Source: Bdellovibrionales bacterium
GTDB lineage: Bacteria > Bdellovibrionota > UBA1018 > CAIMNF01
Assembly: GCA_947502835.1 (NCBI GenBank)
Contig: CANNBJ010000003.1
Coordinates: 186,001 to 250,000, forward strand
Length of the DNA stretch: 64,000 nucleotides
Direction: 5' to 3'
Shown here: positions 1 to 64,000 of the stretch, in pieces
Numbering within the stretch: the stretch's first letter is position 1
Layout: the number at the start of each line of letters is the position of its first letter
Made by a program: the position numbers and the translations under genes
Notes under the pieces: model-generated
What the model saw: only the letters and a program-made list of their open reading frames with translations
Databases searched by the model: none
Told to the model about the DNA's origin: nothing

Positions 1-1
1 C

Positions 2-1756
2 GAGCTGATTGCCTTGTTTGATGCGGATGGAATTCCCCGGATGGATTTTCTCTCGAAACTCGTAGGCTATTTCAACGACCAGAAGGTTGCCTTGGTTCAG
101 ACTCCGAACGCGTTTTACAATCTCGACAGTTTTCAACACTGGACTGAGAATTCCGGAAAGAGCATCTGGCATGAACAGTCGCTTTGGTATGATGTCATTC
201 TAAGGGGTCTCGATTACGGGAATGCATCAACCTGGTGCGGAAGCGGATCGCTGTTCCGGCGTGAGGCGTTTGAAAAAATCGGAGGCGTACCGACCACGTC
301 CGTAACCGAAGACACGCTTGCCACCCTGAAACTCCATCAGGCTGGATATGACACCGTTTATCACGATGAACCGATCGCATTCAGCCTGGCACCTGACTCC
401 ATCGAGCCATATTTGGTTCAGCGCGGACGTTGGGCGCTTGGTTCGATTCAGATTCTCAGGGATCATTTTTTCAGAATTCTTTTTTCGGCCAAATTGAACT
501 GGGCAAAAAAGAAGTCCTACTTCCTGTCGCTGTACTATTTTACCGCGATCCAAAAGGTCCTTTACTACACGGCGCCATTTGCGTTTCTGTGTCTGGATAT
601 TTCACCCGTGGTTGAACCCGACATCATGTCTCTTCCGATGCTTGGCTATGTGATTCTCTCCACATGGGTTTTCAAGACGCTCGCTCGCGGTACGGGGCGT
701 GTGTACCGGAATGAGGTGTATTTCATGCACTTGATCCCAGTCTACCTCAAGGCGATCGCTCTTGGTTTGATACCCTTCTTCCGGGGCAAATTCAAAGTGA
801 CGCCGAAATCCCATGCAGGTGAGATCCCATTCCATCTCTGGGTCGGCCCCGTCATGGTATTCCTTGTTTCCGCGCTTGCCGTGGGAGCGGGAGTGAGCCG
901 TTATCTGAATGGCGAAGAGCTTGGGCTGGCTGTGATCGTAAGCGTGGGAGTGGCCGCCTATTATCTCCTTATTTCTTTGGGTGCGCTCCTCTATTTTGAC
1001 AAACAGCCGGTCTCCTACGAGTCGAGTTCATTTTTTGATTATCGGCCCTTGCGACTCACAAGTGTGGGCGGGAATCCCCACGTCGATGAGGCTTTGGGAA
1101 TCTCCTTCATGGTTTCTGAAACCGCTGTGGAATTCATTCACAAGGGCTCATTTCCTGAGGGCGAGCGAATCACGCTTGATCTTGAGCTGCCTGCATTGGC
1201 ACTTCATCTTTCGGGAACCGTGACGGGATGCCGGATCTGGAATGAGGCGGATCTCGAGCCTCTACACATCATCCATGTCCGGCTTGATTCCCTTGATCGG
1301 GAAGCCAAGCAACACCTTTCTTTGTATTTCTTCGAGCATGCGACTCCGAAGGTGATGGAAACCACGGCAAAGGCTCTGAGTGAATCCATGGTTCGATTCT
1401 CGGAGGCAAACCAGAAGCGTCAGTCGGAGCGAAGTCCGACGATCGCTCCTGTCGTGATTGAGACTGCGGACGGCAGCGGCTCCAGGTTTGGTTTGCTGAT
1501 GGATGTTTCCACAGGTGGCGCGCTCTTGAGCATGCCATCCGCGCTTGAGCCGGGCTCTCAGATTCAGGTAAGGCTGCCTTGGACCAAGAGTGAAGTGTAC
1601 GCCGAGGTGATCCGGTGTCAGAAGGGGGTGGAGCAGATTCACCCCACATTCCTGATCGGGGTTCGATTCAATAGTCCTGCCGAGATGGAATCAAAGTATC
1701 TTTCACGATTCTATCAGGTGGTGGAGTCGGGTGCGGTCAAGATTCGGGTCGGGTAA
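2..1756 (+). CDS. bcsA: Cellulose synthase catalytic subunit with C-terminal PilZ domain (5' partial)
   Basis: The reading frame is open from the left edge, so the N-terminus is missing. It is a family 2 processive glycosyltransferase that polymerises UDP-glucose and exports the chain through its own membrane channel. Counting from the Met at position 14, the DAD motif lies at residues 3-5, TED (catalytic base) at 98-100 and QRGRW (chain binding) at 136-140. Hydrophobic helices follow at about 170-330. Two beta-barrel regions follow; the second has the PilZ c-di-GMP signature, RxxxR at 469-473 and DVSTGG at 497-502, so activation by c-di-GMP is expected. The first barrel (about 340-440) lacks a clear RxxxR. 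bcsG starts 15 bases downstream, which supports cellulose rather than another beta-glucan as product. Confidence 0.9.
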   Translation, partial: ELIALFDADGIPRMDFLSKLVGYFNDQKVALVQTPNAFYNLDSFQHWTENSGKSIWHEQSLWYDVILRGLDYGNASTWCGSGSLFRREAFEKIGGVPTTSVTEDTLATLKLHQAGYDTVYHDEPIAFSLAPDSIEPYLVQRGRWALGSIQILRDHFFRILFSAKLNWAKKKSYFLSLYYFTAIQKVLYYTAPFAFLCLDISPVVEPDIMSLPMLGYVILSTWVFKTLARGTGRVYRNEVYFMHLIPVYLKAIALGLIPFFRGKFKVTPKSHAGEIPFHLWVGPVMVFLVSALAVGAGVSRYLNGEELGLAVIVSVGVAAYYLLISLGALLYFDKQPVSYESSSFFDYRPLRLTSVGGNPHVDEALGISFMVSETAVEFIHKGSFPEGERITLDLELPALALHLSGTVTGCRIWNEADLEPLHIIHVRLDSLDREAKQHLSLYFFEHATPKVMETTAKALSESMVRFSEANQKRQSERSPTIAPVVIETADGSGSRFGLLMDVSTGGALLSMPSALEPGSQIQVRLPWTKSEVYAEVIRCQKGVEQIHPTFLIGVRFNSPAEMESKYLSRFYQVVESGAVKIRVG

Positions 1757-1771
1757 GCACGGAATCGAATC

Positions 1772-3355
1772 ATGGTACTGTGGAGCTTTTTTTTCATTTC
1801 AAAGGTGATTCTGCACTATCGCGGTCATCTGCAATTCGACGGGTTCTTGAATGTCCTGATGGGCCTCTACGCCATCCTTCCGTGGGCGGCGAGCCGTTCG
1901 GTGGGGCTCTCGATCCGTAAGAATAGCGGGATTACCACTCTTCATGGTGGTTTCGGTTTGGCTCTCGGGGTTATGCTGTTATGGCACGACAGTTATTTTC
2001 CCCCGGTAAAAAGCCTGTATCACTATCTTTCGGACCCCGTGACCCGGCCTTCCAATGATTTTCTTTTTCAATTCGTGATGAACTACTGGAATCCTTTTGT
2101 TTTTGTGGTCTTGGTCGCAATTTATTGGATTTGCAGGGTCTCAGCCAAAAAGTGGAACCTTGCTCCAGCGGTAGCACTGGTGGTCGCAGCGACCACAGCT
2201 CACGGGGCGCTCACCCGAAAAACGGTCAGGACGGATCTTGCCCTCCCTTCGTCGTCGATTTCGGGTTTCGGTTCGGGCGTTGTCCCCCTGGAATCCCCGG
2301 GAAAGAAGGATGCTCCCTTTGATGTTTTGATCCTTCAGGTTTGCTCGCTTTCCGCAGAGGATCTTGCCCATACCGGGATGAGTGGGCACTCCTTTTTTGA
2401 TGGGTTTGATCTCAGGTTTTCGAATTTCAATACGGCCACCTCCTACAGCACTCCTGCGGCCTTGAGGCTCCTTCAGGCTCTTTGCGGGCAAGCTCGGCAT
2501 GAGGGATTGTTCCAAGGGGTTCCCGCCTCGTGCATGTTGCTTGAAGGTTTGCGATCTGCGGGCTACCGCACGTCGACCGTTTTCAATCACGAGGGAAAAT
2601 TGTCGATCAAGATGGCAAATGAACTGGTTACCTATGCCAAAGCGGATCTTCCGATGCCCATTTCAGGACTTTCGCAAAAGGAAGTGAGCTACGACAAGTC
2701 GCCCGTTTACGGAAACTTTGATGTCCTCGAGCAGTGGTGGAAACAGCGGTTGAGCTCATCTGGTCCGAGGGCAGCTCTTTATTACAATACTGTTTCCCTG
2801 CATGTGGGCAACCACCTCGCCCATGATTCACGCCCTTGGTGGAAGCAGGAAAAGTCCGCTACATACCGTGAGCTTCTTGAAAAAACTTTGTCGGATTTTG
2901 ATCGATTCTTCAGGCTCCTTGAAGAATCGAATCGGGATGTCTTGGTTATCATGGTTTCAGAACATGGTGCCGCACTCGCAGGCAGCGAGATTCAGGGGCC
3001 GGACCTCCGGGATATTCCCCTCCCGAAGCTTACTTTGGTTCCGATGGGAGTGAAACTGATCGGCAATGGGTGGAAGAAATCGGCCCCCGTCCGGATCGAA
3101 GACCTTGTCAGCTATTCCGTGATTCCTCGGGTGATCAATCTTGCGACCAAGCACCATTCCCTGGGTGATTCTTTTTCTGGAGGCGAATTCAGCGGAGTTT
3201 CAGAGTCGCGATTTTTTGCCGAGAACGCTGACGCGGCAACACTGATCCGTGATCAAGAACTCTTTTACCAAGGCAAGGATCGAGTCTGGAAGTCCCTGCC
3301 TGCGCAACACATTCCGGAAAGTCTCAAAACCGTCCTTCAAAGTAGGTCCCCATGA
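1772..3355 (+). CDS. bcsG: Cellulose phosphoethanolamine transferase BcsG
   Basis: Inner-membrane enzyme that in enterobacteria transfers phosphoethanolamine from phosphatidylethanolamine to cellulose on the periplasmic side. The 527 residues (E. coli about 560) begin with five hydrophobic segments up to about residue 148, then a periplasmic alkaline-phosphatase-fold domain. Family-typical stretches are visible: CSLS at 191, FNTATSYSTPAALRLL at 219-234 and SEHGAAL at 396-402. C191, S226, E397 and H398 keep the spacing of the enterobacterial zinc ligands and serine nucleophile (C243, S278, E442, H443). The gene follows bcsA closely and its stop overlaps the next start by 4 bases, indicating translational coupling. 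No bcsE or bcsF is visible after it. Confidence 0.88.
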   Translation: MVLWSFFFISKVILHYRGHLQFDGFLNVLMGLYAILPWAASRSVGLSIRKNSGITTLHGGFGLALGVMLLWHDSYFPPVKSLYHYLSDPVTRPSNDFLFQFVMNYWNPFVFVVLVAIYWICRVSAKKWNLAPAVALVVAATTAHGALTRKTVRTDLALPSSSISGFGSGVVPLESPGKKDAPFDVLILQVCSLSAEDLAHTGMSGHSFFDGFDLRFSNFNTATSYSTPAALRLLQALCGQARHEGLFQGVPASCMLLEGLRSAGYRTSTVFNHEGKLSIKMANELVTYAKADLPMPISGLSQKEVSYDKSPVYGNFDVLEQWWKQRLSSSGPRAALYYNTVSLHVGNHLAHDSRPWWKQEKSATYRELLEKTLSDFDRFFRLLEESNRDVLVIMVSEHGAALAGSEIQGPDLRDIPLPKLTLVPMGVKLIGNGWKKSAPVRIEDLVSYSVIPRVINLATKHHSLGDSFSGGEFSGVSESRFFAENADAATLIRDQELFYQGKDRVWKSLPAQHIPESLKTVLQSRSP

Positions 3356-4119
3356 ACTGGTTTCTCGTATTTTTTGTGTCTCTTTGCGCTCTTCCGAGCC
3401 TCTCACTTGCTTATTCGCCTGAGGGTTATCCCGGCAACTTCTGGAACAGTCTTGGAACGGATTTTGGCCGGTTTGACGGAGTCGTGGAGCAGGGAAACCT
3501 CAGGCAAGGGGTGAGGTGGTTCACTTTGCCGGCTGATATTTCGGTTAACACCTATATCGGATACCGCTGGCGGATCCGTACACTGAATCGGGAATTTTTC
3601 GATGCTCACGGACCGGTTGCCAGTCTTGAATTCCAGAAATCGATCTTCAATTTCGGCGTTCAGTATGAATGGCAGACCTTTCCGCCAAGGAATGAATCCC
3701 AACAGTATCCGTCGGTTTATGTGAATGCATTCGATTCGGTCGATCTCCTTCGCGGCAGTAGAAGTCTATTTGGAATCCCCGTGGTGGCAGCACCTTTTTC
3801 AGGCTGGGCCCGTGTGATGCATGATTTCGGGAATTTTGAGGGTCTTGGCACGATGGGGTATTTGAGCCAGGCAGTTGAATGGTTCACTCTTCCTGCCGAG
3901 GTGGTGTTCCGGACCCAGGCTCTTTACTTTTGGCGATTTCGAACGCTGAACAAGGAGTTTTTTGACGTTCATGGACCAGCACTGGGTGTTGAACTCGCAC
4001 GTGGATCATTGAATTTGGGCGCGATGTACGGGTGGGACCGGTTTCCGAGCCTTGGTCGCTCCACTGAGAACTTCAGGGTCTATCTGAACTGGTTCTTGCA
4101 GTGGGATTTGAAAAACTGA
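3352..4119 (+). CDS. Secreted protein with internal duplication, cellulose-locus associated
   Basis: 255 residues with a clear signal peptide (cleavage near residue 20, after SLSLA). I do not recognise the family. The mature protein consists of two related halves. Residues about 30-135 and 150-255 both carry WFTLPA, an aromatic-rich YxWRxRTLNxEFFD block, HGPxxxxE, then a Y-x-W-x-x-FP motif. Alternating aromatic residues suggest beta strands, so an outer-membrane or periplasmic beta structure is plausible but unproven. The ATG overlaps the bcsG stop (ATGA), so it is the third gene of the cellulose operon and probably acts in export or modification of the polymer. The next gene is convergent, 3 bases away. 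Confidence 0.75.
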   Translation: MNWFLVFFVSLCALPSLSLAYSPEGYPGNFWNSLGTDFGRFDGVVEQGNLRQGVRWFTLPADISVNTYIGYRWRIRTLNREFFDAHGPVASLEFQKSIFNFGVQYEWQTFPPRNESQQYPSVYVNAFDSVDLLRGSRSLFGIPVVAAPFSGWARVMHDFGNFEGLGTMGYLSQAVEWFTLPAEVVFRTQALYFWRFRTLNKEFFDVHGPALGVELARGSLNLGAMYGWDRFPSLGRSTENFRVYLNWFLQWDLKN

Positions 4120-4122
4120 GGT

Positions 4123-5217
4123 TTATTTTTTCGTGAGAACCCGTCGAAGTGCCCTGAAAGCCGGCTTCGGTTTCATCTCGGAATCAAGATAGGTGGAGGC
4201 ACCAAAACCCTCCTTGAAGTTCCCCTCCCAAAGGGTACGATCCGTGAATCCCCAGGTAATGAACGCCTGACAGGAATTTACGGAAAGACAGGCCTTCAAT
4301 GCTTCAGCGTAGATCCGTGCCTGCTGTTCGAGATCCTTGGTTGAAGTTGCGGGCGTCGGAATGGAATAATCCATCTCGGAAATCGTGATCCTGAGACCGA
4401 GTTTATCGAAGCGTTTCAGGATGCCTGGAAATTCGCTGAGATCCGTGTTCCAGCCGCTGCTTCCATGAGTCTGAAAGCCGATTCCGTGAATGGGAACTCC
4501 GGCCTGTTTCAATCGACGCATCATCCGGAAAACAGCCTCTGTCTTCTTCCCCGGAGCCTCAATGCCATAATCGTTATAGTACAGTTTGAGTTTCGGTGCG
4601 ATCCGGTGGGAAAGCCGGTAAACCCAGGAGAAAAACTTGAATCCATCCGGTTCGATCCTGGCCCAGATCGAATCCTGTCGAAAGTTTCCCTCCTCATCAA
4701 AGGCTTCATTGATCACATCCCAACTCACGACCACGCCGTTTGCGGTTTTGGAAAAGTGCAGGAGGACGCTCTTGATGTGATTTTGCAGGAGCTTTTTCAG
4801 TTCTGCCGGAGTTCGATCGGGGTTCTTCACCCAATCCGGCAGTGCTTCAGGATTGTGCCAAACCAGGGTGTGGCCCCGGACGAGTTGTCGGTGTTTTTTG
4901 GCGAATGCTACGACCTGGTCCGCGCGGGTGAAATCGAAGCGGGACTCCTCTGGATGAAGGGCATCGAATTTGAAGTCGTTTTCCGGAGTCAGGATTGAAA
5001 ACTGTTTTGCGGCAAATTTTGAATACTCAGGATCTTCCTCGATCGCTCGGGCGCGAATGGCTGAGCCAAAGAGTATCCCCTTTTTTTTGGCAAGTGTGCG
5101 AAAGGGAAGTTCTTTCGCCTGAGAAAGTGGAAAGGCAGAGCCAGCAGCAAGGAAGGCAAGAATCCAAATTCCCGGGGCAGTGGGAAAGTATCGTCTGTCC
5201 AGACAAAATCTCCGCAT
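4123..5217 (-). CDS. GH10 endo-1,4-beta-xylanase-like glycoside hydrolase, secreted
   Basis: 364 residues, family GH10, retaining hydrolases that cut internal beta-1,4 bonds of xylan and sometimes other beta-glucans. An N-terminal hydrophobic segment (about 15-34) acts as a signal peptide. Conserved blocks are RGHTLVWHN at 114-122, WDVINEAFD at 166-174 with acid/base E171, and ITISEMDY at 278-285 with nucleophile E281. The catalytic domain is complete and no carbohydrate-binding module is attached. It is convergent with the cellulose operon, with 3 bases between the stops. Cellulose loci usually carry a GH8 (BcsZ) hydrolase; a GH10 beside one could trim the polymer or simply be a degradative enzyme. 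No Shine-Dalgarno site is seen; a weak TAAGCT lies 7 bases before the ATG. Confidence 0.9.
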   Translation of the reverse strand: MRRFCLDRRYFPTAPGIWILAFLAAGSAFPLSQAKELPFRTLAKKKGILFGSAIRARAIEEDPEYSKFAAKQFSILTPENDFKFDALHPEESRFDFTRADQVVAFAKKHRQLVRGHTLVWHNPEALPDWVKNPDRTPAELKKLLQNHIKSVLLHFSKTANGVVVSWDVINEAFDEEGNFRQDSIWARIEPDGFKFFSWVYRLSHRIAPKLKLYYNDYGIEAPGKKTEAVFRMMRRLKQAGVPIHGIGFQTHGSSGWNTDLSEFPGILKRFDKLGLRITISEMDYSIPTPATSTKDLEQQARIYAEALKACLSVNSCQAFITWGFTDRTLWEGNFKEGFGASTYLDSEMKPKPAFRALRRVLTKK

Positions 5218-5248
5218 GAAGGGGAGCTTAATCGAGGCGAAAGCTCAT

Positions 5249-6646
5249 TCAAAGTGTTTTCAGGTATTCGATGAGATCTTGTTTTGCGGAAGCATCCAAC
5301 GTTGTTTGGAACTCATGCCCTTGATTGGACTGTCCCTGAAGGGTGGTATCGTAGATCTCGCGCGAGTGCAGGGCCGGCTTTCCGCGCACCTCGTGACGGC
5401 CCTTGACCCTGAGCCCAAGCGAATCCTCATCAAATCGTTCGCGCTCACCCGCATCCCGAAGCGAAAAATAGCGGGTTCGCTCTGCCGCAGGTTTCAAGAG
5501 GTCAGAAACGCTGGGAATCGAGCCATTGTGGAGATAGGGAAACCTGGCCCAGACCGCGTGAAGTCTTGGGGCCGCATAGGAGTCCTGGTTTTGTGTTTGC
5601 TGGATCAAGTCGGAGAGCGGGCTTGTGCGAATGAGGCCAAGGAAATGCTCATCGAGTTGCTCGAGCCGATCATGATCGGTCTTGACCTTGGCCCAGGGGA
5701 TGACCTTCGGCGGAAGGTAAATCGGCAAGCCCTCGGCATCCCGCTCATAGCGACCATGGCAGCCGGCGCAGGTCGCCTCAAAGGCGAGCTTTCCACGGGC
5801 AGCTCGTTCAAGGTTGATCTGGAAAGGATATTTCGGAGGAAGCAGATCTCCGAGCCCGGCCTCCAGGGGCTCCAATCGATGAGCGTACTCCCTGACATTC
5901 TCGGGTGTTTGTCCTGCTGCAAGCTCAACTGCGATTCCCCAGCCCGGAAGAATTCCGTTTCCTCCTGCATCCGCGAATTGGCCCACCTTTCGCTTTTCAC
6001 CATACCCAAAGAGATGGGGCACCTTGACTGCACCCCTTGGCATGGATTCAGGATAGGGTTCGTTTGCCATTCGGTAGAACCATTTGCGGATCACGCTGGT
6101 TGGCACCAGGCCTTGGGTGAGATTTCCTCGTTTCGGATCCTTCAGTTCTCGGGTAAACGAAATTGCACTGTCTTCGACGCGTTTGTAGGCCTCTGACTTC
6201 CTTACTTCCGGAGTGATGGTTTTCCAGAACTTCTGGCCCAAAAATGCGTCTCCGCCGATTCTTCCCACATCGATGTTCTTGTTGCCGATCCCGATGATGA
6301 ATTGCCCTGCGGCCTTTCCGCTGTGACAAGCAACACAACCCAAGACCCCGACGTTCATGCCTTCGTACTGGATCGAGAACAATCCCACCGGATCGACTCC
6401 GTTTTGAGTGATCCCATACCGGTGTTTGAGTGGTCCAAAATCCTTGCCGCTTGATCTGGAGTACTTCTTTGCAACTTCGACAAACTTGATCAGGTCCGGG
6501 GCAATATGCATTCCAAGACCTTTGTGAAAGAAATGCAGCCCAAGAAGTTCCGACTTGATCTTTTGGTCGCGGACCATGCGCGATTCCGGCATTCCATAGC
6601 CATTCAGGGGCGAAAGAGCTGCGATCAATAGAAGAATGCTTCGCAT
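5249..6646 (-). CDS. Periplasmic di-heme cytochrome c, peroxidase/RoxA-like
   Basis: 465 residues with a short signal peptide (about 1-18). Two covalent heme sites are visible: CVACH at 104-108 and CAGCH at 293-297. The C-terminal half contains a W-x-R-F-PYLHNGSIPSVSDLL block, typical of the di-heme cytochrome superfamily that includes cytochrome c peroxidases and the rubber oxygenase RoxA. Length and motif order fit the RoxA-like branch better than classical MauG or CcpA, but the substrate cannot be told from sequence. The gene is last in a group with a DoxX-like membrane protein and a small two-helix membrane protein, so the three may form an envelope redox module. The start ATG is preceded by GTGAAG. 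Confidence 0.8.
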   Translation of the reverse strand: MRSILLLIAALSPLNGYGMPESRMVRDQKIKSELLGLHFFHKGLGMHIAPDLIKFVEVAKKYSRSSGKDFGPLKHRYGITQNGVDPVGLFSIQYEGMNVGVLGCVACHSGKAAGQFIIGIGNKNIDVGRIGGDAFLGQKFWKTITPEVRKSEAYKRVEDSAISFTRELKDPKRGNLTQGLVPTSVIRKWFYRMANEPYPESMPRGAVKVPHLFGYGEKRKVGQFADAGGNGILPGWGIAVELAAGQTPENVREYAHRLEPLEAGLGDLLPPKYPFQINLERAARGKLAFEATCAGCHGRYERDAEGLPIYLPPKVIPWAKVKTDHDRLEQLDEHFLGLIRTSPLSDLIQQTQNQDSYAAPRLHAVWARFPYLHNGSIPSVSDLLKPAAERTRYFSLRDAGERERFDEDSLGLRVKGRHEVRGKPALHSREIYDTTLQGQSNQGHEFQTTLDASAKQDLIEYLKTL

Positions 6647-6692
6647 TTCTTCACTGAATCATGCGGAGCGAAAGGTTCCAAGTCTTGGCGCG

Positions 6693-6977
6693 TTAGGCCT
6701 GTTTGGACTCTTCTTTAGGAGCGGATTTCTTTGTCCACTTGAGGGCGAGAATGAAGCCAATGAGAGCCCCAAAAAGGAGTGCAAACGCTTGGATGATCCG
6801 GAACAGATCTAGGGCGCGTTGAATGGAAGGCGCGCAACTGTATCCGGGATTCACAGGAGGCTCGAAGTACCACACCATGAGTCCGGGCAAAAATAGCGAG
6901 GTGAGTGCAAGGGTTGCAAGCGCCCCGAGAAGGGAGAATTTGAATCCTGTTTTGAACCGGCTTTTTGCTTGATCCAT
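6693..6977 (-). CDS. Small membrane protein with two transmembrane helices
   Basis: 94 residues starting at MDQAKSR, where a GGAG Shine-Dalgarno lies 8 bases upstream. The frame stays open further upstream, but that part overlaps the DoxX-like gene. Two hydrophobic helices (about 10-35 and 58-80) flank a short periplasmic-type loop containing one cysteine, and the C-terminus is Lys/Glu-rich. I do not recognise the family. It lies 20 bases after the DoxX-like gene and 46 bases before the di-heme cytochrome, so cotranscription is likely, and it may anchor or assist the cytochrome. Confidence 0.65.
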   Translation of the reverse strand: MDQAKSRFKTGFKFSLLGALATLALTSLFLPGLMVWYFEPPVNPGYSCAPSIQRALDLFRIIQAFALLFGALIGFILALKWTKKSAPKEESKQA

Positions 6978-6997
6978 CGAATCTCCTTCAGGCGCCT

Positions 6998-7384
6998 TCA
7001 AAAGAAGACCGAGAGGCTGAAGATGGTCGCGGCAAAGTAGGCAAACATGTTTGCCGACCCTTGGAAATCCCCCGTGATCCTGAGGCCGAAGCACAAGATT
7101 CCGTAGAGAAACAGTGCCGCAAGGAGTGCGAAGGGCAGGAGATCAGGGATGAAAACCGAAAGCGGAAAGCTACCTGCGAGGAGGGTTTCGAATCCGGCAA
7201 TCATCCAGAACTGGGCCCGGATCCCGCCCGGGAGTTTTGCAAGCAGGGTGGGTTCGAACGTTTTCAGAAACCACTCTGGAACCTTCTTGCCTTTCAGCTT
7301 GTCCCAAGCGGCGGTCCCGAAAAGCACGGTGTGCATGAATTGGATGGCAAGGATCACGATCGGTGTGAGTTCAAAATCTTCCAT
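6998..7384 (-). CDS. DoxX-like integral membrane protein
   Basis: 128 residues, almost entirely hydrophobic, with four predicted helices (about 7-25, 55-75, 80-98 and 108-127). The arrangement resembles DoxX/DoxD-like four-helix proteins, which are often encoded with redox proteins. The similarity is in overall pattern rather than in a diagnostic motif. The ATG has no Shine-Dalgarno; TAGGAT sits exactly 6 bases before it, predicting a leaderless transcript that continues through the small membrane protein and the di-heme cytochrome. Confidence 0.6.
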   Translation of the reverse strand: MEDFELTPIVILAIQFMHTVLFGTAAWDKLKGKKVPEWFLKTFEPTLLAKLPGGIRAQFWMIAGFETLLAGSFPLSVFIPDLLPFALLAALFLYGILCFGLRITGDFQGSANMFAYFAATIFSLSVFF

Positions 7385-7390
7385 GCGGGA

Positions 7391-7396
7391 ATCCTA
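7391..7396 (-). promoter_or_regulatory. -10 box TAGGAT of a predicted leaderless promoter (DoxX-like gene)
   Basis: On the minus strand TAGGAT is followed by 6 bases and then the ATG at 7384, which places the transcription start on the A of the start codon. A weak TTGCAT lies 18 bases upstream as a possible -35. Confidence 0.45.
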
Positions 7397-7447
7397 GCGC
7401 GAGGGGAGGGGGTGATGCAAGTGGAGGACGCGGAAAGGCAAGAACCC

Positions 7448-8551
7448 CTACAATTTTTTTACCGACTGGCCCAGTGGCTTGTTCCGGCTTGCCCGCTGGA
7501 GACGGTCTGCGATTGCCGCGAACATGCCCTCGAAATGATTTTCGGGAAGATCGGCAAGGATGACATCCACAAACGGATCCTCATCCAGTTCCCTCATGAA
7601 GGAGAACAGGTTGCGTGCAGCCTCCGCGCCATCGCCCGAACCCGAGAGAATTCTATGGCTTTTGAATGATGACACATCAAAGGAACTCCGAACGGGAGCA
7701 TGGAGGAGAAGTCCAAGCCGGGATGAGTCGCCGAGTTCGCGGAGCAATTCACGAAGATCAGGATGGGAGTCGATCGGTTCCGGGATCAGGAAAAGCGGCT
7801 TTCTCGGGGCATAATGCTCATCGAGCATCCCGGGAGCCTCCGGGGCGCTTGAGTGTAGTCTCTGTTGGGTGCGGGGTACGGATCCGGTGATCGATGCAAT
7901 CTCCGCAGAGGAAACTCCACCGGGACGAAGCAAGCGGATGCCCCCCTCCTCCAGGCGAATGATTGTCGATTCAACCCCGATTCCACAGGGGCCTCCATCG
8001 ACGATGGCCGCGATTCGCCCGTCGAGCTCGGCCCGCACATGCTCCGCCGTGGTGGGCGAAATCCGTCCAAAGCGATTCGCGCTCGGAGCGGCAAGAGGAA
8101 AGGAAAGGAGGCCCAGAACTGACTGGAAAACCTCATGTGAGGGCATCCGGATTGCGACAGTGGGATGGCCTCCCGTAACGACATCCGGAATGAGCGGGCC
8201 TCGCGGCACCACGAGGGTCAGAGGGCCTGGCCAGAACGCTTTCACGAGTGCCTCGAAATTCGATCGATCGGAGGAGGCAGCAAGAGAGGGGGCCAGAATT
8301 CCGTCCCGAATCAAGGCGTGAAGCACTCCGGCCGGATCAGAGAGAACCTTGAGACTGATGTGGACAATGAGTGGATCGAAATAGGGACGGGATTTCGCAG
8401 AAAAAATCTTCCGCACCGAAGCCTCGTCAAAGGCGTTCCCGGCAAGTCCGTAGACGGTCTCGGTCGGAAGGGCGACGATTTTTTGCGATTCAAGGATCGC
8501 ACAGGCCCTGCCGATGGAATGAGGGGATGAATCGAGGAGCTCGGTCTTCAC
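7448..8551 (-). CDS. sua5: Threonylcarbamoyl-AMP synthase, Sua5 type
   Basis: Makes threonylcarbamoyl-AMP from threonine, bicarbonate and ATP, the first step of t6A modification at A37 of ANN-reading tRNAs. The 367 residues match the long Sua5 form. An N-terminal YrdC domain (about 10-200) shows LPTETVYGLAGNA, KSRPYFDPLIVHI, WPGPLT, PSANRFGRISPT and GVESTII. A linker ending in HYAPRKPLFLI leads to the C-terminal Sua5 domain (about 230-340). The start overlaps the murF stop by 4 bases (ATGA), so the two genes are translationally coupled. Confidence 0.93.
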   Translation of the reverse strand: MKTELLDSSPHSIGRACAILESQKIVALPTETVYGLAGNAFDEASVRKIFSAKSRPYFDPLIVHISLKVLSDPAGVLHALIRDGILAPSLAASSDRSNFEALVKAFWPGPLTLVVPRGPLIPDVVTGGHPTVAIRMPSHEVFQSVLGLLSFPLAAPSANRFGRISPTTAEHVRAELDGRIAAIVDGGPCGIGVESTIIRLEEGGIRLLRPGGVSSAEIASITGSVPRTQQRLHSSAPEAPGMLDEHYAPRKPLFLIPEPIDSHPDLRELLRELGDSSRLGLLLHAPVRSSFDVSSFKSHRILSGSGDGAEAARNLFSFMRELDEDPFVDVILADLPENHFEGMFAAIADRLQRASRNKPLGQSVKKL

Positions 8552-9957
8552 TTGGGGGCCCTTTCAGGCAACAGGGCATGGAGGACCCTCTCCATTTTCA
8601 TTCCGCGCGATCCCTTGATGAGAATCCGGGCCCCCGGTTGGATCGAGTTTTTGAGTGCCTCTATCAGATCTTCGATCCGTTCGAAATGGGAAGCCTGTAC
8701 GAGTGGGCCAGAGAGCCCCGGGCTTTTCAGCAATTCCTCATGGAGGCGCTTCATTCTGGGTCCGAAGAGCCAGGCATGGGTGATCCCATGCTCCCGGATC
8801 GGTGCGGATGCCTCACGGTGAAAGCGATTCTCTTCCTCACCCAGTTCCAGCATATCCCCGAGCACTGCGTGATACTGGCTTGCTCCCTTCTTTTGGGCAA
8901 GCAGCGCAAGGGCTGCCGCAAGAGAGGTTGGATTCGAATTGTAATGATCTCCAATCACTTCGCCCGCATTGGGCAGGGAGTGAATCTCGGTTCGTCCGTA
9001 GGCAGTGCTGAATTGCCCGATCCCCGCAGTGATTTCTTCATCCGTGAGACCGAAAAACCGGCTCAGGGTGATGGCGGCAAGAAGATTGTGAGCGTGGTGT
9101 TCCCCGGGAAGCGGACACGAGAAGCTTGAGGCCCGGGGTGCGGAGCGAATCGAAAGAGTGCCTGTTTCCGGGGCGTAGCGACCGGTGTGTTCCGCACCAT
9201 CCGATTCTTTCATCGAGTAGGTAGGATGAGGCAATCTTCCCAAGGCGGAGCGATGTCGCTCGAACCAGGATTTCACAAAAGGATCCGAGAGATTGATGGC
9301 GAGGGGAATGGAGTGTCTCAGTCCGTAGTCGAAGGCCCGAAGTTCCTCCTCGGCCGCGATCTCCACCGTCTTGAGCTGATGAAGATGCTCGGGGCCCGTG
9401 CGGGTCAGGAGCAAATGCGTGGGTTCCACGAGCTCCAGGTGCTGGTCCATTGCCCCGATCTCGTCGATTCCGATCTCAATGATGCCGGCCTCATGTTCCG
9501 GACGTAGCTGGAGAAGGGTGAGAGGGATTCCAAGAAAGCCGTTCTGGCTCCCTTCGGTTTTCAACACCGAACGCATTCGGCCGCGGAGAATGCTCGCAAT
9601 CAGTTCTTTCGTCGTCGTTTTTCCGACCGCTCCGACAATTCCAATCAAGGGGATGGAGAATTGCCTGCGGTAGGCATGGGCCAGCTTTCTGATGGCTCCG
9701 AGCGTGCTTGCAACCTTGAACGTCTCCGCCCCTGAATTCACTGACTCTTGCTCGGTCAGGACGGCGATCGCTCCTGATTGAATCGCGCGGGGGATGAAAT
9801 CGTGTCCGTCAAAGGAGTCCCCCTTGATTGCAACAAAGAGATCGCCCGGTCGTACACTTCGTGAATCAGTGGTGATGGAAAGGATCGGCAGGTCGGCTCC
9901 CGAAAGGGGAAGTCCAAGAATTGTAGCGATACGATGAGTGGTCCAGGTCCATTGCAT
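8548..9957 (-). CDS. murF: UDP-N-acetylmuramoyl-tripeptide--D-alanyl-D-alanine ligase
   Basis: Cytoplasmic peptidoglycan precursor enzyme adding D-Ala-D-Ala to the UDP-MurNAc tripeptide with ATP. Visible are the N-terminal MurF domain (TTDSRSVRPGDLFVAIKG), the Mur P-loop GIVGAVGKTTTKE, the central HHAHN-type block (GEHHAHNLLAAI) and the C-terminal GEVIGDHYNSNPTSLAAAL and ILIKGSRGMKMERV motifs. I start at MQWTWTT. The frame could extend 11 codons, but that would reach into the T-tract of the upstream gene's terminator. TATGAT lies exactly 6 bases before this ATG with no Shine-Dalgarno, consistent with a leaderless start. One GKT lysine is in a less usual GAVGKTTT context. Confidence 0.93.
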   Translation of the reverse strand: MQWTWTTHRIATILGLPLSGADLPILSITTDSRSVRPGDLFVAIKGDSFDGHDFIPRAIQSGAIAVLTEQESVNSGAETFKVASTLGAIRKLAHAYRRQFSIPLIGIVGAVGKTTTKELIASILRGRMRSVLKTEGSQNGFLGIPLTLLQLRPEHEAGIIEIGIDEIGAMDQHLELVEPTHLLLTRTGPEHLHQLKTVEIAAEEELRAFDYGLRHSIPLAINLSDPFVKSWFERHRSALGRLPHPTYSMKESDGAEHTGRYAPETGTLSIRSAPRASSFSCPLPGEHHAHNLLAAITLSRFFGLTDEEITAGIGQFSTAYGRTEIHSLPNAGEVIGDHYNSNPTSLAAALALLAQKKGASQYHAVLGDMLELGEEENRFHREASAPIREHGITHAWLFGPRMKRLHEELLKSPGLSGPLVQASHFERIEDLIEALKNSIQPGARILIKGSRGMKMERVLHALLPERAPK

Positions 9958-9963
9958 AGGGGG

Positions 9964-9969
9964 ATCATA
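9964..9969 (-). promoter_or_regulatory. -10 box TATGAT of a predicted leaderless murF promoter
   Basis: TATGAT (5 of 6 consensus bases) ends 6 bases before the murF ATG at 9957, so transcription should begin on the start codon. The matching -35 would fall in the T-rich tail of the upstream terminator. Confidence 0.5.
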
Positions 9970-9981
9970 CCCGAGAAGCGC

Positions 9982-10024
9982 AAAAAACAAAAACCTCCCG
10001 CAGGCGAACCCGCGGGAGGTTTTT
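9982..10024 (-). terminator. Rho-independent terminator after the DsbA-type lipoprotein gene
   Basis: On the minus strand the 9-base arms ACCTCCCGC and GCGGGAGGT enclose a 9-base loop and are followed by TTTTTGTTTTTT. It lies 20 bases after the stop of the gene ending at 10045 and separates it from murF. T-rich sequence on the other side could let it work in both directions. Confidence 0.85.
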
Positions 10025-10044
10025 CAAGTTTGAGCTTGTCCGGA

Positions 10045-11103
10045 TTACTTCGACTCGAGCTCTTCGTCGATCACTTCGGAGAACTGTTCGATCGGCAGGG
10101 CTCCCGCCATCAGTTGTCCGTTGATGAAGAAGGTCGGAGTCGAGCGGACCCCGAGCTTTTCGCCATAGGCAAGGTCGCCCTTGACCGCGTCCGCGAACTT
10201 CTTGCTCTCAAAGCACTCTTTGAATTTCTTCTCGTCGGCACCGGCAGCTTTCGCATGTTTTGCGAGGCTCTCGGCATCAAGATTGCTCTGATTTGCAAAC
10301 ACGATGTCGTGGAACTTCCAGAACTTGTCTTTGGACTGCTCGTTCACGCACAGAGCGGCCTCGGAAGCCGGTCCGGCATCCTGGTGCATCGGGAGCGGGA
10401 AGTTCTTGAATACGATCCGAACCTTGCTGCCGTACTTCTTCTTGATGTCGCTTACGATCTTCGCGCCTTTGCTGCAGAAAGGGCACTGGAAGTCGGAGAA
10501 TTCGTAAATCGTGACCTTCGCATTCTCATTTCCGGTGGACGGAGAGTTTCCTGCCTCGATCTTGATGTTGGACTTCGGCTTTTGGAAGTACACTTCCACC
10601 GGAGCTCCCTTGGTGAGTTTTGCAACAGCACCCTGGATCATGTCTTCGCGCTTCTGCTCTTTCATGTAGGAGTAGATGCGTTCTTTGACCTGGTCGTTGA
10701 TGTTGCTTTCGGGGATGTTCTTTTCCTTCACGAACTTCTTGTAGTCCGCGTCCGAAATCTTGATTTCACCCTTCAAGATCTTCTTGCTGATGTATTCTTC
10801 AGCAGTGGCAAGGCCTTCTTTCTTGGCTTCTGCACCAAGAACGCGATCGCTCACCATTTTATTCAGAAGGCCAATTTTGAGGTCGTACTCCTGCTTTTTG
10901 ATCTGCATCATCTCGACTTGGGCTTCAGCAGTCAGCTGCTCTTCGGTGATTTCCTCACCGTTGATTTTTGCCACAACGCCGGCCTTGGGAGCGTCCTTGA
11001 AAACCATATTGATTTTTGCTTTTGCGTTTTCCGTGCAGGCAACCATGACGGCGGTCGTCAGGATCGCGGCACCGAGAACGCCCAGAGTACGTTTCTTGTT
11101 CAT
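10045..11103 (-). CDS. DsbA-family thioredoxin-fold lipoprotein with SurA-like N-terminal region
   Basis: 352 residues. A signal peptide ends at a likely lipobox (VMVAC, C23). Residues about 40-165 are Lys/Glu-rich and start with VVAKINGEEITEEQL, the hallmark of SurA/PpiC-type chaperone N-domains. Residues about 185-350 form a DsbA-like fold with the redox motif CPFC at 207-210, KNFPLPMHQDA, and the cis-proline loop STPTFFING. Family members oxidise or isomerise disulfides of exported proteins; the fused chaperone-like part suggests it holds its clients. The gene is monocistronic, with an AAGGA Shine-Dalgarno and its own terminator. Confidence 0.85.
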   Translation of the reverse strand: MNKKRTLGVLGAAILTTAVMVACTENAKAKINMVFKDAPKAGVVAKINGEEITEEQLTAEAQVEMMQIKKQEYDLKIGLLNKMVSDRVLGAEAKKEGLATAEEYISKKILKGEIKISDADYKKFVKEKNIPESNINDQVKERIYSYMKEQKREDMIQGAVAKLTKGAPVEVYFQKPKSNIKIEAGNSPSTGNENAKVTIYEFSDFQCPFCSKGAKIVSDIKKKYGSKVRIVFKNFPLPMHQDAGPASEAALCVNEQSKDKFWKFHDIVFANQSNLDAESLAKHAKAAGADEKKFKECFESKKFADAVKGDLAYGEKLGVRSTPTFFINGQLMAGALPIEQFSEVIDEELESK

Positions 11104-11147
11104 TTTGCTATGTCCTTTCGTAGCGTTATTCGCTGAGGCTAGCTCAA

Positions 11148-12131
11148 TTAGAAAGTTTGTACAAGGTCATGGATTCGAAGAAGGCCCATCGGAATTCCCG
11201 AGGAATTCACTACAGGCAGAACGCTTATCTGACTTTCACGCTCCTCCATTATGCGTAGCGCGTCATAGGCAAGGCTGTTTTCCCTGACGGTCACCGGGTT
11301 CGAGGTCATGATCTCTGAAGCTTTCATGGAGAAGAATTGTTCTTTCTTGCGAAGGGCCCGACGCAGATCTCCATCTGTGATGATTCCAAGAAGAGTTTGC
11401 GAATCCATCACTAGAACGGCGCCCAGCTTTCGTTCGGTGGAGAGGGCGAGAATCTCATCGACCCCGGCCTCGGGGGATACAGAGGGGGCTTTCGGAATCG
11501 GATGCATGAGGTCACGCACTTCCAGCTGAAGGCGGCGCCCGAGGGAGCCCGCGGGATGATTCTTCGCAAAATCCTCCGCCGTGAACCCCGAATCCTTCAT
11601 GAGCGAAATCGCAAGTGCATCCCCGATCGCAAGCGTCAGGGTGGTGCTTGAGGTGGGAGCGAGGTTGTGGCTGCATGCCTCTTCCGCAACCGAACAATCG
11701 ATCACGACGCGTGCACGCTCCGCGAGTTTGGAGGAGGCGTTTCCGGTAAGTGCGATGACCGGAACGGAGCGCTTCTTGAACACCGGAAGCAGGGAAACGA
11801 TCTCCTCGGTGTTTCCCGTGTAGCTGATCGCGATGACCACGTCCTGCGGGCCCACAACCCCGAGATCTCCGTGAAGGGCTTCGGTCGGATGGACATAGAC
11901 GGCCGGTGTTCCGGTACTGGAAAGTGTGGCCGCGATTTTCGCCGCGATTTTCCCTGATTTTCCGAGTCCAAGAACCAGAACTTTTCCGTTGGTCCGCGAA
12001 CACTCGAGGAGCAGGGTGAGAGCGGATTGGATCCGTTCCTGATGTTCCGGGGTTGATTCGAAGCGGGTGAGTGCCCGGGTGATGGATTCGGATTCAAGGC
12101 GAAGGACCCGGCAAAACTCTTTGAAGCTCAT
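11148..12131 (-). CDS. kdsD: D-arabinose 5-phosphate isomerase (KdsD/KpsF family)
   Basis: Interconverts ribulose 5-phosphate and arabinose 5-phosphate, feeding Kdo synthesis for LPS. The 327 residues have the usual layout: an N-terminal SIS domain with GLGKSGKIAAKIAATLSSTG, HPTEALHGDLG and ISYTGNTEE, then LAPTSSTT, and two CBS domains (about 205-325) with MHPIPKAPSV and GIITDGDLRRAL. No Shine-Dalgarno is present; TAGCAT lies 6 bases before the ATG. It is divergent from a lipoprotein gene only 23 bases away. Confidence 0.93.
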   Translation of the reverse strand: MSFKEFCRVLRLESESITRALTRFESTPEHQERIQSALTLLLECSRTNGKVLVLGLGKSGKIAAKIAATLSSTGTPAVYVHPTEALHGDLGVVGPQDVVIAISYTGNTEEIVSLLPVFKKRSVPVIALTGNASSKLAERARVVIDCSVAEEACSHNLAPTSSTTLTLAIGDALAISLMKDSGFTAEDFAKNHPAGSLGRRLQLEVRDLMHPIPKAPSVSPEAGVDEILALSTERKLGAVLVMDSQTLLGIITDGDLRRALRKKEQFFSMKASEIMTSNPVTVRENSLAYDALRIMEERESQISVLPVVNSSGIPMGLLRIHDLVQTF

Positions 12132-12154
12132 GGCGGTATGCTACACTAAAGCCC
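12132..12154. promoter_or_regulatory. 23-bp divergent promoter region with two overlapping -10 boxes
   Basis: The whole gap between kdsD and the lipoprotein gene is 23 bases. Toward kdsD, TAGCAT (12143-12138) is followed by 6 bases and ATG. Toward the lipoprotein, an extended -10 TGCTACACT (12139-12147) is followed by 7 bases and ATG. The boxes share bases, and each -35 must lie inside the other gene. Confidence 0.45.
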
Positions 12155-12685
12155 ATGAAACTTGGCCTCAAAATTTTGCTCCTTGGACTCTGTTTTCCCG
12201 CGTGCATGTCGGCCTATCTCAAATCGGTAGGGGGCGATGGTGAACAAGTGTTTTCAAAGGTGTATGTGGGGGATTTCAATCTTGCATGGGAGTCTGCGGT
12301 CGAGGCGCTGAAGACCTCGCCCATGGAGGTGGTGAACCGGGAAAATGGCTCGCTTCAAACGAAATGGATTGAGAATACGGCGGAACGGAACCTCATCGAT
12401 TCGGCGGGTTCGGTGAATCTTTATCTGAAGGCCCAGTACAGGTTTCGAATCGTTCTTGCCAAGGGGGTATATGGCGGGCAACCCTCGGTACGGGTAAGTG
12501 TGCAAAAAGAGCAGCAGATTCAGCGGGACGTTCTCGAGGGGTGGATTCAGCAAACGACGGACGGAATTCAGGAAAACTCCTTGCTGTATCGGGTCGGGAA
12601 GGTCATGGAATTCAAAACGCGGCTCCAGGAAATCGAAGCAAGAAAACTCAAGCGTCAGCTGGAAGAAGCCAAAGAAAAGAACTGA
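12155..12685 (+). CDS. Lipoprotein of unknown function
   Basis: 176 residues. The signal peptide ends in a plausible lipobox (FPAC, C17). The mature part alternates a region resembling small alpha/beta envelope domains (FNLAWESAVEAL, VVNRENGSLQTKWI, Y-R-F-R-I-V) with a charged C-terminal helix (about 150-176). The W-x-x-x-x-x-A-L and SLQTKWI pattern is reminiscent of the BamC/NlpB fold, but I would not assign it. No Shine-Dalgarno is seen; an extended -10 box sits 7 bases before the ATG. It is convergent with the next gene, 21 bases apart. Confidence 0.65.
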   Translation: MKLGLKILLLGLCFPACMSAYLKSVGGDGEQVFSKVYVGDFNLAWESAVEALKTSPMEVVNRENGSLQTKWIENTAERNLIDSAGSVNLYLKAQYRFRIVLAKGVYGGQPSVRVSVQKEQQIQRDVLEGWIQQTTDGIQENSLLYRVGKVMEFKTRLQEIEARKLKRQLEEAKEKN

Positions 12686-12706
12686 TTGCCACCCGGCACG
12701 CGAGGG

Positions 12707-13831
12707 TCAGGAGTTCAGGAGATTCTCGAATTCCTTCAGCAGGTCCTCATCCGATTTTGCAACCTGAGGTTCTGCCGGTGAGGCCGCAGCAATTGAAGGA
12801 GCCGCGGGAGCTGCTTCAACCGGAGATTTCGGAGCATTTGAATCCAGGCTCGTATCAACGGAAGACACCAGCTTTTCAAATTCATCCTTGGGAGCCTCGG
12901 GAGCAATGGAAGTCGCAGGAGCAGGTGCTGCCGGTGCTGCCGACTGGGGAGCCTCGGCTGCGATGGTCTCGGGAGGAGTGGCGGGTTTCCCCTCAAGAAG
13001 GGCATCAATTGCACTTTGATCCAGTCCCTTTGCGACGGGTTTGGGAGTGGGTTCCACGGAGGGTTTTGCTTCGCTTTCAGCAGGGACGGGCTCGGGAGCC
13101 GGAGCCAAAGCAGGAGAGACGGTAGGAGCAACGGTAGGAGCAACGGCAGCTAGAGAGGAGAGATTCTGTCCCGCGGGAAGGCCTGTGCCGAGATCCTCGA
13201 GTTTTTTCCTCAGTTGCAGGTTTTCCTGCTGGAGGCGCTTCAGGTTTGCAAGATCATCCTCGAACAGGGAGTACTCCTCCAGTCTTGCTTCCAGTTCCTT
13301 GATCTTTTTCAGAAGCTCATCCGAATTCCCGCCACCGGATCCCGCCGATTGCATCGCTTTTTGGTTTTGACGGAGGTTTTCAATTTCCTCGAGGAGTTTT
13401 GTTTTTTCGACGTTGATGTTTACGACGATGCTTTCTTTTTCCGTGAGCTGGGATTGAAGTGCCTTCAGGCGTTCCTCAAGATCTCCGCCGATTCCGGCTG
13501 GGGCGGCCTGAATGAGCTGTGCTGCGGGGGACTCGTGGGTTTCGATGCCGGGGTGGGCGGCCGCGGTCGAGGGAGTCAGTGTGATTCCCTCGGGTGGAAG
13601 GCCATTCACCAGACCGAAGAGCTGGGTTCGAACGAACTGGGCTTCATGGATGAGTTGATTCAGGTAAACCTTTACCATTGCAGCCGGAACCTGATTCCGG
13701 GCAGCGCCGAGCCTGCGTTTCTTGATGACCCATTCGTAGCAATAGGCGGAGAGAAGGGTGAAGATCAGCGCACCTCCAAGGAGGAGAATTTCTTCTGTGA
13801 ATTTGGAATAGATATAAATGAATGAATTCAT
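12707..13831 (-). CDS. Membrane-anchored coiled-coil protein with Ala/Pro-rich C-terminus
   Basis: 374 residues, family not recognised. An N-terminal transmembrane helix (about 15-35) is followed by a basic stretch and a conserved-looking segment to about residue 80. A coiled coil rich in Glu, Lys and Leu follows at about 120-215. Then comes a long Ala/Pro/Glu low-complexity linker, and a short acidic C-terminal helix (SDEDLLKEFENLLNS) that may be a docking peptide. The layout suits a cytoplasmic scaffold tethered to the inner membrane. The GGAGGG Shine-Dalgarno lies 9 bases before the ATG. Confidence 0.65.
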   Translation of the reverse strand: MNSFIYIYSKFTEEILLLGGALIFTLLSAYCYEWVIKKRRLGAARNQVPAAMVKVYLNQLIHEAQFVRTQLFGLVNGLPPEGITLTPSTAAAHPGIETHESPAAQLIQAAPAGIGGDLEERLKALQSQLTEKESIVVNINVEKTKLLEEIENLRQNQKAMQSAGSGGGNSDELLKKIKELEARLEEYSLFEDDLANLKRLQQENLQLRKKLEDLGTGLPAGQNLSSLAAVAPTVAPTVSPALAPAPEPVPAESEAKPSVEPTPKPVAKGLDQSAIDALLEGKPATPPETIAAEAPQSAAPAAPAPATSIAPEAPKDEFEKLVSSVDTSLDSNAPKSPVEAAPAAPSIAAASPAEPQVAKSDEDLLKEFENLLNS

Positions 13832-13981
13832 AAATTTGTGTCCCTCCTGGACCCTGAAAACCCGTTCTTCTGATTATACGGTCGGAAGCAATCGAGGTCA
13901 AACGGGGGGGAGTTCCATCCTTCCCTGATCTCTTCCGAGTCAGAAGACTGACGAATCCCGTGGAGTCCTCGGGGGCGGCTC

Positions 13982-13990
13982 TGATAGGAT
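13982..13990 (+). promoter_or_regulatory. Extended -10 box TGATAGGAT upstream of suhB
   Basis: TG-N-TAGGAT ends 9 bases before the suhB ATG at 14000. It predicts a leader of only about 3 bases, in line with other near-leaderless starts in the window. Confidence 0.35.
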
Positions 13991-13999
13991 CTTTCCATC

Positions 14000-14782
14000 A
14001 TGAAACATTCCGAGTTCTGGCTTGCAGGGGCGGTGGAGTCGGCGCTTCAAGCGGGTAAAATCATTCGAAACCACTATTTGAAGCCCCTGAAGGTCCGTGA
14101 AAAAGGGCGCTTGGGTCTTGTCACGAACGTCGATGTGCAGGCCGAGGAAAAGGCTCTCCGGGTACTCAGAAAGTGTGAGCCCGGTTTTGCGTTTTTATCG
14201 GAAGAGACCCACGCAGAAGGCAAAAGAGGCGAGGGACAGGATGGGCTTTGGATTGTGGATCCCTTGGATGGGACGACCAATTTCATCCACGGGTTTCCCA
14301 TGTTTTGTGTGAACATCGCGCTTCAGGTGGAAGAGCGAATCGAAGTGGCGGTCACGTATCATCCGATTTTGGATGAACTCTACACGGCGATTCGGGGCAA
14401 GGGTGCCTATGTGAATGGAAAGCGCATGCGCGTATCGAAGACCCGGAAAATGAAAGATGCGCTCCTTTCCACGGGATTTGCCTATTCTGCAAGAGATTCG
14501 CTTTCAACAGAAATGAGTTCCTTTGAGCGATTGAGCAGGGCTTCTCGCGCCGTGCGAAGGCCCGGGTCCGCAGCCCTTGATCTTGCTTACACGGCAAGAG
14601 GCGTGTTTGACGGGTTTTGGGAGCGCAATCTTGCGCCCTGGGATGTGGCGGCCGGAGCCTTGTTGGTGCAAGAGGCCGGTGGCAAAGTAAGCAATTTTAC
14701 AAACGGGGCATTTGATATTCGTGGAGCGGAAATTCTGGCAACGAACAAATCCCTTCATTCCGCCATTATGAAATCAATTTAG
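14000..14782 (+). CDS. suhB: Inositol-1-monophosphatase family protein (SuhB-like)
   Basis: 260 residues, Mg-dependent phosphatase fold. Metal and catalytic motifs are present: SEET at 67-70, DPLDGTTNF at 87-95 and the C-terminal WDVAAGALLVQEAGG. RRPGSAALDLAYTARGVFDGFWE is the usual region before it. In proteobacteria SuhB also joins the rRNA antitermination complex; the enzyme role (myo-inositol-1-phosphate or a similar sugar phosphate) is inferred from the family. The gene is single and ends with a 4-base convergent overlap with the aminotransferase gene. Confidence 0.9.
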   Translation: MKHSEFWLAGAVESALQAGKIIRNHYLKPLKVREKGRLGLVTNVDVQAEEKALRVLRKCEPGFAFLSEETHAEGKRGEGQDGLWIVDPLDGTTNFIHGFPMFCVNIALQVEERIEVAVTYHPILDELYTAIRGKGAYVNGKRMRVSKTRKMKDALLSTGFAYSARDSLSTEMSSFERLSRASRAVRRPGSAALDLAYTARGVFDGFWERNLAPWDVAAGALLVQEAGGKVSNFTNGAFDIRGAEILATNKSLHSAIMKSI

Positions 14783-15681
14783 CCCAGTTCAAGCTCGCGC
14801 TTCACAAGTTCCCGGAACGATTCCGCCAAGCGGGCGGCGATTGGACCGGGTTTCCCCTTGTTGATTTTCTTGCCATCAAGATCCAGCACCGGAAGCACTT
14901 CCTTCAGGGAACTTGTGACGAATACCTCATCCGCTTCATAGAGGTATTCCTTCGGGAATCGGACTTCCCGTACGGGAATCCCTTGTTCCACGCAGAGATC
15001 GATCACGGCCCTTCGGGTGATCCCATCCAGAATTCCCACATCAAGCGGTGCAGTCGCGACGATTCCGCGATTCACATAGAACAGGTTGTATGTGGTTCCT
15101 TCGGTCAGAAAGCCTTGATGATCCACCATGAGGGCATCATCAAAGCCCTCCTCTGCGGCCGAGAGATAGGCAAGAAGGCTGTTCAGGTAGTTGCCGGACT
15201 TCATGGCCGGATCGAGCGCCTTCGGGGAGTTCCGGATCCGGCTTGAGATCTGGAGTTTTGTGCCCTTTGAAAAAGGCTTGTTCGGAAACATGGAGATGGG
15301 CTCCACGATGATGACATACAAGGTCGGGGTTTCAAGATTTCCAAGGCCAAACCCGATCTTTCCGCTTCCTCTTGAAACCACAATGCGCACATACACGTCC
15401 TCGGATGCGCGTCCCGGCTGAGCCCGATAGGCATCGATACTTCTAAGGATTTCGCGGTGATACTCTTCAATGCTTTGGGAAAATTTCATGGAGCAAAGAA
15501 CCGCTGATTTTTCCATTCGTTCCAGGTGTTCCCTGAGTCGGAAGGGCTTTCCCTCATAGGTTCTCACCACCTCGTACAGGCTGTCTCCGTAGAGAAAACT
15601 TCGATCAAAAACCGAGACATTTGCTTCGGCGAGAGGTATGATCCGACCATTCAAATTGATGAGGGTTCCACGAGAATTCAT
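14779..15681 (-). CDS. Class IV aminotransferase (branched-chain or D-amino-acid type)
   Basis: 300 residues, fold type IV PLP enzyme. Seen are the N-terminal FDRSFLYGDSLYEVVRTYEG, the PLP lysine K161 in AMKSGNYLNS, EGFDDALMVD and LTEGTTYNLFYV, then LDGITRRAVIDLC. The KSGNYLNS context resembles branched-chain aminotransferases more than aminodeoxychorismate lyase, but D-amino-acid transaminase is also possible. The start ATG has TAGGAT exactly 6 bases upstream and no Shine-Dalgarno. It is divergent from hflX across 42 bases. Confidence 0.85.
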   Translation of the reverse strand: MNSRGTLINLNGRIIPLAEANVSVFDRSFLYGDSLYEVVRTYEGKPFRLREHLERMEKSAVLCSMKFSQSIEEYHREILRSIDAYRAQPGRASEDVYVRIVVSRGSGKIGFGLGNLETPTLYVIIVEPISMFPNKPFSKGTKLQISSRIRNSPKALDPAMKSGNYLNSLLAYLSAAEEGFDDALMVDHQGFLTEGTTYNLFYVNRGIVATAPLDVGILDGITRRAVIDLCVEQGIPVREVRFPKEYLYEADEVFVTSSLKEVLPVLDLDGKKINKGKPGPIAARLAESFRELVKRELELG

Positions 15682-15687
15682 GGCCTC

Positions 15688-15693
15688 ATCCTA
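15688..15693 (-). promoter_or_regulatory. -10 box TAGGAT of a predicted leaderless promoter (aminotransferase)
   Basis: On the minus strand TGTTAGGAT (an extended -10) ends 6 bases before the ATG at 15681, so the predicted transcription start coincides with the start codon. Confidence 0.45.
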
Positions 15694-15723
15694 ACAGGTT
15701 CAGTCGAGGTTTTTGAGTAGATT

Positions 15724-17001
15724 ATGATCGAAAATTCGGAGTCGCTTCTGCCTCGGGGCAATCTGATCGCCCTCACCCTCGGGGTGGAGGACGAATCCCT
15801 TTCTGAACTTGACCGCCTTCTCGATACGCTCGGCGTCCGCACCGGGATTCGGGTGAATGCGCCCGTCCGGAGGATCGTCGCGGGCACCTATTTCGGAACG
15901 GGAAAACTCGATGAGGTGAAACTCATGGCGGAGGCGAGTGCGGATCCGATCGATCTTTTCGTCCTCGATGTCGACCTCACCCCCCGCCAGCTGCAGAACA
16001 TCGAGAAGATCCTTGGGAAGCCCGTTCTCGATCGGACGGGAATCATTCTCGAAATCTTTTCACGTCATGCCCGCACCCGCGAATCCAAGACCCAGGTCGA
16101 GCTGGCTAAGCTCCAATATGTTCTTCCGCGGCTTGCGCACCTTTGGAATCACTTTGAGCGTCAGCGGGGCGGAGGAGTAGGCAACAAGGGGATGGGCGAA
16201 AAGCAGATCGAGGTGGATCGGCGATTGGTGAAGCGCCGGATTCAAATCCTGCGGGGCCGTCTCGAGGAGATCGAAAAGGAACGGGTTGTTCAAAGAACCT
16301 CACGGGAGAACCTGCTCAAGGTGGCGCTTGTCGGGTATACCAATGCAGGAAAGTCAACGCTATTGAACGCCCTTACCGAAAGCTCGGTTCTTGCCGAGGA
16401 CAAGCTTTTCGCAACCCTCGATGCAACGGTGCGCGCATTGAACCCCGATAGTCATCCACCCATTGTTGCAATCGATACGGTGGGGTTCATCAGCCGCATT
16501 CCAACCAACCTGATTGCTTCTTTCCGCTCCACGCTCGAGGAGATTCAAGAGGCGGACCTGATCGTGCATGTGGTGGACGCGTCTTCCACCCAGGCGCGCG
16601 AGCAATATGAAACCACCTGTTCGGTTTTGAAGGATCTCGGCTGCGAGGAAAAAGAAAAAATCGTGGTGCTCAACAAGATCGATCTTGTCGAGGGGGCCGC
16701 CCGCCTGAATCAGGCAAAGATCGCGGTACCGGGAGCAACCCGGATTTCCTCGCTCGATCCGGATGCGGTCAGGAAATTCCGCGAGAAGATCCTCGATCAT
16801 TTCAAGGGGAAAATGGAATCCTGGGATTTGCTCATTCCCTATCACGAGGGAAAGCTTCAAGCCAAAGTGCAGGAATACGGTGCGATCAAGCAGACCCGCT
16901 ACCTTGAGAAGGGCGTGTTCTTGCAAGTCATGCTCGATTCCACGATTGCGCGAAAGCTTGATGTCAAACGCTACACGACAGCAAAGAGGGAGGAAAAGTG
17001 A
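15724..17001 (+). CDS. hflX: Ribosome-associated GTPase HflX
   Basis: Translation-factor GTPase that binds the 50S subunit and splits stalled ribosomes. The 425 residues include the glycine-rich N-terminal domain (GTYFGTGKLDE at 54-64, QVELAKLQYVLPRL), the GGGVGNKGMGEKQIEVDRR linker, and the G domain. G-domain motifs are G1 GYTNAGKST at 204-212, G3 DTVGFI, G4 NKID and a SSLD-type G5. The C-terminal domain is complete. The start is the first ATG; only a weak GAG precedes it. Its stop overlaps the next start (GTGA), so the downstream PDZ protein is coupled to it. Confidence 0.95.
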   Translation: MIENSESLLPRGNLIALTLGVEDESLSELDRLLDTLGVRTGIRVNAPVRRIVAGTYFGTGKLDEVKLMAEASADPIDLFVLDVDLTPRQLQNIEKILGKPVLDRTGIILEIFSRHARTRESKTQVELAKLQYVLPRLAHLWNHFERQRGGGVGNKGMGEKQIEVDRRLVKRRIQILRGRLEEIEKERVVQRTSRENLLKVALVGYTNAGKSTLLNALTESSVLAEDKLFATLDATVRALNPDSHPPIVAIDTVGFISRIPTNLIASFRSTLEEIQEADLIVHVVDASSTQAREQYETTCSVLKDLGCEEKEKIVVLNKIDLVEGAARLNQAKIAVPGATRISSLDPDAVRKFREKILDHFKGKMESWDLLIPYHEGKLQAKVQEYGAIKQTRYLEKGVFLQVMLDSTIARKLDVKRYTTAKREEK

Positions 17002-17972
17002 GAAGTGCGGGACGGCTGATTCGGTGGTTTGGGTGGGGAGTGGTTTCAAGTCTCGCGCTTGGAGCTCTGCAACCCTCCAAAGCGGCAAACGAGGAGAGCT
17101 TTCGAACTCCGGCCAAACGCTACGGATCCGCATACAGCATCAAGGTCTCGCTTTATCGGAACGGAGTGGAGTTTGTCACTCCCATGTGGGTGAAGCCCGA
17201 TCAGAAAGAAAGTACGATTGATCCCCGGCAGATGGTCTTCATGGGGTGGACTTTCAAGGATGGCATCTCGGAGGAAGTGGTGATTTCGGGTCGTCGTTTC
17301 GGCAAAAAGCAGTTCAAATCTGCAAGGTCCGATTGGGCGGTGAAGCCCGAGTACCCGAAAAACTGTTGTATGGGTGTGATCGGTCAGGATTTCTTGAAAC
17401 ACTTCCGGCTCAGGTTTGATCCCGCGATCCCCGTTCACATCGAATGGACCCGCGGGCCTTCCCCCGAGGAGCAGGACTCGAGTCGCCAGCGTGAATTCGA
17501 GAATCGAATTCAGCCGCTTTTCTCGGTACGCTCCGAGGTGATCAAGTTGGGGCAAAGGGAGTACGACCTTGCCTCGACCCCGTTTGTGCTCGATTTTGCG
17601 GCAAGAACCCTTGTGTTTGAGAAGAAACCCATGGTGCTGTTTCCGGGAAGGAATGTTCCCGTGGTCCGGTTTGATTTTGCGGGTCGGGATCGAGACTTCA
17701 GTGTGACTGAGATTTCATCGCGCGACTTGAAGAATGCCCGGGAGCTTGGTTTGACCAGAGGGGTCCGGGTCACCGAGTTGAACGGGGTGCCGGTTTCGGT
17801 GTTGAGTTATTATGAAATTGAATCCCTTCTCAAGGGGCGGAAAGGGAAATCCCTTGAGATCGGATTTTTGAAGGATTCCAAAAGAATGGAGAAGTCGAAG
17901 GTTGTCTTCGATTTTGAGAAAAATGAGTTCATTGAGTCTCGGAAGATTCAAGGTCCTTCTCGTCGGAACTAA
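16998..17972 (+). CDS. Exported PDZ protein with degenerate aspartyl-protease-like domain
   Basis: 324 residues from a GTG overlapping the hflX stop. A signal peptide covers about 1-29. Residues about 40-215 look like a retropepsin-type beta domain: ESTIDPRQMVFMGW sits where a D-T/S-G motif would be, and GVIGQDFLKHFRLRFDP and LDFAARTLVFEKK resemble the C-terminal strands. The catalytic D-T-G is not intact, so proteolysis is doubtful. Residues about 220-310 form a PDZ domain (FSVTEISSRDLKNARELGL, GVRVTELNGVPV). It may be a periplasmic binding or scaffold protein. The next gene starts inside its 3' end. Confidence 0.6.
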   Translation: MRSAGRLIRWFGWGVVSSLALGALQPSKAANEESFRTPAKRYGSAYSIKVSLYRNGVEFVTPMWVKPDQKESTIDPRQMVFMGWTFKDGISEEVVISGRRFGKKQFKSARSDWAVKPEYPKNCCMGVIGQDFLKHFRLRFDPAIPVHIEWTRGPSPEEQDSSRQREFENRIQPLFSVRSEVIKLGQREYDLASTPFVLDFAARTLVFEKKPMVLFPGRNVPVVRFDFAGRDRDFSVTEISSRDLKNARELGLTRGVRVTELNGVPVSVLSYYEIESLLKGRKGKSLEIGFLKDSKRMEKSKVVFDFEKNEFIESRKIQGPSRRN

Positions 17973-18654
17973 GATTCCCGAGAACATAGGGGCCACCGCA
18001 CGGCTGCTTGAGAATTATGCAGTGGGTGAGGGGGGGCTTGTGGATCCGCAATGCGAGTGGCGCTCAGGTGTCTCCCAATGGATGGCCACCGGGTCCTCTC
18101 GTGCAAGGCTCAATGCGCTGCCTGTGTATCCTACACTCAAGGAGGCGATCAGGGATTGTCACGCGGTCGTCGGGTTCACCGCGCGGGCGGGTAAGACGCG
18201 CAAGTTGAGCTTGAAACTTGAATCGCTTGCTTCCCGGCTGCCCGGCAAGGTTGCACTCGTTTTCGGGCGCGAAGATTATTGCCTCTCCAAGGAGGAGACC
18301 GGATTGTGCACGCATCTATGCGCACTGGACACGGGAGCGGACTTTCCCGCCTTGAATCTCAGCCACTCGGTTGCGGTTGTGCTTTCCCGGATTTTCAATG
18401 AGGAAAATGATTCTCGTCGTGGTCATCATGGCATTGTGACAAGTGCCGAGCTTGAGCCTTTTTTCGAGCATCTTGGGGAGAGTCTCGAGGCTCTCGGATT
18501 CACGGGGGGTGGAAATCCCGGGCGTGTGCTCGCAAAACTCAAAAAAATCTACCAAAGAGCGGGCGTCACCCGCGCCGAGATTGACTTGCTCCGGGGGATC
18601 TGTACGCGGATCATTTCACAACGGAGTCGCAGGTCAGGGCTTGCTCCTGACTGA
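17923..18654 (+). CDS. RNA 2'-O-methyltransferase, TrmH/TrmJ (SpoU) family
   Basis: 243 residues. A SPOUT methyltransferase acting on tRNA or rRNA ribose with SAM. The SpoU motifs are present: motif 1 FKVLLVGTKIPENIGATARLL, motif 2 VALVFGREDYCLSKEE and motif 3 LNLSHSVAVVL. The roughly 70-residue C-terminal extension fits TrmJ (tRNA Cm32/Um32). I start at the ATG at 17923, preceded by GAGAAA; a TTG 21 bases upstream is less likely. It overlaps the preceding PDZ gene by 50 bases and the convergent next gene by 44 bases. Confidence 0.85.
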   Translation: MSSLSLGRFKVLLVGTKIPENIGATARLLENYAVGEGGLVDPQCEWRSGVSQWMATGSSRARLNALPVYPTLKEAIRDCHAVVGFTARAGKTRKLSLKLESLASRLPGKVALVFGREDYCLSKEETGLCTHLCALDTGADFPALNLSHSVAVVLSRIFNEENDSRRGHHGIVTSAELEPFFEHLGESLEALGFTGGGNPGRVLAKLKKIYQRAGVTRAEIDLLRGICTRIISQRSRRSGLAPD

Positions 18655-19009
18655 GGTCCATCTCCGGAATCCGGCTCAGCAGGGTGGCGTCCACGTTGGA
18701 CCCGGTTTGGAATAATTTCGAGGTCTCGAGTTTGAAGATCATTTCCACTGCCTGGCTTTGAACCTCAAAGGCGGCCAATCCGGGTTCGGGATCGGACATG
18801 CGTTTCAGTTTGAGCGCCGCTGTGGTACCGGTACCGGCAGGATCTCCTGTTTCATAGAGAAAGGTTCCATTCTGGAAATCCGAAAGAGCGACATGGATTC
18901 GGTCTGCAGTGATCCCGGTTTGAAAGCGACAGTTCAGGATCTGTGTGGATGCCGCTGCATAAAACGGAAACGCCAAAGCGAGGATGGACAAGGATTTCAG
19001 ATGGCTCAT
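18611..19009 (-). CDS. Small secreted protein of unknown function
   Basis: 132 residues with a signal peptide (cleavage near residue 20, after YAAAS). The mature part has two cysteines (C27 and C127), likely a disulfide, and beta-rich alternation (RIHVALSDFQNGTFLYET, AVEMIFKLETSKLF). I do not recognise a family. It starts 9 bases after recX. TAGCAT, which includes the recX stop codon, lies 6 bases before its ATG and may be a promoter or chance. Its 3' end overlaps the methyltransferase gene by 44 bases. Confidence 0.55.
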   Translation of the reverse strand: MSHLKSLSILALAFPFYAAASTQILNCRFQTGITADRIHVALSDFQNGTFLYETGDPAGTGTTAALKLKRMSDPEPGLAAFEVQSQAVEMIFKLETSKLFQTGSNVDATLLSRIPEMDLSQEQALTCDSVVK

Positions 19010-19018
19010 GGAATGATG

Positions 19019-19531
19019 CTATTTGGAGCGAAGCACAAGTTCAACCGCCTTTTTTGCAAGATCGAATTCAAAGCCGCTTGAAACCAGTTTCTGAAGAAGT
19101 TTCGTTTTGACCGCGTAGGGGTCCTCGATTTTCTTGATCGAGGACCGATTCAGGGTCTTTGAGGCGAGCTCACAGGCTCGCTCGAGTTCGGAGTCGAGAT
19201 CAAAATCGAGATCGGGGATTTTTGCGGTCAGCCCCCGTTCCTTCATTTTTTGCTCGATGTAGCGCTTCCCTTTTCCCCGTCTGAGGTAGTCACGCTGAAG
19301 GATTCCCGCATAGCGGGAATCATCAAGGATTTTCTTCTCCTCAAGCTCGTCAAGAACGCTGTCGAACCAGGAAACGTGGGTGGGGGCATCTTCGGGGGGA
19401 ATCCGGTACTCTTTGATCTTTCGAAGGAAATAGGCCCTAAGGCGGGCGCGGGAAGTCTCGCGTTTTGAACAATAAAAGAGTCCGAGGTCGAGCCAGTAGT
19501 TTCGGGATTCCGGAATTCTAGAGGTTCCCAT
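19019..19531 (-). CDS. recX: RecX-family regulatory protein
   Basis: 170 residues. RecX proteins cap RecA filaments and modulate homologous recombination. Tandem three-helix repeats are recognisable: SRARLRAYFLRKI, SWFDSVLDELEEKKILDDSRYAGILQRDYLRRGKGKRYIEQKMKERG and a third repeat near the C-terminus. The DDSRYA and RGKG elements are the family's most typical pieces. The start overlaps the end of the upstream gene by 14 bases, suggesting coupling. No recA is nearby. Confidence 0.8.
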   Translation of the reverse strand: MGTSRIPESRNYWLDLGLFYCSKRETSRARLRAYFLRKIKEYRIPPEDAPTHVSWFDSVLDELEEKKILDDSRYAGILQRDYLRRGKGKRYIEQKMKERGLTAKIPDLDFDLDSELERACELASKTLNRSSIKKIEDPYAVKTKLLQKLVSSGFEFDLAKKAVELVLRSK

Positions 19532-20018
19532 GGGGGATCGTTCGGAGGTAGGCCTGAAACGAGGTTTGAACCTTTTTCAGCTCGGGAATGATTTCGTTCA
19601 AATGCTCGCGGTAGCGGGCCTCGGGATGATTGGCCTTCAAGGATTTGATCGAGTCCTCGGCCTGGGTCGAGAGGAGATTGAGTTTGGTCAGCATTCCGAT
19701 GCGCTCTTGCTTTTGCTTGCGGTTTTCGGCGGGATTCAGTTTCTCGGATTGAAGCTGGATGTCGCTCTCGAGCGTCATCAGGGCGAGCTTTCGCTGAAGC
19801 TGGTCGATGAGCTCTTTGCAGGAATCCGAAAACATCAGGAGGCCCGTGCCTTCGCGGGAACATTTCGAGTAGAGGGAGGTTTCATCAGAAGAGCTCAGAA
19901 TCTGGCTCAGAATGATCCCGGTTCTCACGACCCCGTTCTTGCTTGCGGGGGCAGGAATCGAGGCCTGTGCCTGTGAGGTGAGAAAAAGCCCGATGATGAT
20001 CCACGAACCGAGTTTCAC
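19518..20018 (-). CDS. Secreted helical protein of unknown function
   Basis: 166 residues from a GTG at 20018. A signal peptide ends near AQA (about residue 20). The mature protein is mostly charged helix, possibly coiled coil, at about 70-150, with two cysteines in the first half. The family is unknown. The GTG is chosen because TTGACC, 17 bases and TACTTT form a promoter ending 7 bases upstream; a TTG 36 bases earlier overlaps that -35 box. It is followed by recX with a 14-base overlap. Confidence 0.55.
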   Translation of the reverse strand: MKLGSWIIIGLFLTSQAQASIPAPASKNGVVRTGIILSQILSSSDETSLYSKCSREGTGLLMFSDSCKELIDQLQRKLALMTLESDIQLQSEKLNPAENRKQKQERIGMLTKLNLLSTQAEDSIKSLKANHPEARYREHLNEIIPELKKVQTSFQAYLRTIPHGNL

Positions 20019-20025
20019 GCTGCCG

Positions 20026-20054
20026 AAAGTACTCTGCCCGCGGGGGAGGGTCAA
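20026..20054 (-). promoter_or_regulatory. Promoter TTGACC-N17-TACTTT, predicted leaderless
   Basis: Minus strand: -35 TTGACC (20054-20049), a 17-base spacer and -10 TACTTT (20031-20026), then 7 bases to the GTG at 20018. It has one of the few recognisable -35 boxes among the leaderless-type starts in the window and would drive the secreted protein and recX. Confidence 0.45.
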
Positions 20055-20105
20055 TGATAAATTGATTTAATTTAAAAAAATGGAAGACTTCGTGTGATCA
20101 ATGAC

Positions 20106-20678
20106 TTAGCGAGAGCTTTCCTCGGGTGTTTCGGTCTTGAGGAGCTCCGAAAGCTCAAGGTCCTCGCGAAATGCCCGTTCGATCGCAGCTGAATCAAGGT
20201 GATGACCGGGGGGCGACCTGCCCTCGGGAGAGAGAAGGTACCAAGCGATGCCGCGGGTGGCATCCACGGTTCTTGAGGTGGCATTGAACCGTTGTCCGGT
20301 CGGTCCTCTGAATTTCAGCTCGGGATTTCCAAAAGTTTTCGAATCAAATGTGGTTTTTACGAGTCCCCGCCGCGGGACAGATATGGGGCCGCTCGGGGGA
20401 GCGTCGGAGAGTTGGATCGCCTGTAGCAGGATGAACGCGTGGGGGTAGTCGTCAGGAAGACGCAATTCCACCACAGGTGCGGTTGCCGCAGTCCACTCCC
20501 TTGAGAGAAGTTCCATTCCGAGAAACTTGATCCAAAGGGCGCAAAGTCCGAGGCTCAGGATCAAGAGCGCGCCCTTTGCCCTTGAGGGAGCTTTCCGGTA
20601 CCTAAGGATCGCAATCAGGGCTCCAAAGAAAAGAGCCAGGGGAAGAATCCGGTAGAGAATGATGATTCCAAGAGCCAT
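20106..20678 (-). CDS. Membrane protein of unknown function
   Basis: 190 residues starting at MALGIIILYR. The frame is open further upstream, but that part overlaps the VWA-like lipoprotein gene and is not convincing. Two hydrophobic helices (about 5-23 and 33-55) are followed by a soluble, probably periplasmic domain with beta-type character (VVELRLPDDYPHAFILLQAIQL, GLVKTTFDSKTFG) and an acidic C-terminal helix. No family is recognised. TAGAGT lies 10 bases before the ATG as a weak -10 candidate. Confidence 0.5.
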   Translation of the reverse strand: MALGIIILYRILPLALFFGALIAILRYRKAPSRAKGALLILSLGLCALWIKFLGMELLSREWTAATAPVVELRLPDDYPHAFILLQAIQLSDAPPSGPISVPRRGLVKTTFDSKTFGNPELKFRGPTGQRFNATSRTVDATRGIAWYLLSPEGRSPPGHHLDSAAIERAFREDLELSELLKTETPEESSR

Positions 20679-20797
20679 GATTGGATCCACTCTACCCAAT
20701 CTAAAGAATGGTGCCAAGATTGTCGATCCCGGGACCGGGACTCGGCACTGAACCAGGACGCCTGCGCCCTCCATGGCGGCAAATGGATCGGTCGACG

Positions 20798-21952
20798 TTA
20801 TGGACTCACCGACCGGGAGATCAAGCTTTGTCCAAGGTTCTGATAAAAGGACTCGTATGAGTTTCCGGAGAGAGATTGGATGTTTCCTTCCAAGGAACCA
20901 TTCTGTACCGCTGAAGCCAGATTTTTCATGTTTTGCGCGCGATTGTTGATTCCTTGATAGCAACCCTGGAGTCCGAAATCATTCTCATCGTATTGGGTCA
21001 TCATGGTGCTCACCGAGTACCGGGGTGAACCGCCCTTGAGCTGGCTCAAGGATTCATCAAGGTACTCCTTGTACCCCTTTCGCGAATCGATGGTGGGCCA
21101 ACTTGCACTCCATCCTAGATTTGTGGTCTGGGAATCGTTTCCGAGAATGGTGAAGGCAGCGTTTCGTACCATCGGCAGATCGATTCGCCTCTCTTGGAGG
21201 TGCCAGGCTCCAGTGAATTCCTGTCCTGCAAGCAGGGTGGCAGGATTGATTTGCCTCCAATTGTTCATGTGGCTGAAAAAATGGAAGTGGGTGAGTGCAT
21301 CCTTCCTGAAAAAACTGCGGAGGGTCGAGGAAGGATTGGCCTTGAAATAATCCCAATCAAATGAATTGTAGAGGAAAGCCACCAATGCCTTCCCGAGAGG
21401 TGCTTTGATGGTCTCCCCCGCAGTCGGGATGAAATTGATGGCTGCACCCATCATTGCATCCACGTGTGAATTCAACTGCTCTGGGGAAAGACTCTCCGCA
21501 TTCGAGGGTTTTGAACACCCGATCACAAGTTCTGTTCCCTGGCGCCGCCATGCGCGGCTGGCAAGGACGATTGCAATACAGGTGTTGACATCGGGACTCC
21601 TGAGCAATGAGTCACCAAGGCTTACCACTGCCCGCTTCAATCGCGCGCGATAAGGATCCGCTTCATCGGTATCGTCCAGCACCAAGACCAAATCCACTTT
21701 CCGGTACTGTTCGCTTGCGCTTGAACCCGGCAATACGGACAGGGCTGGTTGAGTGATGGTGGTTGAAGTTGCATTGGTCGAAGTGCTTTGGGTTGAGGTG
21801 CTTTGGTTTGAAGTACCCGGTACGCTTGATCCCGGACTTTGCACAGAAGCTGGGCTCGCCACCCGCAAGGCTCGAGAGTCAACCTTCTGCACTTTTCCAA
21901 GGCACCCGGTGAGAAGAACAGAAACAAACAAAATTGCAATTCCCCGATTCAT
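20798..21952 (-). CDS. VWA-like lipoprotein with degenerate metal site
   Basis: 384 residues. The lipobox LLTGC puts the lipidated cysteine at residue 17. A Ser/Thr/Gln-rich linker (about 38-75) precedes a von Willebrand A-like domain. The first strand reads VDLVLVLDDTDEAD, so the DxSxS metal motif seen in the two other VWA lipoproteins of this window is replaced and metal binding is doubtful. The rest has VWA-like length and a C-terminal Asn/Gln-rich part. The start region (GGGGGATTCTTTATGAA) resembles that of the paralogue at 55765. A GTGTC dyad lies about 50 bases upstream. It is probably surface or periplasmic and binds a protein partner; function unknown. Confidence 0.65.
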   Translation of the reverse strand: MNRGIAILFVSVLLTGCLGKVQKVDSRALRVASPASVQSPGSSVPGTSNQSTSTQSTSTNATSTTITQPALSVLPGSSASEQYRKVDLVLVLDDTDEADPYRARLKRAVVSLGDSLLRSPDVNTCIAIVLASRAWRRQGTELVIGCSKPSNAESLSPEQLNSHVDAMMGAAINFIPTAGETIKAPLGKALVAFLYNSFDWDYFKANPSSTLRSFFRKDALTHFHFFSHMNNWRQINPATLLAGQEFTGAWHLQERRIDLPMVRNAAFTILGNDSQTTNLGWSASWPTIDSRKGYKEYLDESLSQLKGGSPRYSVSTMMTQYDENDFGLQGCYQGINNRAQNMKNLASAVQNGSLEGNIQSLSGNSYESFYQNLGQSLISRSVSP

Positions 21953-21984
21953 AAAGAATCCCCCTTCGAGAATCCTATAAGGGG

Positions 21985-22019
21985 TGTGTCATCTTGAAAA
22001 TGTGTCATTTGGGACACAT
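21985..22019 (-). promoter_or_regulatory. GTGTC-N6-GACAC dyad plus half-site upstream of the VWA-like lipoprotein
   Basis: GTGTC at 21986-21990 and at 22002-22006, then GACAC at 22013-22017, forms a dyad with a 6-base spacer and an extra direct half-site. TATAGG, a possible -10, lies between it and the gene. The same arrangement occurs at 55836-55868 before a paralogous gene. Confidence 0.5.
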
Positions 22020-22150
22020 CCGGAAATAGCCGTTTTCATAGTTATTTTAACGAGATTGATCGAGATTCGTGCTGCTGGGAGGGCTCCAGTTCGAAACCCG
22101 ACGCATCTTTCGAGGGATAGGGGCGAAAGCGATTTAAAGACGATCTGTGT

Positions 22151-23065
22151 TCAGCCCGGAACAGAAGATTCAGGGAAAATTCTCCGGGCCACGCGATAGG
22201 TGTTGGCATAGGCGCGAACGCTGAGTTCGATGGGCTTTGCGTACCCCCCGCCCAGCGCTAGGGAGACCGGAATTCCGGATCGCCTCGCAAAAGCGAGGAC
22301 GAGCTCATCCCGCGCCATCAGCCCCTGAAACGTCAGGTTGAGCTTTCCCAATGTGTCTTCTTTCAGGGGATCGACACCCATTTGATAAAATATATAGTCG
22401 GGTTCAAATCGTCGCACTTCGATCAGGCCATCCTTCAAGTGCTCGAGAAATGCCGCATCTTCCGTTCCATCCGGAAGAGCGATGTCAAGATGCGAGGGTA
22501 CCTTCACGAAGGGGTAGTTTTTCTCCCCGTGCATGCTGAAGATGAATACGCCCTCATCCTGCATGAGGATGCTGGAGTTCCCATTTCCCTGATGGACATC
22601 AAGATCAATGATGGCAACCCGTTCTGCGAGTGCCTCTTTTTTCAGAAGTCGGGTTGCGACTGCAATGTCGTTGAACACACAATAGCCCTCACCGCGGTCT
22701 GCATGCGAATGATGGGTGCCCCCGGCAAGATTTCCCGCGATGCCGTCCCGCAGGGCATCCCGCATGGCCGCAATCGCGCCGCCCACGGTCGCGCGACTTC
22801 GGTCATAAAGGCCTTTGCTCCACGGGAATCCCAGGCGTTTCAGGATTTGTTCATCGACCGAACCGGTTCTCATCCCTTCGATGTAATCAGAAGTATGGGC
22901 AAGTGCGAGCGTCTCAGGATCAGCAAGGGGGCTCTCCTTTAAGTCCGAGGTCTTGATGATATTCTCCGTAAGAAGGTAATCCCGGAGCATCCGGTATTTT
23001 TCGATCGGAAATCGATGGCCTTCGGGGAGAGGAAGCGTGTAGTGATCCGAGTAGTAAACGTTCAT
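22151..23065 (-). CDS. Histone deacetylase superfamily protein (bacterial, class IV-like)
   Basis: 304 residues, arginase/deacetylase fold, Zn-dependent amidohydrolase. Active-site blocks are visible: GGTHHSHADRGEGYCVFND (paired histidines), IIDLDVHQGNGNS (Asp and His zinc ligands), YQMGVDPLKEDTLG (third Asp) and SLALGGGYA. Bacterial members act on acetylated small molecules or proteins such as acetoin-pathway or polyamine substrates; the substrate here is unknown. The start overlaps truB by 4 bases, so it is read as the last gene of the nusA-infB operon. Confidence 0.9.
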   Translation of the reverse strand: MNVYYSDHYTLPLPEGHRFPIEKYRMLRDYLLTENIIKTSDLKESPLADPETLALAHTSDYIEGMRTGSVDEQILKRLGFPWSKGLYDRSRATVGGAIAAMRDALRDGIAGNLAGGTHHSHADRGEGYCVFNDIAVATRLLKKEALAERVAIIDLDVHQGNGNSSILMQDEGVFIFSMHGEKNYPFVKVPSHLDIALPDGTEDAAFLEHLKDGLIEVRRFEPDYIFYQMGVDPLKEDTLGKLNLTFQGLMARDELVLAFARRSGIPVSLALGGGYAKPIELSVRAYANTYRVARRIFPESSVPG

Positions 23066-24045
23066 GGCAGTGAACTCTCATGAGGATCGGACGAGTTGAA
23101 GACTCGCTGAAGCCTGTATTGCTGATGCGAGGAAACCCGCTCCAGGAGCGCAACCAGCGAAGCTCCGTCCCGGACCAGAAGGTATCGCCCCTTGGCCCCA
23201 AGTTCAGACGCCTGATGCAGAATCCCGTCGATGGCCTCCATTTGCCCTTGCCGGATACGGGCGGAGACTCCAGAGGGGATTCTGAGTTCGGGAACATGGG
23301 TCGCGAGGCTGTGGAGCGGGATGAAGTTGGATGGGGTTCCGGAGTCAGGTCCTGGTGCAAGACTTCGAAGCGCCTCCTCAAGGGGAAGCGACTCACGGAT
23401 GCTTCGATCGCTCGATGCGGTTCTTCGCAGGGATGACAGATGCGCAAGAGTTTCCGCTCTCTTTGCGAGATCTTCGGCAAGCACTCGGACATAGGTGCCG
23501 CTTTCGCAGCTTACTTCGAACTCAAGGGAGTCAGGTTTGGGATTGGAAAGAGTGAAGGAGTGAATCTCTTTTTGAATTGCCTCGCGCTCAATCTCAACGC
23601 CTTTCCGCGCGAGCTCATAGAGTGCAATGCCATCCTTCTTTTTTGCGGAATGCATGGGCGGAGTTTGCAGATAGGGCCCGGCGACAAACCCTTCTGCGAG
23701 TGCCTGCCATCCTGCCAGCGAAAGTTCCGGGACTTGCTGTTTCCCGGTGGTTTCGCCCGTAAGATCTCCCGAGTCCGTTGCCGTTCCGAGCCGGATGGTT
23801 CCAGTATAGGTTTTCTTCGAGTGGAGGTAGCAATCCGCAAGTTTTGTTGCCTCACCGAACAGAACCACAAGGACCCCTGTCGCAAAAGGATCAAGGGTGC
23901 CTCCATGACCTATTTTCAGCGATTTTCCGGCGAACTTCCCGTTGATCATCCCCCACTTGAGTCGGGTCACCACCTGGCTTGACGAAAGTCCCTCGGGCTT
24001 GTCGATCACAAAGGCCCCCGAAGAAGGGAAGGGGGAGGTCTTCAT
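23062..24045 (-). CDS. truB: tRNA pseudouridine-55 synthase
   Basis: Converts U55 of the T-loop to pseudouridine in most tRNAs. The 327 residues include the opening DKPEGLSSSQVV, the catalytic motif GHGGTLDPFATGVL (Asp52), KTYTGTIRLGTATDSGD, ELARKGVEIER and the Y-V-R-V-LAEDLA block, then a C-terminal PUA-like region. The start ATG overlaps the rbfA stop by one base, and its stop overlaps the deacetylase gene. Confidence 0.95.
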   Translation of the reverse strand: MKTSPFPSSGAFVIDKPEGLSSSQVVTRLKWGMINGKFAGKSLKIGHGGTLDPFATGVLVVLFGEATKLADCYLHSKKTYTGTIRLGTATDSGDLTGETTGKQQVPELSLAGWQALAEGFVAGPYLQTPPMHSAKKKDGIALYELARKGVEIEREAIQKEIHSFTLSNPKPDSLEFEVSCESGTYVRVLAEDLAKRAETLAHLSSLRRTASSDRSIRESLPLEEALRSLAPGPDSGTPSNFIPLHSLATHVPELRIPSGVSARIRQGQMEAIDGILHQASELGAKGRYLLVRDGASLVALLERVSSHQQYRLQRVFNSSDPHESSLP

Positions 24046-24419
24046 CAGGTTGGCTTTTTTTCTTCCGAGATCTGCTTCAACAGCTCATGGACCCGAAGAG
24101 TGTTCTCAAGGCCCTTGTCCTCCCGAAACAAGAGTTCCGGCATGAATCTGAGCTGAACGAGCTTCGAGAGCGAGCGTTTGATGTGCCCTTTTGCACGAGT
24201 CAGGCTCTCAAGGCAGTGCTCCATCAGTTCCGGATCGGTCGCGGTCTGGTCAAGGGACAGGATCGAGATGAAAACAGTTGCCTGTTTTGCATCCCGGGTG
24301 ATCTCGACCTTGGTTACGGTTACCGAGGGGATGCGCGGATCCTTCAGGTCACGATTGATGAGAACATTGAGTTCATCTTTCATGACCGATTGAATGCGCT
24401 GAATGCGAATGGCGTCCAT
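24045..24419 (-). CDS. rbfA: 30S ribosome-binding factor A
   Basis: Small KH-fold protein needed for 16S rRNA 5'-end maturation and cold adaptation. The 124 residues show RIQRIQSVMKDELNVLINRDLKDPR and VTVTKVEITRDAKQATVFISIL, typical of the family. It sits between infB (15 bases upstream) and truB (1-base overlap), its classical place. Confidence 0.93.
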   Translation of the reverse strand: MDAIRIQRIQSVMKDELNVLINRDLKDPRIPSVTVTKVEITRDAKQATVFISILSLDQTATDPELMEHCLESLTRAKGHIKRSLSKLVQLRFMPELLFREDKGLENTLRVHELLKQISEEKKPT

Positions 24420-24434
24420 GGGAATACCTTTGTC

Positions 24435-27368
24435 TTAGAGTTCCTGGGCTACCATGTCGATCTGATAGGCTTCGATGAGGTCTCCGACTTTGATGTCGTT
24501 GTAGCCATCGATTCCCATCCCGCACTCATAGCCTTGGTTGACTTCTTTTGCGTCGTCCTTGAAGCGCTTCAGCGAGTTCAGCTTGCCATCAAAGATGATC
24601 CGGCTGTCACGAAGCAAGCGCACTTGGGCATTCCGCACGAGCTTTCCATCGATGACAAAGCATCCCGCAACCGTTCCCGCTTTTGGAATCGAGAAGGTTT
24701 GACGGACTTCGGCGCGACCAAGGTAGGTTTCGACGCGTTTCTTGTCGAGAAGGCCGGCCATCGCGAGTTTCACATCGTCAATGAGTTCATAGATGATGTT
24801 GTAGCACTTGATCTCGATATGCTCTGACTCGGCAAGAGAGCGTGCCTTGGTTTCAGGACGCACGTTGAAGCCGATGATGATGGCGTTGGATGCGTTTGCA
24901 AGCATCACATCGCTCTCGGTGATTCCTCCGGCAGCGGAATGAATCACCTTGACCTTCACCTTGTCTGTCGACTGCTTGATCAGGGATTCCTTCACGGCTT
25001 CCACGGAGCCGAACACGTCTGCTTTCAGGACCACGCGGAGTTCTTTCAGCTCTCCTGCTTGCGCACGGGCGAACAGGTCTTCCATCGAGGCTTTCGAGCT
25101 CATTTGTTTCTTGTCGCGGGCCTGGGATACACGGTGATCCACAAGGGTCGTGGCCGCTTTTTCGTCCTTCACGGAGTCAATCGGTTCGCCTGCATTCGGC
25201 ACTCCATCAAGTCCGAGAATCTCGGCAGCCATGCCGGGGGTGACTTCTTTCACGGACTCAGCCAGGTGGTTGGTCATTGCTTTTACGCGACCCCACTGGG
25301 TGCCACTCACGACGATGTCGCCGATCTTGAGCGTTCCGCGATTCACAAGCACGCTGGCCACAGGGCCACGGCCTTTTTCCACGCGGGACTCAAGCACGAC
25401 TCCGCGCATGAGGCCTTTTTGGACTGCCTTCAGATCCTGAACTTCGGCAACCAGGAGAATGCTCTCGAGCAACTTGTCGATGTTGGTCTTTTTCAGCGCC
25501 GAAACCGGCACATAAATGGTTTCTCCGCCCCAGTCCTCGGCCAGAAGGTCGAGTTCGGCAAGGCCTTGTTTGATCTTTTCGGGGTTTGCGCCCGGCTTGT
25601 CGATCTTGTTGACAGCAACAATGATCGGCACTTCGGCCGCTTTTGCGTGCGAGAGCGCCTCGCGGGTTTGCGGCATTACGCCGTCATCCGCGGACACTAC
25701 GAGCACCACGATATCGGTCACATTCGCGCCCCGTGCCCGCATGCTGGTGAACGCTTCGTGGCCCGGAGTATCGATGAATGTGATGAGTTTCCCGTCTTTC
25801 TGGATGGTGTAGGCACCAATGTGCTGGGTGATTCCGCCTGCTTCGCCCGCAGCCACATTGGCTTCGCGGATGGAGTCGAGGAGGGTGGTCTTCCCGTGGT
25901 CGACGTGACCCATGATGGTGACAACCGGAGGACGCGGGAGCAAATCCTCAGTCTTTTCTTCGGTGGTTTCAAGAACTTCGTCTTCGCGGAATGCGATGTT
26001 CTTCACTTCGAACTGGAACTCGCCTGCAATGATCGTGGCTGTATCGAAATCGATCGCCTGGTTCATGTTGGCCATGGTTCCCATGCTCATGAGTTTCTTG
26101 ATCACATCCCCGGCCTTGACGCTCATTTGTTGGGCGAGTTCGGACACCTTGATGGTATCGCCCATTTCCACGACGCGTTTATGGGCTGCGGCCACGGTGA
26201 TCTCGGTCTTCTTCACGTCTTTGCCCACCGGAGCCTTCTTCTTTTTCGGAATGAAGATCATCTCTTTTTTCCGGTAATCGGAAAACTTGACGTCTTCGGG
26301 TTTGATCACGGCATCAAAGGCCTTCGGGCCCCGCTTGCGTGCTTCTTCCTCGGCCATCCGGTCGAGGTTTTCCTTGTCCACGCGTGCGAACTTGAAGCCG
26401 TCGCGATCGGATTTGAAACTGCCCTTCCCGGCGGTCGCACCAGCGGCAGCCGCTTTGTCACCCGCAGGTTTCGCAGGTTCGGGTTTCGCCTGTTCGATGA
26501 TGCGGAGGCCGCCCGGACGCTTGCCGAGTCCATCTTTCAGGCTGTAGGTGGTGAGTGTGGTCTCAGTCCTGCGAATGACAGAAGTTGTGGTTTTGCCACC
26601 CTCGGTTTTCACTTCGGTTCTGACAGTCTCAATGCGATTGCCATCTGCGGAGGTCTTGATGGAGGGTTTGGTGGCCTCTGGTTCTGCCGGAGGTGGTGCA
26701 AGCGGAGCACTGATCAGGGGTTCCGCGACCGGGGGAGCAGGAAGAGTCTCGGACTGGGCTTCGAGTGCGATTTCCGCAGGAGGAGCCATCTCAGGAGCTT
26801 TGATCTCTTTTTCAGTTCCTGTGACGGTAGAGATCGTCGAGGTCACGGTTTGGGTTGCGCCATCCGAAAGTACACGCCGCCTGATGACGGTTGAGCTGCT
26901 GGAAGAGGTTTCGTTCGCAGCCGCTGCGGTGGTCGTGGCTGCAGGTGTGGCGGGGGTTGCCGGTGTCGCATCTTTCGGGGTCGCAGGAGCTGCGCGCTTT
27001 CGAACCGGCTTTGCTGCGGGAGTTGCAGCAGGCGCGGCTTCGGGTGCCGGCGCTGCCGCTTTCACTACAGGTTTGGTCGCGGTCTTGGTGGCTGTTTTCG
27101 CAGGCGTTTTGGTGGCTGCGGTCGCTCCAGCGCCGGTTGCCTTGCGGGTTACGGTCTTTTTAGCAGCACTGGTTGCAGTTTCTGCCCCCACTGTTGTGGA
27201 TCCAACCTTCAGGACGTTGCGGGCCTTCTCGACATCGCCGTCCGTGAGCTCGCTCATGTGATTCTTCACATTGATGTCGAGCCCCTTCAGTTTGTCGACA
27301 AGCGAGATCGAGTCGATCCCGAGCTCCTTCGCCAATTCGTATACCTTGAGCGGTTCGCGATCCGTCAT
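24435..27368 (-). CDS. infB: Translation initiation factor IF-2
   Basis: GTPase bringing fMet-tRNA to the 30S P site and promoting subunit joining. The 977 residues begin with an IF2_N module ([19 protein letters not shown]), then a long Ala/Pro/Thr-rich linker (about 60-330) and a second IF2_N-like segment (about 403-440). The G domain starts at G1 GHVDHGKT (487-494), with DTPGHEAF and NKID. Domains II-IV follow, ending in the C-terminal fMet-tRNA domain. The stop of nusA overlaps its start by 4 bases. Confidence 0.96.
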
Positions 27369-28753
27369 TCAGCGGTTCCTCCGGCTGAAGCACCTTCAGC
27401 TTGTTGAATCATTTCCTTGAGTTTTTCGGATGCAACCGACTTTGCATCGTTGTCAGGGGTGATGGTGTTCACAGTGGACTGCACACCATTCACGAAGCTT
27501 GCGCCTTCATCGACCAGGGACTGGGCCTTCGCCTTGTAGCGTTCGGCCACTTCGCGCTCTTCGAATCCGGGAACGCGCAGGACGCTCTCGATTGAGGTTT
27601 CGGCAAGTTGGCGGATGTTGAGAACCCCGACCTGCGCAAGTGCGCGGGCTTGGGTCTCGTTCACGCCTTCGATCAGCATGAGGTTCGCAATTGCATCCTG
27701 GATGCGCTTTTGGAGCTTGGTCTTCGAAATGATGTCGAGTTTCCATCCGGTGATCTGGGCCGCGAGGCGGACATTCTGTCCGCGCTTTCCGATCGCAAGC
27801 GACAACTGGGTGTCTTCCACCATGATTTCCATGGACTTGTTTCGCTCGTCAATCCGGATCGAGGAGATCTCGGCCGGAGAGAGGGCGGAGCGGGCGAACA
27901 CCATCGGGTTCTCGGACCAAGGAATGATGTCGATCTTCTCGCCTTTCAGTTCCTGAATCACTTGTTGAACGCGAACGCCCTTCATCCCGACGCATGCGCC
28001 GACTGGATCAATATCCCGATCCTTGGAAACTACGGCCATTTTGGCGCGTGATCCGGGTTCACGGGAGCATTGCTTGATCTCGATGATGCCATCACGGATT
28101 TCCGGAACTTCCTGTTCGAACAGTTTCATGAGGTATTTCGGGCTTGTGCGGCTGATGTAAAGAGCCGGACCCTTGGTGGTGGTCGCCACATCGATCAGGA
28201 TCGCCTGGACGCGATCGCCCGGCTTGTAGTTTTCGCCGGGGATGATTTCATTCTTCGGAAGGTATGCATCGGTCTTTCCAAGGTCGATCACAAGGTTTCC
28301 ACGCTCCATCCGGCGCGCGATCCCGGAGAGGATTTCGCCCTTCAGTGGCATGTATTCGTTGAAGATGATGTCGCGCTCGGCGTCGCGCACTTTCTGGAAA
28401 ATGATCTGCTTTGCGGTTTGCGCATCGACGCGGCCGAAGCTCGGGGTTTCAACCTTCACGCCGAGTTCATCGCCGATCTGGGCCTGAGGGTCGAGTTCAA
28501 GTGCGTCTTGAACCTTGATCTCTTCGGATTCCTCAAGCATGTCGTCATCGCTATCGACCACTTTCTTGAAGAGGTAGAGATCCACATCGCCATTCTCGTC
28601 GTTGTAGTGGGCTTCGAGGATTGCATGGGGACCGTATTTCTTTTGGGCGGCTGCAAGGATTGCCTGCTCGATGGCACTTACAATGATATCGCGCTTGATT
28701 CCGCGATCGCGGCCCACAGATTCAATGACTCGGCTCAATTCACTCAGGTTCAT
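27365..28753 (-). CDS. nusA: Transcription termination/antitermination factor NusA
   Basis: Binds RNA polymerase and modulates pausing, termination and antitermination. The 462 residues contain the N-terminal RNAP-binding domain (about 1-125), S1 domain (GEILSGIARRMERGNLVIDLGKTDAYLP), two KH domains (VGACVGMKGVRVQQVIQEL, LAIGKRGQNVRLAAQITGW) and a C-terminal helical repeat (IEGVNETQARALAQVGV). Only one AR-type repeat and an Ala/Glu tail follow. The gene starts 27 bases after rimP. Confidence 0.95.
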   Translation of the reverse strand: MNLSELSRVIESVGRDRGIKRDIIVSAIEQAILAAAQKKYGPHAILEAHYNDENGDVDLYLFKKVVDSDDDMLEESEEIKVQDALELDPQAQIGDELGVKVETPSFGRVDAQTAKQIIFQKVRDAERDIIFNEYMPLKGEILSGIARRMERGNLVIDLGKTDAYLPKNEIIPGENYKPGDRVQAILIDVATTTKGPALYISRTSPKYLMKLFEQEVPEIRDGIIEIKQCSREPGSRAKMAVVSKDRDIDPVGACVGMKGVRVQQVIQELKGEKIDIIPWSENPMVFARSALSPAEISSIRIDERNKSMEIMVEDTQLSLAIGKRGQNVRLAAQITGWKLDIISKTKLQKRIQDAIANLMLIEGVNETQARALAQVGVLNIRQLAETSIESVLRVPGFEEREVAERYKAKAQSLVDEGASFVNGVQSTVNTITPDNDAKSVASEKLKEMIQQAEGASAGGTAE

Positions 28754-28780
28754 GGTCTACTCCTTCTTCATTCCTTCGGA

Positions 28781-29428
28781 TCAAAGTCCTTTGACTTCCC
28801 GCTCGAGATTCGCCTTCGCCACGAGGCTGAGGGGAATCCGGATCGGGGTTTCGGGTTTTGGTTCCTTCTTTTTTACAGATTTTCCGCGCGTTCCGTCTTC
28901 GGCGATGATTCCAAAGCGGATCGAGTTCGACTCATGGTCGAAACCGCGAAGAATGCCATAAAAGTTTTTTTGTTTCGGATTCTTGCCCGAATAAACCGGG
29001 TCGGAGGTTTCCTCGCCGGTCAGGGGGCGGATCGTGAACACTCGCGCCACTTCTCCTTCGAATTTTTGAAAATCCGAAGGCTTGCGGAGGGGGCGATCGA
29101 TTCCGGGAGAAGAGACTTCGAGTTCGTAGGCGCCCTTGAAGATTTCCGCGAGATTCGACTCGGTTTCCAGGGGCGCGTCAAGCTCATGGGTCACGCGCAC
29201 GCAATCCTCGATGGTGACGCCCTCGGCCTCGGAATCCGGAAGCAAGTCAATGTAGATACAAAGCTTTTTTTCGCGATGGTTCAGAAGATCAATGGCCACA
29301 AGCTCGTAGCCAAGGGAGTGCAAACGATCCTCGAGAAACGAAGTAAGCCTTGCTTCGGGCGTGGAATCGCCCCCGGACGCGGGTCCGGTGGAGTGGCTTT
29401 CGTTTGTTTCGAGCATGGTTTGTGTCAT
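28781..29428 (-). CDS. rimP: Ribosome maturation factor RimP
   Basis: Needed for 30S assembly. The protein shows LEDRLHSLGYELVAIDLLNHREKKLCIYIDL, EGVTIEDCVRVTHELDAPLE and YELEVSSPGIDRPLRKPSDFQKFEGE, the signature of the family. I use the ATG at 29428 (MTQTMLET), which has GAAGAAGA just upstream. The ATG four codons earlier (29440) and one four codons later are also possible. The C-terminal Sm-like domain carries a Lys-rich insertion (about residues 175-200). It is the first gene of the nusA-infB operon, and a hairpin terminator lies in its leader. Confidence 0.9.
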   Translation of the reverse strand: MTQTMLETNESHSTGPASGGDSTPEARLTSFLEDRLHSLGYELVAIDLLNHREKKLCIYIDLLPDSEAEGVTIEDCVRVTHELDAPLETESNLAEIFKGAYELEVSSPGIDRPLRKPSDFQKFEGEVARVFTIRPLTGEETSDPVYSGKNPKQKNFYGILRGFDHESNSIRFGIIAEDGTRGKSVKKKEPKPETPIRIPLSLVAKANLEREVKGL

Positions 29429-29460
29429 TTTCTTCTTCATCCAAACGGCGATGCAGGCCA

Positions 29461-29489
29461 AAAAAAAAGCGGGATCAAACTGAGCCCGC
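29461..29489 (-). terminator. Hairpin terminator in the leader of the rimP-nusA-infB operon
   Basis: On the minus strand GCGGG, mismatch, TCA, loop GTT, TGA, mismatch, CCCGC is followed by eight T residues, ending 32 bases before rimP. No minus-strand gene precedes it for over 15 kb, so it looks like a leader attenuator rather than the end of another gene. Confidence 0.6.
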
Positions 29490-29713
29490 CGTTCTGCGAT
29501 CAAATTTTTGGGATCAGGAAGGATTTACACAAAACCCGCCGTGGAATCAAGTCCATTCCCCCCGCATTCCCGATTTTTCCATGTCAGTATGCAATTAAAA
29601 TCATTGAATTTCGGTGTCTGCCCGGTTCGAAAGAGGATCCAGGGCCCTTTTTGTTTGTAACTTTATGTAAAAATTAAATAAAATGAAAAGAGCAGCCACC
29701 AAAGGGGAGTTTC

Positions 29714-32353
29714 ATGAAACATCGCTCACGTTCGGTCACTAGTATCGTCATTCTCGGACTCGTTCTCGAGTCAGCCGTTCCCGGCGCGAGAGTGTACGGA
29801 CAGGCAAGCCCAACCGGCAATTTTTCGTTTCCGGGTGCGGATCCTGCCGTGATGAACATGCAGCTGATCGGTGCAAACGTTCAAACTGCCATGGCCGCAT
29901 GTGCCCAGAAAAGCCAGGTCAGCCGCGTAAGTGCGTTTGCGGATAAGTCAGGTACAGTGGGTTCGCTTGCGGGGCTGGCCTTTAAAGACTCAAGAAAAGA
30001 CTCATCCAAGGATCTCCTTGCGGGGGTAACCGGAACGAAGCCCTCCGGGACTTGCTATGATGCTGTTGCAACCGGAAAAGCCGATGCCTCGGGGGTTCGC
30101 AAGTTTGATACGAAGAAGATTTCCGAGGTAACAAACAAGCAAGTGAACTGCTTGATGTCATGCGATCCTCCTGAAGAGGAAGCGACCGGCTGCGTGGATT
30201 TTTTCGGAACCACGACCACAGGCAAATACAAGGCGGATCAAAAAAAGGCGGGCAACGACAGGATCCAGATGGCCTTGGACAAGATCAAGATTTACAAAGC
30301 GTTTCAAAACTTCAAGATGAACGCATGCGTGAACCAAGAAGAGCTGGATCTCAAGCTTGCGCAAGAACTCTATCAATGTCAGCAAAAAGCGCTCTCGGAC
30401 GCGGTATCTGCGGCCGCTTTGCAGTTGCAGAATGCATTGAATGAGCACAAAACCGCGTTTGATAAGATGTCGCAGGCCAACCAGGAGCTTTTCCAGCAGT
30501 GGGTGGACATCAATGTGGCTCTTGGTGCAAAGGACCCGGATGAGGATCCTCTGTTCAACATGGGAGGAGACAAAACCCAGAGCAACCAGTTTGGCGGACT
30601 TCTCGGGATTCAAAGGGCGCTGAACCAGGATTTGGCAGAGCAGGAAACGAAGGGAGCTGAGTTCAAGACCAAGGTGGATGAGCTCAAGCAGTCAATCCAG
30701 GTCAACAGTGACAATCTCGAACGAGGCCGGATGGCGTCAGTTTCCGGGTGCATGAATCAGACAAATTCCATCGGGGTGTCCGGCGGTCGTGCACTTACCT
30801 GCTTTCGGCCCATGACGGACAAGGAAAAGCAGCCCATGCTCGATGCGAACGGCAATCCCAAATATGCCCAAGGCACCTGCGGTCCGATCGAGTTTCTAAA
30901 GACCCAGGTCGAGCAATCCGCATTCAAGACCTCAAGAGGGAACGTGGTGATGAGTCAGAACCGCAGGGATGATTCCAATCGTCTGGGCCTTGAGTTCCAG
31001 AACATTGCGGATTCGATTCTGAATGACATGACTCCTCCCGCAAGTGAAGGTGAGGTGCTCTCGCCGGATGCGACGACCTGGTCTGAGATTTCCAGCAAAT
31101 ACGGACCCGCACTCAATGAACTTTCGCAAAAAACTGGAGTGAACCTGATGGGGCAGCTCGAGAAGGTTGCATCGTTTTGCTTTAGCACGGGGGATCGATG
31201 GAAGAATCAGCAGATTCGCTCAGCCTCCTCCACCTACGGGAAAGCAAAAGCGGAAAATGAGAAAAAGCGATCCGAGCTGAACGGAGAGTTGCAAAAGGGA
31301 CTTGGAGATTTAAAAAAGAACTACAGCGATGCAATGGCCGTTCTTGGAAATCAGGCGGTCGCTCTGAACACCTACAATTGCACGAAGAGTGATCCCCAGA
31401 AAATGCTCGATTGCTATGATCAGATCCGCACGAACACGCGGGATCTTTTGGAGGGCACGGGGGCCTCGGCCACTGTGATCAGGAATGCAAAAGGGCAGCC
31501 AATCGCGCCGCCCTGCAAGGGGATCAACGGTTGTGTCACAGTGCTCAATCAGGCGCGGAAAGTGAAAAAGGGACATGTCCAAGAGGGGCGCAGGATTCAA
31601 ACGAGCTTCGCAATTCAGGCCAAAGCGAAGATTGATCAGAACGTGCTTGGTCTTGCAAATCTGTTGAAGGGGCTTCAAGGCCAGGTCTCCGCACAATTCG
31701 GAGTGGTGGCCGGTCTCGCAAACCGCCTTGGGGTCAAGGCCGGTGCAAGCCCCAAAATGGTCGAGGGTGCCGAGGCCTTGGAGCCGGTTGAAGCGAACCC
31801 GGGGCCGCCGCCCTCAGGACCCGGTCCCTACAAGTCGCCAGGCGACATGGCAAAAGTGCTTTCTGGAAAGATGATGCCCGGAGGGATGATCAACTTCTCG
31901 GACGATGGCATGGGCGATGTGGTTGCGGATGCAATGGAGAAGATTAAGGAGAAGAAGGAAAAGGAAAAGGAGAGGCTTGAGAAGTTTAAGGACAACTCCA
32001 AAGAAATCAACGATCTTGCAAGCACCTGCGGCAAGGACGACAAGGACAATGTGGGAAATGGGGCGTGTGGGCCGGAATGCAGCGCGCAGTCGCTAATGGA
32101 TGCAAAGTGTGGAGAGGCAAAGAAGTTCCAAGCTGTTGATGAGGCTCTGTTGATTGCCAACGGAACGAACGCTGAGGACGCGAACGCCACATTTAAAAGT
32201 GCGAATGAGGCTCTCACAGGAGTTCAATGTGATGATCCATCAGTGCGGGATATGTGTTTGGTTTGTGTCAGAACAAAAGCGAGTCAGTTTGAAGGTCCAG
32301 TCATATACTCAGGTGGTAACAGTGAGGCTGCGACGGGAGGGAAAAAAGATTAA
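29714..32353 (+). CDS. Large secreted protein of unknown function
   Basis: 879 residues with a signal peptide (about 1-30, cleavage near VYGQA). No family recognised. The mature part is mostly helical and charged, with many scattered cysteines (for example CLMSC, CQQK, CSTCGKDDKDN-like clusters near 790-830 and CLVC near 857), so a disulfide-stabilised structure is likely. Coiled-coil-prone segments lie at about 200-265, 290-345 and 485-540. A Gly/Pro-rich stretch at about 685-705 precedes a Lys/Glu block (about 735-765). The Shine-Dalgarno AGGGGAG lies 5 bases before the ATG. It is divergent from the rimP operon. The 3' end has plain codon use with no sign of transfer. Confidence 0.65.
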   Translation: MKHRSRSVTSIVILGLVLESAVPGARVYGQASPTGNFSFPGADPAVMNMQLIGANVQTAMAACAQKSQVSRVSAFADKSGTVGSLAGLAFKDSRKDSSKDLLAGVTGTKPSGTCYDAVATGKADASGVRKFDTKKISEVTNKQVNCLMSCDPPEEEATGCVDFFGTTTTGKYKADQKKAGNDRIQMALDKIKIYKAFQNFKMNACVNQEELDLKLAQELYQCQQKALSDAVSAAALQLQNALNEHKTAFDKMSQANQELFQQWVDINVALGAKDPDEDPLFNMGGDKTQSNQFGGLLGIQRALNQDLAEQETKGAEFKTKVDELKQSIQVNSDNLERGRMASVSGCMNQTNSIGVSGGRALTCFRPMTDKEKQPMLDANGNPKYAQGTCGPIEFLKTQVEQSAFKTSRGNVVMSQNRRDDSNRLGLEFQNIADSILNDMTPPASEGEVLSPDATTWSEISSKYGPALNELSQKTGVNLMGQLEKVASFCFSTGDRWKNQQIRSASSTYGKAKAENEKKRSELNGELQKGLGDLKKNYSDAMAVLGNQAVALNTYNCTKSDPQKMLDCYDQIRTNTRDLLEGTGASATVIRNAKGQPIAPPCKGINGCVTVLNQARKVKKGHVQEGRRIQTSFAIQAKAKIDQNVLGLANLLKGLQGQVSAQFGVVAGLANRLGVKAGASPKMVEGAEALEPVEANPGPPPSGPGPYKSPGDMAKVLSGKMMPGGMINFSDDGMGDVVADAMEKIKEKKEKEKERLEKFKDNSKEINDLASTCGKDDKDNVGNGACGPECSAQSLMDAKCGEAKKFQAVDEALLIANGTNAEDANATFKSANEALTGVQCDDPSVRDMCLVCVRTKASQFEGPVIYSGGNSEAATGGKKD

Positions 32354-32384
32354 AAGGGAGTGCCGGCTTCAATGCCCTTCGTTT

Positions 32385-32400
32385 TCTACTCTAGAGTAGA
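32385..32400. promoter_or_regulatory. 16-bp perfect palindrome upstream of infC
   Basis: TCTACTCTAGAGTAGA reads the same on both strands. It lies between the end of the large secreted gene and the infC promoter candidate (TTGACA at 32425), in the position of an operator. No T-tract follows, so a terminator role is less likely. Confidence 0.35.
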
Positions 32401-32424
32401 CCGCAACACCCTGGGATTCCCTCC

Positions 32425-32453
32425 TTGACACCACCTCTTTTGGTGGGTAAACC
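32425..32453 (+). promoter_or_regulatory. Candidate promoter of the infC-rpmI-rplT-pheST cluster
   Basis: A perfect -35 TTGACA (32425-32430) is followed by a 17-base spacer that itself contains the inverted repeat CCACC/GGTGG, then TAAACC as a poor -10. The predicted leader contains a GCGGG/CCCGC hairpin (32463-32479). An alternative -10-like TAGAAA lies 7 bases before the infC ATG. Confidence 0.35.
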
Positions 32454-32504
32454 TAAGAAAATGCGGGATTTTTGCCCGCCTGAAAGGAAACTAGAAACAC
32501 TCAA

Positions 32505-33185
32505 ATGGCATTCAAAACCAATAACGCTGCCCCTCCGTCGGGCGGGATCATTACTCCGAACACATCCGGGACCACGCCCTCCTCACGTCCCTCCACCTTC
32601 CAACCCAGGCCCCCAAGTTCCAGGCCGTACCCCTCCCGGGATCGAAATTTCAACAAAGATGACAAAGACGATGTCCGCCTGAACGAGCGGATTCGCGTTC
32701 CCCAGGTCCGCTTGATCGACGAAAACGGCGAACAAGTCGGTATTGTTCCGACCCAGCAGGCGCTTCAGATGGCGCGCGACAAGGGCCTTGATTTGATGGA
32801 AGTCGCGGCAACCGCGAGCCCTCCCGTGTGCAAGATCTGCGATTACGGAAAATTCAAATACGAAAAGAAGAAAAAAGAGGCTCAAGCCCGCAAAAACCAG
32901 GTTGTGGTGAAGGTGAAGGAAGTGCAGCTTCGGCCGAATACCGACGAACACGATTTGTCGTACAAGATCAAGAACGCCCAGGAATTCATCGACGAGGGCG
33001 ACAAGGTAAAGTTCACGATTCTCTTCCGCGGTCGCGAGATCGCGCACACGGAACCCGGGTTCAAGATGTGCAAGGACGTGATCGAGCGCATTGGCGAGGC
33101 TGCAATTGTGGAGCTCGCGCCAAAGCTCGAAGGCAAGAAGCTCATGATGATTCTTGCTCCAAATCCGCAGTTCAAGAAAAAGTGA
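32505..33185 (+). CDS. infC: Translation initiation factor IF-3
   Basis: Binds the 30S subunit, keeps subunits apart and proofreads start-codon pairing. The canonical protein begins at about residue 58 (RLNERIRVPQVRLIDENGEQ) and includes EVAATASPPVCKICDYGKFKYE, the Lys-rich linker and the C-domain (VKFTILFRGREIAHTEPG). Before that is an unusual 57-residue Pro/Ser/Thr/Asn-rich extension. AAGGAA lies about 15 bases before the ATG, too far for a good Shine-Dalgarno, so the true start could differ. ATG is used here rather than the rare AUU start known from E. coli. Confidence 0.92.
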   Translation: MAFKTNNAAPPSGGIITPNTSGTTPSSRPSTFQPRPPSSRPYPSRDRNFNKDDKDDVRLNERIRVPQVRLIDENGEQVGIVPTQQALQMARDKGLDLMEVAATASPPVCKICDYGKFKYEKKKKEAQARKNQVVVKVKEVQLRPNTDEHDLSYKIKNAQEFIDEGDKVKFTILFRGREIAHTEPGFKMCKDVIERIGEAAIVELAPKLEGKKLMMILAPNPQFKKK

Positions 33186-33195
33186 ACGCTTCTTC

Positions 33196-33624
33196 ATGAG
33201 CGCGACTGATTCGGCAAAGCAAACGACTTCCGAGATCACAACATTCTTGAAGGCGCAAAGCCCGGAGCTTAAGGCCAAGATCGAGGCAATCGAGCACTTC
33301 ATGGATCATCCCGTGGCAAAAGTCGGGGGAACCCTGGTGCAGGATCAGGAGTTCACTTCCTCCTTCGGGAAGCTTCTCGACAGCGGCAAGGGGAGCACTC
33401 TTCTTGCCTACGAGGCGGTATTGATCCTGGTGCTTTGGGGGTTTCGTGCCTGGAGACTCGGTAAAGTAAATACGTTGTTTGCGCGGCTCCTGACCCAGGC
33501 CTGGATTGCAGTCCTGTACTGGGTGCTTGCCTTGGTGGTGGTTCCGTCCGTTCTCCTTGGGGAATCCTATCGCGTGGTGCTGACCCACTCCGCAAGAGCA
33601 CTTCTCAGACAGATCCTCTCCTGA
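33196..33624 (+). CDS. Small membrane protein between infC and rpmI
   Basis: 142 residues from the ATG at 33196 (MSATDSAKQ), 10 bases after infC. A hydrophilic N-terminal helix (about 10-50) is followed by two transmembrane segments (about 69-85 and 98-120). No family is recognised. The gene interrupts the usual infC-rpmI adjacency and is followed by 375 bases of repeats. Confidence 0.55.
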   Translation: MSATDSAKQTTSEITTFLKAQSPELKAKIEAIEHFMDHPVAKVGGTLVQDQEFTSSFGKLLDSGKGSTLLAYEAVLILVLWGFRAWRLGKVNTLFARLLTQAWIAVLYWVLALVVVPSVLLGESYRVVLTHSARALLRQILS

Positions 33625-33642
33625 TCGGCGTGTTTAGAGGGC

Positions 33643-33748
33643 GTGGCCCATAAGGCTAACTTGTTTAAACACCTTGGATTCTTGAGGATTTTGCTTCCGG
33701 GCCGCATCCTGAGGCTTTGCGCTCGGTCAAGGTCCAGAGTTCTTGTAG
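33643..33748. repeat. Degenerate copy of the structured repeat family (copy D)
   Basis: Contains an inverted, decayed version of the repeat core (TTCCGGGCCGCATCCTGAGG, 33694-33713), flanked by weakly complementary arms (around 33671-33687 and 33726-33745). A terminal-repeat-like end lies near 33643-33669 (TTTAAAC junction). It abuts copy A. Confidence 0.45.
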
Positions 33749-33952
33749 GACGTAGCCTTTTTGAGTGAGCATGGGGCTAGAGGCTGAGGAGATAATTCCC
33801 TGAATTCTTGGGAGTTTGGCCGACTCTTGCGAGGCAGGACTGCCGAAAGCAAGGCCGCAGGATGCGGCTTGGAGGTCAAACTCCCAAGAATTCAGGGAAA
33901 TTGCCGCCTGAGGTTTTCATCCCATGCTCATTCAAAGACGCCACTTTACAAA
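33749..33952 (+). repeat. Structured inverted-repeat element, copy A
   Basis: Outer inverted repeats are CTTTTTGAGTGAGCATGGG (33757-33775) and CCCATGCTCATTCAAAG (33921-33937). Inside, a 26-bp palindrome (33796-33821 with 33874-33899) pairs at 25 of 26 positions. The core (33822-33873) includes the hairpin GCCGCAGGATGCGGC. Same architecture as copies B and C near 47.3 kb but with different inner-arm sequence. With copy D it fills the gap between 33625 and the rpmI promoter. Confidence 0.75.
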
Positions 33953-33960
33953 TTTCAGCC

Positions 33961-33989
33961 TTGAACATTCGCTCGACTTCAAGTAGGCT
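33961..33989 (+). promoter_or_regulatory. Candidate rpmI promoter TTGAAC-N17-TAGGCT
   Basis: TTGAAC (33961-33966), a 17-base spacer and TAGGCT (33984-33989) end 10 bases before the rpmI ATG. The predicted leader is about 4 bases, and no Shine-Dalgarno is visible in front of rpmI. Confidence 0.4.
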
Positions 33990-33999
33990 CTACGACTCT

Positions 34000-34197
34000 A
34001 TGAAATTGAAAACAAAAAAAGCAGCTGCCAAGCGTTTCAGCTTCTCTGCGACTGGAAAAGTAAAATTCGGACACGCAGGTCGTCGCCACTTGCTCAGCAA
34101 GAAGTCCAACGTGAAAATGCTTGGAATCCGTGCAGATGGATACATGACTGACGGAGATGCCCGCCACGTTCGCAAGTGCATGCCGTACGGCGAGTGA
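34000..34197 (+). CDS. rpmI: 50S ribosomal protein L35
   Basis: 65 residues, the normal L35 length: MKLKTKKAAAKRF at the N-terminus, GHAGRRHLLSKKS in the middle, and MPYGE at the end. The frame is open upstream, but that sequence belongs to the structured repeat. It starts a run with rplT 66 bases downstream. Confidence 0.95.
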   Translation: MKLKTKKAAAKRFSFSATGKVKFGHAGRRHLLSKKSNVKMLGIRADGYMTDGDARHVRKCMPYGE

Positions 34198-34263
34198 GCG
34201 TTCGGCTTCAACCCCAAGAGTAAGAATTAGAAAAAGAGTTTAGGAAAGTTCAAGGAGTAAAAC

Positions 34264-34626
34264 ATGCCTCGCGCAAAACGTGGATTTAAACGCCGTCGTC
34301 GTCATAATAAACTTCGCAATAAAGCGGAAGGATTTGTACTTGGTTTAGGTAGCCAGATCCGCAGAACCTCTGAAGCGATTGATCGCGCCGGGGTGTATGC
34401 GTTCCGTGATCGCCGCGTAAAGAAGCGTGACTTCCGCGGACTCTGGATTGCACGGATGTCTGCTGCCTCCTACGCAAGCGACATCAGCTACAGCCGTTTG
34501 ATCGCAGCTCTCAAAAAGGCTCAAGTGGTGTTGAACCGCAAGATGCTCTCTGAGATCGCAATCCATGATCCGAAAGCGTTCGAAGCAATCGTGGGCAAGG
34601 TCCGAAATCTGGCGCCAGCGGCCTGA
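34264..34626 (+). CDS. rplT: 50S ribosomal protein L20
   Basis: 120 residues. Typical L20 with the basic N-terminal tail (PRAKRGFKRRRRHNKLRNKAEGF) and the globular part (YAFRDRRVKKRDFRGLWIARM, YSRLIAALKKAQVVLNRKMLSEIA). A strong AAGGAG lies before the ATG. L20 often represses its own operon in other bacteria; no candidate site is resolved here. Confidence 0.96.
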   Translation: MPRAKRGFKRRRRHNKLRNKAEGFVLGLGSQIRRTSEAIDRAGVYAFRDRRVKKRDFRGLWIARMSAASYASDISYSRLIAALKKAQVVLNRKMLSEIAIHDPKAFEAIVGKVRNLAPAA

Positions 34627-34670
34627 TTCGGGTAGTTTCGGGCTTAGACCTCGAAATCTTTGATTTTTTT

Positions 34671-34710
34671 GCAAAGGCTCCTTCTCAATAGATGGGGCCT
34701 TTGTTATTTT
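34671..34710 (+). terminator. Terminator/attenuator hairpin between rplT and pheS
   Basis: CAAAGGCTCC (34672-34681) pairs with GGGGCCTTTG (34694-34703) over 10 base pairs, with a 12-base loop followed by TTATTTT. It ends 10 bases before pheS. A Phe-rich open stretch (TTT GAT TTT TTT, 34659-34670, stop TAG at 34689) lies immediately upstream, as in pheST attenuators, but it has no canonical start codon. Confidence 0.55.
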
Positions 34711-34720
34711 GTGGCCCATC

Positions 34721-35749
34721 ATGAGCGTCCATTCCGAGATCGAAGAAAAGGGTAAAGCCGCGTTAAATCAGATCCTTGAGGCGCAGAGTCTCGAGCAACT
34801 CGATGGCTTTCGCGTATCCGTTCTCGGAAAGAAGGGGTCGCTCAGCGAAGCTTTGAAACAGTTGGGCCAGGTTCCCGCAGAGGAGCGTCCGAAACTCGGA
34901 GCGCTCGCCAACGAGTGGAAGGCCAGGATCGAAGCCGCAATCGAGTCTAAAAAAAACGATCTTGAGTCTCTCAAAATCGAAGCGGATCTGAAGAAGACCC
35001 GGATCGATGTCACTCTCCCCGCACGCAAGGTTCACTTGGGTGCGCTTCATCCGATCACACGAACGATCCGTAAAATTTCAGAGACACTCGGACGCATCGG
35101 TTTTGATGTGACCACCGGCCCCGAAGTCGAAACCGACTTCATGAATTTCGAGGCGGTGAATATTCCAAAGGATCATCCTGCGCGCGATATGCAGGATACG
35201 TTTTTTCTAGGACCTGGAGTGGTTCTGCGCTCCCAAACCTCGCCCGTTCAAATGCGGACGATGCGAGAAGAAAAGTGGCCGATCAGGATCCTTTGCCCGG
35301 GAGCCGTTTATCGATGCGATTCGGATGCCACGCACTCGCCCATGTTCCATCAGATCGAAGGTCTATGGGTGGACAAAAAAGTTTCCATGGCGGACCTGAA
35401 AGGGGTTCTTGATTTCTTTGCAAAAGAAACCTTCGGCTCGCAGGTAAAGATCAGGCTTCGTCCGAGCTATTTCCCTTTTGTCGAGCCCGGAGCTGAGGTC
35501 GATGTGAGTTGTGCGATTTGTGCCGGCCGCAATCCCCATTGTCAGGTGTGCAAGGGCACGGGCTGGCTTGAAATCCTGGGCGCGGGGATGGTGCATCCGA
35601 GGCTTTTTGAGCTTGCAGGGTATTCCCCGAATGAAGTGAGTGGCTTTGCGTTTGGAATGGGAGTCGAGCGGATTGCGATGCTCCTGCATGACATTCCGGA
35701 TCTGAGACTCATGTTCCAGGGCGATGAACGGTTTTTGAAACAATTCTAA
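34721..35749 (+). CDS. pheS: Phenylalanyl-tRNA synthetase alpha chain
   Basis: Catalytic subunit of the (alpha-beta)2 enzyme charging tRNA-Phe. The 342 residues have an N-terminal coiled-coil arm (about 1-90) for tRNA binding, then class II motifs: HPARDMQDTFF, LRSQTSPVQMRTM, CPGAVYRCDSDATHSPMFHQIEG and GFAFGMGVERIAML. A four-cysteine segment (CAICAGRNPHCQVC, about 262-275) is present, as in a subset of bacterial PheS proteins. The ATG at 34721 is used; a GTG 12 bases earlier is in frame. No Shine-Dalgarno; TATTTT lies 10 bases upstream and overlaps the terminator tail. Confidence 0.95.
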   Translation: MSVHSEIEEKGKAALNQILEAQSLEQLDGFRVSVLGKKGSLSEALKQLGQVPAEERPKLGALANEWKARIEAAIESKKNDLESLKIEADLKKTRIDVTLPARKVHLGALHPITRTIRKISETLGRIGFDVTTGPEVETDFMNFEAVNIPKDHPARDMQDTFFLGPGVVLRSQTSPVQMRTMREEKWPIRILCPGAVYRCDSDATHSPMFHQIEGLWVDKKVSMADLKGVLDFFAKETFGSQVKIRLRPSYFPFVEPGAEVDVSCAICAGRNPHCQVCKGTGWLEILGAGMVHPRLFELAGYSPNEVSGFAFGMGVERIAMLLHDIPDLRLMFQGDERFLKQF

Positions 35750-35761
35750 GAGAGTTTGGCG

Positions 35762-38248
35762 ATGAAGATTTCCTACAATTGGCTGAATGAATGGGTGGAT
35801 TTGAGTTCTTTGAAGAATCCAAAGGATCTTGCGGACGTATTGACAGCGCGCGGTCTTGAGGTCGAGAGCATCGAGTCTCAAGGCAAGGGGCTTGAGAAAG
35901 TGGTCACAGGCCAGATCATTCTGAAAGACAAGCATCCCGAGGCGGATAGACTCTCCCTTTGCAAAGTGAACATCGGTGCGGGTTCCGAGTACCTCGACAT
36001 CGTATGCGGTGCACAGAATCACAAGCAGGGCGACATGGTGGCGGTGGCCCAGGTCGGTGCGAATCTTCCGAACGGAATGAAGATCGAGAAGGGCAAGATC
36101 CGCGGAGTGGTTTCGATGGGAATGCTTTGCTCCGAGGCCGAGCTTGGCTTCAAAAAGGAATCCGACGGAATTCTGATCTTGCCGCCCAAAACTCCGATCG
36201 GTTGGAAGCTCGCCGATGTGCTCGCGCTCGATGATACGATTCTTGAGATCAAACTCACGGCAAATCGCGGAGACTGCCTGAGTCACCGCGGAATCGCGCG
36301 CGAAGTTGCGGCAGCTCTGGGGCTCCAGCTCAAGGCTCCGAAAGTTCGTGAATTCACAGGGAAGGGGTCTCCCATCCGGGTGGAGCTCGATGCGGGCGAG
36401 GATGCTCCCCAGTTTTTCGGAGCCTATCTTACCGGAGTGAAAGTCGGACCATCGCCCGGCTGGCTCAAGACCCGGCTTGAATCCATTGGTCAGCGCTCGA
36501 TCAATAACTTGGTCGATGTGAGCAATTTCCTGATGTTTGAATATGGTTTTCCCGTTCACATTTATGATGCGGGTAAAATCCGCGGGCAAGTGATCCGGGT
36601 CCGGAAATCAACGTCCGGCGAAACGCTTCCTCTTTTGGATGGAGGCGAGGTCACGCTTACGGGCGAGGAGATTCTGATTGCCGACGGCGAGCGGCCGATT
36701 GGTCTTGCCGGAGTCATGGGTGGAGGAAACTCCGAGGTCAGCGATGAAACGCGCAATGTATTTTTGGAGTGCGCCGAGTTCAATCCGACTTTGGTTCGGC
36801 GTGCCGCATTTCGCTTCTCAAGGCGGTCTGAGGCTTCGCTTCGGTTTGAAAAGGGGATTGATCCGCGGGGCCATCGCGAGGCAACGGCAAGGCTGATGGA
36901 TCTCGTTGTGAAACTCGCAGGGGGTGAGCCTGCAGGTGAGGTGATGGCGGAGCTTCCTTCGCGCTCTGGCTTCAAGGCAAAGACTATCGAGACTTCCGCC
37001 GATTTTTTGAATTCCTTTTTGGGTACGGAGATTCCCCGCGAGAAAATGGTTTCCGTGTTTCAGTCGCTTGGAATCACTGTAGAGCAAAAGAGCGGTGGCG
37101 AGCAAAAAGGGGACGCCGGGTTTAATCTCACTCCGCCCACCTACCGGTTGGATCTCACCATCAAAGAGGATTTTGCAGAGGAGCTTGCGCGCACCATAGG
37201 CTATGACGCCATTCCGGCCACGATTCCCGTTCTCACTGGAATGCCAAAGAGCCGGAAGGGCGATTCGAAGCGCCACCGTCTGGTCACCATGGACCGGATC
37301 AAGGATGTGCTCGCAGGACTTGGTCTTCGTGAGGCGCTGACGTACGCGTTCCAGAGCGAGGCATGGCTTTCAAAGTTTGGAATGAAGTCGAGCGTGAAGA
37401 TCCTGAACCCGCTCTCGGAAGAGCAGGGATTTTTGGTGCCCTCGCTCCTTCCCGGAATTCTCAAGGCGTATCAGGAAAACGAGCGCCATCATTTCGGATC
37501 CGAGCCGCTTTCGGTCAGGCTCTTCGAAATAAGGCCCGTATTCTCGTTTTCGGGCGAAAAGATCGAGGCTAAAGGGGAGGCTGAAACCGGAGTCGTTGAA
37601 AGGTTCAGGCTTTCACTTCTACTCTCGGGCCCGAGGCTCGATCAGGCACTCAAATCCGAGCGCGGTGAGATTGACTTCTTTGACCTGAAGGCTGTGATGG
37701 AGTCACTCTTTGATCAGCTGAAGACCCGGGGAATTCGAACCAGGGCCGCCGATACCACGATTTTGGGGTCGCAATCCCATCTGTACCATCCGGGCCAGAC
37801 CCTCCAACTCACAGCGGGGAAGGATCCGGTCGGGTTTATCGGGAGGATTCATCCTCGTTTGGAGTCGGAATTGAAACTTTCAAGGCCCGTCTTCTGGGGT
37901 GAGATCGAACTTGAGCCAGTCATTGCCCTGACCCCTGAGAAAGAGGTGTCGTTCAAGGCTTGGTCCGGGTTTCCGACCATAGAACGCGATTTTGCCCTCT
38001 TGGTTGAGGAAACGGTTGCCTCCGAAAGCCTTGTACAAAGTGCATTAAAATCGGGGAAGCCCATTGCAAAAGTCGTAAAGATTTTTGATACTTACAAGGG
38101 AGCTCACATACCAGAAGGCAAGATCAGCATCGGAGTCCGGGTGATCTTTTCGGATGAGTCAAAGAGCCTGGAAGAGAAGCAAGTCGATCAATGTGCGGAG
38201 CAGATTGTCCAGAAATGGAAAGACGAGTTCCAAGCAAGCTTGCGATGA
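35762..38248 (+). CDS. pheT: Phenylalanyl-tRNA synthetase beta chain
   Basis: 828 residues. The N-terminal tRNA-binding OB domain (VVTGQIILKDKHPEADRLSLCKVNIG, about 38-63), B3/B4 editing domain, B5 domain, inactive synthetase core and C-terminal anticodon-binding domain (WSGFPTIERDFALLVEETV onward) follow in normal order. The ATG at 35762 starts 12 bases after pheS. Confidence 0.96.
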   Translation: MKISYNWLNEWVDLSSLKNPKDLADVLTARGLEVESIESQGKGLEKVVTGQIILKDKHPEADRLSLCKVNIGAGSEYLDIVCGAQNHKQGDMVAVAQVGANLPNGMKIEKGKIRGVVSMGMLCSEAELGFKKESDGILILPPKTPIGWKLADVLALDDTILEIKLTANRGDCLSHRGIAREVAAALGLQLKAPKVREFTGKGSPIRVELDAGEDAPQFFGAYLTGVKVGPSPGWLKTRLESIGQRSINNLVDVSNFLMFEYGFPVHIYDAGKIRGQVIRVRKSTSGETLPLLDGGEVTLTGEEILIADGERPIGLAGVMGGGNSEVSDETRNVFLECAEFNPTLVRRAAFRFSRRSEASLRFEKGIDPRGHREATARLMDLVVKLAGGEPAGEVMAELPSRSGFKAKTIETSADFLNSFLGTEIPREKMVSVFQSLGITVEQKSGGEQKGDAGFNLTPPTYRLDLTIKEDFAEELARTIGYDAIPATIPVLTGMPKSRKGDSKRHRLVTMDRIKDVLAGLGLREALTYAFQSEAWLSKFGMKSSVKILNPLSEEQGFLVPSLLPGILKAYQENERHHFGSEPLSVRLFEIRPVFSFSGEKIEAKGEAETGVVERFRLSLLLSGPRLDQALKSERGEIDFFDLKAVMESLFDQLKTRGIRTRAADTTILGSQSHLYHPGQTLQLTAGKDPVGFIGRIHPRLESELKLSRPVFWGEIELEPVIALTPEKEVSFKAWSGFPTIERDFALLVEETVASESLVQSALKSGKPIAKVVKIFDTYKGAHIPEGKISIGVRVIFSDESKSLEEKQVDQCAEQIVQKWKDEFQASLR

Positions 38249-38267
38249 GAATTTTGGAGGATGACCT

Positions 38268-38627
38268 GTGGCATTAACAAAAGCGGATTTAGTGGATTCA
38301 ATTCATGAAAAGATCGGTTTCTCGAAAAAAGAAGCTGCCGACATTGTCGAACTGATCTTCGATACCATCAAAGGTGCATTGACCGACGGAGACAAGATCA
38401 AGATTTCAGGATTTGGGAATTTCGTGGTCCGCGAAAAACGCGCCCGCACAGGACGAAATCCTCAGACCGGGCAAGCCATCGAGATCTCCGCCCGCCGTGT
38501 CCTTACCTTTAAACCCTCACAAGTTCTTCGGACTGATGTGAACGATACGCTGAAGGGCAAGGCCATCACCGAAGAGATGATTCGCCGTCGCAATCACAAA
38601 GACGAGGATGATGAGGACGAGGAATAA
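38268..38627 (+). CDS. ihfA: Integration host factor alpha subunit / HU-family protein
   Basis: DNA-bending protein of 119 residues. The body matches IHF-alpha (LTKADLVDSIHEKIGFSKKEAADIVELIFDTIK, ISGFGNFVVREKRARTGRNPQTG, RRVLTFKPSQVLR) with the DNA-intercalating Pro in GRNPQTG. A 15-20 residue acidic tail (DEDDEDEE) is added at the C-terminus. The start is GTG with TGGAGG upstream. The position after pheT matches the enterobacterial pheST-ihfA order. Confidence 0.9.
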   Translation: MALTKADLVDSIHEKIGFSKKEAADIVELIFDTIKGALTDGDKIKISGFGNFVVREKRARTGRNPQTGQAIEISARRVLTFKPSQVLRTDVNDTLKGKAITEEMIRRRNHKDEDDEDEE

Positions 38628-38629
38628 GC

Positions 38630-39088
38630 GTGAACGGATTGATTCCGGACAGAACGTTTTTCCGAATCGGTGATGTTGCAGGAATTCTGGGTCTCAAGAC
38701 CCACGTGATCCGTTTTTGGGAAGGGGAATTCCCGTTCCTTGCTCCCGAAAAAGGCCCGAATGGCCAGAGGGTGTATCGCAGGTCCCAGATTGAATCGCTG
38801 ATTCTCGTGAAACATTTGCTCCATGTGGAGCGATACTCGATCGAGGGCGCCAAAAAACGCATCACCGAGCTTCGGAAATCAGGAAAACTCCGTGAATTCA
38901 TCCGTGAACTTTCAGGCGGTGGAACCTCTCCGGGTGCCCGGTCAGCGGAGGTTGCGGATCTTGGGCCTGGATCCGTCATTTCCAAGAACGGCATCGAGTC
39001 GCTTGAATCGAAGATTGAGGAGCTTCAGGACCTCATTCGCAATCCCTCAGCCTTGGGGATCGAAGTTCCCGGTCTCAAGCCTTTTTAA
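38630..39088 (+). CDS. MerR-family transcriptional regulator
   Basis: 152 residues from a GTG two bases after the ihfA stop. The N-terminal winged helix is clear: FFRIGDVAGILGLKTHVIRFWEGEFP, then QRVYRRSQIESLILVKHLLHVERYSIEGAKKRI. The remainder is a Gly/Ser linker and a short helix (ESLESKIEELQDLI). No metal-binding cysteines follow. Genes of this type commonly follow ihfA in delta-proteobacteria; the ligand and targets are unknown. Confidence 0.85.
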   Translation: MNGLIPDRTFFRIGDVAGILGLKTHVIRFWEGEFPFLAPEKGPNGQRVYRRSQIESLILVKHLLHVERYSIEGAKKRITELRKSGKLREFIRELSGGGTSPGARSAEVADLGPGSVISKNGIESLESKIEELQDLIRNPSALGIEVPGLKPF

Positions 39089-39098
39089 CAGCGACCTG

Positions 39099-40052
39099 TC
39101 AAAGGATCGCCTTGATGATTTCAGCCGCGAAATTCCGCCCCCCGTGGACTTTTTCAAGCTGCACAAGCAGGCCCGGACTTGTGATGTTGTAATCCGAGAT
39201 TTTCCCATCGATGAAATCAATCGCTGCCAGTGCGATCCTCTGATCCCGTAGGGAGCTGCCGACCTCAAGCGCGATTTCCTGCTCGCGCAAGGTGGGGTGA
39301 TGGGCTTCGATTCTCGACCCTTGATCGATGAGGACCCGGAAATCACCATCAGCCGGGAATTTCTTCAATGCTGCAATCAACTTGCCCCCGGCAAACCACA
39401 TCCGGACTTCCCCTTGGTTGATCCCGGGAAGGTACTCTTGCACGAGGATCGGATTCCGGAATCGGTCGGAATCGATTTCAAGATGGGAGAGGAACTCATC
39501 AAGTTTTGCCGGTTGTTCGCGTCGCTTTACTCCGATGCTTTGGGCCAGGTTCATGGGCTTGCTGACCCACGCGGACCACTTTCGGGCCTTTGAATAGGCG
39601 GCGAACGCATCCGTTTCACTCAGGATCACTTCATTTTGCGGAGCGAGATGGTGAAGTTCGGGAGGGGGAAGCTTTTCGCTTTGAAATGCAATCAAGGAGG
39701 GGGGATTCAAGATCTGTTCCTCCGCTGCGCCCCGTGCAAGGAGCTCTTCGAGGAGTTTCCGATAATGCTGATCGACGGGCGGATCGATCCGGAAGTGGAT
39801 TTGGCTGAATTTTGACGGATGGATCCGGACAGGATTCGCTGGTTCTTCGTGCTGATGCTTGGAAAATGGAAAAACCTTGAGGAGAGCGTTTTGTGCGTCG
39901 AGCACTTGATCCGAATCAGTCCAGAATGTTTTCACTCCAAGATTCGCCGCTTCGTGGGCCAGCCGGAGCGTGGTATCCTGCTCTCGGTCCAATGTTCTCC
40001 AGGGATCCGTGATCCAGAGGAGAGATTTCGAAGACAACGGGGAATTCGGCAT
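39099..40052 (-). CDS. ATP-grasp protein, glutathione-synthetase (GshB)-like
   Basis: 317 residues from MPNSPLSSK. The N-terminal domain (ITDPWRTLDREQDTTLRLAHEA, FRIDPPVDQHYRKLL) and the ATP-grasp domain (WVSKPMNLAQSIGV, ILVQEYLPGINQGEVRMWFAGGKLIAALKK, FIDGKISDYNITSPGLLVQLE) match GshB layout. The final N-x-T-S-P-G motif includes metal-binding residues. Conserved glycine-rich loops are weakened, so it may ligate another acid and amine. Its start codon shares bases with the divergent lytic transglycosylase start. TACCCT lies 6 bases upstream of the ATG. Confidence 0.7.
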   Translation of the reverse strand: MPNSPLSSKSLLWITDPWRTLDREQDTTLRLAHEAANLGVKTFWTDSDQVLDAQNALLKVFPFSKHQHEEPANPVRIHPSKFSQIHFRIDPPVDQHYRKLLEELLARGAAEEQILNPPSLIAFQSEKLPPPELHHLAPQNEVILSETDAFAAYSKARKWSAWVSKPMNLAQSIGVKRREQPAKLDEFLSHLEIDSDRFRNPILVQEYLPGINQGEVRMWFAGGKLIAALKKFPADGDFRVLIDQGSRIEAHHPTLREQEIALEVGSSLRDQRIALAAIDFIDGKISDYNITSPGLLVQLEKVHGGRNFAAEIIKAIL

Positions 40053-41880
40053 GCACACAGGGTACGGAAAATCGGGGATTTTGAAAACAGCATTCATCGC
40101 ATCTCTGGGGCTCGCTGCCTGTAGCACCCCTGAGCTTCCCCCGCAGACCGCCGTTGATTATTCCGCCGAAATCCAGGCACGAAAGCCCGATGCAACCAAG
40201 GTGGCACAAGGAGAGGGGGTCCGTCTCTCCGAGGCGATGAACCGGAATCTGTCGGAAAGCCCGCTCACGCCCGAGCGGAAGGGCATGCTCCTCTTGATCG
40301 AGAAGTCAAAACGCAAAGGAAGGGGCGATGAGGCCTTTGATGTGTGCTCTTCACGTTATGGATCAGCACCCGAGTGCACTGTTCTCAAGTCGGCTTGGGC
40401 CGATACTTTTTTCGAGGATGAGCTGGTGTTGGATGACGCGGACTCCGAGATGGCGCTCAAATTATCCCAGCGAAATACCCAGGCGAAACTCACTCGTTCC
40501 TTCAAGAACAAGCACGGGAAGGTGATTCATGCGGTTTATCGCGGACTCCTGGAGGGCAAGATCGATCGGGTGGAGGATCAAATCGAGGGTGATTATTACC
40601 GGGCCTTGAAACGGATTGATTCCTGGACTCCGGAGCTTGAAGCTCTTGCCAAGCGACTGGTAAAGGCGGAATCCTGTGCCGATCCGGAGGTCTATGTTTA
40701 CCTTGGATTGAAAGGCGAAGAGTTTTTTCCGGATGAAGACAAGATGGAGCAGGTTTTGGAGCTTTACCGTAAATCCGATTCCTGCAACCTCGAGAACGCC
40801 ACGAACAAATATGTCCAGCTCGCACGATTCCGCCTCGGACTCCTTTCGATTGTGAAGAAGGACTGCGAGCAGGCGCAAAAGGTCTTCAATCGGCTCGCCA
40901 AGATGGGAGTCAACGACTACTCAACGCGCGCGCATTACTGGAGCGCTTACTGCGCACGGGCAGGTTCAAAAAAGGAGGAGTTTCTTGCAAGTTTTGATGA
41001 GCTCTTCCGGATGAATCCGTTGGGATTCCACACGCTCTCGATCAATTACGGTGACTCCATTCTGGTCGAGAACCTCTTGAAGCCCATTGATCCGATTGTG
41101 AAAACACGCGCAGCTTCGGAAGGCAGCTTCAACATGTGGATCCGGATGCTCGAGGATTACGACCAGCTCGGGGAATCCGCCATGGTCCGGAGATTGCTCA
41201 CCCCGGTTCGAAAGAATCCGGAATACCTTCTCAAACTCGAGCCCGGGGTCAGGCTCTACCTTTCCACGTTTGCCTACAGGTCAAAGGACACATTCTCCCT
41301 CTTCCGGATGCTCGACAGTGTGTTCCGGACCCAGTCCGGATATGTCGTGGACTCGACATTGAAGCTTTTTTATCCCCTCAAATTCATTGAAAGCATTGTA
41401 GACGGCGCGAAACGCGTGAATCCGCTGCTCGTCGCCGCGTTGATCCGGCAGGAAAGCGCCTTTCAAGAGAATGCCCGCTCAAGAGTCGGGGCGCTTGGTC
41501 TCATGCAGCTCATGCCGGCAACCGCTCGACTCATGGACCGCGGGATCAAGCGAAGTCAGCTTCTGAAGCCTGAGGTGAATATCCGTCTTGGAATCCGATA
41601 TTTTGAAATCCTCGTGGAGCGCTACAACGGGGATGTCGAGCTTGCACTGGCAGCCTACAATGCCGGAGCGGAAGTTGTGGATCGATGGCAGAAGCGATAT
41701 CCAACACGCAACCGTTTGTTGTTCCTCGATCTGATGCCCTATGCGGAGACCCGCAACTATGTGACCTTGATTGGACGGAATTACTATTGGTACTCCAAAA
41801 TTTACGGAGAGACCGTGAGAGCCCTTGCGGGTACGGGCGAATCCGCACGTTCCGAATTCCGCGGGTTGAAACCGGAGTAG
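40051..41880 (+). CDS. Soluble lytic murein transglycosylase (SLT family) lipoprotein
   Basis: 609 residues. The signal peptide ends at LGLAAC (C24), so it is a lipoprotein. A long alpha-superhelical region (about 60-440) as in Slt70 precedes the catalytic SLT domain: VAALIRQESAFQ with catalytic Glu, SRVGALGLMQLMPATA and LALAAYNAGAEVVDRW, then ETRNYVTLIGRNYYWYSKIYG. It cleaves the MurNAc-GlcNAc bond, forming 1,6-anhydroMurNAc, during wall turnover. The ATG is preceded by GGGGAA. The acyl-CoA ligase starts 7 bases after its stop. Confidence 0.88.
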   Translation: MHTGYGKSGILKTAFIASLGLAACSTPELPPQTAVDYSAEIQARKPDATKVAQGEGVRLSEAMNRNLSESPLTPERKGMLLLIEKSKRKGRGDEAFDVCSSRYGSAPECTVLKSAWADTFFEDELVLDDADSEMALKLSQRNTQAKLTRSFKNKHGKVIHAVYRGLLEGKIDRVEDQIEGDYYRALKRIDSWTPELEALAKRLVKAESCADPEVYVYLGLKGEEFFPDEDKMEQVLELYRKSDSCNLENATNKYVQLARFRLGLLSIVKKDCEQAQKVFNRLAKMGVNDYSTRAHYWSAYCARAGSKKEEFLASFDELFRMNPLGFHTLSINYGDSILVENLLKPIDPIVKTRAASEGSFNMWIRMLEDYDQLGESAMVRRLLTPVRKNPEYLLKLEPGVRLYLSTFAYRSKDTFSLFRMLDSVFRTQSGYVVDSTLKLFYPLKFIESIVDGAKRVNPLLVAALIRQESAFQENARSRVGALGLMQLMPATARLMDRGIKRSQLLKPEVNIRLGIRYFEILVERYNGDVELALAAYNAGAEVVDRWQKRYPTRNRLLFLDLMPYAETRNYVTLIGRNYYWYSKIYGETVRALAGTGESARSEFRGLKPE

Positions 41881-41887
41881 GAACGGG

Positions 41888-43564
41888 ATGCGGGATCAGA
41901 GCACTTTGTTGCATCGTTTGAAGCTCTGGGCGGGCGACCAACCCCAGCAGGAGGCATTGGTTTTCCGCGATGAGGCGGGATGGACCCCGATCGTTGCCTC
42001 CCAGTACTGGATGCAAGTGGTTCGATTCGCAATCGCAATCAGGGACTTCGGTCTTGAGCGGGGAGAGCGGGTGATGCTGTATGCGCAGAACTCCCCTGAA
42101 TGGGTGCAATGGGAACTTGCGGTTTGGCTTGCGGGCGGGATTTCTGTGGGTGTCCATCCCCACACCAGGGATGCTGAGCTCGAACAGATGATCGACCAGG
42201 TGAAACCAAAACTGGTTTTGGTGGAGTCTGACCTGTATCGCAGCCGGATTCCCGCATCACAAAACCCCGACCGCGAAGTATTGACCTTTCCGGATGCGGT
42301 TGCGAGGATCCTGACGATCCGGACCTACTCGCCCGAGCAGATCGAAGCCCGCGGAGAAGCCCTTTTGAAGGCGCTGAATCCGGATGAGACATGCATGATC
42401 ATCTATACTTCGGGAACCACCGGTACTCCGAAAGGTGTGATGCTCGGTCTTCGCCAGTTGACCTTTGTTGCCGAGGTGTTGTCGCGGGAGTGGAAGCTTC
42501 CCTACATGGATGGAAAGTTGTTCTCCTTCTTGCCTCTTGCCCATGTTGCGGAAAAAGTTCAGACCTTGGCGGTCGCATTGGTTCAGCGATACCCCGTCTG
42601 GTTCAACTCGAATTACGATCGTTTTTTCGAGGAATTGGTGGAGGTGAGGCCCACGTTGCTCCTTGCGGTCCCGAGGGTGTGGGAGCGATTCAAAGAACAG
42701 GTCGAAAGTCGAAAGCCAAAGTTGCTCCAAAGGGCAATGGAGATCGATCGTGTCGGCAAGGTTGCTGAGCGGGTCTATTTGAGCCAGGTTCGTTCCCGGT
42801 TGGGGCTGGATCGATTGAAGTTTGCAGTCTCCGGGGCGGCAAAACTGCCCCCGTCCGTTGGCCAGTGGTTCCGGGAAATTGGAATCGAGATCCAGGAAAC
42901 CTATGGAATGAGCGAGTCCGCAGGTCTCATCAGTCTCACTCATCCCGGGCGGAAGGACTTCAAGAGCGTAGGGGTTGTCCCCGCCGGAGTCGAGGTTCGC
43001 ATCATGATGGATGGGGAAATCCAGGTTCGTGGTCCTCAGGTTTTTTTCGGGTATTGGGGTGCGCCGGAATCCACGGCGGAAGTCCTGACGGAAGACGGGT
43101 GGCTCTTGACCGGAGATTTGGGCGAGTTCACACCCGAGCTCACCATTCTCGGGAGAAACCGGGACATCATCAAACTCTCGAACGGGCGCATGATTGCGCC
43201 ACTTCCCATTGAAAATGCCATCAAGGAACTCCCGGGGGTTTCGAATGTATGCGTTGTCGGTGAGGGAAAATCCGGAATTCTCGCATTGATCACTTTAAAA
43301 GAGGACGTGATCGTGGATCTTCGATTCACGCCCGGCGCAATTGAGGGTCTTTCCGTCGAGGATGAGGAATTGAGGAGAAAAGTCGCCCTGGGTCTTGATC
43401 AGTTGGTGCATGAAAAGAGAATTCCGGAGGAGGTTGCGAGGTTCGTGATTCTCTCGAGGGATTTCTCGGTCGAACGGAAAGAGCTCACCCAGACCCAGAA
43501 ATTGAACCGCAACCAGATTCAAAAGTCCTTCAAGGCATTCATCGATTTGCAGTTTGAATCCTGA
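41888..43564 (+). CDS. Long-chain acyl-CoA synthetase / AMP-binding protein
   Basis: 558 residues, adenylate-forming enzyme that activates a carboxylate with ATP and joins it to CoA. Motifs are IIYTSGTTGTPKGVML (A3), PYMDGKLFSFLPLAHVAEKVQ, ETYGMSESAGLISLTHPG, GWLLTGDLGEF and GRNRDIIKLSNGRMIAPLPIEN, the last typical of FAA/FadD15-type ligases. The Shine-Dalgarno AGGAACGG follows the lytic transglycosylase stop, so they are probably cotranscribed. The true substrate is not visible from sequence. Confidence 0.9.
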   Translation: MRDQSTLLHRLKLWAGDQPQQEALVFRDEAGWTPIVASQYWMQVVRFAIAIRDFGLERGERVMLYAQNSPEWVQWELAVWLAGGISVGVHPHTRDAELEQMIDQVKPKLVLVESDLYRSRIPASQNPDREVLTFPDAVARILTIRTYSPEQIEARGEALLKALNPDETCMIIYTSGTTGTPKGVMLGLRQLTFVAEVLSREWKLPYMDGKLFSFLPLAHVAEKVQTLAVALVQRYPVWFNSNYDRFFEELVEVRPTLLLAVPRVWERFKEQVESRKPKLLQRAMEIDRVGKVAERVYLSQVRSRLGLDRLKFAVSGAAKLPPSVGQWFREIGIEIQETYGMSESAGLISLTHPGRKDFKSVGVVPAGVEVRIMMDGEIQVRGPQVFFGYWGAPESTAEVLTEDGWLLTGDLGEFTPELTILGRNRDIIKLSNGRMIAPLPIENAIKELPGVSNVCVVGEGKSGILALITLKEDVIVDLRFTPGAIEGLSVEDEELRRKVALGLDQLVHEKRIPEEVARFVILSRDFSVERKELTQTQKLNRNQIQKSFKAFIDLQFES

Positions 43565-43652
43565 ACCGGAATGAAGGATCACACGAAGGCATCAGGGACA
43601 GGCGGTTCAACTCTTTTTGTTGATCAGGGCCGCCGAAAAACCGGGGATGAGG

Positions 43653-43658
43653 TATACT
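43653..43658 (+). promoter_or_regulatory. -10 box TATACT of a predicted leaderless promoter (patatin gene)
   Basis: TATACT (5 of 6 consensus) is followed by 6 bases and the ATG at 43665, giving a start site on the initiation codon. No Shine-Dalgarno is present. Confidence 0.5.
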
Positions 43659-43664
43659 TGTTTC

Positions 43665-44837
43665 ATGAACCTTGGATTGGTGCTTACGGGCGGAGGAGCC
43701 CGCGCTGCATATCAAGTGGGAGTCCTGAGAGCGATTGCCGAAATCTCACAGTCGAAGGAAACCCCGTTCAACGTGATTTCGGGAGTCTCCGCGGGTGCGA
43801 TTAATGCCGCCTATTTGATGTCGCGAGCGGACCAATTCCAGATTGCAACCAGAGGGCTCTGGGATTTGTGGACCGGTCTCCATTCAGAGAGGGTGTATCG
43901 TACCGATCCCGCATCCATCGCATCTTTGGGCTCAAAATGGCTGACCACGGTGGGGATGGGAGGGCTCTTCAGTCAAAAGCGTGCGAATCATCTCCTCAGC
44001 ACCGAGCCGCTGCGGGAACTCCTGGGGAACGAGTTGGCGCTCGAAAAAATTCCGGAGTTCATCAAGAACAAGACGCTCCGGGGTGTCGCCTTCTCTGCCA
44101 CGAATTACCTCACGGGAACAGCGATCACATTTTTTGATGGTGATGCATCGATTGCGAACTGGGTTCGCTCCACACGCATCGGTGTCCGGACCAATGTGAC
44201 ACTCGATCATGTCATGGCATCAAGCGCCATTCCCGTGTTTTTTCCCCCGGCCCGAATTGAGGGAGCATTGTATGGAGACGGCTGCATTCGGCTGACCTCG
44301 CCGGTGAGTCCTGCGATCCACCTCGGAGCCGACCGGATTCTCTGCATTGGAATCCGCTATTTCCGGAGCGAGGAACAGACTGTTGAACTCAATCGGACTC
44401 TCAAGCGGGATGATTTGTCGATCGCCGAAATCGGCGGAGTTCTCCTCAATGCGGTTTTCCTGGACTCCCTGGAAACCGACATTGAACGATTGGAGCGAAT
44501 CAATCGAACCTTGTCGCTCATGACCGAGGAGCAGAAAAGCAAGATGGCATCGCCATTGAAGAGCATCCCCGTCATGGCACTGCGGCCGAGCCAGGATCTA
44601 GGGCAGCTTGCACAGGGGACCTTGAAGGAATTCCCCGGATTGATCCGTTTTCTGTTGCGAGGGGTGGGAGCAAAAGAGGACAAGGGCTGGGATCTCGTTT
44701 CTTACTTGGCCTTTGAGAAGGCCTATACGCAACAGCTGGCGGAACTCGGATACACCGACACGATTCGGAAGAAGGAATCAGTGCTTGAGTTTCTCTTTGG
44801 GGATCCCTCTCGAGTGCAAACGGAACTGACACGATGA
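43665..44837 (+). CDS. Patatin-like phospholipase (NTE family)
   Basis: 390 residues, Ser-Asp dyad lipid acyl hydrolase. The oxyanion loop GGGARAAYQVG (9-19), nucleophile elbow GVSAGAIN (S42) and the Asp in YGDGCIRLTSPVSPAIHLGADRIL are visible; the last carries DGC where DGG is commoner. The C-terminal third (about 250-390) is a helical extension. I start at the ATG at 43665 because of the -10 box 6 bases upstream and the motif position. No signal peptide. Its 3' end overlaps the convergent gene by 60 bases. Confidence 0.88.
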   Translation: MNLGLVLTGGGARAAYQVGVLRAIAEISQSKETPFNVISGVSAGAINAAYLMSRADQFQIATRGLWDLWTGLHSERVYRTDPASIASLGSKWLTTVGMGGLFSQKRANHLLSTEPLRELLGNELALEKIPEFIKNKTLRGVAFSATNYLTGTAITFFDGDASIANWVRSTRIGVRTNVTLDHVMASSAIPVFFPPARIEGALYGDGCIRLTSPVSPAIHLGADRILCIGIRYFRSEEQTVELNRTLKRDDLSIAEIGGVLLNAVFLDSLETDIERLERINRTLSLMTEEQKSKMASPLKSIPVMALRPSQDLGQLAQGTLKEFPGLIRFLLRGVGAKEDKGWDLVSYLAFEKAYTQQLAELGYTDTIRKKESVLEFLFGDPSRVQTELTR

Positions 44838-47141
44838 TCCGTATCCCCAGCTTTTTTTCCGTCGAGTGAATCCCAGCGTGAACGCCATGGGAGTACCCGG
44901 ATCACCCCACTTCGAGGTGAGACGATGGATCAGGGGATCTTCAGAATCCGGGTCCAGAACGATTTGGTTTTTTCCGGCATGGAAGCGTCCTTCCCGATCG
45001 AAGAGGACCAGCTCGACTGCTGAACGCTGACGGCGTTCGGTCAGGGGGGTGAGCGAGAAGAAAAGGAATCCCGGTGTATCACTCAATTCAAAATCAAGTG
45101 CGATTCGACCGTCGGGAAGTGAAGAGCACTCCAGATTGACCACGCGGGCGTCCGGATCCTGCACGGATTTCAATCCCTCCATTCGGGTGGTGGGTGCTGC
45201 ATCCGTCTCGAGGAACGCGGTTTCAAGGGGAGTGATCTTGTGGCCCCTTTGCTGAATGTTCCCGAAAGCAGGATTCTGCGCCACAAGAAATTGTTCCATT
45301 GAGTCTTTCGGAACATGCAGCTTGAAGAGGTCCATCAGTTCCCGGGTGCGGTTTCGGTTCGAGAGGAGACGCTGCAGGATCGAGTGGAGGTCATCCGCAT
45401 TTCCCGTTTCGATGGCAGCTCTCATTTTCGGAAAATCCTCTTCTTGAAGTTCCAGTTTGTTCTTTTTCGCAAACGAAAGGATGCGTGAGGGGTCTTGATT
45501 GAGCCAGGTTTGGAAGCCGTCTTGATCGAGAGTAAATCCGAAATAAAACGAACTTCGGCCGTACCAGGCGCGTCGCCCCTTGCTGTGCCCCGAGGTCGGG
45601 ATTGTTTCTTCAGGGAAGTCCGGGAAAAGGGATTCCCGTTCAAAAAAACCACCGATCTCCGCGGTGTAGGAATTCAATTCGCGAGGAGTGGTCGAAGAAT
45701 CCTCAATCGAGTTTTCGGCAATGATGAGCAGGGATCCGGGTTCCGAGTTTCGAAACCCGTCCTTGTCCATCAAAAGGGAGATGCGTTTGGAGATCGATTC
45801 GGAAGATCCAAAGAGCGCATTGTGTTGGATTGTCTTTCGCGAGGCGGTCCGGAAAAGATGACGGCTTCCACCGGGGAGTTTTACCTCGGTTTCAATCGAG
45901 TCCTCCGAGCGGTCCTGACGTCGATTCAAAAACAGGCTGATCGTTGAGCCGTTGGTTCGAGTCCAGTTCAGATGATCCGTGGCCCGGTCATAGAGGCGGG
46001 TTACGCTTGGATGGGGATGGTCCGCATCCATCCTGGCCAAATCCTCTGACAGGACCAGGGTTCCAAGAACCGCCTTGTGAAAGGCCTCGCGGCCGGAAGC
46101 GCTTTCCAGGTCATAGCGGTAGGCCACATCGATCTCTTTTTGATGGAAACGGGAGACCTCGAAGAAAAAGGGGATGATTTGGGTGCTCAGGTTTCCAAGT
46201 TGAAGCTGAAAAGAGGTGTCCTTGAACAGGAAGATCCCCTGAAACACATTCCGCCAATCAAGACCCGCATTGATTCTGAGTGAGGAGCCCAAGCCGCGGA
46301 TGCGGCTCACCCGAACCTTTGCGTGCCGTTCATCCTCCTTCATGACCGAGACTTCAAATTCCCCGTCCAAGTGAGTTTCGATCGCGGTATTGGCCCCGAA
46401 ATAAAGGTCGGTCGAGGGAATGACCTGCCAGCCAAAGGTGCCTCGGAAGCCGACTCTTCCCGTGAGATTGTATGCAATGACTTCTCCTTCCTTCATTTTT
46501 CGAAGATCACTTCGGGAAAGTGGCATTCGAAACGGAAGCGTGAAGGGGTTCAAGATGTTCTTGAGTTTCGCAGTGAGATTGGGATTCAGGCTGAGCGCGC
46601 TCAGGTAGGGATTGAGTTCGGTGATGTCCTCAGTGCCCGGTGGCACGGGGTCAGGCCCCGGTTCGGGAAGCTTCCGGACCTCAAGGGGGGAGAGTTGCCG
46701 ATAGTTCTTCCACTCAAGGACTCCTTGAATTCCGAAGCTCACACCAAAAAAAGGAAATGAAAACCCGGCCTCGTTTGGACCTGGATTGACCCGGTCCGTG
46801 CCGTATCCAATCAGATTGCTGCTCAGACGCAAGCGCATGCGATCGACCACAGTCCAGCTGCCAATGAGATCGTAGTTGTTGAACACATCGCGCGCTGTAC
46901 TCACATTGAGCGATGTGCTGCCGGTGAAGTTGTCGACAAAGATGTCAGAAGAGTTTTCTCCATCAAACAGGGCGCCTGTGAAGCGGGAGTTGAGATTCTC
47001 GGGTCTGCGGATTGCCCATTGGTAGAAACTCTCAGGCCAGGTTTTTACTTCGAGTTCAAGGGCAAGGCTGGGCGTCGGGCAAAGGATTCCCGCACTCGAA
47101 AGCAGCACGAGAAGGATGGTAAAGCTGGCCCCAAAACGCAT
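44778..47141 (-). CDS. Large secreted, probably outer-membrane-associated protein of unknown function
   Basis: 787 residues with a signal peptide (about 1-28, LALELE cleavage region). The N-terminal ~330 residues show alternating hydrophobic/aromatic strands and descriptions typical of beta-rich envelope proteins (NLIGYGTDRVNPG, YFGANTAIETHLDGEFEVSV). The middle has a charged region, and the C-terminus has a beta domain with two Cys. A barrel-like or porin-like fold is possible; no family is recognised. TATCTT lies 6 bases before the ATG. The last 60 bases overlap the patatin gene, so the final 20 residues could be read-through. Confidence 0.6.
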   Translation of the reverse strand: MRFGASFTILLVLLSSAGILCPTPSLALELEVKTWPESFYQWAIRRPENLNSRFTGALFDGENSSDIFVDNFTGSTSLNVSTARDVFNNYDLIGSWTVVDRMRLRLSSNLIGYGTDRVNPGPNEAGFSFPFFGVSFGIQGVLEWKNYRQLSPLEVRKLPEPGPDPVPPGTEDITELNPYLSALSLNPNLTAKLKNILNPFTLPFRMPLSRSDLRKMKEGEVIAYNLTGRVGFRGTFGWQVIPSTDLYFGANTAIETHLDGEFEVSVMKEDERHAKVRVSRIRGLGSSLRINAGLDWRNVFQGIFLFKDTSFQLQLGNLSTQIIPFFFEVSRFHQKEIDVAYRYDLESASGREAFHKAVLGTLVLSEDLARMDADHPHPSVTRLYDRATDHLNWTRTNGSTISLFLNRRQDRSEDSIETEVKLPGGSRHLFRTASRKTIQHNALFGSSESISKRISLLMDKDGFRNSEPGSLLIIAENSIEDSSTTPRELNSYTAEIGGFFERESLFPDFPEETIPTSGHSKGRRAWYGRSSFYFGFTLDQDGFQTWLNQDPSRILSFAKKNKLELQEEDFPKMRAAIETGNADDLHSILQRLLSNRNRTRELMDLFKLHVPKDSMEQFLVAQNPAFGNIQQRGHKITPLETAFLETDAAPTTRMEGLKSVQDPDARVVNLECSSLPDGRIALDFELSDTPGFLFFSLTPLTERRQRSAVELVLFDREGRFHAGKNQIVLDPDSEDPLIHRLTSKWGDPGTPMAFTLGFTRRKKSWGYGSSCQFRLHSRGIPKEKLKH

Positions 47142-47147
47142 GGCGGC

Positions 47148-47153
47148 AAGATA
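47148..47153 (-). promoter_or_regulatory. -10 box TATCTT of a predicted leaderless promoter
   Basis: On the minus strand TATCTT is followed by GCCGCC and the ATG at 47141. It is 28 bases from the edge of repeat copy B. Confidence 0.45.
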
Positions 47154-47181
47154 ATGGAGCGAAATATTTTTGTAAATCTCT

Positions 47182-47380
47182 TAAACTGGCATCTTTGAGT
47201 GGGCACGGACTTCGAGAGCCGGAAGGAATCCCCTTTGATTTATGGGGGTTTAGCCTCCGAGCCGCGTCCTGCGGCCTCGCTTTCGTGAATCCGCACTCGC
47301 GAGAGTCGGCTCCCCCCCATCAATCCAAGGGGATCAATTCCGGTGCTCTGAATGCATGCCCACTCAAAGATGCCAGTTTA
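47182..47380 (-). repeat. Structured inverted-repeat element, copy B
   Basis: Terminal inverted repeats are identical over 24 bases (47182-47205 and 47357-47380). Inner arms at 47219-47255 and 47308-47343 are imperfectly complementary. The core (47256-47307) is the reverse complement of that in copies A and C, with GCCGCAGGACGCGGC as its hairpin. It lies between the large secreted gene and copy C. Confidence 0.8.
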
Positions 47381-47388
47381 TAAATCAC

Positions 47389-47590
47389 TTAAACCGGCCC
47401 CTTTGATTGGGCACGGACTTAAGCGGATTAGCCAGGAGCTATTTGGAATGATTGAGTTTTGGTCGACTCTCGCGAGACAGGATTGGCGCAAGCGAGGCCG
47501 CAGGATGCGGCTCGGAGACCAAAATTCAATCATTCCAAACAGCTTCTCGTGAGTCCATTGATGTTCGTGCCCACTCAAGGGGACCAGTTT
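47389..47590 (+). repeat. Structured inverted-repeat element, copy C
   Basis: Terminal repeats at 47391-47415 and 47566-47590 pair at 21 of 25 positions, and differ from copy B in both arms in a compensating way. The inner palindrome (47442-47464 with 47517-47539) matches at 22 of 23 positions. The core at 47465-47516 contains CTCTCGCGAGACAGG and GCCGCAGGATGCGGC. It starts 8 bases after copy B, in opposite orientation, and ends 13 bases before the prfC stop. Confidence 0.8.
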
Positions 47591-47603
47591 GAAGCGGGCC
47601 AGT

Positions 47604-49247
47604 TTAAGACTTCTTTCGGGGCGCAGTGGTTAGGAACTGCAAGTTTTTCTGATTCTCAACTGCCCACCTCATCGCCCATTCACTCTTGAATAGGATCACG
47701 GGATTGTCATCGCGATCAAGCAGGCAACGGGAGTCCTCCCGGCGCTCAAAGACATCCGGATCGAGCCCTTCCCCGGTGATCCAGCGGGCATGGGTGTAGG
47801 GGAGCTTGTCGATCTTCACGTCCACCGCATATTCGGCTTTGAGTCTGTGCTGAAGAACCTCGAACTGAAGTGCTCCCACGGCTCCCAAAATTGGATCGCG
47901 ATCGCCGAAGCCCCGTTGCCGGTAGATCTGGACGACGCCTTCCTCGGAGAGTTGCTCAAGACCTTTTTGAAGCTGCTTTCGCTTCATGGGGTCAAGGATC
48001 ATGACGCTGGAAAAGTGTTCCGGCGAAAACGAGGGAACGCCTTGATACTCAAGCCCCTTCTTTTCGGTGATTGTATCCCCGATGCGCAAGGAGCCTTGAG
48101 TGTCGACCAGGCCGATCACATCCCCGGGCCAGGCCTCCTCGACCACCACGCGCTCTTGACCAAAAAAGCTCACCGGCATCGCAAGTTTCAGGTCTTTTTC
48201 GAGGCGTGAGTGTTTCACGATCATGTTGCGCGAGAAGTGGCCGGAACAAATGCGAATAAATGCCACGCGATCGCGGTGCGCGGGATCCATGTTTGCCTGG
48301 ATTTTGAAAACAAATGCGGAAAATTTTGGATCGGTGGGAGGTACCGGGACTTCGCCCGAGGTTCTCGGAGCCGGAGGAGGGGCAAGTTCGATGAAGCGAT
48401 TCAGGAATCGCTCGACTCCGAAATTGTTCATCGCGGATCCGAAGAACACCGGAGTCAATTCGCCCCGCAGGATCCGATCCCAATCAAACTCGTCGCCCGC
48501 GAGTTCCAGGAGTTCGAGTTCGGATTTGAATTGATCGTAGAGCTCTTTGGCCTCGAAGGTGTCGTTTCGTTCACCGCCGAGCGACTTCAGGAATTCGGGG
48601 TCATCCACTCCCGACATCTTTTTCGATTCAATTTTTTTGCCTTTGGATTCTTGATCTTTTTGAAAGAAATGGATTTCCCTGGATTGGCGGTCATACACGC
48701 CGCGGAAGCGGTCGCCCGAGCCGATCGGCCAAGTAAGTGGGCAGGAGCGAATTCCAAGAATCTTTTCGAGTTCATCGAGAAGATCCAGCGGTTCGCGCGA
48801 AGGACGGTCCATTTTGTTGATGAACGTAAAGATGGGAATTCCCCGCATGCGACAAACCTCGAAGAGTTTGCGTGTCTGGGGCTCGACCCCTTTGGCGGCA
48901 TCCATGAGCATCACCGCGGCGTCGGCTGCCATGAGGGTTCGGTAGGTGTCTTCGGAGAAGTCCTTGTGGCCCGGGGTATCGAGCAGATTGATGATTGTCC
49001 CGTTGTACTCAAACTGCAGAACTGAAGTGCTGATCGAGATTCCCCGCTGTTTTTCGATCTCCATCCAGTCCGAGGTGGTGTGGCGCTGATTCGCTTTTGC
49101 TCGAACCGCACCTGCCAAATGGATGGCGCCACCATAAAGCAGCAGTTTTTCGGTAAGCGTGGTCTTCCCTGCGTCCGGGTGGGAGATGATGGCAAAGGTC
49201 CGGCGACGCCTGACCTGGTCCTCGAGCTGATGAATAAAGTCCGACAC
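47604..49247 (-). CDS. prfC: Peptide chain release factor 3
   Basis: GTPase recycling RF1 and RF2 after termination. The 547 residues show the G domain (AIISHPDAGKTTLTEKLL, RGISISTSVLQFEY, DTPGHKDFSEDTYR, NKMDRPSREP) and the RF3 C-terminal domains (QVEVLQHRLKAEY-type region, VDVKIDKLPYTHARW). The start is GTG. No Shine-Dalgarno is evident; an extended -10-like TGCTACCAC lies 9 bases upstream. Confidence 0.95.
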   Translation of the reverse strand: MSDFIHQLEDQVRRRRTFAIISHPDAGKTTLTEKLLLYGGAIHLAGAVRAKANQRHTTSDWMEIEKQRGISISTSVLQFEYNGTIINLLDTPGHKDFSEDTYRTLMAADAAVMLMDAAKGVEPQTRKLFEVCRMRGIPIFTFINKMDRPSREPLDLLDELEKILGIRSCPLTWPIGSGDRFRGVYDRQSREIHFFQKDQESKGKKIESKKMSGVDDPEFLKSLGGERNDTFEAKELYDQFKSELELLELAGDEFDWDRILRGELTPVFFGSAMNNFGVERFLNRFIELAPPPAPRTSGEVPVPPTDPKFSAFVFKIQANMDPAHRDRVAFIRICSGHFSRNMIVKHSRLEKDLKLAMPVSFFGQERVVVEEAWPGDVIGLVDTQGSLRIGDTITEKKGLEYQGVPSFSPEHFSSVMILDPMKRKQLQKGLEQLSEEGVVQIYRQRGFGDRDPILGAVGALQFEVLQHRLKAEYAVDVKIDKLPYTHARWITGEGLDPDVFERREDSRCLLDRDDNPVILFKSEWAMRWAVENQKNLQFLTTAPRKKS

Positions 49248-49371
49248 GATGGGGGAGTGGTAGCAGGTTTTTGACAGGATTGAAATATAAAAAACGCAAT
49301 TATTTCAAGAGTCTATAGTGGAAAGGAAAGATTTGCCTAATGCCCGATCGAATTAATCCGATAAGGATGAT

Positions 49372-49827
49372 ATGAAGAGTTCTGAACAACCAACTATTGC
49401 AATCGTAGTGACCCGAAACGGGGGGGAACCCGTTTTAACCGAGACACTGACGAGTGCGGAAGAGATTCTGGAACTGGAGCTCGCTCTGATCAACAAGGAG
49501 CCCGAGCCACTCAAGAGGGTGCATGAGTTCCGGGAACGGCAGAAAGCAGAGGACGAGGAGTTTGCGGATTTCGTCGAAGGAATCCTCTCCCAGCCCTTCC
49601 TGAAGCCTGAGGTTCAAGAACATGCAGTTCAGTGGTTCAAGTCCAGAGGCAAGATTGAGACCTATCAGAAAGCCGAGGACGAAGCCTCCACGGTGATTGC
49701 CCGGTATGCGTTTCAATTGTTTGCGGAAGATCCTCAAAAAACCGACTTCATGCTTGCCGGCCCCAAAGCGCGGGTAAGGATTCGAGTGATCGACCTGACC
49801 TCGTACGCAGGATCTCAGGCGGCATAA
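49372..49827 (+). CDS. Conserved-looking small protein of unknown function
   Basis: 151 residues with no signal peptide or membrane segment. An N-terminal strand (PTIAIVVTRNGGEPVLTETLT) is followed by a long acidic helix region (EEILELELALINKEPEPLKRVHEFRERQKAEDEEFADFV) and a C-terminal beta part (ARVRIRVIDL). No family is recognised. TAAGGATGAT before the ATG provides both a Shine-Dalgarno and a GATAAG -10-like element. Confidence 0.55.
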   Translation: MKSSEQPTIAIVVTRNGGEPVLTETLTSAEEILELELALINKEPEPLKRVHEFRERQKAEDEEFADFVEGILSQPFLKPEVQEHAVQWFKSRGKIETYQKAEDEASTVIARYAFQLFAEDPQKTDFMLAGPKARVRIRVIDLTSYAGSQAA

Positions 49828-49875
49828 ATCTTTTTCATTGCAAAACCGACCGACAGTGTCGTATTCATTGGGTCC

Positions 49876-50385
49876 ATGGGAAAACATGGGTTTGGCGTTT
49901 TGTTCGGGGTCTTCTTCGGAATCTCAGTTTTTGCAGCACCCATGCCCCCGGATTGTTTTGATCAAAAGCGCAGACTCCTCCCGATCAATAATTCACAAGT
50001 TCTTCAGTGGCGCGAGAGCACCCCGAATCAGTTCCATGGCAGGGCTCTGGTTCAAGGAGTGATCACCGACATTTATCCTGAAAAAACGGGCCATGCCCAC
50101 TTTGCACTCAATCTCGACCGGGATTCGGCGGGGGACATTGAAATCATCTACAATCAGGACTTCGGGGACCTTCCGGCTCTTCGCCCCGGGATGCAAGTGG
50201 CAGCCTGCGGGGATTACATCACAGCCGGGCCAAAATCGCGGCTTCCGTCCCCCATGGGAGCGATCATCCACTGGGTCCACTACAATCCCGGGGATCGGGA
50301 TGGGGGAGCCCATCCGCACGGGTATCTGATGATCAACGGTACGGTGTATGGTTTTTCTTCGAAGCTCCCTAGAAATGATTTTTGA
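49876..50385 (+). CDS. Exported DUF3465-like protein
   Basis: 169 residues with a signal peptide (about 1-21, cleavage near VFAAP). The mature part, VQGVITDIYPEKTGHAHFALNL then a GDIEIIYNQDFGDLPALRPGMQV stretch and GAIIHWVHYNPGDRDGGAHPHGYLMINGTVYGF, resembles the DUF3465 family of small periplasmic OB-like proteins, notably the IHWxHxxP and H-x-x-G-x-x-x-x-NGxxY motifs. The role is unknown. It is followed 22 bases later by the RNase D gene. Confidence 0.6.
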   Translation: MGKHGFGVLFGVFFGISVFAAPMPPDCFDQKRRLLPINNSQVLQWRESTPNQFHGRALVQGVITDIYPEKTGHAHFALNLDRDSAGDIEIIYNQDFGDLPALRPGMQVAACGDYITAGPKSRLPSPMGAIIHWVHYNPGDRDGGAHPHGYLMINGTVYGFSSKLPRNDF

Positions 50386-50407
50386 TCTGTGACACTCTTC
50401 CCGTCTC

Positions 50408-51601
50408 ATGCCCGATCGATCACTTGAATTGATTCAGAATCCCAAAGACGTCTCTGCCATTGCGAAAACACTCTCGCAGGCATCCATGATCGCGTTTGAC
50501 ACTGAATTCATTCGGGAAAGCACTTTCTATCCCAAACTCGAAATCCTTCAAATCGCAACGCCCGGTGACGCTTGGCTCATTGACTGTCAGGCACTCTCCA
50601 AGAGCGAGATGAAGCCGATTCTGGATGTGTTCCAGGATTCCAAAATTCTGAAAATTGTTCACGCGGCCCACGGGGATCAGGAGTGTCTTCTTTCCGCCTA
50701 CGATATCTTGTCTTCACCGGTATTTGATACTGCAGTGGGAGCCTCCCTTTGCGGACTGGGCGACAACATCGGGCTTGGAAATTTGATTCGATCGGTTCTC
50801 GGAATTGATCTTCCGAAGGGCTATGCACGTACGAATTGGTCAAAGCGTCCGCTCCCGAAGCCGGTGCTCGAATATGCACTTCTCGATGTGAAGCATTTGA
50901 TCGAGGTCGCGGCCATCCTGTTTGAGCGCCTCGACAAAAACGGTCGCAGGGATTGGGCGATGGAGCTCTCCGCAAAGTTCAGTGATCGAAAACTGTACGA
51001 GGTCCCGGCAGAAGACATTGCGCGCAGGCTTGCACAGTCCGGAAAATTCCATGTGAGGGACTATGCCGTACTCCTTGAGTTGGTACGGTGGCGCGAAGAC
51101 CGCGTTCGAGAGCTTGATGTTCCAAGACGCTGGCTTGCCGAGGATGGGGTCTTGATCGATCTCGCAAAAATCAAACCCGCCACGGTCGAGCAGCTCCAGG
51201 GATTCCGGGGGCTTTCGAGGGGAGAGGCGAAGCTTCCCCAAGCAAAGAGAATCCTTCAGGCGATCGAGACCGGCATCAAATGCAAGGATGAAATCCCAAA
51301 GGACTTGAAACAGAGGAATACGCTGCAACCGACCTCCGAGGAGTCGCTCGGGATTGATCTGTTGCGCGTTCTCCTTTCCTTGCTTTCCGACCAGTATTCG
51401 ATTGCATCCAAACACATCGTGCAACCGCAAAGTCAGCTTCCTCTTCTCAGGCTCCAACCGGCGTCGCTTTCCGATTTGAAGGAAAGCGGATTGGTTTCTC
51501 CGCAACTGGGGGATTCCGGGATGCAAAAGTTGTATTCCTTTTTGCGGGGGGAGTTGTCGCTTACCCTAGAATCAGGCAAGAGGGTGAAATTGCGGGAATG
51601 A
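50408..51601 (+). CDS. rnd: Ribonuclease D
   Basis: 3'-5' exoribonuclease trimming tRNA and other RNA precursors. The 397 residues show the DEDD exonuclease fold: FDTEF (D31, E33), HAAHGDQECLLSAY, and the Exo III-type YALLDVKHLIEVA. An HRDC domain follows (about 210-290: YAVLLELVRWREDRVRELDVPR), then a C-terminal extension. The start lies 22 bases after the DUF3465-like gene and has no strong Shine-Dalgarno. Confidence 0.9.
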   Translation: MPDRSLELIQNPKDVSAIAKTLSQASMIAFDTEFIRESTFYPKLEILQIATPGDAWLIDCQALSKSEMKPILDVFQDSKILKIVHAAHGDQECLLSAYDILSSPVFDTAVGASLCGLGDNIGLGNLIRSVLGIDLPKGYARTNWSKRPLPKPVLEYALLDVKHLIEVAAILFERLDKNGRRDWAMELSAKFSDRKLYEVPAEDIARRLAQSGKFHVRDYAVLLELVRWREDRVRELDVPRRWLAEDGVLIDLAKIKPATVEQLQGFRGLSRGEAKLPQAKRILQAIETGIKCKDEIPKDLKQRNTLQPTSEESLGIDLLRVLLSLLSDQYSIASKHIVQPQSQLPLLRLQPASLSDLKESGLVSPQLGDSGMQKLYSFLRGELSLTLESGKRVKLRE

Positions 51602-51614
51602 GGGGTTAGAGGCC

Positions 51615-53750
51615 ATGAGACGGAGGATTTGGGCCAATCACCTTCCGGGCCTTTTGTTTCTCGGGGCTTTCGGGATTGCTGCGGAAAAAATCCTGTTTCA
51701 TCTCAATTTGCTCGATGTGGACCTGGCGGGACACTACGCTTCTGCGGTGAGCTCGCTGCAAGGAAAACATCACGAGTTCAACGATCAGTTTTTTTCAGGC
51801 TATACTCACGGGCTTTTTTATCCTCCTTTGGAGGACTGGCTTCTCTCCGGGTGGATTCGGGTTCTGTCACTCTTCTCGCAGGACGGGCTTTCGGCATATT
51901 CCTCGTACCTGCTCATTGTGTTTGCAGCATACCTTTTTTCCCAGTGGCGTTTTGTCATGAGCTGGGGTCCGGGTTGGCGGCGGAACTTTGTTGCGGCTTT
52001 TCTTGTTTTCATGGATCTGGTGCCCAAGCTCGGGGACATGACCATTCAAGGGTTGTCTCTTCAGGACTTCTGGAGAACGGGTCTAACGAGTCAGGTCCTT
52101 TCCGGAATTTTCTTCTTCCAGTTCCTCTCGAGCGTCCTGTTCGGCGGGCGTTTGTTTTGGACCATTCTCTTTTTTTCCCTTACCTTTGTTTCCCACATTG
52201 TTCTTGGCTTGAGTGCGGCACTCCTTCTGGTTTTCCTGATGCTCTTTGATGCCTCAAGGCGCAGGGAGTTTTTCACGGTTTCGTTGGTGTCAGCCCTTTT
52301 GACTGCTTTCTTCTGGCTTCCCCTTCTCGCGCACCGCAGGTTTCTCGAGAGTACGAATGTTTTCAGCTCCACCCATCCCGGATGGAGTTTCGCAGTACTT
52401 TCTGTATTTTTGCTTCTTTTTCAGAAGAAGGACAGAGTGGACCGTGCACTCATCGCATTCGCGCTTTTTGTGTTCCTGTGTTCCGGTTTTCTTCCGCATT
52501 TGATCGAGTGGAGTCCGCTGGGCATCCAACAGTGGGTTCCCGGATTCCACTATTATCGACTGCTGGTGGTCGGAGTGCTCTTACTCGGGGTTGTGGTTGC
52601 CCGATTGGACTGGAGAATGGCGAGGTTCGCAATCCCCGGATTCTTGGTTTGTTTGTCTTTGAATTTTCAGGATACCACCTATGGCGAGGTGAAGCCTGCG
52701 AGTCCGTTGGCATTGGACCTGAAGGATGCCGGTGATCTCACTTTGAGTGGCGGCGGGCGCTACTGGGTCATAGGACGGAATCGCACGATCGACTTCGGTT
52801 TGGATATGTTGCTCGCCAGTGAGTTGCCGGATTTCAGATCCAATAAAGGACTCTATTGGGAAAGCAACCGCTCCAATACACTTCTTTCCTCCTACCTGAC
52901 GACGCTCCTGAAACCTCCGAGCATCTTGCAGTATTTTTTCTTTTCAGGTTTTTCCTGCCCCACGCTCGGGTGTTTTCTTGATTCCTATTTTCATACCTTC
53001 AACATTCAGGGGGTGATCGGGACTCCCGGAGAGACCCGCTACGGTCTGGATCAGGCGAAGTTGGATTGCTATCGGGAACTGTTTCAGAGCGGCACTCCTC
53101 AATATCGATTCTCGAAGTCGGGCGTTGTTCGCGTCTACGGCGAGGAGTATGGCGTAAACAAACTGATTCCAAGGGAGTCGGCAACCAGAATCCGGATGTC
53201 CCTGGTGGAGCCGATTGATTTCCAGCGTCTTGGTCGATTGCCGAAGCGCTATCGAGGATTTCAGACTTGGGAGCAGCTCGCATTGACGGAATCCTTTCAG
53301 ACTTGCAATGACCAGTCCAAGATTTCCTGGCCGCTCAAGGTCTGGATCAGAAATGAGGATTGGGCGGAGGTTTCTTCTCTTCATCAAGACAAAGTGCCCG
53401 AAAGAAAGACCGAAGGCGAGCAAGTGCGCGTCAGCAAAGTCGGAGGGAGAGGATACCGGATTGAGCTCCCGGAATCTCCCGATCCTTCCTTTTATGTCAT
53501 CAAGTTGGCAGCCCAACCCGGCATGCGATTTACGGATGAACGCGGAGAGGTCGTGAGGCATTGGTCCACCTATCCGCACACGCTGATCTTTGCCAAAGGC
53601 AGGGTCGATCTTGGATTTTATCCCACAACTCCGATGAGGGTGGGGCATTGGGTTTCCGTGGTCGCTCTCTTTGGTTTTCTGCTGATTCAGTTGATTTTTC
53701 GACGATTTTTCGTTCAGCGGAACGAATGCATCCAAAAAACAGGGGGTTGA
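51615..53750 (+). CDS. Multi-pass membrane protein, GT-C/YfhO-like
   Basis: 711 residues with about 12 hydrophobic helices up to residue 365, then a soluble, extracytoplasmic C-terminal domain and a final helix (about 680-700). The N-terminal loop GHYASAVSSLQGKH and YPPLEDWLLSG, with an early acidic residue, resemble GT-C glycosyltransferases and the YfhO-type proteins that act on polyprenyl-linked sugars. No specific family motif was certain. Shine-Dalgarno GAGGGG/AGAGG lies before the ATG, 13 bases after rnd, so they may be cotranscribed. Confidence 0.65.
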   Translation: MRRRIWANHLPGLLFLGAFGIAAEKILFHLNLLDVDLAGHYASAVSSLQGKHHEFNDQFFSGYTHGLFYPPLEDWLLSGWIRVLSLFSQDGLSAYSSYLLIVFAAYLFSQWRFVMSWGPGWRRNFVAAFLVFMDLVPKLGDMTIQGLSLQDFWRTGLTSQVLSGIFFFQFLSSVLFGGRLFWTILFFSLTFVSHIVLGLSAALLLVFLMLFDASRRREFFTVSLVSALLTAFFWLPLLAHRRFLESTNVFSSTHPGWSFAVLSVFLLLFQKKDRVDRALIAFALFVFLCSGFLPHLIEWSPLGIQQWVPGFHYYRLLVVGVLLLGVVVARLDWRMARFAIPGFLVCLSLNFQDTTYGEVKPASPLALDLKDAGDLTLSGGGRYWVIGRNRTIDFGLDMLLASELPDFRSNKGLYWESNRSNTLLSSYLTTLLKPPSILQYFFFSGFSCPTLGCFLDSYFHTFNIQGVIGTPGETRYGLDQAKLDCYRELFQSGTPQYRFSKSGVVRVYGEEYGVNKLIPRESATRIRMSLVEPIDFQRLGRLPKRYRGFQTWEQLALTESFQTCNDQSKISWPLKVWIRNEDWAEVSSLHQDKVPERKTEGEQVRVSKVGGRGYRIELPESPDPSFYVIKLAAQPGMRFTDERGEVVRHWSTYPHTLIFAKGRVDLGFYPTTPMRVGHWVSVVALFGFLLIQLIFRRFFVQRNECIQKTGG

Positions 53751-53822
53751 GCATCCGGGGGCGAATTTTTGCTTCTGCAGGCGATGAGAATCTGTCTATA
53801 CTTTACAAGGGAGAGAATGTTC

Positions 53823-54344
53823 ATGAAAAAATTTTATGTGAAAAGCCTGAGTTTGACGTTTTTAGGTTCTGTTTTGGTTCTAGGAGGATGTCTCAAAAAG
53901 AGTTCGCTTAAGCTCCAGGATGATGCCGCCAATGCCTGCGCACAGCTGGCACAGCCCGGGGTTCTGGTTTACTCAACTCTTCAAGAGTGTGCAGCACTTC
54001 ACGGGCAGAGCAATTGCAATGCAACGGTCGCAGAGGCGCCTGCGGGAAGCGTGGTATGTTATTCACGGATCACCGGAACTGGAAGTCCTACGCCAACGGC
54101 GTCCGCGTCTCCCACAGCATCCAGCAGTCCCGGCACAACGAGCTCATCCAGTGGTCCGGGCACAACGAGCTCATCCAGTGGTCCGGGCACAACGAGCTCA
54201 TCCAGTGGTCCGGGCACAACGAGCTCATCCAGTGGTCCGGGCACAACGAGCTCATCCAGCAATCCTGGCTCAACCAGTTCATCCAGCAATCCTGGCTCAA
54301 CCAGTTCATCCAGCAACACTGGCTCGGTGAGCACTTTCAGATAA
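53823..54344 (+). CDS. Lipoprotein with a Ser/Pro/Gly/Thr tandem-repeat tail
   Basis: 173 residues from the ATG at 53823 (an in-frame ATG six bases earlier is closer to the GGGAGA Shine-Dalgarno). The signal peptide ends at LVLGGC. A short folded part with four cysteines (about 30-85) is followed by a tail made of 9-residue repeats (GPGTTSSSS type). The tail resembles linkers of surface lipoproteins; with no catalytic domain it could be an exposed spacer or decoy. A TATACT -10 candidate lies upstream, and the gene ends at a bidirectional terminator. Confidence 0.7.
   Translation: MKKFYVKSLSLTFLGSVLVLGGCLKKSSLKLQDDAANACAQLAQPGVLVYSTLQECAALHGQSNCNATVAEAPAGSVVCYSRITGTGSPTPTASASPTASSSPGTTSSSSGPGTTSSSSGPGTTSSSSGPGTTSSSSGPGTTSSSSNPGSTSSSSNPGSTSSSSNTGSVSTFR
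54128..54316. repeat. 27-bp tandem repeat, seven units, inside the lipoprotein gene
   Basis: Seven contiguous 27-base units. The first four are near-identical, and the last two are diverged in the same positions. Each unit encodes nine residues and is open in several frames, so the repeat could expand or contract without frameshift. Confidence 0.85.
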
Positions 54345-54384
54345 ATCCGGAAGCCGGAAGAGATCTTTCGTTTTTGAATTCATC

Positions 54385-54419
54385 AAAAGGCCTGTATCTT
54401 TGCAATACGGGCCTTTTTT
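54385..54419. terminator. Bidirectional rho-independent terminator
   Basis: AAAAGGCC, T, GTAT, loop, ATAC, G, GGCCTTTTTT folds into a stem ending in T residues on both strands. It sits between the two convergent lipoprotein genes and overlaps neither. Confidence 0.85.
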
Positions 54420-54421
54420 CT

Positions 54422-55765
54422 TTAACGATGGAAATACGTGACCTTGATGGAGTCGCCCGATTGAATCTGAGCTGCAGCCTGAGAGGTCAGTTGAAGGGCA
54501 TTGCCGTTCTGAACCAGTGAGTAGGAACTGGAGCTCAGCACGGTTTCCTGTCCGTTCCGAACCCGAATCACCACCATTCCCACGCTTGTCGCTGCGGCCG
54601 GACTCAGAGGGAACTGACTTTGGATGGAGACCGAATTCGAGAAGAGCTGCTGAAACTGCGAGGTATAGGAATTCGAGTTTCCGTCAATGTCCGCATTGAT
54701 GGAGCCATTACCAAACACAGCCTTCAGGTCAAAGAGATTCTTGTCGCCCATGGAGGGACCATTGGCCAAAGGAGCGGGAACCAGGACTCCGTCGACAATG
54801 TTGGATTTCAGGAAGTTCAGAGCCGTGGTCTTCTGAAGATTGAATCCAAGTTGTTGGATGTAATTCTTGATCCCGACCCTGCTGTCCTGAACAAGATTGT
54901 TCAGATCGGCGGCCCGCGCAGATGCTCGCCCGAGCTTGTTGGTAACCGAGGGGATGTCATTCCGGTCATAGTCCCAATCGCCATTGTCAAACCAGGTCTG
55001 GTTTTCACCGCTTCCGTTTGTGAACGGTTCGTACGCCTCCTTGGTTTCCTCACGCCCGAGTTGGGAGCTTGAATATGCTTTGTAATTGCCCTCATCCGTC
55101 ACCATGATCAGGGCAAGAGTGGCATCGTTTCTGAATTGGGAAAGTTTGTTCAGGCTCGGAGCGGATACGACGTCAGAAAAGCTGTTCTTTCCACTGAGAT
55201 AGGTGATGAGTGATTTGCCAAGGGCCTCGACTCCGGACCCGTTGATTCCAAGGTTCACCGCATCATTGACCAGATTCGGAAGATTGATGTTCGAGTTTGA
55301 GGTGCATCCGACAAAGCCTTCCCCTGCCGGACTGTTGAGATAGTGTGAAGAGGAAATGACATGCACACACACATCGAGCGAGTCTTGCGTGAAATTGGCG
55401 TGACTCAGGTATTGTGACGCCACTGCTGCGAGGCCATCCCGCACCTTCTGTTGTTCTGCATCCATGGAGCCGGAGTTGTCGATCACCATGACGACATCGA
55501 TTTTCTTGTTTTGGATGGAAGAGGCATCAAAACTGGAGATTTTTTTTGTGAGAATTTCTCCGACCGGGTCATTGATGCACTCACCGTTGGTGGTCGTAAT
55601 GACGGAGCCATCTTCGAGTTGGCAGAACTCGGGTAGACTGGAATCGGTCAATTTTTTCAATTCGATCCCGAACTCTTGCGAGCAAGCTGAAAGAACCAGA
55701 AACACTATCGGAAGAGCAGATCTGCTCTTCGAAAGAAAACCCCATTGAGCCAATGCATTTTTCAT
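54422..55765 (-). CDS. VWA-domain lipoprotein
   Basis: 447 residues from the ATG at 55765 (GGGGGA Shine-Dalgarno). The signal peptide ends at VLSAC. Residues about 80-300 form a von Willebrand A domain with an intact metal site, VVMVIDNSGSMDAEQQ (DxSxS), followed by a Thr/Asp further on (VIMVTDEGNY-type). The C-terminal ~120 residues are a beta domain (VGMVVIRVRNGQETVLSSSSYSL). VWA lipoproteins bind other proteins in a metal-dependent way; partner unknown. Paralogues lie at 20798 and 63258. The promoter carries the GTGTC dyad. Confidence 0.8.
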   Translation of the reverse strand: MKNALAQWGFLSKSRSALPIVFLVLSACSQEFGIELKKLTDSSLPEFCQLEDGSVITTTNGECINDPVGEILTKKISSFDASSIQNKKIDVVMVIDNSGSMDAEQQKVRDGLAAVASQYLSHANFTQDSLDVCVHVISSSHYLNSPAGEGFVGCTSNSNINLPNLVNDAVNLGINGSGVEALGKSLITYLSGKNSFSDVVSAPSLNKLSQFRNDATLALIMVTDEGNYKAYSSSQLGREETKEAYEPFTNGSGENQTWFDNGDWDYDRNDIPSVTNKLGRASARAADLNNLVQDSRVGIKNYIQQLGFNLQKTTALNFLKSNIVDGVLVPAPLANGPSMGDKNLFDLKAVFGNGSINADIDGNSNSYTSQFQQLFSNSVSIQSQFPLSPAAATSVGMVVIRVRNGQETVLSSSSYSLVQNGNALQLTSQAAAQIQSGDSIKVTYFHR

Positions 55766-55835
55766 AGAGTCCCCCGATTCGACATCCGGCCAAATCCCCC
55801 CGGATTCCAACCTTCACTCAATGATACTGTCCAAC

Positions 55836-55868
55836 GTGTCGGGGCCACAAGTGTGTCTCTTGCGACAC
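55836..55868 (-). promoter_or_regulatory. GTGTC-N6-GACAC dyad plus half-site upstream of the VWA lipoprotein
   Basis: GTGTC at 55836-55840 and 55853-55857, then GACAC at 55864-55868. Dyad spacing is identical to that at 22002-22017. TATCAT, a possible -10, lies about 10 bases downstream on the minus strand. Confidence 0.5.
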
Positions 55869-55934
55869 GGCTCAAACTGTTTTTACGGGAGAATGGGGGC
55901 TATTTTTCGGAAAATGCAACGAAACCGAATGCGC

Positions 55935-56336
55935 TCAGGCACGACCGGAAACCGGAATATGATACAGGATCTGGATCACGATCCCGTCCGGATCCTCGAG
56001 ATAAAAAGAACGGGCACCATCGCGATGAGTCTTCAGTTCCTTCACGATCTTGGCGCCTTCTTTTTTGACATGCGCATACCACTCATCGACTTGATCGGGT
56101 GTAGGGACGAAGAAACCGATGTGATTGAGATTTCCAGGACGATGGAGCGGGGCATCTGCTTGGTGGAGGGCAAGGTTATCAAGACCGGGTCCCTTGGCAT
56201 CGGCGCTAGTGACATATACGGACTTGGAATCCGGCTCCCACTCGATTTGCATCTTCATGACCCGGCAATAGAAGTCCTTTGAGGCTTGGGCATCGCGTAC
56301 ATTCAGGGCAACATGGCGCATTCCGAGGGTTTTCAT
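55935..56336 (-). CDS. VOC-superfamily (glyoxalase/dioxygenase-like) protein
   Basis: 133 residues from MKTLGMRHVALNV. A full vicinal-oxygen-chelate domain: metal-ligand histidines in MRHVALNV and LNHIGFFV, and the final YLEDPDGIVIQIL with its glutamate/aspartate. The chemistry (lyase, dioxygenase or resistance) cannot be assigned. It is divergent from grxC, 40 bases away. Confidence 0.8.
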   Translation of the reverse strand: MKTLGMRHVALNVRDAQASKDFYCRVMKMQIEWEPDSKSVYVTSADAKGPGLDNLALHQADAPLHRPGNLNHIGFFVPTPDQVDEWYAHVKKEGAKIVKELKTHRDGARSFYLEDPDGIVIQILYHIPVSGRA

Positions 56337-56376
56337 AGGGGTTCTCAATATCATTCTTTCAAGGTAAAGAGAAGGT

Positions 56377-56631
56377 ATGAAGAAAATCACTGTGTATTCG
56401 ATGCAAAATTGTCCCTATTGCGTAAAGGCCAAGGGCTTGCTCACCCAAAGGGGAATCTCGTTTGAGACGATCATGATCGATGATTGGTCGGAGGAGGCCT
56501 GGGATGATCTCGTCAAGAAGAGCGGGATGAAGACCGTTCCCCAGATTTATGTGGACGGGACCTTGATCGGGGGGTTCACACAGCTCGCAGAAGTGGATGC
56601 AAAGGATCAGTTGGCGAGCCTGAAGGGGTGA
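56377..56631 (+). CDS. grxC: Glutaredoxin 3
   Basis: 84 residues, thioredoxin fold, reduces disulfides with glutathione. The active site CPYC is at 12-15; TVPQIYVDGTLIGGFTQL carries the cis-proline and glutathione-binding GG. Shine-Dalgarno AGAGAAGG precedes the ATG. Presence of a glutaredoxin fits with a glutathione-synthetase-like gene elsewhere in the window, but full glutathione synthesis is not shown here. Confidence 0.93.
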   Translation: MKKITVYSMQNCPYCVKAKGLLTQRGISFETIMIDDWSEEAWDDLVKKSGMKTVPQIYVDGTLIGGFTQLAEVDAKDQLASLKG

Positions 56632-56637
56632 TGCCGG

Positions 56638-57747
56638 TCAGGAGAACCGTGTGACATAGTTGCACCGCTGGCAGAGCGGATCGACCAACTTCCGGTTCAG
56701 AAAACCGTGCAGGATTTCTTTGGCTTTCCGGGATTCGAGAATCTCCAGGATCGGCCGTTCAAGGATGTTCCCAAGAGGGATTCTGCCTTCCTTGTCGAGG
56801 CAGCAGGGGACAACGGTGCCGTCGACAAGGATGCCGAAGTGATTTCGAAGGCCATGGCATGTCCCTGTTTCACCCAGAAGTGGAAGTTCGGGATCGGGCC
56901 AGACAAATTCCGTGTCGTAGTGAACGTAGAGACGGTCCCGGATCCTGAAACTTTTTTTTGAGCGTACATCAACCCGATCCGGGAGTTTCACCTTGTAGTG
57001 AGTTTCGATGTGCTCCCGAATCCGCGAATTCGCTTCCGGGAAGCGGGTCGGGGATTCGAGGTTCCAAAGCCTGAAATTCAGATACAGGTCAGGTCTCCGG
57101 AGGAGTGCGCGGTCCACATATTCAAAAATCCGCGCAAGGTACGTTCCTGGATCACGGTCTGGAAAGTTGTCGGGGAAACTGTGAAGCGAGAAGTTCACTT
57201 GGCGCAGGATCGGATGCAAAAGTGATTTCGAGCGGTTTGCGTCAAGCAAAGTTCCATTCGTGACCAGAAACACGGGTGTGTTGTAGCGTGCGCTGATCTC
57301 AAGAAATGCATCGAGTTTGGAATGAACGAGCGGATCTCCCATCAGGTGGTAGGTGACTTGGTCGGTGAGGGGAGCGATCTCTTTTGTGATGTGCTCGAAT
57401 GCGTCGAGTTTCATCGTTTTTTTGGAGCGGATCACTTCCGGACAAAACGTGCACTGCAGATTGCAGATATTGCTGATTTCAATATTGATCTTCCCGAAAC
57501 GGCGGTCCACGCCGCGTAAGTTATCATAACCTTTCAGAAAAATGCCCTGAAACCGCCCAAAAAGCTTCGCTCGGTCTTTTTTATACTCATTAAATTTAAA
57601 AAAACCGGTGTTTTTTTGCCGATCCTCGATACAATTTTCCAAGGCTTGGAATGATTCCAGGCTCAAAAGTCCCGGAATGATTCCGGGCAAACGAGTGACG
57701 AGTGAAGAAAAATGGATTTTTCTTGGGCTTGGTTCTAGTGATTTCAT
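56638..57747 (-). CDS. Radical SAM/SPASM-domain protein
   Basis: 369 residues if started at 57747. The CxxxCxxC cluster (C95, C99, C102) in SNICNLQCTFC binds the radical SAM 4Fe-4S cluster. HLMGDPLVHSKLDAFL is the glycine-rich helper region, and the C-terminal cysteines (CHGLRNHFGILVDGTVVPCCLDKEGRIPLGN, CQRCNY) form the SPASM auxiliary clusters. The substrate is unknown; SPASM enzymes mature peptides or modify proteins. The 5' end may be shorter: 45 bases overlap the divergent protease gene, and two palindromes lie in this zone. Confidence 0.82.
   Translation of the reverse strand: MKSLEPSPRKIHFSSLVTRLPGIIPGLLSLESFQALENCIEDRQKNTGFFKFNEYKKDRAKLFGRFQGIFLKGYDNLRGVDRRFGKINIEISNICNLQCTFCPEVIRSKKTMKLDAFEHITKEIAPLTDQVTYHLMGDPLVHSKLDAFLEISARYNTPVFLVTNGTLLDANRSKSLLHPILRQVNFSLHSFPDNFPDRDPGTYLARIFEYVDRALLRRPDLYLNFRLWNLESPTRFPEANSRIREHIETHYKVKLPDRVDVRSKKSFRIRDRLYVHYDTEFVWPDPELPLLGETGTCHGLRNHFGILVDGTVVPCCLDKEGRIPLGNILERPILEILESRKAKEILHGFLNRKLVDPLCQRCNYVTRFS
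57648..57684. promoter_or_regulatory. Paired palindromes GGAATGATTCC
   Basis: The 11-base palindrome GGAATGATTCC occurs at 57648-57658 and 57674-57684, 26 bases apart (about 2.5 helical turns). The second is extended to CCCGGAATGATTCCGGG. It lies 17 bases upstream of the protease start and at the 5' end of the radical SAM frame. Confidence 0.45.
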
Positions 57748-58901
57748 TGAGTGCCTGCGGTCGGGGCGAGCCGGAGTCTGATGGCATGATGACCCTGGTA
57801 AATGACCGGGTCGAGGTCATCCGGAACGCGAAGGAGCAGGACGAAATCTGCAAGAAGCAGTACTGCGAGCCCAACTACCTCCTTTACCAGAGCTTCGGTC
57901 TCAGGCGGCGTTCCCCGCCTCAAGCGCAACGACCCGCACCCACCCCCCCGCCGTTCACGGGGCCGGCGCCAAAGCCGGATCCGGTCAATCCCGCAAATGA
58001 AGTGGTGGATGTGGCAAAACAGCTGATGAGCACGCCCGAGGCCTGGAGCGTGACAGAGGGCGATCCGGAAATCATCGTCGCCAATATTGATTCCGGGATT
58101 GATCTTGATCACCCGGATCTCAAGTCGAATCTATGGGTCAACTCGAAAGAAGTGGGCGGGGCCCCGGGCCAGGATCGGGACGGGAATGGCTACGCAAACG
58201 ATGTGCACGGGTATGATTTCTACGCAAAGAATGGAAAGCCCGTCGATCAGAACGGGCATGGGACCCACACCGCCGGAACCATTGCAGCACTTCGCAATGG
58301 GGTGGGAGTGATTGGAGTGGCTCCCAAGGTGAAGCTGATGGCGCTTCGATTCATCGGTCCTGAAGGGCAAGGATCCACTGCGGATGCGATTTCAGCGATC
58401 CGTTATGCAACCCGAATGGGGGCCAAATTGATCTCGGCCTCCTGGGGCGGTGGAGGATACAGCTCGCTTCTGGATCAAGCGGTTCAAGACGCCCAGAGAG
58501 CGGGAGTGATCTTCGTTGCAGCTGCCGGGAACGAGGGGAAGGACATCACTCGAACGCCAACGTATCCTGCGAACCTTAACGGTGTGATTGCAGTGGCGGC
58601 CACCGATGAAACCGACCAGCTCACCTATTTCAGCAACTATGGAGCGGGGGCGGTGATGATTGCAGCGCCCGGGGATAAAATCCTGAGCACCTATGTGGGC
58701 AGGGGATACAAGACCCTTTCCGGGACCTCGATGGCGACACCCCAGGTGGCCGGAGCCATCGCGCTTGCGCTCAGCAAGAACAAGTCCCTTCAGGCTTCTG
58801 CGATCAAAAGCGCACTGTGCTCAAGTGCGGATCCGATACGCGGCGGCTTTGGGGTCCAGTGCGGAAGGATCAACATCGGTCGATTTGTGAAGGGAATCTG
58901 A
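57702..58901 (+). CDS. Subtilisin-like serine protease, lipoprotein
   Basis: 399 residues from a GTG. Lipobox ISLSAC with C19. A Pro-rich linker (about 70-98) precedes a complete S8 catalytic domain: Asp in ANIDSGID (D130), His in NGHGTHTAGT (H186), oxyanion Asn in AAGNEG (N277) and Ser in SGTSMATPQVAG (S343). It is likely tethered in the envelope, with its active site exposed to degrade proteins. No clear propeptide is seen, apart from the short region up to residue 100. The GTG is tentatively selected; no strong Shine-Dalgarno precedes it. Confidence 0.85.
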   Translation: MKKNGFFLGLVLVISLSACGRGEPESDGMMTLVNDRVEVIRNAKEQDEICKKQYCEPNYLLYQSFGLRRRSPPQAQRPAPTPPPFTGPAPKPDPVNPANEVVDVAKQLMSTPEAWSVTEGDPEIIVANIDSGIDLDHPDLKSNLWVNSKEVGGAPGQDRDGNGYANDVHGYDFYAKNGKPVDQNGHGTHTAGTIAALRNGVGVIGVAPKVKLMALRFIGPEGQGSTADAISAIRYATRMGAKLISASWGGGGYSSLLDQAVQDAQRAGVIFVAAAGNEGKDITRTPTYPANLNGVIAVAATDETDQLTYFSNYGAGAVMIAAPGDKILSTYVGRGYKTLSGTSMATPQVAGAIALALSKNKSLQASAIKSALCSSADPIRGGFGVQCGRINIGRFVKGI

Positions 58902-58924
58902 TGTTCTCGTGCATTTCCGCTGAC

Positions 58925-60001
58925 TCAAGTCAGGGCGTTTGACCGAATCTCAGGGTGTTGAATTCGATATTCGACGAGCTTTTCCACATAACTCGAAAAG
59001 GGCGGGCATGTGATGCCGCTGCCCTCAAGTGCGACCATCGTGTTCGTCACATCATAGGAAGTGGGATGGACAAAGTAATCGATACTGCTTCTTGGAATTC
59101 CAAGCCACCTCTCCAAGCCCGGGATGTGGGCGATCGCGGACTTGGCAAGACCTTTCGGGAGCGGGATCCGGATGAGACTCTTTTTGGAGTGGAGCGCGAA
59201 GAGGTCCACCACCTCTGCGATTGTGAGCGGAGAGGGATCCGCAAGCTGGAAGGTTTTTCCAATGGAGGACTCGCGTGTCGCAAGGAAGGCCATCGCATCG
59301 AGCACAAAATCACTCGGAACCAGATTGATTCGAAATTCCCGGGGGTTTCCGATCTCGGGTAAAATGGCGTAGCGGCCCTGGCGGAGCAGCCATTGAAGAA
59401 CAAAATAGGGGCCATCGTACTTTCCGGTTTCTCCCGAGCGGCTGTTGCCCACCACGATGGCAGGCCGATAAATTGCGGCGCGCAGGCCGGCCCTCATTTC
59501 ATTCCTGACCAAGGTCTCGGCCTCGTATTTGGTGGATTCATAGAAATTGTTGAAGCTTTGCCCGAGCTCAAGGTCTGTTTCCTTGAACCATCCCGGGTGG
59601 CGGCCGCTCACATAGCAGGTGCTCACATAGTGAAGGCTCTGGAAGGAGGGAAGATGGCGGATCAGCCCAAGGATGTTTTTTGTGCCTTCGACATTCACCT
59701 TCCGGGCGGGAGTCTCTGCAACATTCAAGTCATAGATCGCGGCGAAATGATCCACCTCGGTCACCGCCTTGAGTCGCGGATCCTCACGGATCCCGAGTCC
59801 CGGGAGGGTGAGATCCCCTTGAATGATCTCGATGCGGGAGGAGGCTCCCGGAATTCCCGCTTCCAGCTCCTGAATCCGGCTTCGGGCAAGAGACTCGAAC
59901 TTCGGTTGGACCAAAACCAGAAATCGCGTGGTTTTGTCCCGGAGCAATCGGGATATGAATTCAGTTCCAAGAAAACCCGGAAATCCGGTCAGGAGGCGCA
60001 T
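58925..60001 (-). CDS. NAD(P)-dependent epimerase/reductase, SDR (male-sterility-like)
   Basis: 358 residues from MRLLTGFPGFLGTEF. An extended SDR: GFPGFLG nucleotide-binding loop, a serine in YVSTCYVSG, and the YxxxK pair in FYESTKYEAE. The layout resembles NAD-binding_4 proteins related to fatty-acyl-CoA reductases and thioester reductases; no carrier or ligase domain is attached. Its first 13 bases overlap the end of the small cysteine-rich protein gene upstream. Confidence 0.8.
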   Translation of the reverse strand: MRLLTGFPGFLGTEFISRLLRDKTTRFLVLVQPKFESLARSRIQELEAGIPGASSRIEIIQGDLTLPGLGIREDPRLKAVTEVDHFAAIYDLNVAETPARKVNVEGTKNILGLIRHLPSFQSLHYVSTCYVSGRHPGWFKETDLELGQSFNNFYESTKYEAETLVRNEMRAGLRAAIYRPAIVVGNSRSGETGKYDGPYFVLQWLLRQGRYAILPEIGNPREFRINLVPSDFVLDAMAFLATRESSIGKTFQLADPSPLTIAEVVDLFALHSKKSLIRIPLPKGLAKSAIAHIPGLERWLGIPRSSIDYFVHPTSYDVTNTMVALEGSGITCPPFSSYVEKLVEYRIQHPEIRSNALT

Positions 60002-60189
60002 GAGTCGAGGGTAGCCTGTTCTCCGTCTTTTTGGAAAGAGTCCGAATAGGGGCAATGACGACATCCGGAGCCGCAGCAAGTCCCTCGTTGGGCCAGGTAT
60101 CTCCGGGTAAAGACCAGATAGCCGGTCCGGGGATCAAGATAGTGGTCTTTTCCCTGCTCAAGGGCGAGTTGGTGCAAATCGGGTTCCAT
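59989..60189 (-). CDS. DUF5522-like small cysteine-rich protein
   Basis: 66 residues from MEPDLHQLALEQ. HYLDPRTGYLVFTRRYLAQRGTCCGSGCRHCPY matches DUF5522 in length and in the CC-x-x-x-CRHCPY cluster, which looks able to bind metal. The frame is open to 60306, where an alternative start overlaps the divergent transporter gene. TAGGAT 11 bases before the chosen ATG favours the shorter form. Role unknown. It overlaps the SDR start by 13 bases. Confidence 0.7.
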   Translation of the reverse strand: MEPDLHQLALEQGKDHYLDPRTGYLVFTRRYLAQRGTCCGSGCRHCPYSDSFQKDGEQATLDSCAS

Positions 60190-60291
60190 TTCGGGGACGA
60201 ATCCTACCTCAAATCCTGCATTCTGGCCAGAGGCGCGATTCTTTCCTGTTCTGCCCTTTTGTTCCGCTGTCGCCTCAGGTAAACGAAGGAC

Positions 60292-61224
60292 ATGAATCCC
60301 ACGCATGAACGAAGTCTTGTCCTCGGACTTTTGGCCGGAGCTTCCACCGGTATTTTTTGGGGGGTTCCCTTTCTTGTGCCCCAGGTTCTCCCCGGCTATT
60401 CGCCATTTGAGATCGCGTTTGGCAGGTTTTTCTTTTTTGGTCTGATGGGGATTTTCTTTGCGAAACGTGCGTTTGCAATCCTGAGGGTGCTGTCCCCGGC
60501 AGATCGGTTTCGCGTGTTTCTTTTGTCTGCGAGCGGGTTTTGGTTGTATTCGAGCATCCTGTTTTGGTCGATCCGGCGAACGGACGGAATCATCTCCTCG
60601 CTGGTGCTTGGGATGTTGCCCGTGACCATCCCCCTGTTCACCCCTGGAAGGAAGCGGGCAGGGGCTGCTTTTCCGTTAGGGCTGATTTTGATTGCCTCAG
60701 GCCTGATTCTTCTTGTTTCCGGAGGAGGGAGCGTTCCGGAGATCGGGGGGCTTCTCTCCGCCCGGCTCTCGGGGGTGCTCGGGTTGTTTGTCTGCCTTGG
60801 AATGTGGACCTGGTTTTCCATCTCGAATTCACGATTCCTGCAGGAGCGAAACACGATCTCACGAAGGGATTTCTCAAGTCTGATGGGGTTGATCTCTCTT
60901 GGCTGCCTGCTCTTGGTGTCCGCTCCGGCTCTTTTCACCGCGGAGTGGGCCGGGCGGGATTCTGCATGGTTGTATCTTGCCTTTTCCCTGGTGCTCGGGA
61001 TTGGGTCTTCGTGGTTCGCCAACTGGCTCTGGAATGTGGCTTCCGTTCACTTGCCGTCCGAAATCTCAGGCACCCTGCTGGTGTTCGAAACCATTTTCGG
61101 GGTCCTCTATACCTTGATCTATCAGGGGCGGCTTCCCGATGTTCGGGAGTTGATCGCGATTGTGTTGTGCCTTGCAGGTGTCATGCTCGCCATTCTGGCC
61201 CAAATCAAAACGGGAAAGGATTGA
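60292..61224 (+). CDS. EamA/DMT-family transporter
   Basis: 310 residues with about ten hydrophobic helices in two EamA halves (about 8-145 and 160-305). Each half has the FxxxxxxGxxF/W-type start (LLAGASTGIFWGVPFLVP, LFVCLGMWTWFSISN). The family exports metabolites or amino acids; substrate unknown. GAAGGAC precedes the ATG. It is divergent from the small cysteine-rich protein gene. Confidence 0.85.
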   Translation: MNPTHERSLVLGLLAGASTGIFWGVPFLVPQVLPGYSPFEIAFGRFFFFGLMGIFFAKRAFAILRVLSPADRFRVFLLSASGFWLYSSILFWSIRRTDGIISSLVLGMLPVTIPLFTPGRKRAGAAFPLGLILIASGLILLVSGGGSVPEIGGLLSARLSGVLGLFVCLGMWTWFSISNSRFLQERNTISRRDFSSLMGLISLGCLLLVSAPALFTAEWAGRDSAWLYLAFSLVLGIGSSWFANWLWNVASVHLPSEISGTLLVFETIFGVLYTLIYQGRLPDVRELIAIVLCLAGVMLAILAQIKTGKD

Positions 61225-61234
61225 GCAGTCTGTC

Positions 61235-63058
61235 CTAGAGCACGTCGTGATGATTGCTGTCATCAAAACGGTCGGCCGAGGGGGCTCCGAGCAAGTGATC
61301 GTCATCTCTCGACTTCTGCGCGAAGGTTGCAGGCTCCTTCTTCGCCGGGGCGGCGCCCCCGGTTCTTGAGGTGGGGGTCTCCGGGTCCGTTCCGGATTTC
61401 CTTCCATTCAGGGTGGCCTTCAAGGATTCGACCGAATCCCGAAGCTCGTTTGCCTGTTGGGAGAGTCGATCTGCTGCGGAGGATGCTTCCTGGGCTGATT
61501 GGGTGTTGTGGTGAGTGACCTGGTTCAGTTGGACCATGGCTTTGTTGATTTCGCTCACGCCCTTGGATTGCTCTTTGGAGCCCGCGGTGATGTCCTCCAC
61601 CATTTGGCTGACCTTCGAGGTGCTTCCAACGATTTCCTCCAGCACTTCGCCGCATTGACGTGCGACTCTGGTTCCCGCACTGACCTTGTCCTTGCTCACG
61701 CTCACAAGGGCCGAAACCTTGGTTTTCGTCTCTTCCACGATCGACTCGACCTGATGGATGCTTTTTTCAAGGATCTGGGTGATTTCCGCAGCGGCACCAC
61801 CGCTCATTTGCGCGAGATTTCCCACTTCCTCGGCGACGACGGCAAAGCCTTTCCCGTGCTCTCCCGCCCGGGCGGCCTCCACGGAGGCATTGAAGGAGAG
61901 GAGTTTGGTTTGAAAGACGATCTCATTGATGACTTTCGTCTTGTTTCCGATGTCCCCGATCAGTTTCACGATTTCAGACATCTGGCGATTGCTCTCTTCG
62001 ATTTGGTTCATGATGTCCGCATTGCTTCGATCGATCTGCTGGATCGAGTTGATCATCTCCTGGACAACGTTCTTTCCTTTTTCTGCATTCTTCTGGCTGC
62101 CCTCCGCAAAGTCCTGCGAGCGCGAGGCGTTCTCGGAGTTCCGATTCACCATGGCATTCATTTCTTCCATGGAAGCGGAGGTCTCCTCGAGTGCTGCTGC
62201 CTGCTCGGTCACACCGGAAGACAGCTGAACGCTCGTGGATGCGATCTGAGTGGATGCCGATGCAACCTCGTCCGCAGTTTCAGAGAGGCTTGAGGCAAGA
62301 CGGCTCAAGATCGAAATTGGATTTCGAATCAAAAGAAACGCAAGAGTGAGAGCGAAGGAGGTGAGGAGAAGTCCCCAGAGGAGAATGGACTTCGTTGAGG
62401 ATGCCACGGAGGCCTTCACCGGCTCAAGACTCGAGATGATGGTAAAGGTGCCGCGGAGTTCTCCATCCTTCATGTTCTCCATCTCATACCCCAGGATGTC
62501 TTTTCCATTCTTCCAGGGGCTCGTGAGCGGGTCGCCATGACAGGTGAGGCACCCCTGTTTTTCCGAGATCCGGACGGGGCGGCTCACCCGGATGAATTTA
62601 CCATCCGCAGTGGTTTCGACGTGTTCCTTCAGTTCCGGATTCGCCTGGAAGCTCTTGATGAGAGCGGTTTCCTCGGGCGTTGCTTGATTGTCTTTGTTTC
62701 GGGGGGAATCGGAGGCGACCCGGAACTGGTAGTTTTCCTTGGCGGAGTTGATTTCCCCGATCTGGAAGGCTGCGAAGATGGGAACGCTTTTCAGGACCTT
62801 GAGTTTCTGTTCATCTGAAATCTTCCCGTCCGGGAACTTCTTGATGGTTTCCTCAACCACGTTCCCGAGGGTGTCCATTTTGGCAACGTACCCCGCGCCG
62901 ACTTCGAGTCGGGACAGGATCGCCCTCGATTTCTCCACAAGGGCCAGCTCCCCGTTGTCCCTCAATTTTCCCGAACTCACGAAAATCGCGGATGCAGTAC
63001 AAATCACGCAGGCAAGGGCAATGGTTAGGAGCATTCGGTTTCTAAAGTTCATTTTCAT
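61235..63058 (-). CDS. Methyl-accepting chemotaxis protein with c-type heme sensor domain (DUF3365)
   Basis: 607 residues. TM1 about 8-29; the periplasmic part (about 30-220) belongs to the DUF3365/Tll0287-like group and carries CLTCH at 170-174, a covalent heme site, so redox, oxygen or NO sensing is likely. TM2 is about 224-246. A clear HAMP domain is missing; the methyl-accepting coiled coil begins soon after. The hairpin tip is [16 protein letters not shown]. Two methylation-type helices flank it. The C-terminus ends in an acidic His-rich tail without the NWETF pentapeptide. Shine-Dalgarno GGAGAAG. Confidence 0.9.
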
Positions 63059-63257
63059 GAGGGTCTTCTCCGGGAAAGTACTTTTTTCCGATAGTTTCCT
63101 ATCGGCTAAGCGGCCGTAATGTTTAATTAATTTAGCTTAATTCCGACCTTTAGCGTTAAATTAATAAATTTTCTTAACATTTGGTTTGATTTTTGACGCT
63201 CCGGGCGTATTCTTAGAGTTGTAGACCAAAATTCTTGGTTATTGAAAGGTGGAACGT
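63059..63257. other. AT-rich intergenic region between divergent MCP and VWA lipoprotein genes
   Basis: 199 bases, unusually AT-rich around 63120-63190 (TTAATTAATTTAG). A weak TTGATT-N16-TATTCT arrangement (63186-63213) could serve the plus-strand gene. No GTGTC dyad is present, unlike the other two VWA genes. Confidence 0.3.
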
Positions 63258-64000
63258 ATGTTGAACTCAAGGATTAAAGTGATCGCAGAAAGGATTGCAC
63301 AGAAGCTGGCAGTGGCCAGCCTCTTAACCGGGTGTGTGTTTGGGGAGAATCAACAGTTCTTCAGCAAGCTCGAGCCCTCAACCGTGTCCGGATCCGTTCC
63401 GGACCCGGTGTCCGTGTCCGGTGGGACAACCGGCGGAAGCTCCGGTGGATCTTCAACCGGAGGCTCCTCTGGTGGCACCACCGGTGTGGCCGGTGGAAGC
63501 ACTGGTGTGACCGGTGGAAGCACTGGTGTGACCGGTGGAAGCACAAGTGGTGATTCCGGCTCGACCGGCGGATCCACCAGCGGTGGATCTTCCACAGGAG
63601 GCGTGCCCGTTCTCCGGCATGATGACCAATTCGCAGTGCCGGTTGCGGCGGCTCCGAAAATCGACGTGCTCTTTTGCGTCGATAACTCGGGCTCAATGAG
63701 TGACAACCAGCAGATTCTTGCGGATTCCTTCAGTGGATTCATCAATGGATTCATGAATGCTGGTCTTGATTTTCATGTTGGAATCATCACTTCTGATGTG
63801 GATAGCAACAATACCAGCTACTGGCGGACCCGTCTGCCGGATTATCAGGGAGCGAATCGAGGTCTTCTTTTGACCCGATACTCTTCGGATCGTTACCTTA
63901 CCCAGAACACCTCCGGCCTTGTTTCGAAGTTCGAAGACAATGCTCGGGTTGGGATCAAAGGGAGCGGTCGTGAACAATGCTTGAACTCCTTCTTGCACGC
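63258..64000 (+). CDS. VWA-domain lipoprotein (3' partial)
   Basis: The frame is open from the ATG at 63258 (AAAGGTGG Shine-Dalgarno) to the end of the window, about 247 residues. Signal peptide ends at LLTGC. A Gly/Ser/Thr-rich linker (about 45-115) includes three 7-residue repeats of TGVTGGS type. The VWA domain starts with IDVLFCVDNSGSMSDNQQ (intact DxSxS), followed by FHVGIITSDVDSN. It is closest in layout to the gene at 54422, and likewise probably binds a protein partner at the surface. Confidence 0.85.
   Translation, partial: MLNSRIKVIAERIAQKLAVASLLTGCVFGENQQFFSKLEPSTVSGSVPDPVSVSGGTTGGSSGGSSTGGSSGGTTGVAGGSTGVTGGSTGVTGGSTSGDSGSTGGSTSGGSSTGGVPVLRHDDQFAVPVAAAPKIDVLFCVDNSGSMSDNQQILADSFSGFINGFMNAGLDFHVGIITSDVDSNNTSYWRTRLPDYQGANRGLLLTRYSSDRYLTQNTSGLVSKFEDNARVGIKGSGREQCLNSFLH
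63483..63545. repeat. 21-bp tandem repeat, three units
   Basis: Three near-identical 21-base units encode GVTGGST in the linker of the VWA lipoprotein. Units differ at one or two positions. Confidence 0.8.

Follow-up and report, generated by a model that had tools for sequence, protein, structure and literature searches.

Upstream of rpmI, in the 64,000 nucleotides of Bdellovibrionales DNA analysed here (the window), lies a 197-bp element – copy A – that is an almost complete hairpin. Taken as a whole, our data are best explained, and we think probably so, if copy A is a non-autonomous palindrome mobilised by an insertion sequence, closed by a conserved T-shaped cap, with arms that are re-paired by template switching. 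The kind of element is familiar, MITEs and palindromic repeats being already known; what stands out is the conserved cap, older and wider than the insertion sequence, absent from Rfam and set upon stems of free sequence.

Copy A, its neighbours and their setting

The features of copy A and its relatives in the window are as follows (genomes are denoted G000, this one, and G003 to G039).

33750-33946, + (cap strand): copy A, 197-bp hairpin element, delimited by TIR matches, with core spacing as in intact copies, and by its folding z
33750-33771, +: left terminal inverted repeat of A, diverged (5 mismatches)
33796-33821, +: 5' arm of stem P1 of A, copy-specific (inverted-repeat pairing)
33810-33890, +: match to covariance model R1 – inner P1, P2 hairpin, P3 hairpin and closing GGAG (103 bits)
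33854-33868, +: P3 hairpin of A, GCCGCA-GGA-TGCGGC, exact core GCCGCAGGATGCGGC
33874-33899, +: 3' arm of stem P1 of A, copy-specific (inverted-repeat pairing)
33925-33946, -: right terminal inverted repeat of A (3 mismatches; G000:C3:219925-219946)
33701-33715, -: core remnant of decayed copy D (1 mismatch to GCCGCAGGATGCGGC)
33625-33949: block D+A, missing from the orthologous locus of G011 and of the outgroup G003
47184-47378, -: copy B, 195 bp, both TIRs (TIR matches)
47392-47589, +: copy C, 198 bp, both TIRs (TIR matches)

The order of parts described for A in the initial annotation – an outer inverted repeat, a 26-bp palindrome and the core – is borne out by coordinates and pairing alike: the outer repeat GAGTGAGCATGGG occupies 33763-33775, with a minus-strand partner at 33921-33933 (1 mismatch), and the 26-nt arms are complementary at 25 of 26 positions (96%). 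That this palindrome is unrelated to the arms of B and C is evident both by eye and in alignment. The folding of A (z of -10.12 as RNA and -9.75 as DNA) was equalled by none of 200 shuffles; z is -11.06 for C, whose core is exact (47497-47511, +), and -12.80 for B, whose core carries one mismatch (47261-47275, -). D, recognised from the outset as a degenerate, reversed fourth copy just ahead of A, retains a minus-strand core with one mismatch and alone folds no better than shuffles (z -0.63).

The ORF listed over A (33808-34197) represents an upstream extension of the rpmI frame; A itself is without coding capacity. As to the proposal that A lies directly before the rpmI promoter, rpmI starts at 34000; a simple sigma-70 scan found no promoter, though a TTGAAC-17-TAGGCT sequence is retained in relatives aligned at this locus. 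The two loci do indeed occupy the largest gene-free gaps (462 and 375 bp), apparent gaps with long ORFs being set aside. As to the suggested tendency toward opposed pairs, eleven pairs of neighbouring copies lie no more than 450 bp apart; nine are opposed, all with the 5' sides of their cores facing, none is opposed the other way and two run in the same direction. Two of the nine opposed loci recur in two species. The tendency is thus real for near neighbours, but the majority of copies are solitary.

Beyond the window, contexts and mismatches were counted over 107 copies (including 22 of about 30 from G039 and 7 of 23 from G011), with 16 more G011 copies added for ortholog, TIR-length, target-site-duplication and double-change counts. 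The expectation that copies are intergenic holds apart from three of the 107, which were scored inside a called frame. Gaps between convergent genes hold 36, tandem gaps 29 and 21, and divergent gaps 13, with one side unknown for 8. For the 27 lone copies from other genomes the corresponding numbers are 10 convergent, 8 and 7 tandem, 0 divergent and 2 unknown; none of the 25 with both neighbours called lies in a divergent gap. Orientation relative to genes is unbiased (7 versus 8 among lone tandem copies), a sense-orientation bias among the first 12 lone copies having disappeared once 27 copies were considered and genes were called by length. Several copies lie just 3' of tRNA genes, and positions are shared at tRNA-Ser in G000 and G009 and at tRNA-Pro in G006 and G009.

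Terminal repeats, a resident IS1-like element and probable mobility

Allowing up to 3 mismatches, the genome has 57 sites that match the terminal repeats of the element (AACTGG..CTTTGARTGGGCA), against none for a reversed control. Four pairs of repeats, 1025-1026 bp apart, are copies of an IS1-like insertion sequence: each of the three copies that were read contains an ORF of about 300 aa, and the fourth holds a match to that ORF. The NCBIfam IS1 model matches the ORF at E 2.7e-6 with 27.4 bits, below its cut-off of 100, and no Pfam family does so at a meaningful E-value. Residues D131, D210 and E243 and a CxxC at 46-49 are invariant in the nine sequences compared. Among 58 relatives, transposases that are 75-81% identical are confined to G000, G008 and G011, the genus members with many element copies.

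Both TIRs (no more than 3 mismatches each) are present on 17 of the 45 core copies here, 2 of 19 in G008 and 2 of 23 in G011, and 14 of these 21 copies are exactly 198 bp long; the other 28 copies in this genome lack two recognisable TIRs. Since the ends of the element are the same as those of the 1025-bp IS1-like element, the hairpin elements of this genome look, on sequence grounds, like its MITE-type passengers: copy A would be a non-autonomous mobile palindrome moved in trans by the IS1-like transposase of the same genome. The initial annotation raised the possibility that the region is the remnant of an ordinary IS whose transposase lies elsewhere; this survives only for the ends, which match the IS. 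Between these ends the sequence is not that of the IS: no core match, of the 45, falls at any of the four IS positions, and the cap, which the IS lacks, occurs elsewhere without these ends. Three further TIR pairs (L283, L284 and L285, at G000 C1:134719, C2:494066 and C6:166178) are separated by 89, 68 and 159 bp without enclosing an intact cap, and are shorter derivatives of the same terminal repeats.

Comparison of strains, which had been proposed as a check, revealed differences in presence at both loci. The block comprising A and D is missing from G011 and G003, while locus A in G008 holds a different pair together with an apparent remnant of A's 5' arm; because G008 and G011 seem mutually closer in the flanks of this locus, loss in G011 and repeated insertion are both possible. 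Copy C is missing in G008, where B is present, and G011 is without elements at C7:93395 and C7:96808. Five copies have common inner arms in different flanks. Element-free loci, along with near-identical elements in unrelated flanks, support mobility. The flanks adjoining elements look random and no target-site duplication is evident: a 9-bp repeat is nearby in 3 of 28 elements, two of them representing one locus.

Identity between same-orientation pairs averages out at 83.7% for the core, 66.3% for the arms and 82.0% for the flanks over all script-counted pairs, mispairings and truncated cores included. In a set of 17 pairs judged one-to-one orthologous, which leaves out locus A, nine keep at least 49 of 52-53 core positions in flanks of 73-90% identity and the other eight keep 39-47 of 52. 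Some copies thus look constrained at fixed sites and others look to be decaying.

The cap and its distribution

The 15-base core GCCGCAGGATGCGGC occurs exactly 15 times in the 2.73-Mb genome, and caps a three-way junction of a long stem, P1, and two short hairpins with GGA loops. P1 is topped by tandem G.A pairs (CGAC / GGAG); the P2 hairpin carries an internal G.A loop, and the P3 hairpin completes the layout. A first covariance model (R1), built from 13 copies of the hairpin element, gave 45 matches here at E values of 1 or below and matched 12 of 58 relatives' genomes, this one counted in. A second, built from 70 matches, found the cap in at least 19 of 368 genomes of the phylum, a lower bound given that at most 12 candidates were scored per genome. 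Across these matches the unpaired bases – the GGA loops and GA pairs – are invariant, the usual cap loop being CAGGAUG, and in genomes of other families the same cap is present without the AACTGG..CTTTGARTGGGCA ends. Pairing extends beyond the model in all 14 weak phylum matches, in outer arms that the model does not use; the control reached as much in 0 of 300 trials for 12 of them and in 1 and 2 of 300 for the other two. Because phylum relatives without these ends keep both the cap and long, unrelated paired arms, the cap family extends beyond the IS1-like element, and the cap is, as judged from such comparisons, older and wider than its use by that element.

A pattern representing one cap sub-type (other sub-types may occur elsewhere) was scanned against 84,980 species' genomes and returned 34 stretches, 33 of them from Bdellovibrionota-type MAGs whose record titles read Bdellovibrionales, Oligoflexia, Bacteriovorax stolpii and, in one case, only Proteobacteria. 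The remaining stretch, from Paractinoplanes, does not belong to the family: it scores 12.8 bits and its arms are for the most part unpaired. No Rfam family reaches its gathering score in the window or at 18 loci; the matches at a permissive threshold all fall far below cut-off and were discarded as chance. Searches by blastn for phage, plasmid or viral homes gave no match, and pattern scans of IMG/VR returned 0, 0 and 3 contigs, two of the three matching part of the P2 arm and one nothing. No publication on this hairpin family was found in the open-access literature, as judged from titles and the openings of abstracts. The initial description of a structured repeat family therefore holds as regards the fixed core, the copy-specific palindromes and their place outside Rfam, but has to be amended in that opposed pairing is exceptional and the ends are shared with an IS.

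Several variant copies deserve mention. L011 and L013 (G000:C4:344603 and C6:171222) have a second core sub-type (CGACTTTTTGAGCGAGCC...) just upstream and start a few bases 3' of its closing GGAG, as though both had entered an older hairpin at one and the same point; a remnant of this sub-type is present at L006 as well. At G000:C1:170399-170535 and C1:163006-163109 the P2 hairpin contains an insert with further stem-AGGA-stem hairpins (CCCGGGCAGGAGCCCGGG). In most of the G039 copies (L103-L122) a second internal loop, AAAGACGTCCTCGCC / GGCTGCGGAATGTCTTT, is conserved some 40 nt out from the cap; the two G026 copies (L099, L100) have in common a further hairpin motif, AGGACGCCCAC...GTGGGCGCCC, that lies some 60 nt upstream of the cap.

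Hairpins bound by CsrA/RsmA present GGA in their loops, several per molecule, with A-N-GGA in the loop as the CsrA target motif. The cap resembles these in its several GGA loops and differs in that it mostly lacks an A two positions ahead of GGA: the usual loop, CAGGAUG, does not have the A-N-GGA motif. The csrA gene is itself uninformative as a pointer to a cap partner, being present in 56 of 58 relatives irrespective of the element. On its cap strand A does not show the GC stem with a U tract behind it that marks a Rho-independent terminator; one G003 copy ends in a T run.

Weak matches to Y1 transposases of 180-260 aa, similar in size to RAYTs, occur in many Bdellovibrionota genomes, up to 21 per genome. 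REP, BIME and REPIN sequences with their TnpA-REP are like the present element in being intergenic palindromes at gene 3' ends with opposed neighbours; they measure 20-40 bp against about 198 bp here. No Y1 transposase flanks the copies, the matches listed for G000, G039, G010 and G004 lying away from them; this and the 198-bp length led us to reject a REP/RAYT identity. Closer in form are the Correia/NEMIS, ERIC and CIR MITEs, which are 100-200 bp long, intergenic, bounded by terminal repeats, folded into a long hairpin and mobilised by a resident IS (PMC2229807, PMC10969869). Unlike these, the present element has a stem private to most copies and a three-way-junction cap kept across the phylum and across differing ends.

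Paired arms and the competing explanations

The 107 copies fall into 83 arm clusters. Pairing of the arms, extended by an x-drop rule, reaches some 60 bp in this genus and as much as roughly 150 bp in G039, where further conserved islands sit at fixed places within the stem. Over 70 matches, in an alignment fitted to the model, 94.7% of cells are paired (65.7% when shuffled), 24 of 27 pairs have changed on both sides, and the covariation score is 0.685 against 0.168 for shuffled and at most 0.147 for slid alignments; a 13-row MAFFT alignment gives 0.343 against 0.126. Apart from its terminal repeats, A forms one long hairpin closed by the T-shaped cap (P1, tandem G.A and two GGA-loop hairpins), in which the sequence of P1 is free and its pairing alone kept.

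Close comparisons bear on how pairing is kept. Seventeen independent close pairs display 21 double Watson-Crick changes, 11 of them lying within 2 bp of another; about half cannot have passed via G.U, as 11 of the 21 are transversion pairs. Single changes outnumber doubles (99 versus 41), showing that arms do decay between corrections. Moreover, the centre of the element is flipped at five places:

G000 C7:96808, centre flipped versus outer arms or flanks
G000 C1:484421, centre flipped versus outer arms or flanks
G039 C229/C230, centre flip
G000 C4:288175 versus G008 C15:22489, centre flip
G008 C74 versus G011 C172, centre flip

A further candidate, G000:C5:32354 / G008:C32:1480, was dropped on finding that the locus holds different elements. 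Template switching between inverted repeats is described as leaving arm homogenisation and spacer inversion as its signature (PMC8604942; see also PMC8794818), and so predicts both the compensated pairs and the flips. Those accounts share with ours arm homogenisation, multi-base compensated changes and spacer inversion, and concern RNA genes and yeast coding DNA; here it is a mobile family (PMC8794818, PMC8604942). We therefore favour a cycle in which arms would drift and then be re-complemented, mainly by polymerase template switching between them, which would also flip the centre. Weaker selection may act on the folded cap strand. Counting one copy per arm cluster, cap-strand mismatches are G.T in 68 cases and A.C in 28, an excess indicating that this strand, when single, folds as well; it is concentrated near the cap (38 versus 11), weak (30 versus 17) beyond the first 12 pairs and not seen in G039 (15 versus 12).

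The chief competitor, itself doubtful, is a functional structured RNA of the host that sits at 3' ends, is occasionally captured by transposons and has arms paired by selection alone. The G.T excess on one strand speaks for it, as do the 0 of 25 lone copies in divergent gaps, the common positions at tRNA-Ser (G000, G009) and tRNA-Pro (G006, G009), and the nine of 17 orthologous pairs with at least 49 of 52-53 core positions kept. Yet the other eight keep only 39-47 of 52, orientation is unbiased (tandem contexts 7 versus 8), G.U intermediates cannot account for about half of the double changes, most phylum genomes have no match (at least 19 of 368 matched, under strict filters), and presence at 3' ends may reflect tolerance alone. 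We consider it rather unlikely that the element is an ordinary MITE, a deletion derivative of the IS1-like element with the cap as the neutral centre of a palindrome: common TIRs, a near-constant length of 198 bp and the short TIR-only elements of 68, 89 and 159 bp would fit, but the IS copies have no cap, other families carry the cap between different ends, its invariant unpaired bases recur across the phylum, and in G039 the IS ends are unlike the element ends.

Parvovirus telomeres are T-shaped hairpins that replicate through a hairpin intermediate. By analogy, a T-shaped single-stranded DNA that replicates or moves through such an intermediate could account for the T shape with two triloop hairpins, the flipped centres and complementary arms of arbitrary sequence. 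We regard this as very improbable: template switching accounts for flips and arm homogenisation without it (PMC8604942), and no hairpin endonuclease gene was found near copies, the listed Y1 matches (G000, G039, G010, G004) not flanking them.

On the reading we favour, of an IS-mobilised palindrome with template-switched arms, the same cap with other ends is present across Bdellovibrionota, as one copy or several, and sits at the 3' ends of genes. Its function would most likely, if tentatively, be that of a hairpin read through where transcripts end, on their 3' side, or of a site for a cap-bound protein, which hosts may tolerate or use.

A bolder proposition, to which we give a clear minority of our credence, is that the T-shaped cap and the perfect, sequence-free stem beneath it may make up a structured nucleic-acid element of a new class that is native to Bdellovibrionota, with arms that would be kept complementary through template switching; the cap would be retained for its function – protein binding, either in single-stranded DNA or where transcripts have their 3' ends – and unrelated transposons would borrow it. 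Were this so, covariation would be made by mutation as much as by selection. The family offers about a hundred natural hairpins with a common cap, mostly private stems and orthologous copies in three species, a set that makes testable what share of stem covariation – usually taken as proof of RNA function – is due to template switching, and it brings to light an unannotated repeat family in a predatory phylum that has been little studied.

Follow-up and report, generated by a model that had tools for sequence, protein, structure and literature searches.

MITEs are usually regarded as inert. ERIC and QMITE2 elements are found in 3' regions (PMC10969869, PMC5896051), and some QMITE copies of Coxiella burnetii yield sRNAs (PMC5896051). 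Among regulatory RNAs with GGA motifs, the repeats of CsrB carry CAGGA(U/A/C)G within hairpin loops, and the SELEX consensus of CsrA is RUACARGGAUGU (PMC7652899). TwoAYGGAY RNA (Rfam RF01731) has, by its name, two AYGGAY sites.

The repeat family described here, two copies of which (B and C) stand side by side in the window (the whole stretch of 64,000 nucleotides analysed), resembles each of these systems in part. Like QMITE1 and QMITE2 of Coxiella burnetii (PMC5896051), it is short, bounded by terminal inverted repeats (TIRs), present in dozens of copies and frequently located in 3' regions, and its linkage is kept between strains. Unlike them, it encloses a conserved three-way-junction module that is under purifying selection after insertion, its arms are copy-specific and compensating, and no target-site duplication was found. 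It shares with CsrB/CsrC and RsmX/Y/Z the presence of CAGGA(U/A/C)G-type GGA motifs in hairpin loops, here predicted from sequence; yet, while those systems gather many motifs in one RNA, each copy has two GGA hairpins on a long hairpin, is mobile and belongs to a set of about 40 loci. The copies of genome G039, which belongs to another family of the same order, recall TwoAYGGAY RNA by their AUGGAU loops, but the lineage is different and RF01731 gave no match in either Rfam scan (E up to 1). Finally, the copies are dispersed palindromes enriched at gene 3' ends, as are REP/BIME sequences with their RAYT, from which they differ in being 194-bp TIR elements that have their ends in common with an IS1-like insertion sequence (IS); a search for Y1 transposases returned no bona fide one.

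Copies B and C sit between prfC (RF3) and the gene for a 787-aa protein (Table 1). Their common layout comprises terminal repeats of about 23-25 bp (AAACTGGCATCTTTGAGTGGGCA), an outer arm, an inner arm with near-perfect pairing over about 20-25 bp and a sequence that differs from copy to copy, and a tip of about 54 nt. The original prediction, made from the letters of the window, had described two head-to-head copies 8 bases apart. Their head-to-head arrangement and the opposite orientation of their cores were confirmed, but the outermost terminal repeats are 11 bases apart. The terminal repeats of copy B (outer letters AAACTGG...CCAGTTT), supposed to be identical over 24 bp, are so over 23 bp, the 24th base being different. 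The replacement of an AT pair in copy B by CC on one side and GG on the other in copy C was found as described, except that copy C's own terminal repeats are imperfect. The inner palindromes proved unrelated in sequence and self-complementary, inverted-repeat detection giving 74 nt at 78% in copy C and 67 nt at 82% in copy B, and the core motifs that had been noticed, GCCGC-RTCCT-GCGGC and CTCGC...GCGAG, were both present. When the GGA strand of copy B was folded, the GGA of hairpin A was only partly unpaired (probability 0.33-0.90). Near-identical relatives of copy C occur elsewhere in the genome, at G000:C7:94269, C6:171162 and C2:501211. Head-to-head pairs with the same relative orientation recur (window 47183-47590; L156, L158, L154, L026, L027, L028 and L029); in the window, the pair consists of a newer second copy placed beside an older one.

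Table 1. Positions in the window of the three copies, their parts and the neighbouring genes
Feature	Positions	Strand	Basis or remark
Copy B, whole MITE-like element	47183..47379	(-) for the putative GGA-loop RNA	a terminal repeat at either end
Copy B, left terminal inverted repeat AAACTGGCATCTTTGAGTGGGCAC	47183..47206	(+)	matches 1.02-kb IS ends
Copy B, right terminal inverted repeat	47356..47379	(-)	matched to IS ends
Copy B, core and inner stem (covariance model R1 unit)	47228..47331	(-)	E=5.5e-18, genome search
Copy B, hairpin B, GCCGC-AGGAC-GCGGC	47261..47275	(-)	sequence; GGA unpaired probability 1.0 in fold
Copy B, hairpin A, CTCGC/GCGAG stem, GAG/CGAAA internal loop, GGA near tip	47276..47303	(-)	sequence, RNAalifold consensus
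Copy C, whole MITE-like element	47391..47590	(+) for the GGA strand	absent at G008 orthologous site
Copy C, core and inner stem (covariance model R1 unit)	47440..47544	(+)	E=1.9e-21, genome search
Copy C, hairpin A, loop GGAT at 47480-47483	47469..47496	(+)	sequence, fold
Copy C, hairpin B, GCCGC-AGGAT-GCGGC (CsrB-type CAGGAUG)	47497..47511	(+)	sequence; GGA unpaired probability 1.0
Copy A, further member of the family (193 bp between terminal repeats)	33752..33944	(+)	core 33797-33901
prfC (downstream neighbour), peptide chain release factor 3	47604..49247	(-)	Pfam PF16658 RF3_C, 160 bits
Gene for 787-aa protein	44778..47141	(-)	no Pfam match

BLAST with the B/C pair found about 40 places in the genome of the window (G000; 2.73 Mb in 8 contigs), and a covariance model (R1) built from 34 copies matched 43 places, rather than only one or two, with E-values down to 4.5e-23, well outside what chance would give. 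Among 40 genomes searched, R1 also matched the congeners G011 (23 matches) and G008 (19), five further congeners with 1-5 matches each and, in the form of 28 diverged copies, G039; four congeners had none. In an even draw across the phylum, 8 of 154 genomes were matched at E<=1e-5. When GTDB species genomes were scanned with a pattern, the matches fell mainly in Bdellovibrionota MAGs, and about a dozen were scattered singly elsewhere. A spread outside Bdellovibrionota was rejected, as these isolated matches lack palindromic arms and the chance estimate is a couple of dozen. Rfam gave no match at the gathering score, the E-value mode returning only sub-threshold matches of miRNA type, to sX4 or overlapping tRNAs, and searches of the literature returned no description of the element. 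Some of the genomes that have this type also contain a second one, built on the same plan (GACTTTTTGAGCGAGCCAGGATGGCGAAAGCGAAAAGAACAGGATGTTCGTGGAG; L028:2485-2587, L151, L158:1681-1783, L050, L053, L060); in a MAFFT alignment across types, the 3' part was positioned inconsistently. Three copies have an extra hairpin inserted in or near hairpin A (L035:2087-2249, L028:2196-2323, L133:7084-7246). The copy clusters of L009, L020 and L137 adjoin genes that look, by eye, like AAA ATPases of the DUF4143 type.

A search with the terminal repeats alone revealed, in G000, G008 and G011, pairs about 1.02 kb apart, each enclosing an open frame of about 303 aa. The frames of G008 and G011 are 73-76% identical to that of G000, within which other full-length transposase copies are 75-78% identical. 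Because the ends of this IS (AACTGGCCTCTTTGAATGGGCATG) equal those of the element (about 22 bp matched), the TIR-bearing copies are MITEs of the resident, IS1-like insertion sequence. They are shorter than about 600 bp (mostly about 194 bp), contain no transposase, occur in many copies, share their TIRs with an IS and are polymorphic in their insertions, all of which are hallmarks of MITEs. No transposase gene was found inside or beside the copies examined. As for insertion polymorphism, the RF3 locus of G008 has a decayed copy B and no copy C, and G011 has, in its orthologous region, no counterpart of the elements at L009:1900 and L009:5385; at L009:2900, the alignment with G011 was too ambiguous for a presence/absence call. 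Some TIR-bounded elements lack a complete core (L041, L042, L209, L212). No target-site duplication was found in 41 candidate TIR pairs, four IS included (best 9-mer match 4.02, versus 4.22 in shuffled sequences). Such duplications can decay. The copies of G039 have heterogeneous ends that do not match this TIR. The claim that no described element has this layout has to be qualified: by its ends the element is of a known kind, a MITE of an IS1-like IS.

The best NCBIfam match of the 303-aa transposase is to IS1 transposases (NF033558, E=1.9e-6), but it scores 28 bits versus a cut-off of 100, the IS measures about 1.02 kb and the 8-10-bp target duplications are missing. The protein has no Pfam match, and no relative was found in plasmid records. 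This only remotely IS1-like sequence, which is common in the order (L203 = G000:C4:87700-90000, L204, L205, L206), may represent an undescribed IS group. An origin of the REP/RAYT type was also considered and rejected, as the sole Y1-type gene scores 21.8 bits, below cut-off, and lies away from all copies. A protein that is Y1-transposase-like at sub-threshold level (L073:1375-2127, 20.7 bits) adjoins a gene that looks, by eye, MltA-like and is probably a domesticated remnant.

Its identity as a MITE makes the dispersal of the element ordinary. What is not ordinary is the interior module, unrepresented in Rfam, which stays selected after the terminal repeats have decayed. Read on the GGA strand, the core has the shape of a three-way junction from which two hairpins with GGA in their loops project. 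The module runs in the order closing stem, CGACUC, hairpin A, hairpin B, GGAG, stem. Hairpin A has a GAG/CGAAA internal loop and a terminal loop usually containing GGA (GGAC, AGGAU, AUGGAU), and hairpin B a pentaloop that is usually AGGAN; a minority of loops B, those of the tRNA-Ser copies among them, have no GGA (ACGAU, AAGAU, AUGAU). Of 117 copies, 86 have GGA in both loops, 18 in loop A only, 9 in loop B only and 4 in neither, so that 113 keep at least one GGA loop; in G039 just 7 of 24 copies have both. The distance between the two GGA is 22-24 nt in most of the copies that allowed automatic scoring of both loops, and the loop GGA is mostly unpaired in predicted folds. Stems differ wholly between lineages; the letters of loops and junction persist.

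For many copies, the intergenic site is shared by G000, G011 and G008, and the copies at such a site have locus-specific core variants in common, which argues against gene conversion between copies. Identity at orthologous sites was mostly 91-100% for the 54-nt core, 74-100% for the inner arm, 47-82% for the outer arm and 57-92% for the largely coding flanks, in a comparison that includes lower-scoring decayed or doubtful orthologues (the L029 comparisons, L146/L166 and L165). In nine orthologous pairs, 313 base pairs were unchanged; 12 double changes still paired and 1 was broken, and one-sided changes led to a standard or wobble pair in 13 cases and to a mismatch in 14. RNAalifold, applied to 34 copies, showed compensated change in 23 of 33 pairs.

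Since compensation alone could stem from templated correction of palindromes, we examined the strand bias of G·U, a signature that such correction would not produce. Among the mismatches left in the 35 pairs nearest the core, G·U exceeded A·C when read on the GGA strand (207 versus 117), while the outer arms had no strand bias (189 versus 198), both counts being inflated by, and uncorrected for, relatedness; by column and with heavy columns dropped, the inner G·U and A·C were 21 versus 7, again uncorrected. The pattern suggests that, within the inner unit but not beyond it, the GGA strand folds as a single strand. The original prediction that the fold is selected is thus upheld for the core and the inner stem of about 20 bp, through core conservation, compensation and the strand-asymmetric G-U, but not for the outer arms, in which mismatches show no strand bias. 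It had offered DNA cruciform or RNA as the form of this fold; the bias towards G-U on the GGA strand makes RNA likelier than a two-strand cruciform, as far as can be judged from sequence. One orthologous element is inverted between two congeners (L133 and L155), with one compensated pair changed.

In L038 and L047 (G000 and G009), beside tRNA-Ser(UGA), the far arm holds an inverted copy of the tRNA 3' end, and direct reading of the far side of L055, GCTTTGTTCCAAGTTCGA, showed a stretch of the neighbouring tRNA-Arg copied in inverted form. No inverted flank copy above shuffles was found in L048, L061 and L023. At least some outer arms thus appear to be inverted copies of the flank, which would explain how arms can be unrelated between copies yet self-complementary. 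A shared origin of the TIRs, joined in some copies by inverted flank copying, can account for the outer arms.

With simple ORF calling and orthologues counted separately, TIR-bearing copies were found between convergent genes in 5 cases and divergent genes in 8, TIR-less copies in 16 and 5, G039 copies in 16 and 1, and others in 6 and 1. Old copies are kept at gene 3' ends. Where neighbouring genes are in tandem, the GGA strand was sense in 21 cases and antisense in 36 (orientation counts are inflated because copies are related), and it was antisense to the tRNA in 5 of 5 cases next to tRNA-Ser, tRNA-Pro and tRNA-Arg. Nothing speaks more strongly than this antisense excess against the GGA loops having a simple sense role in 3' UTRs; a separately transcribed RNA, a strand-neutral role and a role as ssDNA are all compatible with the strand counts. 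Elements lie directly downstream of tRNA-Ser(UGA), tRNA-Pro(CGG) and tRNA-Arg(CCT) in different species (L038, L047, L048, L055, L061).

All 40 genomes searched in the order have csrA, which, being universal, is useless as a marker of element-bearing genomes. CsrA of the congener G008 retains the RNA-binding residues L4 and R44. A FliW gene is close to csrA in this genome; FliW being an alternative antagonist, CsrA need not depend here on sponge RNAs. The most likely task of the module would be to show its pair of GGA loops to a CsrA dimer, a prediction that we regard as a real but tentative possibility. More doubtful is the larger proposal of an IS-mobilised, transposable RNA regulator, in which the two-GGA module would bind a CsrA dimer, transposition would seed binding or titrating sites at gene ends, and selection would keep them while the arms drift, maintaining pairing only.

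We considered three other explanations of these data. The conserved pairing may be that of a plain MITE, a neutral palindrome whose arms are kept paired by quasi-palindrome correction, fold-back template switching or recent shared ancestry. The MITE ends are in keeping with this, as are the inverted tRNA 3'-end copies on the far hairpin side in L038 and L047 (also read in L055) and the absence of strand bias in the outer arms; templating would moreover yield double changes without intermediates. Yet it does not predict that a partly unpaired 54-nt core remains 91-100% identical at old sites where arms and flanks diverge, that the inner stem has a G-U bias on one strand, or that loops are conserved across families with unrelated stems, and it is the least probable of the three. 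The strong palindrome and the mobility could also mean that the element acts as DNA, its tip, on one strand or as a cruciform, being recognised by a recombinase, a transposase or a nucleoid protein, as REP is by RAYT. ssDNA folding also tolerates G-T, so that RNA and ssDNA are not told apart by the G-U bias; there is no sense-strand preference relative to neighbouring genes, and the core is inverted at the orthologous site of L133 and L155. The core is, however, unneeded for mobility, since there are core-less, TIR-only elements (L041, L209, L212) and the IS itself has no core. Furthermore, the core outlasts the TIRs at old sites, and the one Y1-type gene that was found scores below threshold and is distant from the copies. 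We hold recognition as DNA to be quite unlikely.

A strand-neutral element of 3' ends, in which the long hairpin would terminate or insulate convergent transcription or shield mRNA 3' ends, fits the excess of convergent over divergent sites (38 versus 7) among TIR-less, G039 and other copies, the copies directly downstream of tRNA genes, and the similar placing of ERIC and QMITE2 MITEs in 3' regions (PMC10969869, PMC5896051). A terminator, though, needs no conserved junction, GAG/CGAAA internal loop or GGA loops, and retention at 3' ends could just reflect harmless insertion there; this explanation seems to us unlikely, if the less so of the last two. Overall, we judge it probable that the family is a MITE spreading a selected structured RNA module, with GGA loops possibly bound by CsrA.

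According to this MITE-and-module reading, the repeat would be a non-autonomous MITE of about 194 bp with the ends of the 1.02-kb IS, whose IS1-like transposase would act in trans to spread it; the shared ends and the new insertions are observed, and the action of the enzyme is what they suggest. Inside would lie a structured module of about 105 nt, read from the GGA strand and presumably RNA, made of a closing stem of about 20 bp, which may have any sequence if paired, and a three-way-junction tip with two hairpins, usually GGA-looped. The basis for this module is conservation, compensation and G-U bias. After insertion, copies near gene 3' ends would be retained and purifying selection would preserve the tip longer than the terminal repeats, in line with the pattern observed. 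Transcripts bearing the element may be bound or protected by CsrA, or may serve as local CsrA decoys. The arms would differ from copy to copy because pairing is kept while sequence is free, some outer arms apparently being inverted copies of flanking genes.

The family thus presents a MITE whose interior is under purifying selection at old sites, with a one-strand fold that is two-looped and CsrB-like, and which is absent from Rfam. It also makes a general question testable, namely what share of compensatory change in long bacterial palindromes results from selection and what share from templated correction, as the same elements combine a strand bias of G·U in their inner stem with its absence from their outer stem. 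If the module acts as RNA, mobile DNA would distribute a ready-made post-transcriptional control module in Bdellovibrionota.
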